The position numbers were made by a program, and so were the translations under genes. 48,248 bases of DNA from Bacillota bacterium (GTDB taxonomy: Bacteria; Bacillota; Sulfobacillia; JAJYWN01), in assembly GCA_021791495.1 (NCBI GenBank), contig JAJYWN010000058.1, positions 1 through 48,248 on the forward strand, read 5' to 3'. Below the pieces are notes generated by a model. That model was given only the letters and a program-made list of their open reading frames with translations. It searched no databases and had not been told where the DNA came from. Within the stretch, counting starts at the first letter, position 1; the number at the start of each line of letters is the position of its first letter. Positions 1 through 48,248 of the stretch are shown here, in pieces.

Positions 1-168
1 TGAGGGTGCCACGTTTTGGCGGTTCTCCTCCTCTGCCCCCCTCCTGGCGAGCTTCGAAGCCACGACGGTTCACACTGTCGAGGTTGGCGAACCCGGATCG
101 GGCGAGTGGGTAAGGCAGGGGCCAGGGATGCTCCCTTGATTCCCAGAGGGTCCTTCAGTTCCTCAAGC

Positions 169-252
169 AAGTCCGTTGTGCAGGCTTACAACGTGCAAGC
201 GGTAGTGGACGGCGAGGCGCGGGTAATCGTGGCCGCGGCGGTGACCCAGCAG
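169..252 (+). pseudogene. Transposase fragment (IS1182-like DDE transposase relic)
   Basis: One reading frame here gives a peptide containing VQAYNVQAVVDGEARVIVAA followed by AVTQ. This closely resembles the YNAQAAVD...QVIVAA.VT block found in the middle of IS1182/IS5-like DDE transposases. The surrounding frame (16..282) shows no further transposase similarity and stops 30 bases later, so the rest of the gene is gone. No terminal inverted repeats or target duplication are visible. The following stretch to 431 holds no gene I can recognise. The similarity rests on pattern recognition, not an alignment. Confidence 0.55.
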
Positions 253-431
253 TTGCCCGTTCTCGCCGTGGACTTGCCGTGACCTTCGGCGTGACGGTGA
301 AAAGGCGGACCATAGTATCGCATTGTGTTAATAATGGGTACCCCCCGGACGATATGATTGATGTATACAGGGTCTTTAGTGCAAGAGGAGGAATGCGACA
401 GAGGAAGAACTCTGCTCTGGGAGTGTGAAGC

Positions 432-1019
432 TTGTTCTGGATGGTGGCGTCGCTGATCGGCGGTGTAGCTTTCGGCTTCGCTAGGCGCGGCAGCCTGTCG
501 AACCTTGGCCGAATGGTGCTTCGCGGCACCTGGATGGTATGGGCGGGTCTCGGCCTGCAGATCGTGGCCTTTTCCCGCATCGGGGCCGCCTGGCCGGAAT
601 GGGGGCGCACCGTGGCCCACCTGGGCTCCTACTGTTTCCTGGCCTGGTTCGGCTGGGTCAATCAGCGGGCGCCCGGGCTCCGCATCTTCGTTATGGGGAT
701 GGTCGCGAACATCCTGGTCATCGGGGCGAACGGCGGATACATGCCGGTATCGGCGCAGGCGCTGCACCGGGCCGGTCTGGACCGCGTGGCCGAACAACTC
801 CAGAAAGCAGAGGCGGCCAACAACTCCGTCCTCATGGGGCCGTCGACCCACCTCAAGTGGTTGGGTGACGTGTTCGCACTGCCAAAGGGTTTTCCTCTGG
901 CCAATGTTTTCTCCGTCGGGGACGTGCTGATGGGGTTCGCCCTGCTACTACTCATCTCCCAGGGTATGGTGGGTAGGGGCTGGCTCGGCAAAAAGCGTCA
1001 AAGAGCACGGCGAAGCTAA
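432..1019 (+). CDS. DUF5317 family membrane protein
   Basis: The 195-residue product is hydrophobic with about five membrane segments. It has the features I associate with DUF5317: an N-terminal GGxxxGxxRRGSLSNL-type loop and a central segment ending in NGGYMPVS (about residues 100-107). These proteins occur mainly in thermophilic and spore-forming Bacillota, and their function is unknown. The start is a TTG at 432, eight bases after a GGGAG site. The next ATG is three codons downstream. It lies upstream of a tiny membrane ORF and an HD-GYP protein on the same strand, so the three may be functionally linked, but the 300-bp gap contains repeats and may hold its own promoter. The C-terminus is basic (KKRQRARRS), which favours a cytoplasmic C-terminus. 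Confidence 0.75.
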   Translation: MFWMVASLIGGVAFGFARRGSLSNLGRMVLRGTWMVWAGLGLQIVAFSRIGAAWPEWGRTVAHLGSYCFLAWFGWVNQRAPGLRIFVMGMVANILVIGANGGYMPVSAQALHRAGLDRVAEQLQKAEAANNSVLMGPSTHLKWLGDVFALPKGFPLANVFSVGDVLMGFALLLLISQGMVGRGWLGKKRQRARRS

Positions 1020-1101
1020 AAGGAGATTGGCGGTTTTCCCAGAATCTGAAAAGCTTGAGAGCGGGTCTGCTCGCGTTCCGTCCAGGTCTCTCAGGGGTTC
1101 C

Positions 1102-1138
1102 GACTCCGTGTAGGGATTTGACTCCGTATAGGGGGTTT
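1102..1138 (+). repeat. Imperfect tandem repeat, about 18 bp x 2
   Basis: GACTCCGTGTAGGGATTT is followed at once by GACTCCGTATAGGGGGTTT. A third, partial echo is the GGGTTTACCCCACCC that follows. Similar GTATCT/GGGTTTACCCC strings occur in the non-coding region near 13258 and 13576. It lies between the DUF5317 gene and the small ORF at 1191. Function unknown; it could be a regulatory or dispersed intergenic repeat. Confidence 0.6.
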
Positions 1139-1190
1139 ACCCCACCCGTACGGGGGGCTGCCCGAGAGGGCGCGGGAGGTGAAATAGCGG

Positions 1191-1271
1191 ATGAGGTGGA
1201 GAATTCTCGGTTTCCTCACGACGATTGCTGTTCTGCTCCTGGCCAGCGGCGCGTTCCATAAGTGGGACTAG
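1191..1271 (+). CDS. Putative 26-residue single-span membrane peptide
   Basis: An ATG at 1191 follows a strong GGAGGTG ribosome-binding site ending ten bases upstream. It opens a 26-codon frame: MRWRILGFLTTIAVLLLASG, then AFHKWD and TAG. The peptide has a basic N-terminus, a central hydrophobic stretch of about 15 residues and a short charged tail, as in small membrane proteins with a cytoplasmic N-terminus. It is below the usual length cut-off for gene callers. It sits 62 bp upstream of the HD-GYP gene and could be co-transcribed with it. I do not recognise a family. The ribosome-binding site and amphipathic layout are the support, and translation is inferred. Confidence 0.5.
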   Translation: MRWRILGFLTTIAVLLLASGAFHKWD

Positions 1272-1333
1272 GCCCACAAAAGAAACCTAAGCAAGGGGGG
1301 CAGACCCGCCCTCATTTTTGACCGGAGGACCAC

Positions 1334-2644
1334 ATGTCCCAGATGCCGAGGACGGCGCGAATTTATGTTGCCGCCGTCATTCTTGTCGGAGCAGCCCTCT
1401 TTGCGGGCGTCTCCCCCGATTGGCTGAAAAACACAGATTTCTTCGGTGTGCTGCTCTTCGCCGCTGCCACTGTCGCCGCCGAACTGTACCCGGTTGCGCT
1501 GCCCGACTACGGGATCATCTCCATCGTGGCCGCTTTCCATCTGGCTGGCGTCTTGTTGTTTCCTATCGGCGTGGCGGTCTGGATCGGCGTGGTCGCCAGC
1601 ACTGTCGCCGACGTGACGACTCACCGCAAGCTCTATAAAGTGGCTTTCAATGCCGCTCAGTACGCCATCTGCATCGGCGTCTCCGGTTGGATCTTCCACG
1701 CGGCCAAGCTCAGTCCAAGCGGTATCGACCTCTTGTTGGACGGGCCCGCGCTTCTGCTACTTACCATCGTCTATTATGTCATCAATGTGACCGCCATCTG
1801 CTTGGTGGTGGGGTTGACCTCGAAACGCTCTCCCTTCACCCTGTGGCGGATCCACTTTCGGAATGTGGCCTTCCTCTACTTCGCATGCGCGGCGATCGGC
1901 ATCCTCGTCGCGACCGTGTATCTCCTAAAGCCGGCCGGCGTAGTGCTGATGATCCTCCCGGTGCTAATCATCCATTACGCTTTCCGCAGCTATACCGGCT
2001 TGCGCATGGAGACCAGAGAGACGCTGGAGCTTCTGGCCGACCTCATTGACCAGCGGGATGTCTACACCTACCAGCACTCCCAGCGTGTAGCACAATACGC
2101 TGGGGAGATGGCCCAGCGCATGGAGATCGAGGAAGACCAGCAGGAACTGATCGTCCAGGCCGCCCGCATCCACGACCTGGGCAAGATCGGTGTTGATAAC
2201 GCGGTTTTGCTTAAGCCGGGGCGCCTGAGCGAGAAGGAGTGGGAGTCCATTCGCCGGCATCCGGAAGCTGGAGCCGATGCCGCCGGCCGCTTGCGTCTCT
2301 ACCAGAAGGGCGCCGACTTGGTACGCTACCACCATGAGCACTTCGACGGCACAGGCTACCCGGGCGGGCTGGCCGGTCAGCGGATCCCGCTGGGGGCCCG
2401 GATCATCGCCGTGGCCGATGCTTTCGACGCCATGACTTCGGATCGTCCTTACCGGAAGGCTTTGACGGTCGAACAAGCCGTGGCCGAACTCCGACGCTGC
2501 CGCGGGACGCAATTCGACCCTGCTGCCGTCGACGCCATGACCGCTTGGACCACAGAGCGGCAGTCCCAGGCCGTTAAGACCCAGTCTGAGCAGCAGGCGG
2601 CGGTGGCCGGTGAAGCTGCCGCCGGTATCGGCGAACCTCACTAG
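1334..2644 (+). CDS. Membrane-anchored HD-GYP domain protein (probable c-di-GMP phosphodiesterase)
   Basis: This 436-residue protein has an N-terminal half of six or more hydrophobic segments (residues 9-215), resembling the membrane sensor modules of Clostridia signalling proteins, and a C-terminal HD-GYP domain (about 228-405). The metal-binding HD pair is visible at 280-281 (ARIHDLGKIGV). HHEHFDGTGYPGG at 333-345 carries the GYP signature, and RIIAVADAFDAMTSDRPYR follows, as in active members. HD-GYP proteins hydrolyse cyclic di-GMP to GMP or pGpG; substrate and input signal are inferred here. The start is ATG at 1334 with GGAGG five bases upstream. The C-terminal 30 residues are Gln/Ala-rich and not conserved. 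A rho-independent terminator follows at 2696. Confidence 0.9.
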   Translation: MSQMPRTARIYVAAVILVGAALFAGVSPDWLKNTDFFGVLLFAAATVAAELYPVALPDYGIISIVAAFHLAGVLLFPIGVAVWIGVVASTVADVTTHRKLYKVAFNAAQYAICIGVSGWIFHAAKLSPSGIDLLLDGPALLLLTIVYYVINVTAICLVVGLTSKRSPFTLWRIHFRNVAFLYFACAAIGILVATVYLLKPAGVVLMILPVLIIHYAFRSYTGLRMETRETLELLADLIDQRDVYTYQHSQRVAQYAGEMAQRMEIEEDQQELIVQAARIHDLGKIGVDNAVLLKPGRLSEKEWESIRRHPEAGADAAGRLRLYQKGADLVRYHHEHFDGTGYPGGLAGQRIPLGARIIAVADAFDAMTSDRPYRKALTVEQAVAELRRCRGTQFDPAAVDAMTAWTTERQSQAVKTQSEQQAAVAGEAAAGIGEPH

Positions 2645-2695
2645 CGGCGGAATCCCCTCGACCTTTGCCCGGCCGGCATCCCGACCTGACAGTCG

Positions 2696-2725
2696 CCCCC
2701 CGTTTCCGGGGGGTTTTCTCTTTTT
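2696..2725 (+). terminator. Rho-independent terminator after the HD-GYP gene
   Basis: CCCCCC (2696-2701), a 6-base loop and GGGGGG (2708-2713) are followed by a T-rich tract TTTTCTCTTTTT. It ends the transcription unit of the HD-GYP gene and separates it from the aldolase operon. From here to 2928 I see no gene or convincing promoter. Confidence 0.85.
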
Positions 2726-2928
2726 CCCGTCGGAGAGTGAAACATATGACGGCGGATGTCGCGAACGGAAGGAAAGGGACACCGGGACCGAGAAAGCAGA
2801 GAAAGCCGTTTTCCCCACTTGAATGAAGATTTCACCATAAGAAACTCGCCCTTAGAAAGTCGACAGAGGGATATCCGGAAAGACCGCCCGGATCGAACGA
2901 CAGTTACAAGGGATAAGGAGTGTTCTCA

Positions 2929-3807
2929 TTGATCAAGGGTATCTTCGCCCCCATCCCCACACCCTTCCAGAACGACGAGATCGCCCTGGACAAGCTCGGG
3001 GAGAACTTGGATAGGTGGTCGCAGACAGATTTGACCGGACTGGTCGTTCTGGGCTCTAACGGCGAGTTCGTGCTCTTGACCGAGGACGAGAAGGTCAAGC
3101 TGGTGGAATACGTGCGGCGCCACTTCCCGGCGAACCGTCCTGTCATCGCCGGGACCGGGTGCGAGTCCACCCGTGATACCATTCGCCTTACGAAGCGGGT
3201 GGCGGACGCCGGGGCCACGGCCGCCTTGGTTGTCACGCCGAACTATTACAAAGGGAGCATGACCGAAGCGACCCTCAAGCGATTCTTCTACGATGTGGCC
3301 GACGCTTCGCCCATTCCGGTAATGCTCTACAATATGCCCAGGAACACCGGCGTCAACATATCGGCCTCGCTGGCCATCGAATGCTCCAAGCACCCGAACA
3401 TTGTGGGCTTGAAAGATAGCGGCGGGAACATCGTCCAGATCGCCGAGATCATCTCTGGCACCGGGCCCGATTTCGCCGTGTTCGCCGGTTCGGGGAGCTT
3501 CCTCTACGCCACCGCCGCCCTGGGTGGGGTAGGCGGCACCCTGGCCGTGGCCAACATTCTGCCGAACATGTGCGCCGCCATCCAGCGGGCCGCCGAGGCG
3601 GGCGACCATGCGAAAGCCAAGGAGCTTCAAATGAAGATCATGGCCGCCAATGCCGCGGTCACCAACCGGTGGGCCATCCCCGGACTGAAGGCCGCCATGG
3701 ACCTGATCGGGTATTACGGCGGATCGCCGCGCCGGCCTCTCTTGCCGCTGGCCGAGCCGGCCTTCGGTGAGCTGAAAAAGATTCTGGCGGAAGTCGGGGC
3801 GATCTGA
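2929..3807 (+). CDS. DapA/NAL-family aldolase, probable 4-hydroxy-2-oxoglutarate aldolase (HOGA1-like)
   Basis: This is a class I aldolase of the dihydrodipicolinate synthase / N-acetylneuraminate lyase superfamily, 292 residues. The Schiff-base Lys is K162 in VGLKDSGGN, and the catalytic Tyr is Y134 in VMLYNMPRNTG. The substrate-pocket motif is GSNGEF rather than the GTTGE of DapA. Blocks GCEST, VVTPNYYKG, HPNIVGLKDSGG, NAAVT.R..IPGLK and GYYGG..R.PL match, as I recall them, the human mitochondrial enzyme HOGA1, which splits 4-hydroxy-2-oxoglutarate into pyruvate and glyoxylate. The next two genes encode a regulator and an alanine-glyoxylate aminotransferase, which supports this choice over lysine biosynthesis. 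The start is TTG 2929, eight bases after AAGGAG; a GTG at 2920 overlaps that site. Other 2-keto acid aldolase activities remain possible. Confidence 0.82.
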   Translation: MIKGIFAPIPTPFQNDEIALDKLGENLDRWSQTDLTGLVVLGSNGEFVLLTEDEKVKLVEYVRRHFPANRPVIAGTGCESTRDTIRLTKRVADAGATAALVVTPNYYKGSMTEATLKRFFYDVADASPIPVMLYNMPRNTGVNISASLAIECSKHPNIVGLKDSGGNIVQIAEIISGTGPDFAVFAGSGSFLYATAALGGVGGTLAVANILPNMCAAIQRAAEAGDHAKAKELQMKIMAANAAVTNRWAIPGLKAAMDLIGYYGGSPRRPLLPLAEPAFGELKKILAEVGAI

Positions 3808-3809
3808 CT

Positions 3810-4589
3810 GTGCCGGCTACCATCGTGCGATCGGTGGACAAGGCCCTGTCCATCTTGGAGTACATGGCCTCCAGGGACGGAAGTGCTGGGCTGACCGAAA
3901 TCGGCCAGGTGTTGGAGCTGAACGCCAGCACGGCGCACCACCTGCTCAGCACGCTCCGGCAGCGCGGCTTCGTGGAGCAGGACCCTTCGACCCACCGCTA
4001 TCACCTGTCCCTGAAATGCCTGGAGGTGGGCCAGGCGGCCAGGTCCCACTTGGACCTGCGCGCCCTAGCCACGCCTCACCTGCATTCCCTGACCGCGCAG
4101 ACCCGGGAGAACTCGAACCTTGCTGTTCTGGACGGGCACGAAGTTGTCTACTTGGCTCAGGCCGAATCCGGACGCATGATGCGCATGTTCACGCGGCCTG
4201 GAGCCCGGGCGCCCCTCCATGCAACGGGGGTGGGCAAGTGCCTATTGGCCTGGTTGGATGAGAAGGAAAAGGTGTCCATCGTCGACGAGTTGCCCTTGAC
4301 ACGCTATACCGGGAAGACCATCTGCCAGAAAGACCGGTTCCTGGCACACCTGGACGAAGTGAAACAGCGCGGCTATGCTCTGGATGACGAGGAAAGGGAA
4401 GAAGGCGTCGTCTGCATCGCCGCACCTGTGCATGATTATTCTGGACGGGTCGTGGCCGCCATCAGCATCTCCGGGCCGGCCGGCCGGACTAGGGGCGGAA
4501 ATCACCGCGCTCTTGTGTCAATGGTAAGAACGGCCGCGTTAGGGCTTTCCGGCGGGTTGGGCTGGAAGCCGGACGAGCCTGCGGTCTAG
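3810..4589 (+). CDS. IclR-family transcriptional regulator
   Basis: The 259-residue protein has an N-terminal winged helix-turn-helix (residues 5-65; SVDKALSILEYMA, then LTEIGQVLELNASTAHHLLS) and the C-terminal IclR effector-binding domain (about 75-250; PLHATGVGKCLLAWL, RGYALDDEEREEGVVCIAAP, ISISGPAGR). Members typically bind small organic acids such as glyoxylate or pyruvate and control neighbouring catabolic genes. It starts with GTG two bases after the aldolase stop and lies 25 bp before the aminotransferase gene, so it is very probably co-transcribed and controls this small operon. The founding member, E. coli IclR, responds to glyoxylate, which fits the neighbours, but the ligand here is inferred. 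Confidence 0.9.
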   Translation: MPATIVRSVDKALSILEYMASRDGSAGLTEIGQVLELNASTAHHLLSTLRQRGFVEQDPSTHRYHLSLKCLEVGQAARSHLDLRALATPHLHSLTAQTRENSNLAVLDGHEVVYLAQAESGRMMRMFTRPGARAPLHATGVGKCLLAWLDEKEKVSIVDELPLTRYTGKTICQKDRFLAHLDEVKQRGYALDDEEREEGVVCIAAPVHDYSGRVVAAISISGPAGRTRGGNHRALVSMVRTAALGLSGGLGWKPDEPAV

Positions 4590-4614
4590 AAACGACATAA
4601 AGGAGAAGAAACCC

Positions 4615-5799
4615 ATGCCAGAACTGATCCCCGAACGCAAGCCCACGAACCGGCTGCTCCTGGGCCCCGGCCCGAGCACCACTGACCCGCGTATCCTGCG
4701 CGCTCTGTCCGAACCCACCGTGGGGCACCTGGATCCCGAGTTCCTGCGAATCATGAACGAGACCATGGCGATGCTCCGCTACGTTTTTGAGACGGAGAAC
4801 AAACTGACCATGGCCATGTCCGGCACCGGCAGCGCCGCTCAGGAGACTCCTTTCCTGAACCTCCTCGAACCCGGCGACAAGGCCATCGTCTGCGTCCACG
4901 GCTACTTCGGTGAACGCATGGTGGACATGGCCGGGCGCGCCGGCGCCGATGTCACTGTGGTGGAGAAGCCCATGGGCCAGGCCATCGACCCAGAGCAGGT
5001 GGCCGACGCTTTCAAGAAGGCCAACGGCAAGGTCAAACTCCTTTCCATCGTGCACGCGGAGACGTCGACCGGCGTCCTGCAACCCCTTGATGACATCGTT
5101 AAGATCACCCATGACAACGGCGCCCTCATCGTGGTGGACACCGTCACTTCCCTTGGCGGCGTGTCGGTGGGGACCGATCGCAACCACTACTACTTCGTGT
5201 ACAGCGGGACGCAGAAGGCGCTGTCCTGCCCGCCGGGCCTGGGGCCCATCACGGTGAACGAGGCGGCCGTGAAAGCCATCCAGGAGCGGAAGACCAAGGT
5301 GCACAGCTGGTATCTGGACCTCAGCATGATCATGCGGTATTGGGGCCAGGAGAGGTTCTACCATCACACGGCGCCGGTCAACATGGTCTACGCGCTGCAT
5401 GAAGCGCTCCGCATTATCCAGGAGGAGGGTCTAGAGGCCCGTTTTGCCCGTCACCGCCTGAACCGCGACGCCCTCATCGCCGGGTTGCAGGCCATGGGCT
5501 TGAAGCTAGTGGTGGACGACGGTTACCGCCTCCCGACCCTGACCACGGTCTACGTGCCAGAAGGGATCGCCGACGCCGCGGTACGCGGTGCGCTGCTAAA
5601 CGACTATAATATCGAGATTGGCGGCGGTCTGGGCGCTCTAAAGGGCAAGATCTGGCGCATCGGGCTCATGGGTTACTCGAGCACGAAACGGAATGTGCTG
5701 ACGCTCCTGACCGTCTTGGAGACGATTCTCGGCGGCATGGGTTACAAGATGCCCCAGGGGGCCGGCACGGCGGCGGCCACGGCGGTCTACACAAAATAA
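4615..5799 (+). CDS. Alanine-glyoxylate / serine-pyruvate aminotransferase family (class V, PLP)
   Basis: This 394-residue fold-type I PLP enzyme carries the class V hallmarks: LLLGPGPS at 14-21, SGTGSAAQE at 69-77 (phosphate loop), HAETSTGVLQPLD at 147-159, the Asp of VVDTVTSLGG at 175, and the Schiff-base Lys K201 in SGTQKALSCPPGLG. YHHTAPVNMVYALHEAL and the C-terminal RIGLMGYSS also match AGXT-type enzymes. Such enzymes convert glyoxylate to glycine using alanine or serine. ATG 4615 follows AAGGAG with normal spacing. It is the third gene of the aldolase-IclR-aminotransferase unit. The amino donor cannot be fixed from sequence, and phosphonate or 2-aminoethyl substrates used by relatives are less likely given the context. 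Confidence 0.9.
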   Translation: MPELIPERKPTNRLLLGPGPSTTDPRILRALSEPTVGHLDPEFLRIMNETMAMLRYVFETENKLTMAMSGTGSAAQETPFLNLLEPGDKAIVCVHGYFGERMVDMAGRAGADVTVVEKPMGQAIDPEQVADAFKKANGKVKLLSIVHAETSTGVLQPLDDIVKITHDNGALIVVDTVTSLGGVSVGTDRNHYYFVYSGTQKALSCPPGLGPITVNEAAVKAIQERKTKVHSWYLDLSMIMRYWGQERFYHHTAPVNMVYALHEALRIIQEEGLEARFARHRLNRDALIAGLQAMGLKLVVDDGYRLPTLTTVYVPEGIADAAVRGALLNDYNIEIGGGLGALKGKIWRIGLMGYSSTKRNVLTLLTVLETILGGMGYKMPQGAGTAAATAVYTK

Positions 5800-5828
5800 G
5801 ATAGCGAGCAGCTAAGATAGCGAGCAGC
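5797..5828 (+). repeat. Perfect 16-bp tandem duplication at the aminotransferase stop codon
   Basis: TAAGATAGCGAGCAGC occurs twice in direct tandem (5797-5812 and 5813-5828). The first copy begins with the TAA stop of the aminotransferase gene, so the duplication leaves the protein unchanged. It looks like a recent slippage or duplication event in the 3' untranslated region. Confidence 0.9.
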
Positions 5829-5883
5829 GGCGTCACCGGACCTGGCGGGGTTTTCTAGGCTCTGTGCTGGATAACTTAGGACC

Positions 5884-7182
5884 GTGGACGCTGAAACGAC
5901 TGACAAGAGAGGAACGGGGGCGCCCGTTCCTCTCGTCATATTGGTCACCGCGGCCGACGGCGGTATCCGGACACACGTCACCAACCTCGTGCGCGCGCTG
6001 GACAGCGAGGCTTTCGGTCCGGTATGGGTTGTAGGGCCGGTGGGAGAGGACTGGGAGGCGGAGTTGACCCTGGCGCGGCCCGGGCTCCGCTTGGCTGGGC
6101 GGGCCAAGCCGGCCTGGATGCGGAAGTTGGGAGTGGGTTGGGCCGCGGAGTGGGCCGCCGAGGTGCGTGACGCGGCCATGGCCTGGGATTTAGCAGCGAA
6201 GGGCGGGATCATCCACGCCCACGGCGCCAAAGCCGCGGCCGCGGTAGCGTTGGTTCTGCAACCGGCTGTCTGGGCCGGGTCGACGACAGGAAACGGCAAC
6301 CACCCCAGGAGGGATGGGGGAGACGTGGGCTTCGTCTTCACCGCCCATGGGTTCGCCGCGGGACGCACCGGCGTCTTCCTGCACCGCCTGGCGGCTCTCG
6401 GCCGGCCGCGGGTGGTGGCGGTGAGTCGTGCCGTGGCCGATGAGTTGAAGCGGGTCGCGCCGCGGTCCGGCACTCCCACAGTGATCATGAACGGAGTCGA
6501 CGCCCGCCTCTTTTCCATCCCGCGCACCGTTGCGCGAGGGGTGGCTGAGCCCTTGGCCGCCTCCGCCGGCGGTTCGGCGGGCGCTCCTTACCGTTTCGGC
6601 GTCGCCTGCCGCCTGGCCCGCGAGAAGGGGCTCGATGTACTGCTGGAGGCGGCGGCCTTGTTGAGTCCCGTTGGAAGCGCGCCGGCCGGGGGCTGGGAGA
6701 TCCATATCGCCGGCGAAGGTCCGGAAGGTCCGGCCCTGGAACAGCGGGCGCGGGAGTTGGCCTTGGCGGGACGCGTTTTCTTCTCGGGTCGTGTCGGGGA
6801 CATGCCCGCATTCTACGGCCGTTTGGACGCGTTGGTGCTGCCGTCCAGACGCGAGGGGCTTTCGATGGCCGTCGAGGAGGCCATGGCCGCGGGGCTGCCG
6901 GTGGTGGCATCCCGAGTCGGGGGTGTGCCTGAGTTGGTGGAAGAGGCCTGCTGCGGTGTGCTGACCGAGCCCGGTTCAGCGCAAGCCTTGGCCGGCGCGA
7001 TGGACGGCCTCCTAAGCGGGAAGGTGGACGGGAGAGCCCTGGGTGCGGCGGGGCAGGCTTTTGCCCGGGAGAACCTGTCCGTGGAGCGCATGGCCCGCGC
7101 CACCGAGGAGGTCTACCGCCAGGCTCTGAGGAGTGGCCAAAGTCAGGCGGAGCTGATCCGTCCGGATGGGGTGGGGGTGTGA
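5884..7182 (+). CDS. GT4-family glycosyltransferase
   Basis: The 432-residue protein has two Rossmann-like halves (GT-B fold). N-terminal: VILVTAADGGIRTHVTNLVRAL, where the GG(I/V)xxHV loop is typical of GT4. C-terminal: GVACRLAREKGLDVLLEA, IHIAGEGPEGPAL and VLPSRREGLSMAVEEAMAAGLPVVAS, containing the EGx7E nucleotide-sugar motif. It probably transfers a sugar from a nucleotide- or lipid-linked donor at the cytoplasmic membrane in envelope glycan synthesis; the acceptor is unknown. Gly-rich low-complexity inserts interrupt the fold (around residues 132-148 and 220-236). The start is GTG 5884 with only a weak upstream site. Its TGA overlaps the GTG start of the next gene (GTGTGA), implying translational coupling. 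Confidence 0.85.
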   Translation: MDAETTDKRGTGAPVPLVILVTAADGGIRTHVTNLVRALDSEAFGPVWVVGPVGEDWEAELTLARPGLRLAGRAKPAWMRKLGVGWAAEWAAEVRDAAMAWDLAAKGGIIHAHGAKAAAAVALVLQPAVWAGSTTGNGNHPRRDGGDVGFVFTAHGFAAGRTGVFLHRLAALGRPRVVAVSRAVADELKRVAPRSGTPTVIMNGVDARLFSIPRTVARGVAEPLAASAGGSAGAPYRFGVACRLAREKGLDVLLEAAALLSPVGSAPAGGWEIHIAGEGPEGPALEQRARELALAGRVFFSGRVGDMPAFYGRLDALVLPSRREGLSMAVEEAMAAGLPVVASRVGGVPELVEEACCGVLTEPGSAQALAGAMDGLLSGKVDGRALGAAGQAFARENLSVERMARATEEVYRQALRSGQSQAELIRPDGVGV

Positions 7183-9665
7183 AGACGTACCAGAAGCGCG
7201 GGCGACGGCTCTTCCTGGTGCTGGCCCTGGGGGGGCTCTTGACTGTACCGCTCCTCCTCGTTCTTGGGGTGCCTCTCGCCTCGCCGGATCGGGCCGGGTC
7301 GTCCAACGCCCTCGTGGCGGGTGACTCCTCCGGAAGGGCGCCGTTGCCAACAGACCCGGGCGGCCAAGCCGGAACGGAGAAGACGGAGGGCAGGCTCCCG
7401 CGGGTGGTGGTGGTACTCATGGAAGGCGTCACGGCCGCCGACTTCCTGTCGGCTCCGGACCGATCCTCGGGGCCACCCGCTTTCGCGAGTCTGGAGCCTT
7501 GGGACGATTGGGCTTTCGCCCTGCTCAACATCAGGACTCCCGATGGGCGGCCGGGGTCGCAGGCGGCCACTGTGGGCGCGGGTACCCGGGCCGCCGGCGC
7601 CTCAGAGGCCGGCCTCCTGCTGGAGCCCGACGAGCTTTGGAATGGCGTCACCGCCCGTGCCTTCTACCAGCTGGCCACCGGGCTGGCCGCGCCGGAGGGC
7701 GCCTTGGTGCATCTGGCCCTGCCGGCCCTCCAAGCCGCCAACGCGAAGCTGCTCTATCGTTCCGTGCCGGGCCTACTGGGCCAGACCGCGAGCGCGGCCG
7801 GCGTGCGTACGGCGGCGGTGGGGAACTCCGACCTACCGGGAGAACCGCGCCGGGTGGCCGCCCTGATGGTCATGGATGAGCGTGGCCTGGTGGGTGGGGG
7901 AGTCGTGGGAGAAGAGACTCAGGTGAAGGACGCCGCGGCTCCCTACGGCGTCCGCACGGACTGGGCGGTCGTGACCGCGGCGGTTCGGGAGCTGCTATCC
8001 GGAGGGGCGCGCCTGGTGGCGGTGGAAGCGGGGGACACCGCACGCGCGGCTCTTTTCGCCACCCAGGCGGCACCGGAGGCAGCCGTGGCCCACCGCCGGG
8101 AGGCCCTCCGCCGAGCATGGATGGGAGTGGAAGGCCTGACTTCGGTGATTGACCTGAACACCGATACCCTCCTGGTGTTGACCACCGGGGCGCCCTCCCA
8201 AGTGTCCGGGGAGTGGCCCGATAGCCAAGGGTTTGGCCTGGTGTTGGGGAGAGGGCGGGGTTTCTCCCCGGGGCCGCTCTGCGGCCCGACCACCAGGCGT
8301 GCCGGCCTGGTGTCGAACATCGACGTGGCCCCGACCATCGCCGGCCTGCTTTCTCTGGACCTCGGACCCGAGGCTCTTGGGCGTCCTTTCGGTCCCTCAG
8401 CTCCCTCCGGCGCCGTCCGCGACACGATTTCCCGCGGTGTCTCCGGGTCGGATGCCGAAGCTTGCACGCCGGCTGGCCTGTCGGGGTTGGCCTCATTCTA
8501 CCGTGATTCCGTGCGGGCGGACCTCCTACGCCCGCGGGCCATCCAGGTCTACGTGACCTTGGATGTTCTGGCGCTCCTCGCCGCGGTGGCGCTGTGGTGG
8601 AACCGGGCACTGGCCGCCAACCCGAAAGCCCGACATCGTGGCGGGCCGCCTGCCCAAAGACCACTGCGCCTGGCCTTTTTAGTCCTGGCGGCGGCGCCCG
8701 CCGCCTTTCTTCTGGGCGCGGCGCTGGAGCCCATGTTCTCCCGTGTGTCCTTTCTGAGTTGGCGGCCCCAGGCTCCTTATCTCCTGGGTTTCGCCTTATC
8801 GGTCTTGCTGCTGGCAGGGGCCGGCTCCAGTCTGGCAGTCCTGACGAATCGTCCGGCGGCAGCGGCGGCCGCCATCTGCGCCATCACCGTCGTCGCAGTC
8901 CTGGCCGACCTCTCGACTGGGGCCAGGGCTGCGCCCGACTCCGTCTTCGGGTATTCACTGGCCAGTGGCTCTCGCTATTATGGGATCGGCAACGAGTACG
9001 CCGGCCTGCTGGTCGGTGGCGCCCTGGCGCTGGCCACCTATACTCCGAACCCTGCTCTCACCGGCACGCTCTTCCTCGCGGTCGCCGCCGCCGTGGCCGC
9101 ACCCGGCGCGGGGGCGAACCTCGGGGAGGGCCTGGCGGCGGCCGTCGGTTTCGCTATCTTCTTCGGACGGACTCTCCGCTGGCCTTGGAGGCGGTCCACA
9201 GCTTGGATAGCGATAGCCGCCACCACGACGGCCACCCTGGTCGCCGCCGCCGACCTTTTCGGCAACCAACAGGCGGGGACGGAGACCCACATCGGTCTGC
9301 TCGTCTCCCGCATCTCCCATGACGCCTCCATCCTGCCCCTGACGGTGGCCCGCAAATTGACCATGGGCCTCCGAGTCCTGCGGTATACGGTCTGGACCAA
9401 AGCCGTCCTGGCCTTCCTGGCCTTCGTGACTCTGGCCACCATCCGACCCGCCCGCCTCCTCCAAGCCGCGGCCGCCCGCACTCCCTCCTTGAGGCCCATG
9501 CTGGCTGGCACTCTGGGAGCAGCCCTGGCCGGCCTGCTACTGAACGATTCCGGCGTGGTGGCGGCGGCCACCACCATCATCGGCCCTACGCTTCGTCTCT
9601 TTCTAGCCATCGAGCCGGGGGCCGCCGCCGGGGAGGAATCACCCCTCCTGTCCCGAACAAGCTAA
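7179..9665 (+). CDS. Large membrane protein, alkaline-phosphatase-like extracellular domain plus multi-span C-terminus
   Basis: The 828-residue protein has an N-terminal signal anchor (residues 11-32), an extracytoplasmic region of about 430 residues and roughly ten hydrophobic helices from about 455 to the end. The soluble part has alkaline phosphatase/sulfatase-superfamily flavour (VVVLMEGVTAADF near residue 75 and SNIDVAPTIAGLLSLDLGP near 378, like the metal-site helix of sulfatases), but I cannot place all metal ligands. The membrane part contains YGIGNEYAGLLVGGALAL, a motif I associate with uncharacterised Bacillota membrane proteins. It starts with GTG 7179 inside the stop of the glycosyltransferase gene. 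The coupling suggests joint work on an envelope glycan or lipid-linked polymer, for example adding or removing a phospho-substituent. Function is inferred only. Confidence 0.6.
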   Translation: MKTYQKRGRRLFLVLALGGLLTVPLLLVLGVPLASPDRAGSSNALVAGDSSGRAPLPTDPGGQAGTEKTEGRLPRVVVVLMEGVTAADFLSAPDRSSGPPAFASLEPWDDWAFALLNIRTPDGRPGSQAATVGAGTRAAGASEAGLLLEPDELWNGVTARAFYQLATGLAAPEGALVHLALPALQAANAKLLYRSVPGLLGQTASAAGVRTAAVGNSDLPGEPRRVAALMVMDERGLVGGGVVGEETQVKDAAAPYGVRTDWAVVTAAVRELLSGGARLVAVEAGDTARAALFATQAAPEAAVAHRREALRRAWMGVEGLTSVIDLNTDTLLVLTTGAPSQVSGEWPDSQGFGLVLGRGRGFSPGPLCGPTTRRAGLVSNIDVAPTIAGLLSLDLGPEALGRPFGPSAPSGAVRDTISRGVSGSDAEACTPAGLSGLASFYRDSVRADLLRPRAIQVYVTLDVLALLAAVALWWNRALAANPKARHRGGPPAQRPLRLAFLVLAAAPAAFLLGAALEPMFSRVSFLSWRPQAPYLLGFALSVLLLAGAGSSLAVLTNRPAAAAAAICAITVVAVLADLSTGARAAPDSVFGYSLASGSRYYGIGNEYAGLLVGGALALATYTPNPALTGTLFLAVAAAVAAPGAGANLGEGLAAAVGFAIFFGRTLRWPWRRSTAWIAIAATTTATLVAAADLFGNQQAGTETHIGLLVSRISHDASILPLTVARKLTMGLRVLRYTVWTKAVLAFLAFVTLATIRPARLLQAAAARTPSLRPMLAGTLGAALAGLLLNDSGVVAAATTIIGPTLRLFLAIEPGAAAGEESPLLSRTS

Positions 9666-9724
9666 AGGGAAGATCCGCCAAGAAAAAGGCCTGCCAAGAC
9701 ATCTGGTAAAGGAGACGATTCGGG

Positions 9725-10510
9725 GTGCGCTGGGTCCGTTTTGCCGCACATGAACATGAAGATGAAGTAGCCGCGTACGGGAAGCTGGACGGGGATACCG
9801 TCCATGAGTTGACAGATGCTCCCTGGGATGGGGGAACTCCCACTGGGAAGGAGTACCCGCTGTCGGGAGTGCGCCTCTTGGCCCCCGTGGTCCCTTCGAA
9901 GATCGTCTGCTTGGGCCTGAACTACGCCGAGCACGCCGCTGAGGGCGGCCACGGCTCCGCGCCGGGCACGCCGCTCATTTTTCTGAAACCGCCCACGTCC
10001 GTGATCGGGCCGGAGGACACCATCATCTGGCCGCCGATGTCCGAAAGGATCGGGTACGAGGCGGAGCTGACCATCGTCATCGGACGGAAGGCCAAGGACG
10101 TGCCGGAAGCGGCCGCCGGCGATTTCATTTTCGGCTGGACCTGCGCCCACGATGTCAGCGCCCGTGACATCCAGAAGAGTGACGGCCAGTGGGTCAGGGC
10201 GAAGAGCTTCGATACCTTCTGCCCGGTCGGCCCCTGGATCGAGGACTCGATTCGCGTGGCGGATGTCAAGGCCGGCCTAGCTATCCGCGGCTATCTGAAC
10301 GGCGAGAAGAAGCAGGACGGCAACACCGCGGACCTGGTCCATCAGGTTGACAAGCTCGTTTCGTTCATCTCGCAGGTCATGACCCTCCTGCCTGGAGACA
10401 TCATCCTGACCGGCACGCCGTCAGGAGTCGGCCTGATGCAGACCGGCGATGTGTATGAGGTCGAAATCGAACGCATCGGAAAGCTCAGGAATACCTTTAT
10501 CAAGGCCTAG
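9725..10510 (+). CDS. Fumarylacetoacetate hydrolase (FAH) family protein
   Basis: The 261-residue protein matches the FAH fold: KIVCLGLNYAEHAAE (residues 59-73), PLIFLKPPTSVIGPED, then YEAELTIVIGRK with the paired metal-binding glutamates, HDVSARDIQ with the metal-binding Asp, WVRAKSFDTFCPVGPW, and the C-terminal ILTGTPSGVG. The family cleaves or isomerises 2-oxo/1,3-dicarbonyl acids (acylpyruvases, oxaloacetate decarboxylases, 2-hydroxyhepta-2,4-dienedioate isomerases). The exact substrate cannot be told. The start is GTG 9725, ten bases after AAAGGAG. It stands alone between the GT4/membrane pair and speD. A link with the keto-acid aldolase at 2929 is possible but unproven. Confidence 0.88.
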   Translation: MRWVRFAAHEHEDEVAAYGKLDGDTVHELTDAPWDGGTPTGKEYPLSGVRLLAPVVPSKIVCLGLNYAEHAAEGGHGSAPGTPLIFLKPPTSVIGPEDTIIWPPMSERIGYEAELTIVIGRKAKDVPEAAAGDFIFGWTCAHDVSARDIQKSDGQWVRAKSFDTFCPVGPWIEDSIRVADVKAGLAIRGYLNGEKKQDGNTADLVHQVDKLVSFISQVMTLLPGDIILTGTPSGVGLMQTGDVYEVEIERIGKLRNTFIKA

Positions 10511-10528
10511 TAAACGGAGCCGGTTTTC

Positions 10529-10556
10529 TTGACACACGTTCCTTTTCTGCTACAAT
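10529..10556 (+). promoter_or_regulatory. Near-consensus housekeeping promoter of speD
   Basis: TTGACA (10529-10534), a 16-base spacer and TACAAT (10551-10556) are close to the sigma-A consensus. Transcription would start near 10563 and give a leader of about 60 nt before the speD ATG. The promoter overlaps the 5' end of a longer open frame, which shows that the upstream TTG at 10529 is not the true start. Confidence 0.85.
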
Positions 10557-10604
10557 TCTATTTGATTGCTTTCTGGGCTGGAAAACAGCTAAATCGGGCT
10601 GATC

Positions 10605-10619
10605 ACCAAGGGGGTTGGT
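10605..10619 (+). promoter_or_regulatory. Hairpin presenting the speD ribosome-binding site
   Basis: ACCAA (10605-10609) can pair with TTGGT (10615-10619), leaving GGGGG as the loop. That G run is the only ribosome-binding sequence for the ATG at 10625. Such a stem may present or limit access to the site. It is short (five pairs), so the effect is speculative. Confidence 0.35.
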
Positions 10620-10624
10620 CTCTG

Positions 10625-11002
10625 ATGAATGCACTGGGGCGTCACGTCCTGGCAGAGCTCTACGGATGCCGGCGAGATGTTCTCAACGATGTGAAGAAAG
10701 TCCAGGAACTGATGGTAGCCGCCGCGATAAAAGCGGGTGCTGAAATCAGAGAAGTAGCCTTCCATAAGTTCAGTCCGCAGGGTGTGAGCGGAGTGGTGGT
10801 TATCTCCGAGTCACACCTTGCTGTTCATACATGGCCGGAGTATGGCTACGCCGCCGTGGACGTGTTCACTTGCGGCGAGCGCGTGGACCCACGAACGGCC
10901 GCGGATTACCTTGTCGAAGGGTTTTCCGCCGCCAGTTTCACCACTCAAGAGATCCAGCGCGGCGTCTTCGACACCGAAAGCCAAGCGGCGGCCAGCGATT
11001 AG
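10625..11002 (+). CDS. speD: S-adenosylmethionine decarboxylase proenzyme
   Basis: The 125-residue proenzyme starts [15 protein letters not shown], as in Bacillus/Thermotoga-type (class 1B) SpeD. Self-cleavage between E62 and S63 in [13 protein letters not shown] generates the pyruvoyl group on S63; numbering agrees exactly with the T. maritima enzyme. H68 (HTWPE) and C83 (VFTCG), needed for processing and catalysis, are present. The enzyme makes decarboxylated SAM, the aminopropyl donor for spermidine synthesis. No spermidine synthase gene is adjacent, although speE or an alternative aminopropyltransferase is normally needed. It has its own promoter (10529) and a strong hairpin downstream, so it looks monocistronic. 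The start was chosen because the family begins here and the promoter lies upstream. Confidence 0.96.
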
Positions 11003-11045
11003 ATTTCTAGCGCGGGAAAGTGAGCGGTGCGCCAGAAGCCCACAC

Positions 11046-11072
11046 AAGCCCGGGGTTCGGTTCCCCGGGCTT
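11046..11072 (+). terminator. Strong hairpin terminator after speD
   Basis: AAGCCCGGGG (11046-11055), a 7-base loop TTCGGTT and CCCCGGGCTT (11063-11072) form a perfect 10-bp stem. The following T tract is weak (CGTTATGG), so termination may be partial. It lies 43 bp after the speD stop. Confidence 0.7.
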
Positions 11073-11195
11073 CGTTATGGGTTCGCTATGGGCAGGAACA
11101 AGGGCCGCCAGCGCGGAAACAGGATAGGGTTTTCCTTCCAGGGGCGGGGAAACTAGCGAAAACCAGCGGCAGTCACCAGTGGGAGGTAGGAAATC

Positions 11196-12269
11196 ATGGA
11201 CGACCGCTTGCACATGCTCCAAGAGCTTTCCGAAGTCCCGGGCGTCCCCGGGTACGAGGGAGAGGTCCGGAAGGTCATCCGGAAGTACGTCGATGGATTG
11301 GCCGAGGTCAGCCAGGACCGCCTCGGCAGCATCATTTGCCGGAAAGCGGGCCGGGGCGACCGGCCCCGGGTCATGCTGGCCGGGCACATGGACGAAATCG
11401 GCTTCATGGTTTCCAGCATATCGAAGGAAGGCTTCCTCCGGTTTCAGACCCTCGGCGGCTGGTGGGAACAGGTCATGCTGGCACAGCGGGTGATAGTGAA
11501 AACCCACAAGGGTGACGTCCCCGGCGTGGTCGGGTCCAAACCTCCCCACATCCTTTCTCTCGAAGAGCGCAAGAAGATGGTGGAGAAGAAGGACATGTTC
11601 ATCGACGTCGGGGCCACCTCCGATGAAGAGGCCCGCGAGGTCTTCGGCGTCCGGCCGGGCGACCCAGTGATTCCTTTCTGCCCGTTCCAGGTCATGGCGA
11701 ACCCCCGCGTCCTCCTCGGAAAGGCGTGGGACGACCGCCTGGGTGTGGCCCTTTTCATCGAGGTCCTCCGCGAACTCCAGGGAAAGGATCACCCGAACAC
11801 GGTTTACGGCGTGGGCACGGTCCAGGAAGAGGTGGGCCTGCGCGGCGCAACCACCAGCGCCCACGAAGTGGACCCCGACGTGGCCATCGCCCTGGAAGTG
11901 GACATCGCCGGCGACATGCCGGGAGTAAAGGAGCACGAGGCCTCGGCCAAGCTCGGCAAAGGCCCCAGCGTGCTGCTATATGACTCGTCACTTATCCCGA
12001 ACTTGAAACTGCGCGACCTAGCCATCGACACCGCCAAGGAGCTTGGGGTCCCCCTCCAGCTCACGTCCATGGCGGGCGGCGGCACCGATGCCGGTCGGAT
12101 GCACATCAACCGGCGCGGCGTGCCCAGCCTGGTGATGGCCGTCCCCACCAGGTACATCCACAGCCACGCGGGGATCTTCCACCTGGACGACTACGAGAAT
12201 CTGGTGAAGCTCCTGGTCGGAATGATCATGCGCCTGGACGCCGGGACGGCGGCGGCGCTGGCGGAGTAG
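11196..12269 (+). CDS. M42 family metallo-aminopeptidase
   Basis: The 357-residue protein is a cytoplasmic M42 (FrvX/YsdC/TET-like) peptidase, usually a dodecameric dinuclear-metal aminopeptidase that trims peptides. Visible ligands: H64 in AGHMDEIGFMV; the bridging Asp D180 in AWDDRLGVALFIEVL; the catalytic and binding pair E211-E212 in TVQEEVGLRGA; the Asp after VALEVD-like ALEVDIAGD (D236); and the final His in RYIHSHAGIFHLDDY. GGTDAGRMHINRRGVPS is also diagnostic. ATG 11196 follows GGAGGT with good spacing. Family members prefer acidic or hydrophobic N-termini; the specificity here is unknown. It stands between speD and ndk. Confidence 0.93.
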   Translation: MDDRLHMLQELSEVPGVPGYEGEVRKVIRKYVDGLAEVSQDRLGSIICRKAGRGDRPRVMLAGHMDEIGFMVSSISKEGFLRFQTLGGWWEQVMLAQRVIVKTHKGDVPGVVGSKPPHILSLEERKKMVEKKDMFIDVGATSDEEAREVFGVRPGDPVIPFCPFQVMANPRVLLGKAWDDRLGVALFIEVLRELQGKDHPNTVYGVGTVQEEVGLRGATTSAHEVDPDVAIALEVDIAGDMPGVKEHEASAKLGKGPSVLLYDSSLIPNLKLRDLAIDTAKELGVPLQLTSMAGGGTDAGRMHINRRGVPSLVMAVPTRYIHSHAGIFHLDDYENLVKLLVGMIMRLDAGTAAALAE

Positions 12270-12338
12270 AATCGGCATCGAGCAAGTCCATAGAGCAAGT
12301 TCAAACCAAACGGCATCGTCACAGGAGGAGGACCCAGG

Positions 12339-12926
12339 TTGAAAGTAGATCCCGAACGCACATTGGTACTCATCAAGCCCGACGGCGTGCAGCGCGGCCT
12401 CGTGGGACGCATCCTTGGCCGGTTCGAAGATGTGGGCCTGAAGATCATCGGCATGAAGATGGTCACACCCACCCGCCAGCACGTGGAGCAGCACTACCCG
12501 AACACCCCCGAATGGATCATGGGCATGGGGAATAAGACCCTGGAGAGCTACGAGAAGAACGGCGTCGATCCCATCGCCGAACTGGGGACGAAGGACCCCA
12601 TGGCCATCGGCGAGATGGTCAAGGGTTGGAACATCGACTACCTTTCCTCCGGCCCCATCGTGGCCATCGTCTTCGAGGGGTATCACGCCATCCAGGTGGT
12701 CCGCAAACTCTGCGGGCACACCCTGCCGCTGAACGCCGATCCCGGCACCATCCGGGGGGCCTACTCCTCGGGTTCGCCCATCGTAGCGAACGCGAAGAAG
12801 CACGCCATCCATAACCTCATCCACGCTTCCTCGACGGTGGACGAGGCGAATCACGAGATCGCTCACTGGTTCCCCGAGGGCAAGCTGGCCAGCTACGACC
12901 GCCCGGACCTCAGCGTCATCTTCTGA
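12339..12926 (+). CDS. ndk: Nucleoside diphosphate kinase, long form
   Basis: The protein transfers the gamma phosphate between nucleotides through a phosphohistidine. TLVLIKPDGVQRGLVG (residues 8-23) and PGTIRG (135-140) are standard. The active His is H162 in NLIHASSTVDEA, where bacterial enzymes usually have NxIHGSD. At 195 residues it is about 45 longer than the typical 140-150. The extra sequence lies mainly at about 54-100, between the Kpn-loop helix region and SSGPIVAIVFEG, plus about nine residues at 142-155. Similar long forms with an IHAS motif occur, as I recall, in archaea and some deep bacterial groups. The start is TTG 12339, eight bases after AGGAGGAG. A tandem repeat and a hairpin follow. 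Confidence 0.9.
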   Translation: MKVDPERTLVLIKPDGVQRGLVGRILGRFEDVGLKIIGMKMVTPTRQHVEQHYPNTPEWIMGMGNKTLESYEKNGVDPIAELGTKDPMAIGEMVKGWNIDYLSSGPIVAIVFEGYHAIQVVRKLCGHTLPLNADPGTIRGAYSSGSPIVANAKKHAIHNLIHASSTVDEANHEIAHWFPEGKLASYDRPDLSVIF

Positions 12927-12946
12927 TCGAAGAACAGGGTGGGGGG

Positions 12947-13057
12947 GTGGCGGCACCCGGCCCCCGCGCGTTAGGCCTGAAGGAACTAGGCCCAGAGAGC
13001 CTGGACCCCAAAGAGCTGGACCCGAAGGATTCAGACCCGAGGGAACTGGACTCGTAG
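12947..13057 (+). CDS. Putative 36-residue peptide with pentapeptide repeats
   Basis: A GTG at 12947 behind a G-rich sequence opens a 36-codon frame that ends TAG at 13055-13057. The last two thirds are five 15-bp units read as GLKEL, GPESL, DPKEL, DPKDS and DPREL. Because the unit is a multiple of three, the frame survives any copy-number change. It lies 20 bp after ndk and ends just before the hairpin at 13061. The ribosome-binding site is only a run of G, so translation is uncertain. No family is recognised. It could instead be a non-coding repeat. Confidence 0.25.
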   Translation: MAAPGPRALGLKELGPESLDPKELDPKDSDPRELDS

Positions 13058-13063
13058 AACCTG
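12974..13063 (+). repeat. Degenerate 15-bp tandem repeat, six units
   Basis: Units start at 12974, 12989, 13004, 13019, 13034 and 13049, with a consensus close to GACCCGAAGGAACTG. The sixth unit runs into the left arm of the downstream inverted repeat. Units differ at two to six positions, so the array is not recent. It lies in the 3' region of ndk. Confidence 0.8.
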
Positions 13064-13099
13064 ACGGAGGCCCCCGGCCACACCGGACGCCTCCGTCAG
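13061..13099 (+). terminator. Perfect 11-bp inverted repeat, probable terminator of ndk unit
   Basis: CTGACGGAGGC (13061-13071) pairs perfectly with GCCTCCGTCAG (13089-13099) around a 17-base loop. Only a short T-containing stretch (TCTGTTG) follows, so this is a weak intrinsic terminator or an mRNA 3'-end stabiliser. Confidence 0.6.
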
Positions 13100-13727
13100 T
13101 CTGTTGACGAGTGGTTGGCGGATCACAAACCACCTCATCTCAACAGTATCTTCGTCGGCCGAGAAGGTGCGTGTGTGGTCTGTATCGCGGGGTTGGGGGG
13201 TATCCGCCGCCGTGGGGTCCTGGGAGTCAATTCGGGATACTCTTCCAAGACCAACAGGGTATCTTGGGTTTACCCCAGGCTTACCCCAGGATATTGTGCT
13301 GGCTTTCACGAGGAGGCGGCACGTCTCTGGAGGCGAGGGACGGACGGCCTTGCCTTCCTTCCTGCTGCTAGAAAGCATGAGTCCGCTTTCGCGTTGGCGG
13401 ACGGTCGGACAATCCGGGGCATGAGTGGGTTCCGACGGGGCCCGGGTAGGTTTCGACGGTTAGCAGCGGAGGCTCAAAGGCTTTCCCGGTACCCCATGGA
13501 GTCCTCCAAATACTCCCCTGGGGTATAGCTCCACGGCAGGGCGTAAACCCAAGACACCTCACTGTCGAACGGAAAGTATCTGGGATTTACTCCACCCTTG
13601 CTTCTTCCAAGCCTCGGTCGAAGCCACGTATCGGAATAGCACTCAGGGGCCAAGAGTCCGGAGGAACACCGGGCCTGACCACGAACTTAGGGACGGGATT
13701 CTAGAACGGGGAAAGGGGACATCGCCC
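13100..13727. other. About 630 bp without a recognisable gene
   Basis: Open frames here (for example 13115..13528) show no recognisable motif, no good ribosome-binding site and odd composition, so I do not call a gene. The stretch contains short direct and inverted repeats around GGGTTTACCCC and CCCAGG (13258-13290, 13517-13560, 13576-13593). It is the longest non-coding stretch in the window. A structured RNA, a degraded mobile element or a dead gene are all possible. Confidence 0.6.
13258..13560. repeat. Long-spaced imperfect inverted repeat with direct sub-repeats
   Basis: TCTTGGGTTTAC (13262-13273) is the exact reverse complement of GTAAACCCAAGA (13543-13554). TACCCCAGG occurs twice in tandem (13271-13279 and 13282-13290), and its complement CCTGGGGTA lies at 13517-13525. 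Together the arms are about 30-45 bp, separated by about 230 bp. A direct copy-like string, GTATCTGGGATTTACTCC, follows at 13576. This layout could be a miniature inverted-repeat element or a long RNA stem. Confidence 0.5.
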
Positions 13728-14528
13728 ATGATTCTCGTAGGGACCTGCGGCTACTCCTACCCGGATTGGCGGGGGACCTTCTACCCCGAAGATACGAAAG
13801 ATAACCAGATGCTGACCTACTACTCCTCGCAGTTCCCCGCCGTGGAACTGGACTTCACCTACTACCGGATGCCGGCCCCGCGCACCATGGAACAGATCGA
13901 ACGGAAGACCCCCGCCGGTTTCGAGTTCGCCATCAAGGCCTTCAAGGGCATGACCCACGAGATCCCCCAGCGTCCCGAGGACGCGCGCGAGATGTTCGCC
14001 GCGTTCCGCGAAGCCCTTGAACCTTTCGTCTCCACCGGCAAGCTCGGGGCCGTCTTGGCCCAGTTTCCCTTCGCTTTCCGCCCGGGGGCGGGAAACCGCG
14101 CCTACATCCAGACCTTCCGCGAACTGCTGGCGGACACGCCCATCGTGGTCGAGTTCAGAAACCGCGAGTGGGTAACCCAGGAGACCTTCGATTTCCTGCG
14201 CCAGAACGAACTGGGGTTTTGCGCGGTGGACGAGCCGGCGCTGAAGGGGCTGATGCCGCGCGTGGCGGCGGCAACTTCCTCCGACCTTGCCTATCTGCGG
14301 TTCCACGGGAGGAACGCCGCCAAGTGGTGGAAGCACGATGAGGTGTGGGAGCGGTACAATTACCTGTACACGGCGGAGGAACTTGCCGAATGGCTGCCGC
14401 GCATAGAGGAAATGGCGAAGCAAAGTAAGAAGATTTTCGTGCTGTTCAATAACTGCCATGCCGGGCAGGCCGCCCGGAACGCGCTCATGATGAGCGAACT
14501 CCTGCAGGGAGGGACTGGCAATGGATGA
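13728..14528 (+). CDS. DUF72 domain protein (YecE-like)
   Basis: The 266-residue protein matches the DUF72 TIM-barrel-like family along its whole length: ILVGTCGYSYPDWRGTFYP at the N-terminus, QFPAVELDFTYYRMP (residues 36-50), FEFAIKAFKGMTHE (65-78), LGAVLAQFPFAF, VVEFRNREW near 143 and AYLRFHGRN near 189. The C-terminus NNCHAGQAARNA also fits. The biochemical role of the family is not established. ATG 13728 is preceded by AAAGGGGA. Its last codons overlap the start of the MarR gene by eight bases (ATGGATGA), so the two are translationally coupled. Confidence 0.92.
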   Translation: MILVGTCGYSYPDWRGTFYPEDTKDNQMLTYYSSQFPAVELDFTYYRMPAPRTMEQIERKTPAGFEFAIKAFKGMTHEIPQRPEDAREMFAAFREALEPFVSTGKLGAVLAQFPFAFRPGAGNRAYIQTFRELLADTPIVVEFRNREWVTQETFDFLRQNELGFCAVDEPALKGLMPRVAAATSSDLAYLRFHGRNAAKWWKHDEVWERYNYLYTAEELAEWLPRIEEMAKQSKKIFVLFNNCHAGQAARNALMMSELLQGGTGNG

Positions 14529-14976
14529 GCCTCGCTTCAGCGGATACGTGGAGGAACTGGACTATTTCCTGAGGCACGTCAGTGCCATCGTGCGGCAGCG
14601 CGGACGGTCCATCCTTTCCGACTTCGACATCACTCCTCCGCAGTTCAACGCTTTGATACAGCTGCGCGACGGTCGGAACCTGACCATGGGTGAGCTGTGC
14701 GAGAAACTCTTCCTGGCGTCCAGCACCGTGACGGACCTCATCGACCGCATGGAGAAGAACGGCCTGGTGGAACGGGTCCGCGATCCTGAGGACCGGCGGG
14801 CCATCCGCCTGAAAGTGACGGACAAGGGACGGGACATCGTCAAGCGAGTCATGGCCGCCCGCCACGTCTATCTGACCGCCATCATGGACAAGGTCGTCAC
14901 AGGAGAGAGAGAGAACCTGCTGGTGGCCTTGAAGCACTTGTATAACCTGATGCAGGAGGAAGCCCCGGGCAAGTAG
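14521..14976 (+). CDS. MarR-family transcriptional regulator
   Basis: The 151-residue protein has the MarR winged helix fold: a dimerisation helix at the N-terminus, a recognition region LTMGELCEKLFLASSTVTDL (residues 54-73), then RMEKNGLVERVRDPEDRRAI with the conserved wing Asp/Arg, and KVTDKGRDIV. MarR proteins usually repress transporter or stress genes and release DNA when they bind small aromatic compounds. The next gene is a MATE exporter whose upstream region carries a MarR-like palindrome (15197), making the exporter the likely target. It overlaps the DUF72 gene and ends before a terminator at 15036. Confidence 0.93.
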   Translation: MDEPRFSGYVEELDYFLRHVSAIVRQRGRSILSDFDITPPQFNALIQLRDGRNLTMGELCEKLFLASSTVTDLIDRMEKNGLVERVRDPEDRRAIRLKVTDKGRDIVKRVMAARHVYLTAIMDKVVTGERENLLVALKHLYNLMQEEAPGK

Positions 14977-15035
14977 CGACTTCCGTGAAGCGAGGACTTC
15001 CGGGGAATAGGAATGTCCCAAGTCAGCCACAGCTC

Positions 15036-15066
15036 AGCCCCTGGTCAAACCCCGGGGGCTTTTCCA
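15036..15066 (+). terminator. Rho-independent terminator after the DUF72-marR unit
   Basis: AGCCCCTGG (15036-15044) pairs with CCGGGGGCT (15052-15060; one T-G wobble) around a 7-base loop, followed by TTTTCC. It separates the regulator gene from the exporter gene, which has its own promoter. Confidence 0.85.
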
Positions 15067-15154
15067 TGCTCTCCCACGCCCATCCGCACCCTCTTGGCAG
15101 GTCTTTCCAGATGGTTTCAGGCCAGCTTGGAGGTTTTCTAATGGGCCTTTTTCC

Positions 15155-15183
15155 TTGACGCTTCCAGGGGGCGATGCTAGACT
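15155..15183 (+). promoter_or_regulatory. Housekeeping-type promoter of the MATE exporter gene
   Basis: TTGACG (15155-15160), a 17-base spacer and TAGACT (15178-15183) fit a sigma-A promoter. The expected start point is near 15190, immediately before the palindrome at 15197, so a repressor bound there would block initiation or early elongation. Confidence 0.65.
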
Positions 15184-15196
15184 TTAGGAAGTGATA

Positions 15197-15216
15197 TAGT
15201 TCGGGAAACTAACTAT
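15197..15216 (+). promoter_or_regulatory. Candidate MarR operator
   Basis: TAGTT (15197-15201), a 5-base spacer CGGGA and AACTA (15207-15211) form a perfect palindrome. A second overlapping arm AACTAT (15211-15216) pairs with ATAGTT (15196-15201). TAGTTnnnnnAACTA spacing resembles known MarR-family sites. It lies at the predicted transcription start of the exporter gene and 220 bp after the marR gene. Confidence 0.5.
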
Positions 15217-15261
15217 CTGCTAATTACTGGTTCCATGTCTGCACACGAGGGATGCTTCTAG

Positions 15262-16809
15262 ATGGTCTCCGCCGGCCAACCGAACGGCTCAGCTTTAACA
15301 AAAAGCCTAGCTAGACCAGACAGCGATGCCCGCGACAGACTCGCCGCCGCCGAGGAAACGGCCGCCGAACTGTCGGAAGACCTGCAGATAGAGCCCCCCC
15401 TATCAGAGCAGATTCAGGAGAAAGAAGTGGGCCCCGCCGGCCGGCGGCGCATTTCGGCGGTCGGCGAGGGCGAACCTACTCCCTCCGCCATCCGCAACAA
15501 AGTCGTCCAGCTAGCAGGCCCGGCCCTGGTCGAGATGATGTTCTCCAGCCTCATCCAGGTCACCAACATGATCATGGTCGGTCATGTGGGCCCGGCGGCC
15601 GTGGCCGCAGTGGGCCTGACCAACCAGCCCGTCTTCTTCGCCTTGTCCGCCTTCCAGTCTATGGACGTCGGAGCGACGGCCCTGGTGGCCCGGTTCATCG
15701 GCTCGAAGAAGTACGATGAAGCCAGTAACGTCACCCGTCAGATCCTGATTCTCAATGTCCTGCTGGCTTTGGTCCTCAGCGTGGTGGGATACTACTCCGC
15801 CCGGGACGTCCTCATCTTCATGGGCGCCGAACCGGACGTGTTGGCCGAAGGCACGCGGTATTTCCAGATCATCATGATGACCCTTTCTTTCAACACCCTG
15901 TCCATGAGCCTGACCTCAGCCCTGCGCGGGGCAGGGGACACCCGGACGCCGATGCGCGTGAACATGGTGGCCAATATCCTTGTGGTGGTCCTGGGCTACC
16001 CCCTCATCTACGGGAAACTCGGTTTCCCGGCCATGGGCGTGTTGGGCGCGGCAGTGGCGGCCGGAGCGGCCCGCTTCATCGCCTTCTTGCAGGTGCTCCG
16101 GGTGGTGACCAGCGGCCGGTTCGTCATCAAGATCGGCCTGCGGGACAAGTGGCACTGGCGCGGTGACCTCATCAAACGCATGATCCGCATCGGCCTTCCC
16201 TCGGCCGGGGAGCAGTTCGTCATGCGGGGCGGCGTGGCTCTGTTTACCAGAGCGGTGGCCGGCCTGGGGACCGAGATTCTGGCCGCCCACCAGATCGCGT
16301 TGAACGTTCTGAGCCTGTCCTTCATGCCCGGCCAGGGTTTCGCTATCGCCGCCACGGCCCTGGTGGGTCAGAACCTAGGGGCGAAACGCCCCGACTGGGC
16401 GGAGAAATGCGGCTGGGAGACGCGGCGCTTAGGGCTGTACGTGGCCTCCATGATGGGTGTGGTGTTCTTCGTCGGAGCGCCTCTTCTGATGCGCATCTAC
16501 ACCAACGATGCCGTGGTGATCGCCGCCGGGGCTGTGGCTCTGCGGATCACCGCTTTGGCCCAACCGGGGCAGTCGACAGCCTTTGTTTTGGCCGGCGGCC
16601 TGCGCGGGGCGGGGGACACCACCTGGCCCCTGGTGGCGACCTTTATCGGAGTCTGGGGGTTCCGGCTGGCCCTGGGCCTGATTTTCGTGGAGTTCTTCCA
16701 CTGGGGCTTACCGGGCGCCTGGGTCGCCATGTTCATCGACCAGCAAGTGCGTTCGCTGGTCATCTATAACCGCTTCAAGAGCGGGAAGTGGAAGCTGGCG
16801 CGCGCCTAG
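15262..16809 (+). CDS. MATE-family multidrug efflux transporter
   Basis: The 515-residue protein has about 12 transmembrane helices and typical MATE blocks: LAGPALVEMMFSSLIQVTNMIMVGHVGPAAVAAVGL (split over residues 90-125), SALRGAGDTRTPMRVN near 225, its second-half counterpart GGLRGAGDTTWPLV near 447, and FMPGQGFAIAATALVGQNLGA near 354. MATE proteins export cationic drugs or metabolites using a sodium or proton gradient. The first 75 residues are hydrophilic and low in similarity, unlike most family members; the ATG at 15262 has only a poor ribosome-binding site, so translation might begin further in. Promoter and MarR-type operator lie upstream. Confidence 0.93.
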   Translation: MVSAGQPNGSALTKSLARPDSDARDRLAAAEETAAELSEDLQIEPPLSEQIQEKEVGPAGRRRISAVGEGEPTPSAIRNKVVQLAGPALVEMMFSSLIQVTNMIMVGHVGPAAVAAVGLTNQPVFFALSAFQSMDVGATALVARFIGSKKYDEASNVTRQILILNVLLALVLSVVGYYSARDVLIFMGAEPDVLAEGTRYFQIIMMTLSFNTLSMSLTSALRGAGDTRTPMRVNMVANILVVVLGYPLIYGKLGFPAMGVLGAAVAAGAARFIAFLQVLRVVTSGRFVIKIGLRDKWHWRGDLIKRMIRIGLPSAGEQFVMRGGVALFTRAVAGLGTEILAAHQIALNVLSLSFMPGQGFAIAATALVGQNLGAKRPDWAEKCGWETRRLGLYVASMMGVVFFVGAPLLMRIYTNDAVVIAAGAVALRITALAQPGQSTAFVLAGGLRGAGDTTWPLVATFIGVWGFRLALGLIFVEFFHWGLPGAWVAMFIDQQVRSLVIYNRFKSGKWKLARA

Positions 16810-16845
16810 CCTCCCGGATATACTTGTGACGGAGGTAGGCGCCTG

Positions 16846-17751
16846 ATGACTTTTCGTGCCGACTATCACGTTCATCCTGATTTCTCCGTCGACGCCGACG
16901 GGACCATTGACGAATACTGCGGGCGCGCGCTGGACATCGGCTTGAACGAGATCTGCTTCACCACCCACTTCGACCTCTGCCCGGAGCGACTGGCGACGGA
17001 CGGTTTCGTCTGCGTCGAAGGGCAGCGGGTTCCCGTCACGTCGGACTGGCTACCGCGTTACCTGGATGCCATCGAAGCCGCCAAGGAAGAGTGGGGGCGC
17101 CGCCTCACCGTACGTGCCGGGCTGGAAACGGACTACCTCCCGGTCATCGAGGGGCAGCTGCATGCTATTCTGGAGGGCCCGCTAGGCCGCAGGCTTGATT
17201 TCGTCATGGGCTCGGTCCACTGCCTGGACGGGCTGGCGCTCACTCTGTCGGCGGAAGGAGCGGAGCTCTTCCGGCGGCACGGTGAGAAAGGTGTTCTGGA
17301 CACTTATTACGACTTGATGGCGGGGGCCGTGGAAAGCAGGCTCTTCGACGCCATCGGTCATTTCGATATCTATAGGAAGTGCCGTAGCTGGAACGGCGAT
17401 GGTAGCGGGGGGGACGATGACCTCTTCGGACCCGCCGCCGGGCTGGCCGAGCCAGTTTTCCGGCGCATGGCCGAGCTGGGCTGCGGGCTGGAGGTCAACA
17501 CCGCCCCCTTCCGCAGGGGAATCAAAGACACCTTCCCTGGAGCACGCCTTCTGGCGCTGGCGCGGCGGTGCGGCGTCCAAGTGGCCACCACCGGTTCGGA
17601 CTGCCATCACCCGTCGGTCCTGGGGCGCGGCCTGGATCTGGCCACGGAGCGCCTGGTGGAGGCCGGTTTCGACGCGGTCTACACCTTTCAGCAGCGCGAG
17701 CCGAGGGCCCATCTCCTGGCGCCGGAGCTGGAAAAACAGCGCCAGGACTAG
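16846..17751 (+). CDS. PHP-domain phosphatase, histidinol-phosphatase (HisJ/HisK) type
   Basis: The 301-residue protein has the metal-binding motifs of the PHP family: DYHVHPDFSVD (HxH, residues 6-16), FTTHFD (43-48), MGSVHCLDGL near 122, IGHFDIYRKC near 174 and GSDCHHPSVLG near 250. HisJ-type enzymes remove phosphate from histidinol phosphate. No other histidine gene is near, so another small phosphate ester is possible. A Gly/Asp-rich insert (WNGDGSGGDDD, about residues 182-192) sits after the HxD motif. ATG 16846 follows GGAGGT. The stop lies only 7 bp from the convergent end of the SLH-GH18 gene, leaving no room for a separate terminator. Confidence 0.85.
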   Translation: MTFRADYHVHPDFSVDADGTIDEYCGRALDIGLNEICFTTHFDLCPERLATDGFVCVEGQRVPVTSDWLPRYLDAIEAAKEEWGRRLTVRAGLETDYLPVIEGQLHAILEGPLGRRLDFVMGSVHCLDGLALTLSAEGAELFRRHGEKGVLDTYYDLMAGAVESRLFDAIGHFDIYRKCRSWNGDGSGGDDDLFGPAAGLAEPVFRRMAELGCGLEVNTAPFRRGIKDTFPGARLLALARRCGVQVATTGSDCHHPSVLGRGLDLATERLVEAGFDAVYTFQQREPRAHLLAPELEKQRQD

Positions 17752-17758
17752 GCCGGGA

Positions 17759-19558
17759 CTAGGGACGGCAGGCGTCAAGGAACCCCTCTGAGAGCAACCC
17801 GATCCGCCACACCGCCACTCCCTTCAGGTTATAGGCGATGGCCAGATCCCTTTTCTCCTTCACCGATTCCGCTGTCTCGGCGTAAGCGTTCACGCCCAGG
17901 TAAAGCTTACTCGGAGCCGCCAGAGCCGCGGCTTCGCGCACGGCTTTCTCCACCAGCTTGATGGGCTGGGGCTGGCGATCCGAGGTGTACTCGTAAGCCA
18001 TGATGACGAGACCGTCGGAGTTCGCCGCCAAGGCACTATAGTCGTACCCGGGGTAGGCACTGTTGGTTGGGTGGACGGCCAAGTAGAGGGTGAGCCCCTT
18101 GACCCCCAGTAGGCGGTGCAGTTCCGACACGTAGCGCGACAAACGGGCCCTGACAATCGCCAGGGCGGGGCCCTCTTGGCCCCAACCAAGACCTTCGAAA
18201 TCCAGCGTCACACCGTCGAACCCCTGCTTCTGGACGAGGTCTAACAAGGAGGTGTTGAACTTGGCCTGCGACGCCAGATCTGCCAGGAAGGCGCTGAGTA
18301 CTCCGTCCTTATCCCCTGAGTAGACCATGAGGGTCCGGCCCACGCCGGCGGTCTTCGCCGACTGCAGTAGTTCGGCGGGGCCGTACTCCCGCGGCAGACC
18401 GTCCGGTCCGCTAATGGTGGCCGTGGACGGCCAGTAGAAGTCCTGGCCTGACAGGTCCAGAGTGCCTCCCGCGGCCAGGCGGGCCCAGCCGAAGGCGACC
18501 TTGTTGAAGGACGGGACGGCATCGCGCTGGTCGAAAGCCTGGATGGCGTAGAACCCAAAGAGGTCGTTTCCGTAGGAACGGCCGCGCACGGCCTGGCGGA
18601 ACACGAGGGCCACTCCCTGCTCCCAGGTGAGTTTGTCCTGCGGTCCGAATTGGCCGCCGCCGTAGCCGCCGACGATGCCGTGGGCGGCGGCGGTAGCAAC
18701 CCAGGCTCTGGCCCAGTGGTCGGCGGGAACGTCGGCGAACGGACTGGGCAGGGCGGGGTCCGGGGTCACCCCGGCCATGCGGAGAAGGAATGTGGCAGCC
18801 TCGGCGCGAGTCAGAGGCTGGTCTAGGGCCAAGTCTCCGGGAGCGCGGCCTTTTATGAGTCCGCGCTCCACCGCCACCTCGATGACCGCGCGGTCCACGT
18901 CCGGCAGGTAGCGGGCTGCGGCGCCGGTCAGGTGCCCTCCAGCGGGCGGCAAGACCTCACCGGCCCAACCCAGACCCCGCAGGACGAGAGCGAAAAACGC
19001 CCACCGTGTGATGGAGTCCTTGTAGGTGTAGGAAAGGGTCAGACCCAGTTCGGCCAAGCTCCGGTACTCGGTGGCGGCCCACGTGTCCTGCAGGACCCCG
19101 GTCCAGTCACGCCCGGAAGTCGGGTCGGCGAAGGGCTGCATCACTGTGAGAGTGTCTCGCTCCCGCACGATACTCGGCGGGGGGATGGGCACGAGGCGAC
19201 TGTGCCGCACCGCCGCCGAAGCCAGTTCGCCGTGCCAGTCGGGAAAGGCCGCGGCGAAGTCGACTTGCACCACGCCATCGGGGTTGGCTTTGGTCCACTG
19301 CACCAGGGCCTCGGGAGCGGGGGTAGTAGATCCTTTCACCAAGCCAATGACGGCGAACGTCTCGTTCGGACGGGCCGTATAGGCCGTGACCTTGGTAAGG
19401 AGCGGCCCGTCACCAGAGGAATCAGTGGCGCCGCTCGTCGTGGCTTCAGCCCAGACAAGTCTGACCGGGAGCCCCGCCGACACTAAGGCCAGCACCAAGA
19501 TGAAAGAGAGCAGCAGGACGGCCACCGCCGGCCGGAGGCCTTTGGACTCAGGGTTCAT
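17759..19558 (-). CDS. Exported SLH-domain protein with GH18 (YaaH/chitinase-like) catalytic domain
   Basis: The 599-residue protein starts with a signal peptide (hydrophobic residues 11-36). Residues about 172-315 look like SLH repeats (PLTRAEAATFLLRMAGV, then FADVPADHWARAWV and GIVGGYGGGQFGPQ), which anchor proteins to secondary cell-wall polymers. The C-terminal part (about 330-599) is GH18: GFDGVTLDFEGLGW holds the DxxxxDxE signature with the acid E445, followed by LTLYLAVHP and VIMAYEYTS. It most probably cleaves N-acetylglucosamine linkages in cell wall or spore cortex, as YaaH-type proteins do. ATG 19558 has AGGAG 12 bases upstream, a little far. It is the last gene of a leftward group with CapA and an M28-like peptidase. 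Confidence 0.85.
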   Translation of the reverse strand: MNPESKGLRPAVAVLLLSFILVLALVSAGLPVRLVWAEATTSGATDSSGDGPLLTKVTAYTARPNETFAVIGLVKGSTTPAPEALVQWTKANPDGVVQVDFAAAFPDWHGELASAAVRHSRLVPIPPPSIVRERDTLTVMQPFADPTSGRDWTGVLQDTWAATEYRSLAELGLTLSYTYKDSITRWAFFALVLRGLGWAGEVLPPAGGHLTGAAARYLPDVDRAVIEVAVERGLIKGRAPGDLALDQPLTRAEAATFLLRMAGVTPDPALPSPFADVPADHWARAWVATAAAHGIVGGYGGGQFGPQDKLTWEQGVALVFRQAVRGRSYGNDLFGFYAIQAFDQRDAVPSFNKVAFGWARLAAGGTLDLSGQDFYWPSTATISGPDGLPREYGPAELLQSAKTAGVGRTLMVYSGDKDGVLSAFLADLASQAKFNTSLLDLVQKQGFDGVTLDFEGLGWGQEGPALAIVRARLSRYVSELHRLLGVKGLTLYLAVHPTNSAYPGYDYSALAANSDGLVIMAYEYTSDRQPQPIKLVEKAVREAAALAAPSKLYLGVNAYAETAESVKEKRDLAIAYNLKGVAVWRIGLLSEGFLDACRP

Positions 19559-19649
19559 GGGTCCGCTTCAACTCCTATGGATTGACTGTGAAGCGCCCCC
19601 AAGGTTCCCCCCGCCGCCGATGCGCCGCCCTCTCGCCGTTGACCTGTTG

Positions 19650-20960
19650 CTACAGCTCGACCTTTCCGGCCCCCGCCTCGTAGTGGATCGTGGTGCCGAA
19701 AGGCTTGGACAAGTCGGCCAGGCCGCCGATGATCTTCTCGGCCAGCGCGCCCTTGGCCAGTTCGGGCCGCCCGCGTTTCGCCCGGGTCCCCCCGAAACCG
19801 AGCGTCAGCGGGTACAGGGTGCACTCGGTCATCTCGTCGTCCTCAAAGGTGCAGATGGCCAGGACGCTCTCCCAGAAAGCCGCTTCCGACGGGAAGCTCT
19901 TCGTATCCTTGCCGGTGCGGATGTCGTAGAGGTCCGCCGGCGTGTTCTCATATCCCAAGCCATAGCGCTCGTAGACGTCGGCCGGCAGATAGCGCACCGA
20001 TTCGTTCTGGAAGATGAAATTGCCCAGGCTGTAGAAAATGGGCTTCCCTTTATATACTTCGATCCCGCGGAGCACGTGTGGTCCGTGGCCGATAAAAGCC
20101 GTGGTACCCGCATCAATGCAGGCCTTGGCGAAGGGCTGGATGAAGGTGGCTGGGATTTCCTTATCCACATTGGCTTCGTGGGCGTGCAGCGAGAAGAAGA
20201 CCCAGTCGGCCTGGCGGGCGGCGTCCCGGATGAACTTCAGGTTTCCCTCCATGTCGCCCTTGTGCGGCGTGGTGCGGATGCCGGGCTTGTCCCCGACGAC
20301 GAACTTCATGGGCCCGAAACTGTAGCTGCTCGGGTCGCCGGAGCCCTCGAACCCCATGGCCACGCGTTTCTGTCGGAGATACTCCAGCCCCAGATCCCCG
20401 GCCATCTTCTTCACCTGGGCCATCTCCTCGGCCGTCACCACATAGGTGGTGTCGTAGCGCAGGGGGTTCAGACCGGGACGGCCCGGCATATCGGGCCGCT
20501 GGTTGCCGGCGCGGCCGAAGGAGGCGAAGGTGGAGGAGGCGGAGAGCAGGGCGGCGCGCCCTTTGGCGAAGTCAAGGTAAGCGGGGGAGCGGGCCTGGGA
20601 CAGGTTCGGTCCAACCCCGGCGTGCACCAGGCCGGCCCGGTCGCACTCGCGCGACGTGGCGGAGAGGCCGCCGTCGGACCAGTCCAGCGAGTGGTTGTTC
20701 GCGCGCGAGACCATGTGGAAACCGGCCCACACCAGTTCGTCGGCCATCTGCGGCTCGGCCACGCAGTAGGTGCCACCGCTTTCGGCCGCCGGGAAACCTT
20801 CGTACCGGTGCAGGAGCATTTCAAGGTTTGTGAAAGCCACGTCCGCCGACCGGATGAGCTTCAACATGTCCAGGAACTCGGGATCCTTGTATGGAGAGAT
20901 CCTCCGGGTGATCAGGGCATCGCCGGTCGCCGCCAGAGTGAAAGTGCCTTTGCCAGCCAC
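19650..20960 (-). CDS. CapA-family protein (PGA_cap, metallophosphatase fold)
   Basis: The 436-residue protein belongs to the poly-gamma-glutamate capsule CapA family: LAATGDALITRRIS at the N-terminus, ADVAFTNLEMLLHR (residues 46-59), VSRANNHSLDWSDGGL (the NNH metal motif), FFSLHAHEANVDK near 235 and GHGPHVLRGIEVYKGKPIFY plus SLGNFIFQNE near 265. CapA is required for polyglutamate export or anchoring, but the family is broad and many members lack other cap genes, as here. There is no signal peptide from this start, which is unusual for a capsule protein. The start is GTG 20960, ten bases after GGAGGT. An upstream extension of the frame overlaps the neighbouring gene and was rejected. It follows the peptidase gene by 26 bp and is probably co-transcribed. 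Confidence 0.85.
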   Translation of the reverse strand: MAGKGTFTLAATGDALITRRISPYKDPEFLDMLKLIRSADVAFTNLEMLLHRYEGFPAAESGGTYCVAEPQMADELVWAGFHMVSRANNHSLDWSDGGLSATSRECDRAGLVHAGVGPNLSQARSPAYLDFAKGRAALLSASSTFASFGRAGNQRPDMPGRPGLNPLRYDTTYVVTAEEMAQVKKMAGDLGLEYLRQKRVAMGFEGSGDPSSYSFGPMKFVVGDKPGIRTTPHKGDMEGNLKFIRDAARQADWVFFSLHAHEANVDKEIPATFIQPFAKACIDAGTTAFIGHGPHVLRGIEVYKGKPIFYSLGNFIFQNESVRYLPADVYERYGLGYENTPADLYDIRTGKDTKSFPSEAAFWESVLAICTFEDDEMTECTLYPLTLGFGGTRAKRGRPELAKGALAEKIIGGLADLSKPFGTTIHYEAGAGKVEL

Positions 20961-20986
20961 GATTGTCCTTACCTCCTTATTTCGCT

Positions 20987-23110
20987 CTACTTCGAGGACA
21001 GTTCTACCAGCTTCAGCTCCGATAGGAGCTTGTAGAACTCCATTAAGTAGCCGGTATCGCGCAAGCCCGTCTCCAATTCCACCAGGTCGGCGATCTCGGC
21101 CACGGTGCGCTTCCCGTCTGTCCAGTACATGGCCTGGGTAGCCGTGCGCCCGCCGGCTTTCCGCTCTTCCTGGACTCGGCGCCATTCGTCCCGTCGCCCC
21201 TCGGAGAGAAAATGCATGTAACCGCGGAGGCTGATGGGGCCGGGATAGAGGCGCCGCGGGACCACCGTGGCAGCTTCTTTGTCCGCCGCCGTGGCCGGTA
21301 CGGAGGGCTTAGCTTCGGGAGAACCGCAGTCACGGCAGGCCGCCAGGTAAGCGCGGGCCGAGGCACGGGCGCGGCACTCTTCGTCGCTGACGGTCGCCAG
21401 CATCTCGGCCTCTAACTCCTTGGCGTACTGGGAGAAGGCCGCCTTCTCGGCCGGGGCCAGCAGGCGGGTCAGGGAGTTGAGGTCCAGGAGTTTTCGTTCC
21501 AGACGGTATTTCAGAACTCGCCCGGTCTTTGCCAGGGCCTCGTTCATGGTCTGGGCCGGCGACGTCGGCGTCGCGCTCTGGCCGCCCCTGGCCACAGGGG
21601 ACGCACCCGAGGCGGCTACTGCAGCCAGGTAGTTCTCGCGGGCTATACTATGGGCTTCGGCGGCGAAGGAAGCCGCCATCTCGCCAGCCAGCCAGACGGC
21701 CGCCGGGTAACCGGCGGTGGCCACGAAGTACAGATAGGTGGCGGTCAGGAGCCCCACCTTGCGCAACATCTCCGGGTCCACCTTGTCCAACGTGTCTTCG
21801 CTGGTGTGGTAGAACTTATCCGGCCACTGGATGAGCATAGGGCAGGGCACGCCGACGGTGGGGTCCGAGAAGATGTAGTGGTCGCTGCCGCCGGAGAAGT
21901 TGGTCACCGCCCAGCGGAAGAGGGCCATGGCCGAAGTGCCGGCCAGGTTCTTGGCGTCCTGGGCGACGTCCAGAAGGATCTTTTCGAACAGGTCCCCGGT
22001 GAAGTCGGGCATGGCGTGGGGCGGCCGCTCCACTTGGAAAATGCTCTTGCACAGGTCCTGGTTCTCGCCGACCATGTCCAAGTTCACCGCCGACACCATC
22101 TTCGGGATGTCGTTCTCGTTCGAGGCCAGGTAGGCGTAGGTGCCGGACATCTCGGGGACCAGGAGGAACCGGATGGTGCGTTTGGGGCGGGGGAGGGCTC
22201 CGCTGCTGATGAGACGCTGCAGGGTACGGGCCACTTCAAGGACGACGCCGCTCCCGGAGGCGTTGTCGTTCGCCGACCACTGCGGGTGGCAGAGGTGGGC
22301 CACGGCCAGCACCTCTTCATCGGTCTCACCCTTGATGGTCGCCGTTACGTCCTCGATGGCGCCGGGGTAGAGGTGGCTGTCCACGCGGGCATAGAGGCGG
22401 ATGGCTTCTGCGGCCTTTCCCTTGGCGGCGGCCTCCTTCTTCAGACGGGCATCCAGTTTGCGCAGGCGCTCACCGGCTTTCGGGGAGAGGACGAAGCCGA
22501 AACATCTCTTCTCATCCTTCTCGCCGCTCCACCAGAAGGACGTGTACTGGATGGCGTCGGGGATGTCCATGCGGGCCCGGATGGGTGGAAACTCGTTCAA
22601 GTGGTCGGTGAGAAGGCCGACGGCGCCGCGCTCCTCCACCGCCAGGCGTTCCACACGGGTGATGTCGCCGGTGAACATGACGATCTTACCCTTGACGTCC
22701 ACGCCCTCGTACGAGCCCGGCTCGTCGGCGCGGTCCAGCACCACCAGATCGCACTCAACTCCCTCGAGCGGCGTGGGCGCGCTGCGTTGGATGATGGAAA
22801 TCTTGGTTTCCTGATAGTTCGCCAGGAAGCGGGCCTCGCCGGCGGGCGTCACCAGCTTCAATACGGCGTCCTGGCAATCCCATTCGTCGAACATGGGATT
22901 GGCCCAATAGCGGGTCCCGGGGTCGGATTTGTAAGAAAGGACGCTCGGCGAGAGGCCGGACTCCTTCAGGGCGGTAGCGGCGTAGTTGGCGGCCTGCCGG
23001 TAGCCGGGGCTGGCCTGGATGCGGTGGTAGCGGATGATCTCGGCCACATGACGGTGAGCGATGCGGCCGGAAAGCTCTCCTTCAACGGCCTTCAAAATGT
23101 GTCTGAACAT
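20987..23110 (-). CDS. M28-like zinc aminopeptidase with PA-type insert (DUF4910-like) and C-terminal helical domain
   Basis: The 707-residue protein has an N-terminal helical part, a protease-associated-like insert (about 115-190; VKGKIVMFTGDI, GAVGLLTD) and a co-catalytic zinc peptidase core: H275 and D282 in AHLCHPQWSANDNASGSG, E320 in LLVPEMSGTYAY, D345 in NLDMVGEN and the last His in DKFYHTSEDTLDKVDPE. This resembles the DUF4910/aminopeptidase-like M28 group. The last 50 residues (DGKRTVAEIADLVELETG) look like a small winged-helix/PqqD-type module. No signal peptide is seen, so it probably acts in the cytoplasm. ATG 23110 follows GGAGGT by seven bases. It leads the leftward group with CapA and SLH-GH18, and is divergent from the NIF3-like gene. 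Confidence 0.82.
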   Translation of the reverse strand: MFRHILKAVEGELSGRIAHRHVAEIIRYHRIQASPGYRQAANYAATALKESGLSPSVLSYKSDPGTRYWANPMFDEWDCQDAVLKLVTPAGEARFLANYQETKISIIQRSAPTPLEGVECDLVVLDRADEPGSYEGVDVKGKIVMFTGDITRVERLAVEERGAVGLLTDHLNEFPPIRARMDIPDAIQYTSFWWSGEKDEKRCFGFVLSPKAGERLRKLDARLKKEAAAKGKAAEAIRLYARVDSHLYPGAIEDVTATIKGETDEEVLAVAHLCHPQWSANDNASGSGVVLEVARTLQRLISSGALPRPKRTIRFLLVPEMSGTYAYLASNENDIPKMVSAVNLDMVGENQDLCKSIFQVERPPHAMPDFTGDLFEKILLDVAQDAKNLAGTSAMALFRWAVTNFSGGSDHYIFSDPTVGVPCPMLIQWPDKFYHTSEDTLDKVDPEMLRKVGLLTATYLYFVATAGYPAAVWLAGEMAASFAAEAHSIARENYLAAVAASGASPVARGGQSATPTSPAQTMNEALAKTGRVLKYRLERKLLDLNSLTRLLAPAEKAAFSQYAKELEAEMLATVSDEECRARASARAYLAACRDCGSPEAKPSVPATAADKEAATVVPRRLYPGPISLRGYMHFLSEGRRDEWRRVQEERKAGGRTATQAMYWTDGKRTVAEIADLVELETGLRDTGYLMEFYKLLSELKLVELSSK

Positions 23111-23298
23111 GAGTTCGACCTCCGTTGGAAGACCTCGATTTCCTTCTCTTTGTCTCTGTCTCTGCATCCCTTCGCGCCGCCAAATGCCCATTCCTTCCGG
23201 GGCCTTTCGCGGGCCGAAGGATTGCGGCGGCCGAAGCCGAAATACGGGCAGGGGGCAAAAGCAAAGTAGCCAAGGACGCGAACAGGGAGGCTTCGGGC

Positions 23299-24144
23299 TT
23301 GAACTCACAAGAGATCATGCAACTGGCATTGGACATGGTGGGGTTCGACGGCATTCCGGCCGACAGCGCCATCCAGGTGCCGGGGAAGGACATGAAGCGG
23401 GTGCTCTTCGGCATCGACATCGGCGTGCCGGAGCTGCTACTGGCCAAGGAACTGAAGGTGGACGGCGTCATCGCCCACCATCCCATCGGCCTGAACATAT
23501 CCCCCATCTACGATAAGCACATCGACCAGATGGCCTCCTTCGGCATCCCGCGGGAAGTGGGGGAGAAAGCTGTGGCGCCCATCAAGGAGGGCACAAACCT
23601 TTCCTTCCTCTCGGGCAACTTCGACCACGTGGTTTCCGTGGCACGGGTGCTGGGGCTCCCCTTGATGAACATCCATAACCCCCTGGACGAGGTGGGTCGG
23701 CGCGTCATGGACGAGGCCATCAAGGCGCGGCGGCAGGCGGTGGAAGGGACAGGAGCGGGTGAGGGCGCAGGCCAAGGCCGCACCTTCACCGTGGGCGACG
23801 TGGTGGATGCCCTCCAGGGTATCCCCGAATTCAGTCGCGTGCCGACCCGTCCCCAGATCATGGTGGGTAAGGCTGAGAATCCGGCCGGCAAGGTGGCCGT
23901 GGCCCACGCCGCCGGCACCAACGGCCGCTACGCCGTGGCCAACGCCTACTACGAGCACGGCGTGTCGACCGTGGTTTACATCCACGTGGACGCCCCGGGG
24001 CTGGCCAAGCTGCGGGCGGAGAACAAAGGCAACCTGGTGGTGGCCGGGCACATCGTGGCCGACGCCGTGGGCATCAATCCCTTCATCGACCTCCTGCGAG
24101 AGAAGGGGATGGAAGTCATCACCATCAGCGGGTGTGGCCTCTAG
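23299..24144 (+). CDS. NIF3-like dinuclear metal-centre protein
   Basis: The 281-residue protein has the NIF3/YbgI/YqfO fold markers: LFGIDIGVPELLLAKELKVDGVIAHHPIG with the metal-binding HHP at 60-62, a central KEGTNLSFLSGNFDHV, and a C-terminal VVAGHIVADAVGINPFIDLL replacing the usual GHYxTE segment. The family forms hexamers binding two metals; a role as GTP cyclohydrolase I type 2 has been proposed, but the function is unsettled. A Gly-rich insert (EGTGAGEGAGQG) lies near residues 149-160. The start is TTG 23299, eight bases after GGGAGG. The longer upstream frame begins inside the divergent promoter region and was rejected. It is divergent from the M28-like peptidase gene with a 188-bp shared upstream region. 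Confidence 0.82.
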   Translation: MNSQEIMQLALDMVGFDGIPADSAIQVPGKDMKRVLFGIDIGVPELLLAKELKVDGVIAHHPIGLNISPIYDKHIDQMASFGIPREVGEKAVAPIKEGTNLSFLSGNFDHVVSVARVLGLPLMNIHNPLDEVGRRVMDEAIKARRQAVEGTGAGEGAGQGRTFTVGDVVDALQGIPEFSRVPTRPQIMVGKAENPAGKVAVAHAAGTNGRYAVANAYYEHGVSTVVYIHVDAPGLAKLRAENKGNLVVAGHIVADAVGINPFIDLLREKGMEVITISGCGL

Positions 24145-24182
24145 GTCAGGGAAAGGCCACTACTCTCTACGGGGTGCGACCA

Positions 24183-25847
24183 ATGATTGCAGGCGCCTTG
24201 TCCGCAGGTGTGGGCCGGCGAGTCCGTGCCTTGATGTTGGTCGCGGCTGTGCTCGTGACGGCGGTGTCCACTTTGGGCGGCTGTTCCCTGTTCAAGCTGT
24301 CCGGACGCCGGACTGGCTCCGAACCCGGATCCGCTTCCGGTAGCCCCTCGCCACCGACGGCCGCACCATCGGGGGTGGGGACGGGCATCGCAGCGGGAAC
24401 CGTGGCGGTGCCTGGGTTCAAAGTCGTGCGTTCCTTCCCGACCGACCAGGAGGTAGACGTGCCTCTCGACTCCGGTCTTATTCTGGAGTTCGACGTCGAT
24501 GTGGACAGGGAATCCCTGGCGGGGGCGGTGCATCTGGACCCGCCCCTCGAGACCGGAGGCACGTGGGTGTCCTACGGTAGCCAGCGCGCCTACGCCTATC
24601 GTCCGAGGTCTCCGCTGAATCCGTACACCAAGTACCGGTGGACGGTGGGCCAGGGGCTGAAGGACACCGGTGGACGGGCCCTTAGCGGAGCCTTCTCCAT
24701 CTCATTCCGTACCAGACCGGCGACCGATCCGGCCTACCTGTCGCCCGCATGGTCTCCAGACGGCAGATACCTGGCCTATTACCAAGTGGGTTCCAAGAAT
24801 GGGCGCGAGCTGTTTGTGGTTGACGCCACCTCTGCGGACACCAAGACACTGCTGCGTGGCAGTGGTGTGCTGACCGACGGTCCACCGGCGTGGTTGGACA
24901 ACGGCACCTTGGCCGCAGTGGTGAAGCGACAGGTTGTGGGTGGTAGAACCGTCGAACTCGGTGTCTACGCTATCCCTCTGGCGCAGGCGCCGTTCAAGCT
25001 GCTGGTCGATGGCGCCAACTTGGGAAACCCCATAACGGTGGCGCTGCATCCGTCGCCCGATCGGAAGACCCTTGCCATCGAGGCCGGCTACGGTACGGCC
25101 GATTCCCATTCCGACGCGATGCAGGCCCTTTACCTTGTCGACCGGGATGGATCCGACCTGAGACCGGTCGAGGGCCGCCGGCAGACGCAGCGTTTCCTGG
25201 GGTGGGACGAGGCGGGGGACGATCTGTTCTTCCTGGACACCCACGGGAGCTTGAACAACTCGCACCGCTTCGGCTACGACCTGTGGTCCGCGGATCTCCG
25301 GGGAGAAGCGGCGCTTCAAGCTACAGGACCCGATGGAGGGGCCTTTCTGACCGACGTCGGTGGTGTGACCTGGTATTCCGGTCGCGCCGGATCGGGCCTG
25401 CCGGGCGGACTAGTCTGGACGTGGAAAGCCGTAGATACAGCAAACCACATCCTGCACCAACCAGAAGCGGTGTACGATGTGACTCAGACTAGGCCCGCCG
25501 CCGGAGGCACCGCCGCGGCGGAAAGAAACTCCTGGTCGGCGACTCGCCTGGACTTCGGAGGGCCTGCACGTGACCTGGCACTCTCGGCCGACGGTCAGCG
25601 TATCGCCTACGCGGTCAACCTGGCCACCGGGGACTGGGAGATCTGGGCGCGTCCAGCCCCAGACGCCGACGTTGCCGGTGGTCCAAGCACTCCGGCCCGA
25701 CTGACCACCCGCGCGTCTGAAGACCTGTCACCGGCTTGGTCCCCCGACGGGGCCTGGCTTGCCTTTACTTCCTCCGGAACGAGCGCGGCTGGGGTCTGGG
25801 TCGTTGGGGCCGACGGTCACGGGCTGCGGCAGTTGGTCGGCCCCTAA
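24183..25847 (+). CDS. Lipoprotein with Ig-like and TolB-type beta-propeller domains
   Basis: The 554-residue product starts with a signal peptide ending in a lipobox (STLGGC, Cys about residue 34), followed by a Ser/Pro/Gly-rich linker. Residues about 75-175 look like a bacterial Ig-like Big_5 domain (PTDQEVDVPLDSGLILEFD ... SFRTR). The rest contains TolB/WD40-like PD40 repeats: LSPAWSPDGRYLAYYQ near 180, LSADGQRIAYAV near 458 and LSPAWSPDGAWLAFTS near 517. It would sit on the outer face of the membrane, likely in a binding or scaffold role. Start: ATG 24183 gives a clean signal peptide; GTG 24174 and 24132 are alternatives. It is followed by an M1-type exopeptidase gene. Confidence 0.8.
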   Translation: MIAGALSAGVGRRVRALMLVAAVLVTAVSTLGGCSLFKLSGRRTGSEPGSASGSPSPPTAAPSGVGTGIAAGTVAVPGFKVVRSFPTDQEVDVPLDSGLILEFDVDVDRESLAGAVHLDPPLETGGTWVSYGSQRAYAYRPRSPLNPYTKYRWTVGQGLKDTGGRALSGAFSISFRTRPATDPAYLSPAWSPDGRYLAYYQVGSKNGRELFVVDATSADTKTLLRGSGVLTDGPPAWLDNGTLAAVVKRQVVGGRTVELGVYAIPLAQAPFKLLVDGANLGNPITVALHPSPDRKTLAIEAGYGTADSHSDAMQALYLVDRDGSDLRPVEGRRQTQRFLGWDEAGDDLFFLDTHGSLNNSHRFGYDLWSADLRGEAALQATGPDGGAFLTDVGGVTWYSGRAGSGLPGGLVWTWKAVDTANHILHQPEAVYDVTQTRPAAGGTAAAERNSWSATRLDFGGPARDLALSADGQRIAYAVNLATGDWEIWARPAPDADVAGGPSTPARLTTRASEDLSPAWSPDGAWLAFTSSGTSAAGVWVVGADGHGLRQLVGP

Positions 25848-26014
25848 GGGTGATTGGGCAGGAGACTCGAGTAGTGCAAGAGAAAACGAGTTTGATCTGG
25901 TCTGTCCCTTCCCGTTCAGTCCCGGCTCATTCCTTGGCATCCTGTTCCGTCCCGTCCGTTCCCTCCGTGCCCCGTCGGTAACCTGTGAAAAGGGCCCAGA
26001 AGGAAGGCTTGTCC

Positions 26015-28066
26015 ATGAGCATCGCCCCTCGATGGCACAGGTCCGCGTGGAAGGTTTCCGCCCTTGCCGTGTGCCTTTTCCTGGCCGTCCTCACCGTTGC
26101 CGGCGCCCCAGGGACTGGGCCATGGGCCGAGGCCGCCGGCCTTCCGCCTGCCTTCTCGCGGGCTGTCGCCGAGGAGGTCATCGGGGCTATGGTTGATGCC
26201 GTGGTCAGGGGCGATAAGGCCGCGTTCCTTGCTCAAGTTGACCCTGCCGCAGCCACTTCCGACAACCTCAGCGAGTTCAGTGAGGAGAATCAGAAGGTCT
26301 TCTCCCTGGGTATCCAGTGGCAGGTGACCGGGGTCACGACCGACCCTCCACAAGCCACGGTACTTCTCGCCGGAGTGGGATGGTCACAGCGCAGCCTTAT
26401 CTCTTTCACGTCGTCCCGGGGGCGCTGGGTAATCCAGGACAGCAGACCGGCCCCGGCTGTCCCGGAAAGCGACTACCAGCTCGATGTCACCTTGCACCCG
26501 GAAGAGCAGACTATCGAGGTGGCGGGTTCGTACACTTTCGATTTGGATTACCCGGTGGCCTCGCTGGGTCTGGTGGTTTCGGGGCGCCTGAAGTTCACTA
26601 ACCTGAGTGTTGACGGCCGGGACCTGTTGGCGGACTTCCCGACAACGACCATCAACGGGGCAGCCGTTGTGCCCTTGGCCGCCGATGAAGCCGGACGAAG
26701 GACCGTGACCTTCCGTTCCGCCGGTTCGATAGCCGAACCCGATAACCACGGTCGCTATCTTAGTTACATCGGCCCCGAAGGAGTGTTTGTGCCACAGGCA
26801 TCTTGGTATCCGAGATTATCCATGTCCTCGCCCGGCACCCGCGCGACGGCCCGAGTCACCTTCCACGTCCCAGCAGGATGGAGCGTGGCGTGTGTGGGTA
26901 AAGAGGAGTCGGCGGTGGACGGCCCAAGTGGACGAACCGTCACTTTCCTCACCGATAGTGTGGATGCCATCGGTTTCACTGCCGGACCTTACCGCCGCCT
27001 CACCTCGGAAGGCCCGGTTCCGGTCTCGGTCCTCACTCTCCCGGCCAACGGCGGTAATCCCAACAAGGTCTTGGCCATGATACACGATGTGCTGAGAGTC
27101 GAACAGGAACTCCTTGGCCCCTATCCGTTTCCGACCTTGACCTCGGCCGAGGAACCCGAGAACACCGGCTCGTGTTATGCCGTTCCGGGGCTGTTGATCA
27201 TGGCGCCACAGAGCGGTGGAGGTGTCTATGATAAGTTCATAGCCCACGAACTGGCCCACCAGTGGCTGTGCTTCCAGGTGCAACCCGCCGGCAGCGAAGG
27301 GAAATGGTGGCTGGTGGAGGGTCTGGCGAACTACGTCGCCGCACTGTACTTTGAGAAGAAGCAAGGTCCCGAGGGACTCCGCGCGACCCTAGGCCGGCTC
27401 GCCGACCAGTACCGGACCACCAAAGAGAAGTCCTCGGAAGCGGAGCCCAACCTTCTCGTACCGAAGTCCTCTTCCCTGCTGGCCGAGGCCGTGATCTACT
27501 ACAAGGGCGCCTGGGTCTTTCACCAGCTCCGCCTCTTCATGGGCGACGGCGCCTTCTTCTCCTTGTTAAAGGGAGTCGTCTCCCGCTATTCCGGGAAGCA
27601 GATGGACCTCAATGATTTCCTCGCCATGGTCACGGAAAAGGGTGGACCGGACGCCACTGAATTCCTGAAGACCTGGCTGACGAAGGTGGGGCCATTGGAC
27701 GTCACCTTAGAGGATGTGAAGCAAGGCCGAAGCGCCGACGGGAACTACGAGACTACCTTTAGGTTGGTAGGCTGCGGGGACCTGCCCGCGCCCCCCACAC
27801 CGGTGCGCATCGATTACTACGGCGGTGCCCTAAGGACCGTGGTCCGGCCTGGGATCCCGTTTACGGCGGCAACTCCGGGCGTGGTCTGGCGGATGGAGGT
27901 CGATCCGGACCATGAGGTGTGGGATGTGGACCGCAAGAACAACCTCTTGGTCCTTCATCTGCAGCCGCGCATTCGCCTGGTTATCTTGCTAGGCGGCGTG
28001 GCGGCCCTCATTCTGGTTGCGGCGTCCCTAGCTCTTCGGCGATGGCGAAGAGAGACGTCTACTTGA
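26015..28066 (+). CDS. Membrane-anchored M1-family metallopeptidase with NTF2-like N-terminal domain
   Basis: The 683-residue protein has a signal peptide (residues 12-32), an NTF2/SnoaL-like region (about 48-142; AMVDAVVRGDKAAFLAQVD), an M1-type beta domain, and a gluzincin core with HELAHQW (zinc ligands H411 and H415, catalytic E412) and the third ligand E435 in VEGLANY. A C-terminal hydrophobic helix (about 650-672) followed by RRWRRE would anchor it with the catalytic part outside. It would cut N-terminal residues from extracellular peptides. The start ATG 26015 has AGAAGGA upstream; GTG 25985 is an alternative. Its stop overlaps the convergent serine hydrolase gene by eight bases. Upstream 25848-26014 is pyrimidine-rich without a clear promoter. 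Confidence 0.88.
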   Translation: MSIAPRWHRSAWKVSALAVCLFLAVLTVAGAPGTGPWAEAAGLPPAFSRAVAEEVIGAMVDAVVRGDKAAFLAQVDPAAATSDNLSEFSEENQKVFSLGIQWQVTGVTTDPPQATVLLAGVGWSQRSLISFTSSRGRWVIQDSRPAPAVPESDYQLDVTLHPEEQTIEVAGSYTFDLDYPVASLGLVVSGRLKFTNLSVDGRDLLADFPTTTINGAAVVPLAADEAGRRTVTFRSAGSIAEPDNHGRYLSYIGPEGVFVPQASWYPRLSMSSPGTRATARVTFHVPAGWSVACVGKEESAVDGPSGRTVTFLTDSVDAIGFTAGPYRRLTSEGPVPVSVLTLPANGGNPNKVLAMIHDVLRVEQELLGPYPFPTLTSAEEPENTGSCYAVPGLLIMAPQSGGGVYDKFIAHELAHQWLCFQVQPAGSEGKWWLVEGLANYVAALYFEKKQGPEGLRATLGRLADQYRTTKEKSSEAEPNLLVPKSSSLLAEAVIYYKGAWVFHQLRLFMGDGAFFSLLKGVVSRYSGKQMDLNDFLAMVTEKGGPDATEFLKTWLTKVGPLDVTLEDVKQGRSADGNYETTFRLVGCGDLPAPPTPVRIDYYGGALRTVVRPGIPFTAATPGVVWRMEVDPDHEVWDVDRKNNLLVLHLQPRIRLVILLGGVAALILVAASLALRRWRRETST

Positions 28067-29252
28067 CCGCCGCGATAACCTTCCCCAGGAAGTCGTCGAG
28101 GCGGTCACGGTTGATCCAGCGCACCACGACCACCAGGTCGTGTTCGTTGTCCACCCACACCACGTTGGCGCCGTTGCCCTCGTGCATGTAGCATGTCTCC
28201 GGGCAACTGGGAAGCAGCTGGCGGCCCGTGTTCAGCATCCAGTTCATATACCCGTACCACGTCTGGTTCTCGGCCGGTATGGAGTTGCGCGCTTTCAAGG
28301 GGTACTGGTCGGTGATGCGCGTGCCGGTGGGTGTGGTCGCCCGACCGATCCATTCCTCCGAAAGGAGCTGTTGACCCTTCCAACGGCCGTCCCGCAGGCA
28401 CAGCAGGCCAAAGCGCGCGTGGTCCCTGGAGCTGATCTGCATGCCACCACCCCAGTGCCCGCCGCCGGCCACCGACTGCATCATCACGCCGTCGATCTTG
28501 ACCCAAGAGTTCTCATAGCCATGCCACTGCCACGTCGGCGAGGCGCCGATGGGGTCCATGATGAGCTCCTTCAGAACCTGCGGCAAAGGTTTGCGCCATA
28601 TCCTGAGCAGGGAAAGCGCCAGCCGGTTGACGCGGACGTCGTTGTACTTCCACACGGTCCCCGGCGCGTTGCGTTTGCGGTAGGGTAGTTCGCCGTAGGG
28701 ACCCTCGGGCCGGTCGGCCCAATCAGGCTTACCCCAAAGGGTACCTTCCCAGTCACTGGTCTGGTTGAGCATCTGGTGCCAGGTGATCTGGCTGTTGTGT
28801 GGTGAGTCGAAGCCGCCGTCTCTAACGTAGAGCCCGACCTTGTGGTTCAGGTCCCTGATGAGGCCCCGGTCGAAGGCCAGGCCGGCACAGGTGGAGACGT
28901 AACTCTTGGTGGCGCTGAAGGTGGTGTCGACCCGGTCCGTCTCGCCCCATTCGGCCATGATGTAGCCATGCCGCAGGATCACCCCGTTGCACGCGCCGCG
29001 CTCACCGATGGGTCCGATCAGGTCGTCATGGGGCTCGAAGACGTTCAGCGTCCTCTCGAGCACCAGGTCCTTCGGGGCTTCGGTCTCGTTCTTGATGGCG
29101 AAGTCTATGGCTTGCCGAACTACCGTGGAGTCCATGCCCACGTCCTCGGGCTGCCGGGTTTCCCATTCGGTGAAGTGGCCGGGATAATAGAGCTCATTCG
29201 TGCTGGGCAATTCGTTCGTCCCCTCCAAAACCTGGTTCGCTGGGCTCCTCAA
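28059..29252 (-). CDS. Serine hydrolase of the beta-lactamase/class C family (esterase EstB-like)
   Basis: The 397-residue protein has the penicillin-binding-fold motifs: SxxK as SATKSYVS (nucleophile near residue 113), the tyrosine motif YND in WKYNDVRVN near 203, and a GGG loop in GGHWGGGMQIS near 263. Members hydrolyse esters, amides or D-amino-acid peptides. No signal peptide is visible, so it is probably cytoplasmic. The TTG at 29252 (GGAG seven bases upstream) overlaps the stop of a small upstream frame. An internal TTG at 29210 behind GGAGGGG is an alternative that shortens the protein by 14 residues. The 3' end overlaps the M1 peptidase gene. True beta-lactamase activity is unlikely, but substrate is unknown. 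Confidence 0.83.
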   Translation of the reverse strand: MRSPANQVLEGTNELPSTNELYYPGHFTEWETRQPEDVGMDSTVVRQAIDFAIKNETEAPKDLVLERTLNVFEPHDDLIGPIGERGACNGVILRHGYIMAEWGETDRVDTTFSATKSYVSTCAGLAFDRGLIRDLNHKVGLYVRDGGFDSPHNSQITWHQMLNQTSDWEGTLWGKPDWADRPEGPYGELPYRKRNAPGTVWKYNDVRVNRLALSLLRIWRKPLPQVLKELIMDPIGASPTWQWHGYENSWVKIDGVMMQSVAGGGHWGGGMQISSRDHARFGLLCLRDGRWKGQQLLSEEWIGRATTPTGTRITDQYPLKARNSIPAENQTWYGYMNWMLNTGRQLLPSCPETCYMHEGNGANVVWVDNEHDLVVVVRWINRDRLDDFLGKVIAAVK

Positions 29253-29419
29253 TCGGTCTCTCCGGCCCTTTCCCTTACGAATTGGTCGAAGACCAACTCC
29301 AGAGGGGCCTCATCCACTACCCTTGCCACCGTGGGTTCCACTGGTCCACTATCGGTGACAGTTGCGGCTTCTTCAACCCAACCCTTGAGCCCTGCTTCGT
29401 GCCTGGTGTTCCGTAGCAA
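29249..29419 (-). CDS. Putative 56-residue protein upstream of the serine hydrolase
   Basis: A TTG at 29419 with GAGGT five bases upstream opens a 56-codon frame whose TGA overlaps the TTG start of the serine hydrolase gene. The product is acidic and soluble, with EPTVARVVDEAPLELVFDQF near the middle and VRERAGETD at the end. Codon use is typical for the window (GTC, GAG, GCC), and the stop/start overlap suggests translational coupling. I do not recognise a family. It could also be the surviving C-terminus of a longer, decayed gene, since an in-frame stop lies just upstream. Confidence 0.35.
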   Translation of the reverse strand: MLRNTRHEAGLKGWVEEAATVTDSGPVEPTVARVVDEAPLELVFDQFVRERAGETD

Positions 29420-29642
29420 GAGTTACCTCGGATGATGGAGATCTCGATCCTGAGAACTCCGGGCCGAGAATGGTAGGTAGTGGGAGAGGATGGGTGGAAC
29501 TAGGTGAGAGGTCCCGTTCTTTTCTGACATAAACCTGTGGAACCGGAGTCCCCTGTCCCTTCGTCTCTTATCATGAGAGAGTCTTCTGCCCGCTGATTCG
29601 GACCCTTGCTATCCGCAGAATGGTTCCCGGGGAGGTTGAACC

Positions 29643-30932
29643 TTGACCAAGGGACCCCCTGTTGAAGAACGAGGCCGCAAACCGGAGCTCGCCGATACAC
29701 CGTTGAAAACCCGAAAGGCACCATTCGCAGGAAAGGCTATCCTGTTCCTTGCGCTTATTGTCTGCCTCACGTTCACAGGGTGTAAGCCGAGGAACGCCCT
29801 GCTAGACAAGACAGGGATCGCCACGGCTACGCAAGTCACCTATAGAGAGACCGGTCTCCCAACACAGTACCCCAAACTAAGAGACGTCCTAAGAGTACTA
29901 GCATCATCAGAGCCCGTCGACGTGCGTCCGTTCGATTACTACAGTGGATACCAGGGAGAACTCGTTTTCACTGTTGCTCCCAAGGACGGGTCGGTTTCCA
30001 TTCGCTCAAAGGTCTTTGGGGACACCGCCTACCTATGTTTCCTGGAGACACAGATTACAACCACCCCACACATGGGGGCTACGTTACTTGGGACGACAAC
30101 ACCGAGGTATTTCTCTCTTCCGTTCTCGCGCTTCGCTTCGGTGGTAAGGCTGGACGGCTCTTCTTCGACGACCGCAATCCCGCCAGAAGCTGGTAAGACC
30201 GCTGATGAAGAACGGGCAAGACCAAGAGCCGACCTGGCGATACTCTTAAGAGGTCTCTTCCCGCAACTTGAGGGTTATCACCTTTTTCCGTCCTGGGCGA
30301 ATGCGGGCGAGAGCAATGCACCTTACACAGACCGGTTAGCTTCCTTTGTCGACGACCAACTCCGCACCTACGGGCCGTCTGATGATAGGGAGTCGGTCTT
30401 ATTTGCCAATGTTGGCGTCAACCGAGTGGCGGTTGGGATTCTGAAGAGGGAGAAAGCCTTTCTGATCACTGGTAAGAAGATGCTTGACACTGCCTTGGGC
30501 GAGACCTGGAATGTTGAGAGCAGGGGTGAAGCCAACGTTCCCTCACTGCCAGTGGAGAAGGGTACTCGACGCATAGGTGAACTACGGGCAGTGCCGGCGC
30601 CCAACCTGCCTCTAGGTATGGATAGCAAGCTGCGCGGCGGACCGAACGACGGCGTCGAACTCCCTGAGAGATTGCCTTCGCCAGGATACATCCTCTTGCC
30701 GAGAAGCAACGGAGACTTCTATCTCGTGGTTTACGGCTGGAACAGTGCTGGACTTGGACTGCGGGTCAGCGAGGTCCACTACCTACCCGATGATAGCATC
30801 GCGGTCTTCTGCAACGCGTCAGATGCGGTTCTGTCTCCACGTGCAAGCCTACTCGTCTCTGGCAACGCTCGAGTTGCCAGGGTGGTAATCGGTGATATAG
30901 ACGTGCCGGAGATCAAGCTCCCGAACCGTTAG
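29643..30932 (+). CDS. Orphan lipoprotein of unknown function
   Basis: The 429-residue product has a 30-residue basic and polar head, a hydrophobic segment (about 31-44) and a lipobox (LTFTGC, Cys about 47), then a large soluble part with no motif I recognise. It would be anchored on the outer face of the membrane. The start is TTG 29643, seven bases after GGGGAGG. The gene is visibly less GC-rich than its neighbours (many AGA, CTA, ACA, TCA codons), which suggests later acquisition or relaxed selection. It is flanked by about 220 bp of non-coding DNA upstream (29420-29642; nothing recognisable) and the TPP enzyme gene downstream. Confidence 0.7.
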   Translation: MTKGPPVEERGRKPELADTPLKTRKAPFAGKAILFLALIVCLTFTGCKPRNALLDKTGIATATQVTYRETGLPTQYPKLRDVLRVLASSEPVDVRPFDYYSGYQGELVFTVAPKDGSVSIRSKVFGDTAYLCFLETQITTTPHMGATLLGTTTPRYFSLPFSRFASVVRLDGSSSTTAIPPEAGKTADEERARPRADLAILLRGLFPQLEGYHLFPSWANAGESNAPYTDRLASFVDDQLRTYGPSDDRESVLFANVGVNRVAVGILKREKAFLITGKKMLDTALGETWNVESRGEANVPSLPVEKGTRRIGELRAVPAPNLPLGMDSKLRGGPNDGVELPERLPSPGYILLPRSNGDFYLVVYGWNSAGLGLRVSEVHYLPDDSIAVFCNASDAVLSPRASLLVSGNARVARVVIGDIDVPEIKLPNR

Positions 30933-31074
30933 CCCCGAACAACGAACTTTGCCCCCGATTCTGGTCTGTGATAGCCTCGCGCCAAGTCCGCCTCCGTCCC
31001 TTGGCAGAAGGTACGTTTTCCCTTCCCAGCGAAGCTTGTCAGGCAGCAGACCTCACCGGAAGGGAACGAGAAGC

Positions 31075-32679
31075 ATGCCCACCGTTGGACAAGTCATCGC
31101 CGACCGCTTAGCCACAGCCGGAGTGCGCCGAGTCTACGGGTACCCGGGCGGCGAAGTCCTGGACCTGATCGAAGCCCTGCGTCAGCGCGGGTTGGAGTTC
31201 ATCTTGACCAGGCACGAATCGGCCGCCGCCTTCATGGCGGGCGGGGAAGGGGAGATGACCGGCGTTCCCGGCGTTTGCCTTGCCACCCTCGGCCCCGGCG
31301 CCACGAACCTGGTGAGTGGGGTGGCTGACGCGTATCTCGACCGTCAGCCCCTTCTGGCCATCACCGGCCAGCTGCCGGCGGACCGGTACGAGATCAGCCC
31401 GCACCAGCGGATCGACCTTGGGTCGCTCTTCCGTCCCATCACCAAGCTCTCGGCTCGCCTCACACCCGGCAACGCCGCGAACCTGATGGACAAGGCCCTG
31501 GCCACGGCGGTGGCGGAGCGGCCCGGCCCAGTCCACCTGGAACTCCCCAGTGACGTAACGACGAAAGAGGCGGCGGAGCGGCCCCAGGGGGGCCCATTCG
31601 GCCTGCCGCAACCGATGGAAGGGCCCGCCCACCCCCTGGCCCTCGACCACGCCACCGAACTGCTGAAGCTCTTCCCGAAGGCCGTGGCTCTGGCCGGTCC
31701 CGGCGTCATCCGGGCCGACGCCGCCGGGCCCTTTTGGAACTTCGCCCGCGCCTGGGGCCTTCCCGTGGTGGTCGGCCCGAAGGCCAAGGGTGTCTTCGAC
31801 GAAGACCACCCCCTTTTCACCGGGGTCATTGAGGCCCTGGGCACCAAGGTCCTCTTCGACTTTATCCATAGCGCCGAGATGCTGGTCACCGTGGGGTTCG
31901 ACCCGGTCGAGTTGGACAAGGCCTGGCTCTACGACGGCCCCGTCCTGCACATCGACCGGGCCTCGAACATCGACGAATACTGGCACGCGGCGGCCGAAGT
32001 GGTGGGCCGGCTGGGAGACACCTTGGATACTTTGGCCTGGCGGGCGCCCAAGCCGACCCCGGAATGGGGCGAGGAGGCGGCGACCAAGGTGCGCGAGGCG
32101 CTGCGGTCGGCCATCGACGGGGCGCCGGTCTGGTCGGCGGAGGGTGTGCGGGTCCGCGAGCTTTTCGAAAAGGTGCGCCGGGTCATGCCCCTTGAAACCG
32201 TGGTCACCTGCGACGTCGGGGCCCACAAGTTCGCCGCCGGCCAGCTCTGGCTGACGATGCGCCCCGGCACCTTCTACATGTCGAACGGCCAATCGTCCAT
32301 GGGTTACGGTCTGCCGACGGCCATGGCCGCCTCCTTCGTCTACCCCGAACGCCCGGTGGTGGCTTTCATTGGCGACGGCGGGCTGGGGATGTATCTGGGC
32401 GAACTGGAGACCATCGCGCGCTACGGGCTAAAGCTGGGTATCGTGGTGCTGATGGATGAGAAGCTGAGCCTCATTCGCATCGGCCAGGAACGGCGGGGCT
32501 ATCCCGAATACGGCGTCGGATTCGCGAATCCGGACTTGACCCACCTGGGCAAGGCTTTCGGTATTAAGACGGTGATGGCGAAAACCGCGGCCCGAGTCGC
32601 TTCCGCCCTCAAAGGGCTACCGGCGGACGGGCCGGTTTTGGTAGGCGTCCCAGTGGACCCCGGAAGTTACAGGGTCTAG
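31075..32679 (+). CDS. Thiamine-diphosphate-dependent enzyme, acetolactate synthase-like large subunit
   Basis: The 534-residue protein has the three TPP-enzyme domains: N-terminal pyrimidine-binding (YGYPGGEVLDLIEAL; catalytic Glu in TRHESAAAFMAGG about residue 46; LATLGPGATNLVSGVADAYLDR), a central nucleotide-fold domain, and C-terminal pyrophosphate-binding (IGDGGLGMYLGELETIARYG near 429). After the GDG motif the usual Asn-Asn is replaced by MDEK, so metal binding is slightly unusual. Reaction: decarboxylation of a 2-keto acid or acetolactate formation. No small regulatory subunit or other ilv gene is near, so true acetolactate synthase is not assured. ATG 31075 follows GGAAGGGA; the frame extends upstream without family similarity. 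Confidence 0.85.
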   Translation: MPTVGQVIADRLATAGVRRVYGYPGGEVLDLIEALRQRGLEFILTRHESAAAFMAGGEGEMTGVPGVCLATLGPGATNLVSGVADAYLDRQPLLAITGQLPADRYEISPHQRIDLGSLFRPITKLSARLTPGNAANLMDKALATAVAERPGPVHLELPSDVTTKEAAERPQGGPFGLPQPMEGPAHPLALDHATELLKLFPKAVALAGPGVIRADAAGPFWNFARAWGLPVVVGPKAKGVFDEDHPLFTGVIEALGTKVLFDFIHSAEMLVTVGFDPVELDKAWLYDGPVLHIDRASNIDEYWHAAAEVVGRLGDTLDTLAWRAPKPTPEWGEEAATKVREALRSAIDGAPVWSAEGVRVRELFEKVRRVMPLETVVTCDVGAHKFAAGQLWLTMRPGTFYMSNGQSSMGYGLPTAMAASFVYPERPVVAFIGDGGLGMYLGELETIARYGLKLGIVVLMDEKLSLIRIGQERRGYPEYGVGFANPDLTHLGKAFGIKTVMAKTAARVASALKGLPADGPVLVGVPVDPGSYRV

Positions 32680-32682
32680 GAG

Positions 32683-32702
32683 GGTGCCGCAGTCCCGGCA
32701 CC
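32683..32702. terminator. Hairpin between convergent TPP-enzyme and SpoIID genes
   Basis: GGTGCCG (32683-32689) pairs with CGGCACC (32696-32702) around a 6-base loop, in the 50-bp gap between two convergent genes. There is no T tract on either side, so it may be only a weak bidirectional terminator. Confidence 0.4.
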
Positions 32703-32729
32703 AGCGGCAGGCGCCGGTCGCCGTCCCGC

Positions 32730-34193
32730 CTACTTCCATAGCTGCACCAAATCGGTGCCCTGATAGTAATAGGCGACGATGTCGGCCGCCTTCATGCCCT
32801 TCTTGGCCAAGGTGAAGGCGCCCCACTGGCACAAGCCGACTCCATGGCCCCAACCGCGGCCCGTGGCGTAGGCGTAGGAACCGCTGACGGAAAACGTGTC
32901 GACCAAGGTGGACCGGACCAAGTCGGACCCGAACATGCTCCGGAGGTTCGCTCCGCTGAAAGTCCGGCCCCCGGCCGTCATCTGGGTGATCCGCCCCGAT
33001 GGACCGCGGGCCGTGATGCGCAGGTCGCTCACGGCACTGGTCGCCTTGTCCAGGAAGGACCCGACGGCCCACAGCGGCAGGCGGGCCCGCCAATGGTACT
33101 CGACGTCCGGGGCGAACTCGCCGCATGGGCAGGCTACGCTCTTAAGGTATGGGGTCGGGGGCTCGCTGGGGTAGCTTTCCTGAACGTCCGCCGTCCGGCC
33201 TCCGCAGCAGGAGGCGAAGACGGCCGAGGCGATCTGGTCTCCGTACATGAGAATCTGGCCCCGCGTGGCCGCCACGGCGCGCTTCATGTCGGGCGTCGCG
33301 GCGATGGGGCGGTACGCCTGCAAGTGGGACGGGGAAGTGCACACGTCCGTGCGGTGGAGTTGCCATGGCGTGCCTTTCTCGACGATGGCCTTGATGGCCG
33401 TGGTGCGGGCCACGATGGCCTGCGCCGCGAAAGCTTCGAGCGGCGCCCGCGGATCCATCTCGCCTCCCAACACTCCTATTAGGTATGTTTCCATGGGCAG
33501 GTAAGTGGTGGCGCCGGTGTCATCATGGTAGACGGAGATCATTGGCTCCGACGCGAACCGCTTGGCCAAGGCCGCCGGCGGGCTGACCATGGGCCGGGCC
33601 AGCCTGAGCGGCATGGGGACATCGGGGATGGGTTTGCGGGCGTAATCCCGCGGCACGGTGAAAGAACCGCTGACGACAAGGATGACCACCAGCGCCCCCG
33701 ATACCGCAGCAAGGGTGGACTGCCGGAACCGCGGCATGGAGAAGGCTCGCCCCAACGTGCGGCGGTAGGTACGGCCGGTGAAGGCGAAGGCCTGCAAGGC
33801 AGTAGGAGATAGTCGTGGTTCGAAGACCGTCCGCCGGTAGTCGGCCAGACCGCGGGAAGCGGTCGACAGATATCCTGAAAGGGCCGTGCCAAGGCTTTTC
33901 TCAAGGTATCTGCTGGCTCGGCCGACGTATTCCTGGGCCCGCCGGCTCCCGCGTCCAGACTGCGCCGCAAGCCAGGTGCGCACAGCTCCCGCGGCCGGAC
34001 GCAGCCTGGCCCGCAGCTTCCCGCCATCGGAGACGGTTTGCCACCAATGTTCCGATAGATTGTGGGAGGCCGTCTGCGACGTCTGCCTCATCCAGGGCCC
34101 CACCACGGCACGCAAGCGCCGCCCGCGCTCGGCCGCGGTCGACCAGAAGGCGGCCCACCGGCGCGCCACCTGGTCCGTCCAGTCTTTTCGCAA
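32730..34193 (-). CDS. SpoIID/LytB-domain protein (membrane-anchored)
   Basis: The 487-residue protein has a basic, helical N-terminal region of about 155 residues, one transmembrane helix (about 160-178) and an extracytoplasmic SpoIID/LytB domain (about 205-487). Diagnostic features are YLPMETYLIGVLGGEMDP, FAAQAIVARTTAIKAI, FASCCGGRTADVQE, and the C-terminal GRGWGHGVGLCQWGAFTLAKKG. SpoIID is a lytic transglycosylase acting on peptidoglycan denuded of stem peptides during engulfment. The long cytoplasmic leader is unlike the short leader of SpoIID. Start: TTG 34193 with GGAGGT nine bases upstream; the frame extends further but lacks a better start. It is divergent from the aminotransferase gene, with four phased GCGCC repeats between them. 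Confidence 0.85.
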   Translation of the reverse strand: MRKDWTDQVARRWAAFWSTAAERGRRLRAVVGPWMRQTSQTASHNLSEHWWQTVSDGGKLRARLRPAAGAVRTWLAAQSGRGSRRAQEYVGRASRYLEKSLGTALSGYLSTASRGLADYRRTVFEPRLSPTALQAFAFTGRTYRRTLGRAFSMPRFRQSTLAAVSGALVVILVVSGSFTVPRDYARKPIPDVPMPLRLARPMVSPPAALAKRFASEPMISVYHDDTGATTYLPMETYLIGVLGGEMDPRAPLEAFAAQAIVARTTAIKAIVEKGTPWQLHRTDVCTSPSHLQAYRPIAATPDMKRAVAATRGQILMYGDQIASAVFASCCGGRTADVQESYPSEPPTPYLKSVACPCGEFAPDVEYHWRARLPLWAVGSFLDKATSAVSDLRITARGPSGRITQMTAGGRTFSGANLRSMFGSDLVRSTLVDTFSVSGSYAYATGRGWGHGVGLCQWGAFTLAKKGMKAADIVAYYYQGTDLVQLWK

Positions 34194-34287
34194 GAAAAGG
34201 CCACCTCCCGTCGGATTAGTATTGCCTGCCAGACACAAGGCATGGTTTTTCGCGGGCGACGCCGAAAGTGTCAGGGACGGTCCCAAA

Positions 34288-34328
34288 CTGGCGCCGGTAG
34301 AGCGCCGGGTTGGCGCCAGGTTAGCGCA
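34288..34328 (+). promoter_or_regulatory. Four GCGCC boxes at exact 11-bp spacing; candidate operator
   Basis: GCGCC begins at 34291, 34302 and 34313, and GCGCA at 34324, each 11 bp apart (one helical turn). The outer boxes also form an 8-bp palindrome CTGGCGCC / GGCGCCAG (34288-34295, 34312-34319). It lies in the divergent region between the SpoIID-like gene and the aminotransferase gene, 30-70 bp before the latter's start. A protein binding one helix face in tandem is plausible. Confidence 0.5.
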
Positions 34329-34357
34329 AGCGGATCAAGAGCTTAGGAGGTGTGGGA

Positions 34358-35596
34358 TTGCCGTCGTTGGCCGTCACACCGTTCGCTGTGGAACGTTGGT
34401 TCGGGAAGTACGAGTTCACGACTGAGATCAACATTGCTGAGAGCTGCGTCCAGCCCATGACGCCGGACGAACTGCTGGAGTTGGCCGGGCTGGGGGAGGC
34501 AGAGCGCCGCGAACTCTTGGGCCGCGTGAGGTTGGGCTATACAGATAGTTTGGGGCTGCCGGAACTTCGCGAAGAAGTGGCGGCCCTGTACCCCGGCACT
34601 CCAGCGGACCAGGTCCTCATCACCGGCGGTGCCATCGAAGCTAACTACCTGTTGGCCAGGGCCTTGACCGTCCCCGGCGAGGAGTTTGTGTGCCTGCACC
34701 CGGTGTACCAGCAGCTTTACCAGGTCGCGGCCGACCTGGGGGCTCGCCCGGTTTTCTGGCGGCTACGCTGGGAGGACGGCTTCCGACCCGACCTTGATGA
34801 ATTGGAGCGATTGCTGGAGGCGCATCCCGGCGCCCGTCGCCTGGTCATCAACTTCCCGCACAACCCTACAGGGGCGGTCCTGAGCCCGGACGAGATGAAG
34901 CGGCTGGCCGACATCGTGGTGCGGCACGGCGTCGGCGGTGGCGGCCTTTTGGTGCACGCCGATGAGGTCTACCGCGGGCTGAACCTTGATCCGGCGGCGG
35001 CGCCGTCTCCCACGATCCGCCAGTTCCTTCCGGACGCCGTGGTCACGGGCAGCCTTTCGAAAGCTTACGGCCTGCCCGGCTTGCGCATCGGTTGGATCGT
35101 GGGGCCGCGCCCGGTCATCCAGAAATGCTGGGAGCTGCGAGACTACACTTCGATCAGCGTTTCGGCCCTGGGTGAAACCCTGGCCTGGCAGGCCCTGGCC
35201 CACCGCGAGGCGGTCCTGGCGCGGAACAGAGCCATCGCCCGGCGTAACCTGGCCGTCCTCAGCGCCTTCGTCGAGGAGAACAGCGTCTTCCTTGAATGGG
35301 TGCCGCCGAAAGAAGGAGTGGTAGCGTTCCCCCGGCTGTTGCCGGCGGCCCTTGGCCTTGGGCGCGGCCCCGCCGCTCCCGGCGCCGGCGGTGACCCCAG
35401 TGACCGGAGCGTCAGGACGTCCCGTTTCCGCGACTCCGAAGATATCTGTCGCGTCCTGGCCGAAGAACACGGCGTGCTGCTCCTCCCCGGCACCTGCTTC
35501 GACGAGCCACTCCACTTCCGCCTGGGCTTTGGCTACGAGACCGACCGCCTTCAGACCGGACTGGCGAGGCTGGGGGCCTTCTTCCGCGGCCTCTGA
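34358..35596 (+). CDS. Class I/II PLP-dependent aminotransferase
   Basis: The 412-residue fold-type I enzyme has VLITGGAIEANYLLARAL near 86, NFPHNPTGAVLS (the Asn and PTG motif, about 168-179), HADEVYRGL near 204 (PLP-nitrogen Asp) and the Schiff-base Lys in TGSLSKAYGLPGLRIGW near 236; an Arg near the C-terminus (HFRLGFGYE) binds the carboxylate. It resembles the PatB/valine-pyruvate type transaminases more than AspC; the substrate is unknown. A low-complexity insert (LGLGRGPAAPGAGGDPSD) lies near 333-350. The start is TTG 34358, seven bases after AGGAGG. Its last 46 bases overlap the end of the convergent MFS gene. Confidence 0.87.
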   Translation: MPSLAVTPFAVERWFGKYEFTTEINIAESCVQPMTPDELLELAGLGEAERRELLGRVRLGYTDSLGLPELREEVAALYPGTPADQVLITGGAIEANYLLARALTVPGEEFVCLHPVYQQLYQVAADLGARPVFWRLRWEDGFRPDLDELERLLEAHPGARRLVINFPHNPTGAVLSPDEMKRLADIVVRHGVGGGGLLVHADEVYRGLNLDPAAAPSPTIRQFLPDAVVTGSLSKAYGLPGLRIGWIVGPRPVIQKCWELRDYTSISVSALGETLAWQALAHREAVLARNRAIARRNLAVLSAFVEENSVFLEWVPPKEGVVAFPRLLPAALGLGRGPAAPGAGGDPSDRSVRTSRFRDSEDICRVLAEEHGVLLLPGTCFDEPLHFRLGFGYETDRLQTGLARLGAFFRGL

Positions 35597-36906
35597 GCGC
35601 CGCTCGACTCACCCCGGGACACGCCCCGCGAAGCGCCCGCGCCCCGCGACTCGAACCGCCGGAAAGAGAAGTACCAGAAGAGGGCGGCCGTGGCGTAAAG
35701 CGTCGCCGTCCCAAAGTAAGGTAGGGACAGGCTGATGTGGTCCATCACGTAACCGGAGACAGAGACGCTGATGGCTTGGAAGAGGTTGGAGGCCGCCTGG
35801 GTCAGGCCGTTGGTGGTGGCCCGCCGCCGCTCGTCCACGATTTCCATGGTGAAGGCGCCCGAGACGGGTCCGCTCATGTTCATGAACATGTTCCGAAACC
35901 AGAAGGCCGCCGCCACCACCCAGTAGTTTGGGACCAAGGCGATGATGAGGAGCATGGGGATGGAGGTTAGCTGGCTGACGGTGACGGACCGGATGCGCCC
36001 GAGGTAGCGTACCAAGAGGGGCGAGAAGAGGGTGGCGACGCCGAGGGTGAGGCGCGAGCCGGTCATGACAATGCTGACCTGCTGCACACCGGCGCCGAAG
36101 CGTCTCATTAGAAACAGATTGGACAGGGGGATGACCAGACCGGCGCCCAGCCCGATGAGGGAGCTATAGACGATTAGGCGCTGGGCGGCGTAGGAGCCCA
36201 GAGTCGCCCGCAGTTCCCCGACGATGCTGCCGCTTTGGGCGGGGCGACGGTTCTCCTTGATCAGGCTGATGGGGATGAGCGACAGCACGAACAGCGAGAC
36301 CGACGTGATGAGGGTGAGCTTCAGGGGGTGGGTGTCGGCGGCCAGGTTCCACCCGAAGGCCTGAGCGATGGCGACGGGCAGGAGGCCGGCCAGGGCCGCC
36401 CCGGCCGTCCCCGAGATGCTGTTCAGGGACGAGTTCACACTGAAAAGGTGGATGCGTTCCCGCGGCCCGCTGTTCTCCATCAGGAATGGAGCGGATAGGG
36501 TAGTCTGGAAGGTCGTCGCCGCGCCCCGCATGAACCCGAGGACCAGGAGCATGGCGGCGCTCCCGGTGAGGAAAATCTGCCCAAGGGTCGTGACGATGGA
36601 GAGCCCCACCGCGACCAGGAGGCTTTTCTTCCTCCCGAGGCGGTCGCTGAACATCCCGGCTGGCAGGGCGGTGACGGCCGTCCCCAGCATCTGCATGGTG
36701 GCGAAGACGCCGATGACGGTCAGGCTGTAACCGATGGCGGCAAGGTAGAGGTTGAACACCACATCGAAGATGGCCAGGCACATCTGGGTGATCGAAATGG
36801 TGGTCAGGAACAGCTTGGCGTTGGGCTGGAAGTTCCGTATGTGTTGTAGATAAGAGGCCTCCGGGGGAGCTCCGAGGCCGGGCCGCGTCTCCGTCTCCGT
36901 GTCCAT
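35551..36906 (-). CDS. MFS transporter
   Basis: The 451-residue protein has 12 predicted helices and a major facilitator signature in the loop after helix 2: GMFSDRLGRKKSLLVA (about residues 83-98). The N-terminus (TETETRPGLGAPPEA) is soluble. It is most likely a proton-coupled exporter or importer of small molecules; the substrate is not evident. The C-terminal tail is rich in Arg and Ser (GAGASRGVSRGESS) and is encoded partly by the 46-bp overlap with the aminotransferase gene, so it is probably of low functional weight. ATG 36906 has only a weak upstream site. It is divergent from the M20 peptidase gene. Confidence 0.88.
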   Translation of the reverse strand: MDTETETRPGLGAPPEASYLQHIRNFQPNAKLFLTTISITQMCLAIFDVVFNLYLAAIGYSLTVIGVFATMQMLGTAVTALPAGMFSDRLGRKKSLLVAVGLSIVTTLGQIFLTGSAAMLLVLGFMRGAATTFQTTLSAPFLMENSGPRERIHLFSVNSSLNSISGTAGAALAGLLPVAIAQAFGWNLAADTHPLKLTLITSVSLFVLSLIPISLIKENRRPAQSGSIVGELRATLGSYAAQRLIVYSSLIGLGAGLVIPLSNLFLMRRFGAGVQQVSIVMTGSRLTLGVATLFSPLLVRYLGRIRSVTVSQLTSIPMLLIIALVPNYWVVAAAFWFRNMFMNMSGPVSGAFTMEIVDERRRATTNGLTQAASNLFQAISVSVSGYVMDHISLSLPYFGTATLYATAALFWYFSFRRFESRGAGASRGVSRGESSGAQRPRKKAPSLASPV

Positions 36907-36964
36907 AAGCTGCAGCTTCTTCGGCGCGGCGGGGCGTTTTCCTTTGCCGTTGGCGACGTTCCCA

Positions 36965-36983
36965 GCGGGGAGGATTTCCCCGC
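36965..36983. promoter_or_regulatory. Short palindrome in the MFS/M20 divergent region
   Basis: GCGGGGA (36965-36971), a 5-base loop and TCCCCGC (36977-36983), flanked by CCC/GGG, form a stem of up to ten pairs. It lies between two divergent genes, 34 bp before the M20 start. It may be an operator or a leader-RNA hairpin; nothing identifies the factor. Confidence 0.4.
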
Positions 36984-37016
36984 CGGGTCAAGAATCGAGA
37001 GCGCGGAGGTGCCCAC

Positions 37017-38198
37017 ATGTACGTCCCATCGAAGAAAGAGATCGTGCAGGTCCGGCGCGCGGCGGCCGGGCAAGAAGCCAAGATACTCCGAGAAACCAAG
37101 AAACTGGTGAACATCGATTCGCCCACCGGGTACCGGGAGGGGCTTTCGAAAGCGGCGGAGGCCTTGATGGCTAACTGCCTCCGGCGCGGACTGCAGGCCG
37201 AATTGCTGCTCCAAACGGTCCAGGGGGACCACGTCCGGGCCACGCTTCCCGGCGGCAAGGAAGGGCGGATCCTCCTCCTCGGCCACATGGACACCGTTTT
37301 TCCGGTGGGAACGGCGAAAGCGCGGCCTTTCACCCTTGATGGCGACCTGGCCCGCGGGCCCGGTGTGGAAGATATGAAGACCGGCCTCGTCCTGGGTCTG
37401 GCGGCGGCGGAACTCTTCGCCCACCTGTACCCGGCGAACGAGCGGAAGACGCTGGTCTACCTGTATAATACCGACGAGGAGATCCGTTCGCCCAGCTCAC
37501 GCGCTACCATAGAGGAAGAGGCGCGACGTTCCCAGGCCTGCATCGTGCTGGAGAGCGGCCAGGCCGAGCCGGGCAGCGGCGTGGTGCTGACCTCGCGCAA
37601 GGGCAGTGCCAAGTACACGGTGGAGGCGCTCGGTAAGCCGGCGCACTCCGGAGCCAACCACAAAGACGGCCGGAGCGCCATCGAAGAGATCGCCTGGAAG
37701 GTCTTGGCCATTCAGGCCCTGACCAACTACGAGAAGGGTACCACGGCAAACGTGGGCGTCATCCGCGGAGGCATCGGCTTCAATGTGGTGCCCGAGCATG
37801 CCTCCATCGAAGTGGATTTCCGGATGACCACTGTGGACGAACAGCACCGCATCGTCAGGACCATGGAACGGCTGGCCAGGGAGACGCGCGTTCAAGGAGT
37901 AAAGGTGACGATGACCGGCGGCATCACCCGTCCGCCCATGCCGCGCACGGAGGCGAACGCCGCCCTCTTCGAGCAGGCCAAAGCCATCGCCAAGGCCATG
38001 GGTGGCCCGTTGGCTGAAACGACGTCGGGCGGCGGCTCCGACGGCAACCTGGCGGCGGCGGTGGGGTGCCCGGTGTTGGACGGCATGGGGGTCATCGGGC
38101 GTCACGCCCACACCCCCGAAGAGCAGATGGACCTGGCGTCGGTCACAGAACGGCTGACGCTATTGGTCCTGATGCTACGTGCCCTCTCCCTGGCTTAA
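37017..38198 (+). CDS. M20-family peptidase (glutamate carboxypeptidase-like)
   Basis: The 393-residue enzyme has the M20 co-catalytic zinc motifs: LLLGHMDTVFPVGTA (His/Asp, about 82-96), GPGVEDMKTGLVLGL (bridging Asp, about 116-130), YNTDEEIRSPSSR (catalytic Glu-Glu, about 150-162) and a C-terminal IGRHAHTPEEQMD. The middle TVEALGKPAHSG is the dimerisation/lid domain with its conserved His. Members remove C-terminal Glu or hydrolyse N-acyl-amino acids and dipeptides. GTTANVGVIRGGIGFNVVPEHAS is the standard lid repeat of the carboxypeptidase G2 group. ATG 37017 follows GGAGGTG. It precedes the phosphatase and dinG genes on the same strand. Confidence 0.92.
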   Translation: MYVPSKKEIVQVRRAAAGQEAKILRETKKLVNIDSPTGYREGLSKAAEALMANCLRRGLQAELLLQTVQGDHVRATLPGGKEGRILLLGHMDTVFPVGTAKARPFTLDGDLARGPGVEDMKTGLVLGLAAAELFAHLYPANERKTLVYLYNTDEEIRSPSSRATIEEEARRSQACIVLESGQAEPGSGVVLTSRKGSAKYTVEALGKPAHSGANHKDGRSAIEEIAWKVLAIQALTNYEKGTTANVGVIRGGIGFNVVPEHASIEVDFRMTTVDEQHRIVRTMERLARETRVQGVKVTMTGGITRPPMPRTEANAALFEQAKAIAKAMGGPLAETTSGGGSDGNLAAAVGCPVLDGMGVIGRHAHTPEEQMDLASVTERLTLLVLMLRALSLA

Positions 38199-38271
38199 GG
38201 GGAGAGACGGGCACCCAAGGAACGAGAGGTCGGAGAACGAGGTCGTAGGACGAGGAGTCGACAAGTCCGGT

Positions 38272-38958
38272 ATGCTCACTTTGTACTTGATCCGCCACGG
38301 CGAGACCGAATGGAACAAAGGTTCTGTCTACCAGGGGCACACCGATGTGCCCCTGAGTGGTTTGGGGCTCAGGCAGGCGGCGGCGGTGGCGCGGCGGCTG
38401 GCGGATGAGCCACTGGACGCGGTCTACTCCAGTGACCTGGGCAGGGCGCGGCAGACGGCGGAAACCGTGGCGGCGGCCCAGGCACAGGTACAGCGCAACG
38501 GCGGTGGCAATGGAAACGGCCTTGACCGGCCGGTCCCGCCGGTGATCTGCGCCCCCGAGCTGCGCGAGATAGACGTCGGCCTGTGCGCCGGTAAGACGCG
38601 GACCGAAAGTGAACTGGCCTTTCCCGACGTCTTCCGCGCCATGCGGACCGACCCGGCGGGCACGCGCATGCCTGGCGGGGAATCTTTCGCCGACCTTTAC
38701 GAGAGAGTCAGCCGGGCCGTGATGGGCATCGCGGCGGCGCGCCCTGAAGGCAAGTTGGCCCTGGTGAGCCACGGCGGGAGCATCCGCGCCGTCCTGTGCC
38801 TGGCCCTCGGCATGCCCCTGAACCGGCGGTCGCGCCTGGCCGTGGATAACTGCTCCATCAGCGTGGTCACGTTCGACCAAGGGGCCTGGCAGGCCGCGAC
38901 CATCAACGACACCTGCCACCTTGATGGGCTGGACACCACGGCTTCGGTCGAGGTGTAA
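38272..38958 (+). CDS. Histidine phosphatase superfamily protein (CobC/phosphoglycerate mutase-like)
   Basis: The 228-residue protein carries the phospho-His motif LIRHGETEWN at 5-14, VYSSDLGRARQTAE near 53-66, a catalytic Glu region LREIDVGLCAGKT near 101, and the second His in VSHGGSIRAVL near 164. Such enzymes dephosphorylate small phosphates such as alpha-ribazole phosphate or phosphoglycerates. A Gly/Asn-rich insert (RNGGGNGNG) lies near residues 75-83. ATG 38272 is used because the family begins there; the GAGGAG site is 14 bases away, a little distant. The stop is one base before the GTG of the helicase gene, so the genes are coupled. Confidence 0.88.
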   Translation: MLTLYLIRHGETEWNKGSVYQGHTDVPLSGLGLRQAAAVARRLADEPLDAVYSSDLGRARQTAETVAAAQAQVQRNGGGNGNGLDRPVPPVICAPELREIDVGLCAGKTRTESELAFPDVFRAMRTDPAGTRMPGGESFADLYERVSRAVMGIAAARPEGKLALVSHGGSIRAVLCLALGMPLNRRSRLAVDNCSISVVTFDQGAWQAATINDTCHLDGLDTTASVEV

Positions 38959-38959
38959 G

Positions 38960-41900
38960 GTGGGATACGACGAGGTGGTTCCCATCGGGGCGGCGGCCGG
39001 CACGACGGGTGGAGCGAGGGCAGCGCCGGAAGATGGACGGCTCTTCCTTCCCGATTTCGTGGCCGTGGACCTGGAAACCACGGGCCTTGACCCGACCACA
39101 GACAGCATCATCCAGGTTGGGGCGGTCCGGATCAGCGCCGGGTCCGTCGCGGCCACCTTCGAACAGGCGGTCAACCCGCACCGCCCGGTCAGCCTGCGTA
39201 TCCGGCGGCTGACTGGCCTCGTGCAGGACGAACTGGACGCGGCGCCCGATGTCGAGACGGTCATGGACCGCCTGGTGGAGTTCGTGGGCCCGGCGGCGGT
39301 GGCGGGGCATAACATCTCCTTCGATCTCAGCTTCTTGAAGCCGGCGCTGCTCCGGTGCGGTTTCGAGCACGTCTGGGAACCCGTCTACGACTCGCTCCCG
39401 CTGGCACGGCTGCTCCTACCGGGGGCGCCAAATCACCGGCTTGGAACAGTGGCGGAGATCCTGGGCGCGGCCCAGGATATGGCCCACCAGGCAGGCGTGG
39501 ATGCCCGGGCCTCGGCCGACCTTTTCCTGGCGTTGCAGCGGCGGCTCTGGGAGATCGACTTCCAAACGCTGGGCATCATGTCGCGCCTCTTGACCGGCTA
39601 CCCCGGCGAGGTGGCGGCCCTGGTGCGTGGCGCCTACAGGGAGCGGTCCAAGGTTTTCGGGGGCGGCGGCCATACTGGCGGGCCGCACGCCTCGGTAAGC
39701 TCTGGCGCTGTGTTGGCTGCCGGCCTGACCACGGCCTTGAACTCGGGCGTGGGCTTGCCCGCGGATGAGGTCCCGGAGGCAGTTAGAGATGTCTCCATGG
39801 ACGACCTGGACACCATCCTGGGTCCGGGCGGGCGCTTCTCGAAGATCATGCCCGGCTACGAGTACCGGTCCTGCCAGGAAGACATGCTGAATCTGGTCCG
39901 CCAGGCTTTCACCGAAGGGCGCCACCTCTTCGTGGAGGCGGGCACCGGTACCGGCAAGTCCTTGGCCTATCTGCTGCCGGCCGTGTACTGGAGCCTGGCG
40001 ACAGGCGAGAGAGTGGTCGTCTCCACCCACACCATAAACCTACAGGAGCAGCTGCTGATGAAGGATATCCCGCTGGTCCAGCGGGTCACGGGATTGCCCT
40101 TCCGCGCCGCCGCCGTGAAGGGGCGCGCCAATTACCTCTGTCGCCGCAAATGGTCCGAGGCCCTGGAACAGGACCCCGCCGCGCTGCCGGCGGAGGAGGC
40201 CTTCTTCCTGGCGCAGATGGCGAGCTGGCTGGCGTCGGGCGGCAGCGGCGACCGCGGCGACCTGTCCCTTACGCCGGATCAGGACGAGCTCTGGTCGGGG
40301 CTGGCCGCCCACGGCGAGACGTGCCTTGGCGACCAGTGCCCCCAGCACGACCAGTGTTACGTCCAGAGGTCGCGGCAGTTGGCGGCCAAGGCCGACCTGG
40401 TCGTCGTCAACCATTCGCTGCTCCTGGCCGACCTGACCGTGGCCAACCGGGTCCTGCCACCTTATCGCTACCTGATCTGCGACGAAGGCCATAACCTGGA
40501 GGACGTGGCCACCGACCATCTCGGCGTCAGCGTGGGGCGGTATGAGATCCGCCGCTGGCTTGGCGCCCTGTTCCGGGGATACCGCGGCGGGTTCCCGGGC
40601 CTCTTGGGCACCTTGCGTAACCGCCTGACTTCGGTGGCCGAGATGCTGTCGTCGGGAGCCGAGCGTCTGACATCCCTGACGAACGAAGCGACTCAAGGGG
40701 TGGAGAGCTGCCGCACCGCGTGCGACCGTCTGTTCGACGGGCTGGCGGCGGCCGCCGTCGGGGCAAGGCAAGACGCCGGGGCCGGAGGCGGGGGCGGGGG
40801 AGGGGGAGGGGGAGGGGGAGGGGGAGGGGAGTTGCCGCTCGGTGAATGGCGGCTTCACCCGAACACGCTGCCCGAGGGCATCCTTCAGGACGGAGAGAAC
40901 GCCTGTTCCGCACTGAAGCTCCTCGGCACGACCTTGGGGCGCCTGGGCGAAGCTTTACGTGGCGCGTCGAGCACCCAGGAAAAGGCCTTCGCCGGCTGGC
41001 CAGAGCGTCTGACCTCCTACGGTCTGATCGCGGCCGAGGCGGCCTCCAAAATCAACCTGGTGCTGACGCAGTCTGAGGACGATTATGTTTACTGGGTGGA
41101 GACGTCCAACCGCTCCAATCCCGAGGTGACCTTACGGGCGGCTCCCGTGGACGTCGGGCCACTGGTGAAAGCGGGGCTCTTCGACCACTGCCGTTCGGTG
41201 GTGGTGACCTCCGCCACCTTGGCCGTGGGCGGCGATTTCAGTTATGTCACCAAACGCCTGGGGCTCGGCGAGGAAGACGAGTGCCAGACGGCCTGCCTGG
41301 CATCGCCCTTCCGTTACGATGAGCAGGCCCTGGCTTGCGTGGTGAGGGACGCGCCGCATCCGCGGTACGCCCGCGGCGAGGAAGTCCTCGGCCACCTGTT
41401 ACGTTTCCTGGCCGACCTCATTGGGCGGACCAAGGGGCGCACGCTCGTCCTCTTCACCTCCTACCGGATGATGGGGGAAGTGGCTCAGGTGCTCCGGGGA
41501 AAGCTGGAGGAACTGGACATCTGCCTTCTGGTCCAGGGTCAGGACGGCTCGCGGTCGCGGCTTGTAGAGGAGTTCCGGGAGCAGGAGCGCACCGTGCTCA
41601 TGGGCACGGCCAGTTTCTGGGAGGGGGTGGACGTGCCGGGTGATGCCTTGTCCTGCGTCGTCATCGTCCGGCTGCCGTTCCACCCTCCGGGCCGGCCCGT
41701 GGTGGAGGCGCGCAGTGAGGCCGTGGTGGCGGGTGGCGGCGATGCCTTCGCCGACTTCGCCGTGCCCCAGGCCATCATCCGCTTCAAGCAGGGTTTTGGC
41801 CGCCTCATCCGCACCAGCGGCGACCGGGGCGCCGTGGTGGTATGCGACCCGCGGGCGGCGACACAGGCCTATGGGCGCCGCTTCCTCCAGGCGCTGCCTG

Positions 41901-41974
41901 GTCCCAAGCTCTTCGTGGGGTCGGCGGCGCAAGTGGCGCGGGCGGTGGAGGTCTGGCTCCGAGGTGATTGGTAA
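38960..41974 (+). CDS. dinG: DnaQ-exonuclease / DinG helicase fusion
   Basis: The 1004-residue protein joins an N-terminal DEDD exonuclease (about 28-200; AVDLETTGLDPTTDSI, GHNISFDLSFLKPAL, then HQAGVDARASADLF) to a DinG/XPD-type superfamily-2 helicase. Walker A is EAGTGTGKSLAYLLP near 325, DEGH near 508, and the late motif GTASFWEGVDVPGD near 887. Four Cys (one near 393, then CLGDQCPQHDQC) fit the FeS-cluster site of this family. Bacillota use the fusion form for nucleic-acid processing and repair; whether the exonuclease is active is inferred from its intact motif. A 15-residue Gly run at about 610-625 comes from a GGGGGA repeat. Start: GTG 38960 with GAGGTG upstream. Confidence 0.92.
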   Translation: MGYDEVVPIGAAAGTTGGARAAPEDGRLFLPDFVAVDLETTGLDPTTDSIIQVGAVRISAGSVAATFEQAVNPHRPVSLRIRRLTGLVQDELDAAPDVETVMDRLVEFVGPAAVAGHNISFDLSFLKPALLRCGFEHVWEPVYDSLPLARLLLPGAPNHRLGTVAEILGAAQDMAHQAGVDARASADLFLALQRRLWEIDFQTLGIMSRLLTGYPGEVAALVRGAYRERSKVFGGGGHTGGPHASVSSGAVLAAGLTTALNSGVGLPADEVPEAVRDVSMDDLDTILGPGGRFSKIMPGYEYRSCQEDMLNLVRQAFTEGRHLFVEAGTGTGKSLAYLLPAVYWSLATGERVVVSTHTINLQEQLLMKDIPLVQRVTGLPFRAAAVKGRANYLCRRKWSEALEQDPAALPAEEAFFLAQMASWLASGGSGDRGDLSLTPDQDELWSGLAAHGETCLGDQCPQHDQCYVQRSRQLAAKADLVVVNHSLLLADLTVANRVLPPYRYLICDEGHNLEDVATDHLGVSVGRYEIRRWLGALFRGYRGGFPGLLGTLRNRLTSVAEMLSSGAERLTSLTNEATQGVESCRTACDRLFDGLAAAAVGARQDAGAGGGGGGGGGGGGGGGELPLGEWRLHPNTLPEGILQDGENACSALKLLGTTLGRLGEALRGASSTQEKAFAGWPERLTSYGLIAAEAASKINLVLTQSEDDYVYWVETSNRSNPEVTLRAAPVDVGPLVKAGLFDHCRSVVVTSATLAVGGDFSYVTKRLGLGEEDECQTACLASPFRYDEQALACVVRDAPHPRYARGEEVLGHLLRFLADLIGRTKGRTLVLFTSYRMMGEVAQVLRGKLEELDICLLVQGQDGSRSRLVEEFREQERTVLMGTASFWEGVDVPGDALSCVVIVRLPFHPPGRPVVEARSEAVVAGGGDAFADFAVPQAIIRFKQGFGRLIRTSGDRGAVVVCDPRAATQAYGRRFLQALPGPKLFVGSAAQVARAVEVWLRGDW
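40790..40830 (+). repeat. In-frame GGGGGA hexanucleotide repeat
   Basis: One GGGGGC (40790-40795) is followed by five perfect GGGGGA units (40796-40825) and a partial unit. The array lies inside the helicase gene and encodes a Gly run. Six-base units keep the frame when copy number changes. The G runs could also form quadruplexes in the coding-strand DNA or mRNA. Confidence 0.95.
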
Positions 41975-42082
41975 CAGGCGGTCTCCCGACCAAGGGCTGG
42001 AGGATGAATAAGCCAGCCCGATCCGGGGTCTAAACGGTAGGGGGATAGGCGATAGCGACTCCCCGGGGAGGTTTCGCCGGCG

Positions 42083-43579
42083 GTGAAGTCTGGTTATCGG
42101 CCGATGGTCTTAGCAGTCCTTGTCGTCGGGCTCATCACCGTTTCCGTCTGGGCAGTCCTGGACTACCGGCAGGCGCGCACGGATCGCCTGTGGCCACTCA
42201 ACAAAGCTACCGGCCTGGTACAGGGCACCACCTATTACGCCCTCACCTTCGAAGAGAAGACTTTCGGGGTGATATCCTATTCTGTCCAGCGAAGCGCGGA
42301 AGGCCTCACCCTCAAGAGTAGTACGACTGTGAGCTTTCAGAGAGGGACTGATCTCGTCGAACAGCGGATAGAAATTGATTCCACCGTCGCGGCGACCGAC
42401 CTCCACCTGAAAGCCTTCCAGCGAAGAGAGGCGAGTCCGCGGACTGGGGCCATGGGGCCTGACTCCCAGCTGTCGCCAGGTGTGTCACTCGTGGTAGATG
42501 GCGGTGCGGGAGAGTTCGCGTGGCGCCAAGGGAGCACTCCCATGGAATACGCGACGGCGATGCCACCGGGCACGGTGGCCATCGACAGTGCTGCCTTGTT
42601 CTCCGGAGGCCTGGACTTACTGGGGCAGCGCCTGGATTTCCAGGATGACGGCCCTCAGATGATGACGGTGGTCGATCCACAGCAGGTCACTTCACCGATC
42701 ACCCGTCCGCTACTCCTGAACACGGTCGAAGCGCACGTGTTGGGGCTGCGGACCTGGCGCGGTCCTGACGGCAAAAGCCAGCCGGTGGTCCTGGCGGAGT
42801 TCGTCTGGCCCACAGTACGGCTTCGGGTTTGCTACGAGCCGGTCGGCCGCGAAGTACTGGGGTGGGAGCTGCCTGACGCCGGCATCACCGCGTCCCGATT
42901 CCCTGGTCCAGGCGTCGTCAAGATGGCGCCGACGGACATGAACGCCTTGGGAGCCGCTGTCAACCGTGGGCTTGCGGTGCACGCTGGCAAGGGGTTACCG
43001 GAGGCCGCGGCTGTCCGGGATCTCACCCTCGGCGCGGACCTTTGGGTCGTTAGTTCAGATAGCGGTTTTCCGGCGAACCTGACTCAGGAAGGGCAAGCTT
43101 TTTCTGGGACGGCCCTGGCTGAAACTGGGGCTTTCCACGTGCGCGGTGAGTTCATCTTGCGTGCCCCGAACCGGGGCTGGGGTCGGGCGTACGACACCGC
43201 CGACGGCACACCCTTGCTGTCCAGCCCGGCCGGGGTCGACGGTGCTTTCCTTGCTGCCGAACCTTTCATGGAAGCCGATAGTCCGGCCATACGGAATCAG
43301 GCTCAAGCCATCCTGGGGGACGCGGCCGCGCGGCCGGGCACCACGCGCTGGCAGGTGGTGCGGGCCATTTCCTCCTGGGTGTACCGGAACATCAGATACC
43401 AGATCTCTTTCGGGACAGCCCTGGAGACGCTGCACTTGCTCGCGGGAGACTGCGCCCCCCACAGCTACCTGACTGTAGCCTTCCTCCGATCGGTGGGAGT
43501 GCCGGCCAGACCGGTGACGGGTCTGGCACTAAACGCGGCCGGGTCGGGCCAACACGTGTGGGTTGACTCAAAGTACTGA
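42083..43579 (+). CDS. Transglutaminase-like protein, ending before the catalytic Asp
   Basis: The 498-residue protein has a signal anchor (residues 8-26), a long extracytoplasmic region without recognisable domain (about 40-395) and a C-terminal transglutaminase-like core: WQVVRAISSWVYRNIRYQ near 422, nucleophile C457 in GDCAPHSYLTVAFLRSVGVPARPVTG, and H491 in GQHVWVDSKY. The stop follows seven residues after that His. The family normally continues with 20-40 residues carrying the third catalytic residue (vDPT). Either the gene is truncated or the enzyme works as a Cys-His dyad. The start is GTG 42083, ten bases after GGGGAGGT. It is followed 19 bp later by the deacetylase-family gene. Confidence 0.72.
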   Translation: MKSGYRPMVLAVLVVGLITVSVWAVLDYRQARTDRLWPLNKATGLVQGTTYYALTFEEKTFGVISYSVQRSAEGLTLKSSTTVSFQRGTDLVEQRIEIDSTVAATDLHLKAFQRREASPRTGAMGPDSQLSPGVSLVVDGGAGEFAWRQGSTPMEYATAMPPGTVAIDSAALFSGGLDLLGQRLDFQDDGPQMMTVVDPQQVTSPITRPLLLNTVEAHVLGLRTWRGPDGKSQPVVLAEFVWPTVRLRVCYEPVGREVLGWELPDAGITASRFPGPGVVKMAPTDMNALGAAVNRGLAVHAGKGLPEAAAVRDLTLGADLWVVSSDSGFPANLTQEGQAFSGTALAETGAFHVRGEFILRAPNRGWGRAYDTADGTPLLSSPAGVDGAFLAAEPFMEADSPAIRNQAQAILGDAAARPGTTRWQVVRAISSWVYRNIRYQISFGTALETLHLLAGDCAPHSYLTVAFLRSVGVPARPVTGLALNAAGSGQHVWVDSKY

Positions 43580-43598
43580 AAGTGAATGGGGAGTCCAG

Positions 43599-44681
43599 AT
43601 GACTGCGGACCGGCGACGTCCAAGGGTAGGTTTGGTCTACCACGAAGATTGCCTCAAACACGAAGATTGGCCGGAACGGCCCGAGCGCCTTCCGGCTATT
43701 CTGGAGGGGCTGCGTCAGACCGGCCTGTTGGAGCGGCTCATCCCCGTGACCCCTGACCCTCTTCCGGAGGAAACCGTCGCGTTGGTTCACCGCCTTGATT
43801 ATGTCAAGTCTCTCCGCGACTTCTGCGCCCGGGGCGGCGGCCTTATCGCCGTAGATACTATGGTGGGCCCCGACAGCTACCGTGCGGCCCAGTTGGCCGC
43901 CGGCGGGGCGGTGGCGGCGGCCCGCCATGTTCTTCAAGGAGAACTGGACCGGGCGTCGGTGGTGGTACGTCCGCCCGGACACCACGCCGTAGCCGATCAA
44001 GGCATGGGCTTCTGCCTGTTCAATAACGTGGCCATTGCGGCCGCTTGGGCGCGGCGCTACGGAGGGGCCGAGCGGGTGGCAATCGTCGATTGGGACATGC
44101 ACCACGGTAACGGCACACAAGATGCGTTTTACCTTGACCCTTCGGTCCTTTTCATCTCTCTGCATGAAGTGCCCGCCTATCCGGGGACTGGTTGGTACAC
44201 CGAGGTCGGAGCGGGGAAAGGGGAGGGCTACACCATTAATATCCCTATGCCTCCCGGCGCCGGTGACGAGTGTTACCGCCTAGCGTTCGAATCGTTGATC
44301 GGGCCCGCTCTGCGGGCCTTCCGGCCCGACCTGATTCTCGTGTCGGCCGGCCAGGACGGCCACGTCGATGACCACATGGGTAACCTGCGGCTTTCCTCGG
44401 ACGCCTACGGCTGGATGGCCGAATTCCTGGTGCGGTTGGCGGACGGCCTGGGACACGGGCGAATGGTAACTCTGCTGGAAGGTGGGTATGACCTGGCCTC
44501 GCTGGCCGACGCCTGGAACCAGATTACGGCAGCCATGCTCGGCGACCGGATGTCGCCGCCTCCAGCGGCCTCGTCCGCGGACACCGTTCTTCAGATCGTG
44601 AAAGAGAGGTTGGCCGCCCGCGCCGCACTACCTTTGCCTCCCGGCACCTTCGGTCATTCCCACCGGCGGCCAAGTAATTGA
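43599..44681 (+). CDS. Histone-deacetylase-family protein (AcuC/acetylpolyamine amidohydrolase-like)
   Basis: The 360-residue protein has the arginase-fold deacetylase motifs: VYHEDCLKHEDWPERPERL at 13-31, VVVRPPGHHA with the tandem His 128-129, GFCLFNNVAIAA at 137-148, and the zinc site IVDWDMHHGNGTQ (D166, H168), with the third Asp in VSAGQDGHVDD near 252 and EGGYDL near 293. Relatives remove acetyl groups from acetyl-lysine on enzymes such as acetyl-CoA synthetase (AcuC) or from acetylpolyamines. speD lies 33 kb away, so a polyamine role is only a possibility. ATG 43599 follows GGGAG; a TTG 36 bases upstream would overlap the previous gene. Confidence 0.92.
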   Translation: MTADRRRPRVGLVYHEDCLKHEDWPERPERLPAILEGLRQTGLLERLIPVTPDPLPEETVALVHRLDYVKSLRDFCARGGGLIAVDTMVGPDSYRAAQLAAGGAVAAARHVLQGELDRASVVVRPPGHHAVADQGMGFCLFNNVAIAAAWARRYGGAERVAIVDWDMHHGNGTQDAFYLDPSVLFISLHEVPAYPGTGWYTEVGAGKGEGYTINIPMPPGAGDECYRLAFESLIGPALRAFRPDLILVSAGQDGHVDDHMGNLRLSSDAYGWMAEFLVRLADGLGHGRMVTLLEGGYDLASLADAWNQITAAMLGDRMSPPPAASSADTVLQIVKERLAARAALPLPPGTFGHSHRRPSN

Positions 44682-44847
44682 CGCGTATTAGGCTGTTCGC
44701 ACTGAGCGTGACAATAGACACCCGATATACCATTTGGTGGCAGTCAACGATGCTAGATACTCGCAGCTATATGAGCCTTTCAATTCGCGGACACTAACCT
44801 TGCTCACGGGCGTTTGCAGGCCGTGAGGCGAAGGAGGTGTCTTTGAA

Positions 44848-45117
44848 GTGCCCAACGACAGAGAACACGTCCAGCCAAAGGCCGGCCGAGCCCTCGATAA
44901 GCTGAAATACGAAGTCGCCGAGGACCTGAACCTCGACGACGACATCGAGCAGCGGGGCTGGGGCAACATGACGACCCGGGAAGTCGGCAAGATCGGCGGG
45001 AACATGACTCGCCGCATGGTCAAGTACGCCGAAAACCAGATGGTGGAGAAGAAGGACGCCGTCGAAGCAATGGACGAAGAAGTGGACCAGCGTCAGAGCA
45101 CTCGGACCAAGCAATAG
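44848..45117 (+). CDS. Alpha/beta-type small acid-soluble spore protein
   Basis: The 89-residue protein matches the two conserved blocks of alpha/beta SASPs: LDKLKYEVAEDLNL (residues 16-29), containing the region cut by the germination protease GPR, and REVGKIGGNMTRRMVKYAENQM (44-65), corresponding to the GxxGGxMxxRLVxxAE DNA-binding helix. Such proteins coat spore DNA and protect it from UV and heat. Its presence is the clearest evidence that the organism forms endospores. It has an acidic, Gln-rich tail and an insert GWGNMTT between the blocks. The start is GTG 44848, eight bases after AAGGAGGTG. I do not see a convincing sigma-G promoter; a strong terminator follows. Confidence 0.88.
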   Translation: MPNDREHVQPKAGRALDKLKYEVAEDLNLDDDIEQRGWGNMTTREVGKIGGNMTRRMVKYAENQMVEKKDAVEAMDEEVDQRQSTRTKQ

Positions 45118-45142
45118 AAGCAGCTTAGACGTACCTTGCCGA

Positions 45143-45179
45143 AAGAGACCGTCGCCGTTTTCTACGGCGGCGGTCTCTT
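45143..45179 (+). terminator. Strong rho-independent terminator after the SASP gene
   Basis: AAGAGACCGTCGCCG (45143-45157) pairs with CGGCGGCGGTCTCTT (45165-45179; one T-G wobble) around TTTTCTA, followed by ATTCTT. It isolates the spore-protein gene from glcD. Confidence 0.85.
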
Positions 45180-45187
45180 ATTCTTGG

Positions 45188-45220
45188 GGCGATCGTGGAA
45201 GCCAATGTCGGTGGATCGCC
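45188..45220 (+). promoter_or_regulatory. Spaced inverted repeat upstream of glcD
   Basis: GGCGATC (45188-45194) and GATCGCC (45214-45220) are perfect inverted repeats 19 bases apart, about 130 bp before the glcD start. This is a possible operator; no clear promoter is seen next to it. Confidence 0.3.
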
Positions 45221-45350
45221 ATATGTGGCAAGATGAGGTGCTGGCCGTCGTTCAGTAAAGCGCAGGAAGAGAAAGGCACGGCACGGAAGTATCTCGGCTA
45301 GCGCAACCACTGAAACCATGACTGAGCGCACCACCGAAAGGGGTGTCACC

Positions 45351-46895
45351 GTGCCGAAACCCATCATTACGAAGCTGCGCGAAATCGTTGGGATCAACAA
45401 CGTCTTGGATGAAGAAGAGGAACTGGCGTGCTATACCTATGACGCCACGCCCGCCCTGCCGCTGTCCAAGCCCGACGCCGTGGTCCGCATCACGCGGAAA
45501 GACCAGGTCCCGGAAGTCGTCCGGGCCTGCTACGAAGAGGGCGTCCCGATCACCCCGCGAGGATCCGGCACCAACCTTTCGGGCGGCACGGTTCCGGTGA
45601 ACGGCGGCGTAGTTCTTTTGATGACCGGAATCCGCGATATCATCGAACTCGATAAAGAGAACCTCCTGGCGAAAGTACAGCCCGGCCTGGTCACGGCCCA
45701 TTTCCACCAGGCCGTGGAGGCCGAGGGACTGTTCTACCCGCCCGACCCCGCTACCATGACCATCTCCACCCTCGGCGGGAATGTGGGGGAGTGCAGCGGC
45801 GGCCTGCGCGGCTTGAAATACGGGGTGACCAAGGACTACGTCATGGGCCTGGAAGTCGTCCTCCCCAACGGCGACGTGGTGAACACCGGCGGCAAGACGG
45901 TGAAGAACGTCACCGGCTACGACCTGACCAAGCTGTTCACCGGGTCCGAGGGGACGCTGGGCGTTTTCACCGAGATCACCTTGAAACTGATCCCCCTCCC
46001 GCCCTACAAGCATGCCGTGCTGGCCGTCTACGACGACCTGAACGCCGCCGCCCACGCGGTCTCCGCCATCATCGCGGCGCGCGTCCTCCCCGCAACCCTT
46101 GAAATCATGGATAACACCACCATCAAGGCGGTGGAGGCTTTCTCCGCCGCCGGTCTGCCCACCGACGCCGGGGCCGTCCTCCTCATCGAACTGGACGGGG
46201 TGCGGGAGGCGGTGGAGAACGACGCCCGCATCGTGGAGAAAGTCTGCCGGGACGAAGGCGCACGCAGTGTGCAGGCGGCTTCCTCAGCGGCCGAGCGCGA
46301 CCGGCTCTGGGCCGCGCGGCGCACGGCCCTGTCGGCCCTGGCGCGCGTGAAGCCTTACGTCTTCCTGGAGGACGCCACTGTACCGCGCAGCAAGGTGGCC
46401 GACATGGTGCGGGCCGTCGAGGAGATCGCCACCCGCTATGACGTGCTCATCGGGACCTTCGGGCACGCCGGCGACGGTAACCTTCACCCTACGCTCATCA
46501 CCGACCGCCGGAACGCCGACGAGCAGCGGCGGGCCGACCTGGCGATCGGCGAGATATTCTCGGCGGCCCTGAATCTGGGTGGGACCCTTTCGGGCGAGCA
46601 CGGCATCGGCCTGGCCAAAGCCCGCTATCTGCCATGGGAGGCGAAGGCCGAAGGCATGGAACTGATGAGGCGCATCAAGGGCGCCATCGACCCCAAGGGC
46701 CTGATGAACCCCGGCAAGATGTTCGTCTACCGCCCGCACGACACGGCCGCCGCCGGTGTCTCGGCGGCTGGAGTCGGCGCGGCGGCAGGGGCAGGGGCAG
46801 GGGCGGCCGCGGCCAAGGGCGGCAAGGCCCGGAACCAGGGCCGAGCTTCGGGCAGTTGGTTGAACCCGCCTGGCAGCTCCGGCGAACAGGATTAG
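45351..46895 (+). CDS. glcD: Glycolate/D-lactate oxidase FAD subunit
   Basis: The 514-residue protein has the FAD-binding PCMH domain (ITPRGSGTNLSGGTVPVNGG about 65-84; TISTLGGNVGECSGGLRGLKYGVT split around 137-158) and the C-terminal FAD-linked oxidase domain (GTFGHAGDGNLHPTLI near 373 and GEHGIGLAKARYLPW near 416), as in GlcD and D-lactate dehydrogenases of the VAO family. It oxidises glycolate or another 2-hydroxyacid to the 2-oxo acid, passing electrons to GlcF. An Ala/Gly-rich tail of about 45 residues (GVGAAAGAGAGAAAAKGGK) after the normal end is unusual and contains GGGGCA repeats. Start: GTG 45351 behind AAAGGGGTG; ATG 45318 has no good site. glcF follows with a 16-bp gap. Confidence 0.92.
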   Translation: MPKPIITKLREIVGINNVLDEEEELACYTYDATPALPLSKPDAVVRITRKDQVPEVVRACYEEGVPITPRGSGTNLSGGTVPVNGGVVLLMTGIRDIIELDKENLLAKVQPGLVTAHFHQAVEAEGLFYPPDPATMTISTLGGNVGECSGGLRGLKYGVTKDYVMGLEVVLPNGDVVNTGGKTVKNVTGYDLTKLFTGSEGTLGVFTEITLKLIPLPPYKHAVLAVYDDLNAAAHAVSAIIAARVLPATLEIMDNTTIKAVEAFSAAGLPTDAGAVLLIELDGVREAVENDARIVEKVCRDEGARSVQAASSAAERDRLWAARRTALSALARVKPYVFLEDATVPRSKVADMVRAVEEIATRYDVLIGTFGHAGDGNLHPTLITDRRNADEQRRADLAIGEIFSAALNLGGTLSGEHGIGLAKARYLPWEAKAEGMELMRRIKGAIDPKGLMNPGKMFVYRPHDTAAAGVSAAGVGAAAGAGAGAAAAKGGKARNQGRASGSWLNPPGSSGEQD

Positions 46896-46911
46896 GAAGG
46901 GCCAGACCGCC

Positions 46912-48248
46912 ATGAGCGAGAGGAACTCCGCAAAGAACCCGAAGAACGGTGGGACCGATAGGGTCACCGACACCAGCGTTAACCCGACGGCCGTGCGGCT
47001 GGCAGAAGAAGCGCAGAAGTGCATGAAATGCGGCCTCTGTCAGGCCGTCTGCCCTGTCTACCGTGAAGTGCGCGGGGAGAGTTCGGTGGCCCGTGGCCGC
47101 ATCAGCCTGGTGGAGGCCGCCCTGAGCGGCCGCGTCCGCTGGAGCATGTTGATGGAGGACCGCTTGTCCACCTGCCTTGTGTGCCAAGCCTGCCTGGCCG
47201 GTTGCCCCTCCGGTGTGCGCATCGACCGGCTTATGGTCGACGCCCGCGCCATCCTGGCCGAAAACGTGCGCACCCCGTTAGTCAAGCGTCTGGCCCTGCG
47301 CAAGCTCCTCCGGGAGGGCCGTTTGGACGGTTATGTAAAGTTGGGGCGCCGGTTTCAGCGGTTGGCGCTACGGTCCCGCGGGCATGGGCTGAATGCCCCG
47401 GCCTTCGGCCTGGACCGTAGCCGGCTCTTGCCCTCTCTGTCCAGGCAGACTTTGTTCGAAGACCGGTCGATCTCGCGGCTCCCCGACGGAACACCTGTTC
47501 TGGCCAATCCCGCGGCCGGTACCGCCCCGCGCGGCGATTTGACCTTCTTCCCCGGATGTCTCATAACTTATGTCTACCCTCAGATCGGCTTGGCGGCTGG
47601 GCGGGTGCTGGGGGCCTTGGGTTACCGGGTCCTGTTGCCCCGTGAACCGGTTTGCTGCGGTGAGCCGGCGCTCTTGAATGGGGACAAGGAGACCGCCCAG
47701 ACCCTGGCCGCGCGCTTGAAGGCGAACTTGCCCCAAGGAACGGCGACGCTGATCACGGCCTGCGCTTCCTGCGGGACCATGCTGAAGAAGGAGTATCCGG
47801 AACTGGAAATGCCGGACACCGGTACCGCCGACCTTGGCGTCCCGGTAGTGGACATAACTGAACTGCTGGCGTCCGACGGGAACCTTGACCGTCTGGAGGC
47901 CCTGGGGGCTTTCCGGGGGAACGGCGGAGGCACCGCGGCAGCCGCGGCCAAGGTAACCTACCACGACCCTTGCCATCTCAAACATTCGCGCGGCGTCACC
48001 GCGCCGCCCCGCCAGCTCCTGCGGCGCATGGCCGGCGACTCCTTTGTGGAGATGAAGGAATCGGCCTGCTGCGGATCGGGCGGCACCTTCAGCCTGCGCC
48101 ACTACGCCCTGACGCGGAAGATCGGACGGCGCCAGGCCCAACTCATCACCGACACCGGCGCCGGCACCGTGGCTACGGCTTGCCCCGGCTGCATTATGCA
48201 AACTAACGAGAACCTGGCCCACGCCGGGAAGGATGCGCGGGCCAGGCA
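46912..48248 (+). CDS. glcF: Glycolate/D-lactate oxidase iron-sulfur subunit (partial, runs past the window end)
   Basis: The frame opens with ATG 46912, behind AGGAAGGG that overlaps the glcD stop, and is still open after 445 codons at the window edge. Residues 37-47 (CMKCGLCQAVC) and 88-98 (CLVCQACLAGC) are two CxxCxxCxxxC sites for [4Fe-4S] clusters. Two later CCG-domain motifs are visible, VCCGEPALLNGD near 245 and SACCGSGGTFSLRHY near 385, as in GlcF and heterodisulfide-reductase-type subunits. It carries electrons from the FAD subunit to the quinone pool. Two Gly/Asn/Ala-rich low-complexity stretches (about residues 5-20 and 335-348) are unusual. glcE is absent here, as in many Bacillota. 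Confidence 0.9.
   Translation, partial: MSERNSAKNPKNGGTDRVTDTSVNPTAVRLAEEAQKCMKCGLCQAVCPVYREVRGESSVARGRISLVEAALSGRVRWSMLMEDRLSTCLVCQACLAGCPSGVRIDRLMVDARAILAENVRTPLVKRLALRKLLREGRLDGYVKLGRRFQRLALRSRGHGLNAPAFGLDRSRLLPSLSRQTLFEDRSISRLPDGTPVLANPAAGTAPRGDLTFFPGCLITYVYPQIGLAAGRVLGALGYRVLLPREPVCCGEPALLNGDKETAQTLAARLKANLPQGTATLITACASCGTMLKKEYPELEMPDTGTADLGVPVVDITELLASDGNLDRLEALGAFRGNGGGTAAAAAKVTYHDPCHLKHSRGVTAPPRQLLRRMAGDSFVEMKESACCGSGGTFSLRHYALTRKIGRRQAQLITDTGAGTVATACPGCIMQTNENLAHAGKDARAR

Follow-up and report, generated by a model that had tools for sequence, protein, structure and literature searches.

Deficiency of human HOGA1 leads to primary hyperoxaluria type 3. The aldolase usually cited for 4-hydroxy-2-oxoglutarate (HOG) in bacteria is of the Eda type, which is unrelated to HOGA1. 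The KDPG/KHG aldolase Eda of E. coli would split HOG in the same way; proteins like the one described here are often labelled dihydrodipicolinate synthase family in the databases. Eda belongs to a trimeric, KDPG-type family rather than to the DHDPS type, as described in PMC3188589. That source also assigns Lys196 and Tyr168 of HOGA1 to catalysis and Ser77 to a proton relay, models Asn78 on the 5-carboxyl and Ser198 on the 4-hydroxyl of HOG, and equates Asn173 with the position of DapA Arg138, which binds aspartate semialdehyde. In the beta-hydroxyaspartate cycle (BhcABCD with BhcR), a glyoxylate aminotransferase is associated with an IclR regulator, as in the locus described here, but in our locus the partner is a HOGA1-type aldolase. 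A search of the open-licence literature listed no publication in which a bacterial HOGA1-type enzyme shares an operon with an alanine/serine:glyoxylate-type aminotransferase (AGT). Such an operon would be a simple system in which to test the reaction, and would assign a function to proteins filed as dihydrodipicolinate synthase family; it also hints at a microbial source of HOG beyond hydroxyproline oxidation.

Gene order and flanking signals

The window, by which we mean the whole stretch of 48,248 nucleotides from a Bacillota genome, carries genes for a HOGA1-type aldolase, an IclR-family regulator and an AGT (Table 1). The ORF coordinates confirm the uninterrupted three-gene row described in the initial annotation, with gaps of 2 bp between the aldolase and IclR genes and 25 bp between the IclR and aminotransferase genes. 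An in-frame GTG at 2920 is an alternative start for the aldolase. The row is preceded by a gene for an HD-domain protein and followed by one for a glycosyltransferase, and the three genes look like a free-standing operon because a good terminator-like hairpin is found upstream and a weaker one downstream. Terminator-like matches between 2600 and 6000 numbered six, against a shuffle mean of 2.3, and three of the six correspond to the upstream hairpin. The promoter scan returned a single site, on the opposite strand, where 0.5 were expected.

Table 1. Genes of the three-gene row and putative signals around it
Feature	Coordinates	Strand	Remarks
Hairpin resembling an intrinsic terminator, with T run; probable 5' boundary of operon	2695..2714	+	8-pair stem, T-rich tail
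Putative Shine-Dalgarno sequence of aldolase, AAGGAG	2915..2920	+	8 nt before TTG 2929; read from sequence
HOGA1-type aldolase, DHDPS superfamily, 292 aa	2929..3807	+	TTG start
IclR-family regulator, 259 aa, predicted glyoxylate/pyruvate-type effector pocket	3810..4589	+	GTG start
Class V alanine/serine:glyoxylate-type aminotransferase, 394 aa	4615..5799	+	ATG start
Weak terminator-like hairpin past aminotransferase	5831..5847	+	consensus match only

Sequence features of the three proteins

All the sequence tests applied to the window aldolase found it HOGA1-like. Pfam assigns it to DHDPS, phmmer aligns it with human HOGA1 at E = 2e-75, and human HOGA1 (PDB 3s5o) is its best solved-structure sequence match at 257 bits, the second being a DapA at 144. 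The fold is also shared: the AlphaFold model (pLDDT 97) has HOGA1 at Foldseek ranks 1 and 2 (rmsd 1.2, 45% identity), and the next match is 30% identical. The sequence blocks of human HOGA1 and AGXT named in the initial annotation occur in the window proteins and align with their counterparts, far beyond chance as judged by the phmmer E-values, and GSNGEF and KDSGG are common to HOGA1 and the window aldolase. At nine columns (S77, N78, E80, Y140, Y168, N173, K196, S198 and G222) both enzymes read SNEYYNKSG, a pattern found in 33 of the 82 alignment rows, these two included. The Schiff-base Lys196 and Tyr168 are thus both kept, as are Ser77, Asn78 and Ser198, together with Asn173 where DapA has Arg138. 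Unlike human HOGA1, the window enzyme is bacterial and shares an operon with AGT and IclR genes in a genome where proline dehydrogenase was not found (see below).

The aldolase tree comprised 82 rows, from which identical rows and those shorter than 270 aa had been dropped; HOGA1 was represented by one eukaryotic sequence. A group of 59 rows (support 99/98) contains both HOGA1 and the window aldolase, the latter within a 40-row clade (100/98); the placement of HOGA1 inside the larger group is an open fork. E. coli DapA, YagE and NanA and a paralogue from the same genome as the window all lie outside the group, and the window aldolase does not fall among the DapA or KDG aldolases. Sequence match, active-site residues, tree and fold thus bear out the HOGA1-type assignment.

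The aminotransferase is of class V and has PLP-lysine, YHHT-PV and RIGL blocks. It scores 402 bits with Nostoc AGT (1vjo; phmmer E = 2e-119), 280-286 bits with human AGT (E = 2e-82), 301 bits with PucG and 292 bits with UGXT; curated models score well under cut-off, BhcA giving 202 against 650. Like Nostoc AGT and human AGXT, it belongs to the class V enzymes with SG(S/T)QKAL or SCSQKGL, YHHT-PV/PI and RIGL/RVGL blocks. We take the PLP-lysine and RIGL blocks to have residue roles in AGT-type aminotransferases, and YHHT-PV and NHHTEAT to be the active-site blocks that separate AGT from PucG and UGXT. Since the window enzyme reads YHHTAPV, and PucG and UGXT (3isl, 3nnk) have NHHTEAT, which it lacks, the AGT type is favoured and identity as a ureidoglycine:glyoxylate aminotransferase (PucG/UGXT) is disfavoured. 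Bit scores and the alignment of blocks agree with the AGT type originally proposed. Unlike Nostoc AGT and human AGXT, the window aminotransferase shares its operon with an aldolase, and its amino donor and acceptor are predictions.

As expected, the middle gene encodes an IclR regulator, with the HTH_IclR and IclR_C domains also found in the glyoxylate-responsive regulators AllR, IclR and BhcR. The best NCBIfam model is BhcR (239 bits; cut-off 350), and every curated cut-off was missed. Its closest solved relatives are the putative regulator 2ia2 (120 bits) and the IclR protein 1mkm (118 bits), and the effector domain of AllR, which regulates in response to allantoin and glyoxylate, is the fourth solved match at 110 bits. 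Table 1 of PMC11323563 lists the pocket positions that hold the glyoxylate or pyruvate oxygens. By comparison with these residues, the window regulator has a glyoxylate/pyruvate-type pocket, with Gly160, Asp212, Ser239 and Ser241 kept, but with Val rather than Ala at position 161; the hydrophobic patch at 143, 146, 154 and 220 reads M, M, A and V. Its gene neighbours also differ from those of AllR, IclR and BhcR. The kept residues are modest evidence for glyoxylate or pyruvate sensing, because the control, E. coli KdgR, also has Asp212, Ser239 and Ser241; position 160 alone discriminates.

Linkage of aldolase and aminotransferase genes among relatives

In a set of 61 genomes that includes the one containing the window, an aldolase of at least 54% identity was found in 24 and an AGT orthologue of at least 48% identity in 33, three of them partial. 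Fourteen of the 24 HOGA-like genomes have both, and in 11 of these 14 the two genes adjoin, with or without an IclR gene between them. AGT evidently has other roles as well, because 19 of the 33 AGT-bearing genomes are without an aldolase at the 54% threshold; when 18 AGT neighbourhoods away from the aldolase were inspected by eye, no link to serA was noticed within two genes on either side. A sample of 398 genomes from across the phylum yielded the aldolase in 43, at a threshold of E 1e-75.

Pooled without repeats, the aldolase neighbourhoods make up 90 loci, of which the 78 at 47% identity or more were counted and the 12 below this were dropped. Loci L032, L034, L035, L036, L038, L041, L048 and L051 were omitted by hand as repeats, as was the truncated locus L056, and one genome (G095) contributes two of the 78. 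The gene calls for the relatives came from custom scripts, by which neighbours may be overlooked or mis-started. The survey showed that linkage of aldolase and aminotransferase recurs: a class V aminotransferase is present in the aldolase gene run in 28 of the 78 loci, 16 having an AGT of the window type and 12 a divergent enzyme 28-34% identical to it. An IclR gene is in the run in three loci. Class V aminotransferases are absent from the runs of the remaining 50 loci, and 12 of these runs extend to the edge of the available sequence.

Eight of the 12 divergent aminotransferases were intercompared; seven are 57-81% alike, and that of L043, which is 35-39% like the rest, may represent a third lineage. 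For the three that were scanned (L140, L150 and L163; L150 is the same contig as L038), BhcA was the best NCBIfam model, far under its cut-off, and the L163 enzyme finds its best solved-structure matches among serine/alanine pyruvate-glyoxylate enzymes. On the tree of the 78 loci the aminotransferase-linked state requires 13 changes, at least seven of which are forced by well-supported branches; thus the linkage has been gained or lost repeatedly. The linked state is clustered on this tree relative to shuffles, and the linkage counts are therefore inflated by related loci. What appears to be a functional bond is best supported by the occurrence of at least two aminotransferase lineages beside a single aldolase clade. 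In L169-L171, a class III aminotransferase close to the aldolase was considered as an AGXT2 analogue and not counted: among solved structures it is nearest to a broad amino-acid racemase, a class III aminotransferase and dialkylglycine decarboxylase, and all the NCBIfam scores listed for it are under cut-off.

Source of HOG and predicted reaction of the module

Hydroxyproline oxidation is unlikely to be the source of HOG, because proline dehydrogenase (PF01619) had no match at E 1e-10 in the genome containing the window (G000, 97% complete) and is present in only three of the 24 HOGA-like genomes, against 25 of the 37 others, counts that ignore kinship. The same search gave a match in eight of 14 control genomes. 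Proline racemase (PF05544) also had no match in the genome, and the two results speak against feeding of the operon by hydroxyproline. The single model tried for P5C dehydrogenase gave one weak match (247.6 bits against a cut-off of 659.65). The mammalian steps upstream of HOG seem to be absent here, and HOG in this genome probably has another origin. The locus had been presented in the initial annotation as a bacterial counterpart of the human glyoxylate route; the module of HOGA1-type aldolase, AGT and IclR regulator stands at the sequence level, but equivalence to the hydroxyproline route fails, no proline dehydrogenase having been found in 21 of the 24 HOGA-like genomes, this one included.

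Other sources were examined in the genome. The glyoxylate shunt was rejected, there being only a partial match to PF00463 (87 of 526 positions, 48 bits) which, though over the Pfam cut-off, is probably another member of its superfamily; allantoin was rejected also, as two amidohydrolase matches are both under the allantoinase cut-off. Three GlcD-like proteins, one of them in the window, score 480-537 bits, under the glcD cut-off of 568, and could supply glyoxylate from glycolate. No HOG-making gene was identified, which counts against the explanation that we prefer. The Eda-type KDPG/KHG aldolase model TIGR01182 had no match in this genome at E 0.001 and matched in eight of 14 controls. Since no Eda-type aldolase was found, which accords with the earlier view that the enzyme here is other than the KDPG type, the window aldolase is the best candidate HOG aldolase in the genome. 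Two adjacent PF02347 glycine-dehydrogenase matches (458 and 47 bits) suggest that a glycine cleavage system is encoded elsewhere.

On balance, we think it fairly probable that the operon is a regulated module by which HOG or a near analogue is converted to pyruvate and glyoxylate, and the glyoxylate to glycine. The module would have as its substrate a C5 keto acid from which glyoxylate is freed. The equivalent of HOGA1 Lys196 would form a Schiff base with HOG or a very close analogue, and the aldolase would split HOG to pyruvate and glyoxylate; the aminotransferase, drawing on alanine, serine or a similar amino donor, would then turn the toxic glyoxylate into glycine, which could enter the glycine cleavage system. 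The IclR protein would sense glyoxylate and/or pyruvate and tune the expression of its own operon. A broader reading, which we offer tentatively and regard as somewhat doubtful, is that in anaerobic Bacillota and Synergistota the HOGA1-type aldolase may be the catabolic hub of an undescribed pathway for HOG that arises independently of hydroxyproline oxidation, perhaps from ureides or through dehydration of a C5 sugar diacid; glyoxylate aminotransferases of different lineages would have been recruited to its operon to dispose of the glyoxylate.

The genes beside the aldolase vary widely among the relatives and suggest acid catabolism, possibly of more than one substrate. In L065 HMM searches identified an allantoinase, which only just passes its cut-off, and a sulfolactate/AllD-type dehydrogenase, which scores under its own, with L033 assigned by cluster; in L037 they identified a hydantoinase/carbamoylase-type amidase, with L042 and L045 assigned by cluster. 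Racemase genes are also among these neighbours. TRAP-type transporter genes were recognised, by eye only, in L037, L042 and L078.

HOGA-type enzymes accept related keto acids, and the aldolase substrate could be a different 2-keto-3-deoxy or 4-hydroxy-2-keto acid. One example would be 4-hydroxy-2-oxobutanoate, which would give pyruvate and formaldehyde, with an aminotransferase providing a link to homoserine; a homoserine-dehydrogenase-like gene lies directly 3' to the aldolase in L066, L070 and L044 (in L044 identified by HMM, together with an aspartate dehydrogenase-like gene), and L073 has one nearby. Another would be a sugar acid formed by an IlvD-type dehydratase. On the 3' side of the aldolase, L062 has a dehydratase of this type (673 bits; the ilvD cut-off is 618) and a nickel-pincer isomerase (HMM). 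However, the L062 dehydratase may be an ordinary biosynthetic enzyme because it passes the ilvD cut-off, the window operon has no such partner gene, and the window aldolase keeps Asn78 and Ser198, the residues modelled on HOG in PMC3188589; we regard a different substrate as unlikely.

A further possibility is that the aminotransferase acts upstream, converting 4-hydroxyglutamate to HOG, or that the aldolase works as a synthase and joins pyruvate to glyoxylate; the module would then make or use 4-hydroxyglutamate. The gene set is compatible with either reaction order, and the ureide-type genes of the Synergistota loci L037, L042 and L045 might yield glyoxylate. This is nevertheless quite improbable, since condensation by HOGA is 1,000-10,000-fold slower, according to PMC3188589, and the window aminotransferase and one divergent member match best alanine-, serine- or aspartate-glyoxylate/pyruvate enzymes. 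Least tenable, at a very low probability, is that the window aldolase is a mis-assigned lysine-pathway DapA, an identity that is disfavoured at the sequence level and was ruled out, along with that of N-acetylneuraminate lyase, by residues, cut-offs and tree: the superfamily is shared and dapA is the best NCBIfam model, but its 178.8 bits fall under the cut-off of 206.15 and no other model reached cut-off, Thr44/Thr45, Arg138 and Ala163 of DapA (as given in PMC3188589) are replaced by Ser/Asn, Asn and Ser, the enzyme lies outside the DapA group, and it is the other paralogue of the same genome that agrees with E. coli DapA in each of the nine columns, both reading TTEYYRKAG.

Metabolic genes elsewhere in the window

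The window ends in two adjacent genes lying about 40 kb from the aldolase operon, which may encode a glycolate or lactate dehydrogenase pair. The GlcD-like protein scored 537 bits with TIGR00387, against a curated cut-off of 568, and the LdhH/GlcF-like iron-sulfur protein that follows it fell under every model cut-off. Further genes are tabulated below. Proteins of the same cluster as the window fumarylacetoacetate-hydrolase family protein were found near the aldolase, on the opposite strand, in L068 (L-numbers denote gene neighbourhoods of HOGA-like aldolases in related genomes); a member near the L039 aldolase was seen in the first clustering only.

Coordinates of selected genes in the window and in related loci
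Feature	Location	Remarks
Fumarylacetoacetate-hydrolase family protein, Rv2993c-like N-terminus	window 9725-10510	downstream of operon, same strand
Acetolactate-synthase-like ThDP enzyme	window 30949-32679	model matches all below cut-off
Aminotransferase	window 34352-35596	nearest models PRK07324, capreomycidine synthase, guanitoxin GntC; all below cut-off
GlcD-like protein, then LdhH/GlcF-like iron-sulfur protein	window 45318-48246	model scores in text
Homoserine-dehydrogenase-like gene	L044:8907-9941	beside or near HOGA-like aldolase
IlvD-type dehydratase and LarA-like group 22 nickel-pincer isomerase	L062:5667-8691	immediately 3' of aldolase

Neighbours of HOGA-like aldolases in related genomes

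The dehydratase and isomerase of L062 are candidates for supplying a 2-keto-3-deoxy acid. In several lineages a homoserine-dehydrogenase-like gene adjoins the aldolase or lies close to it (L044, L066, L070, L073). Gene labels read by eye place an iron-type alcohol dehydrogenase next to the aldolase in L057, L060, L061 and L144, with an aldehyde:ferredoxin oxidoreductase-like gene also nearby in L057, L060 and L144.

The aldolases of L080, L081, L082, L084, L085, L087 and L088 are more distant (41-51% identity), and the residue in their HOGA1 Asn173 column is variable. Their neighbours, identified by eye, are housekeeping-type genes, including dxs, tlyA, NAD kinase, recN and similar, though no single locus need have every one of them.
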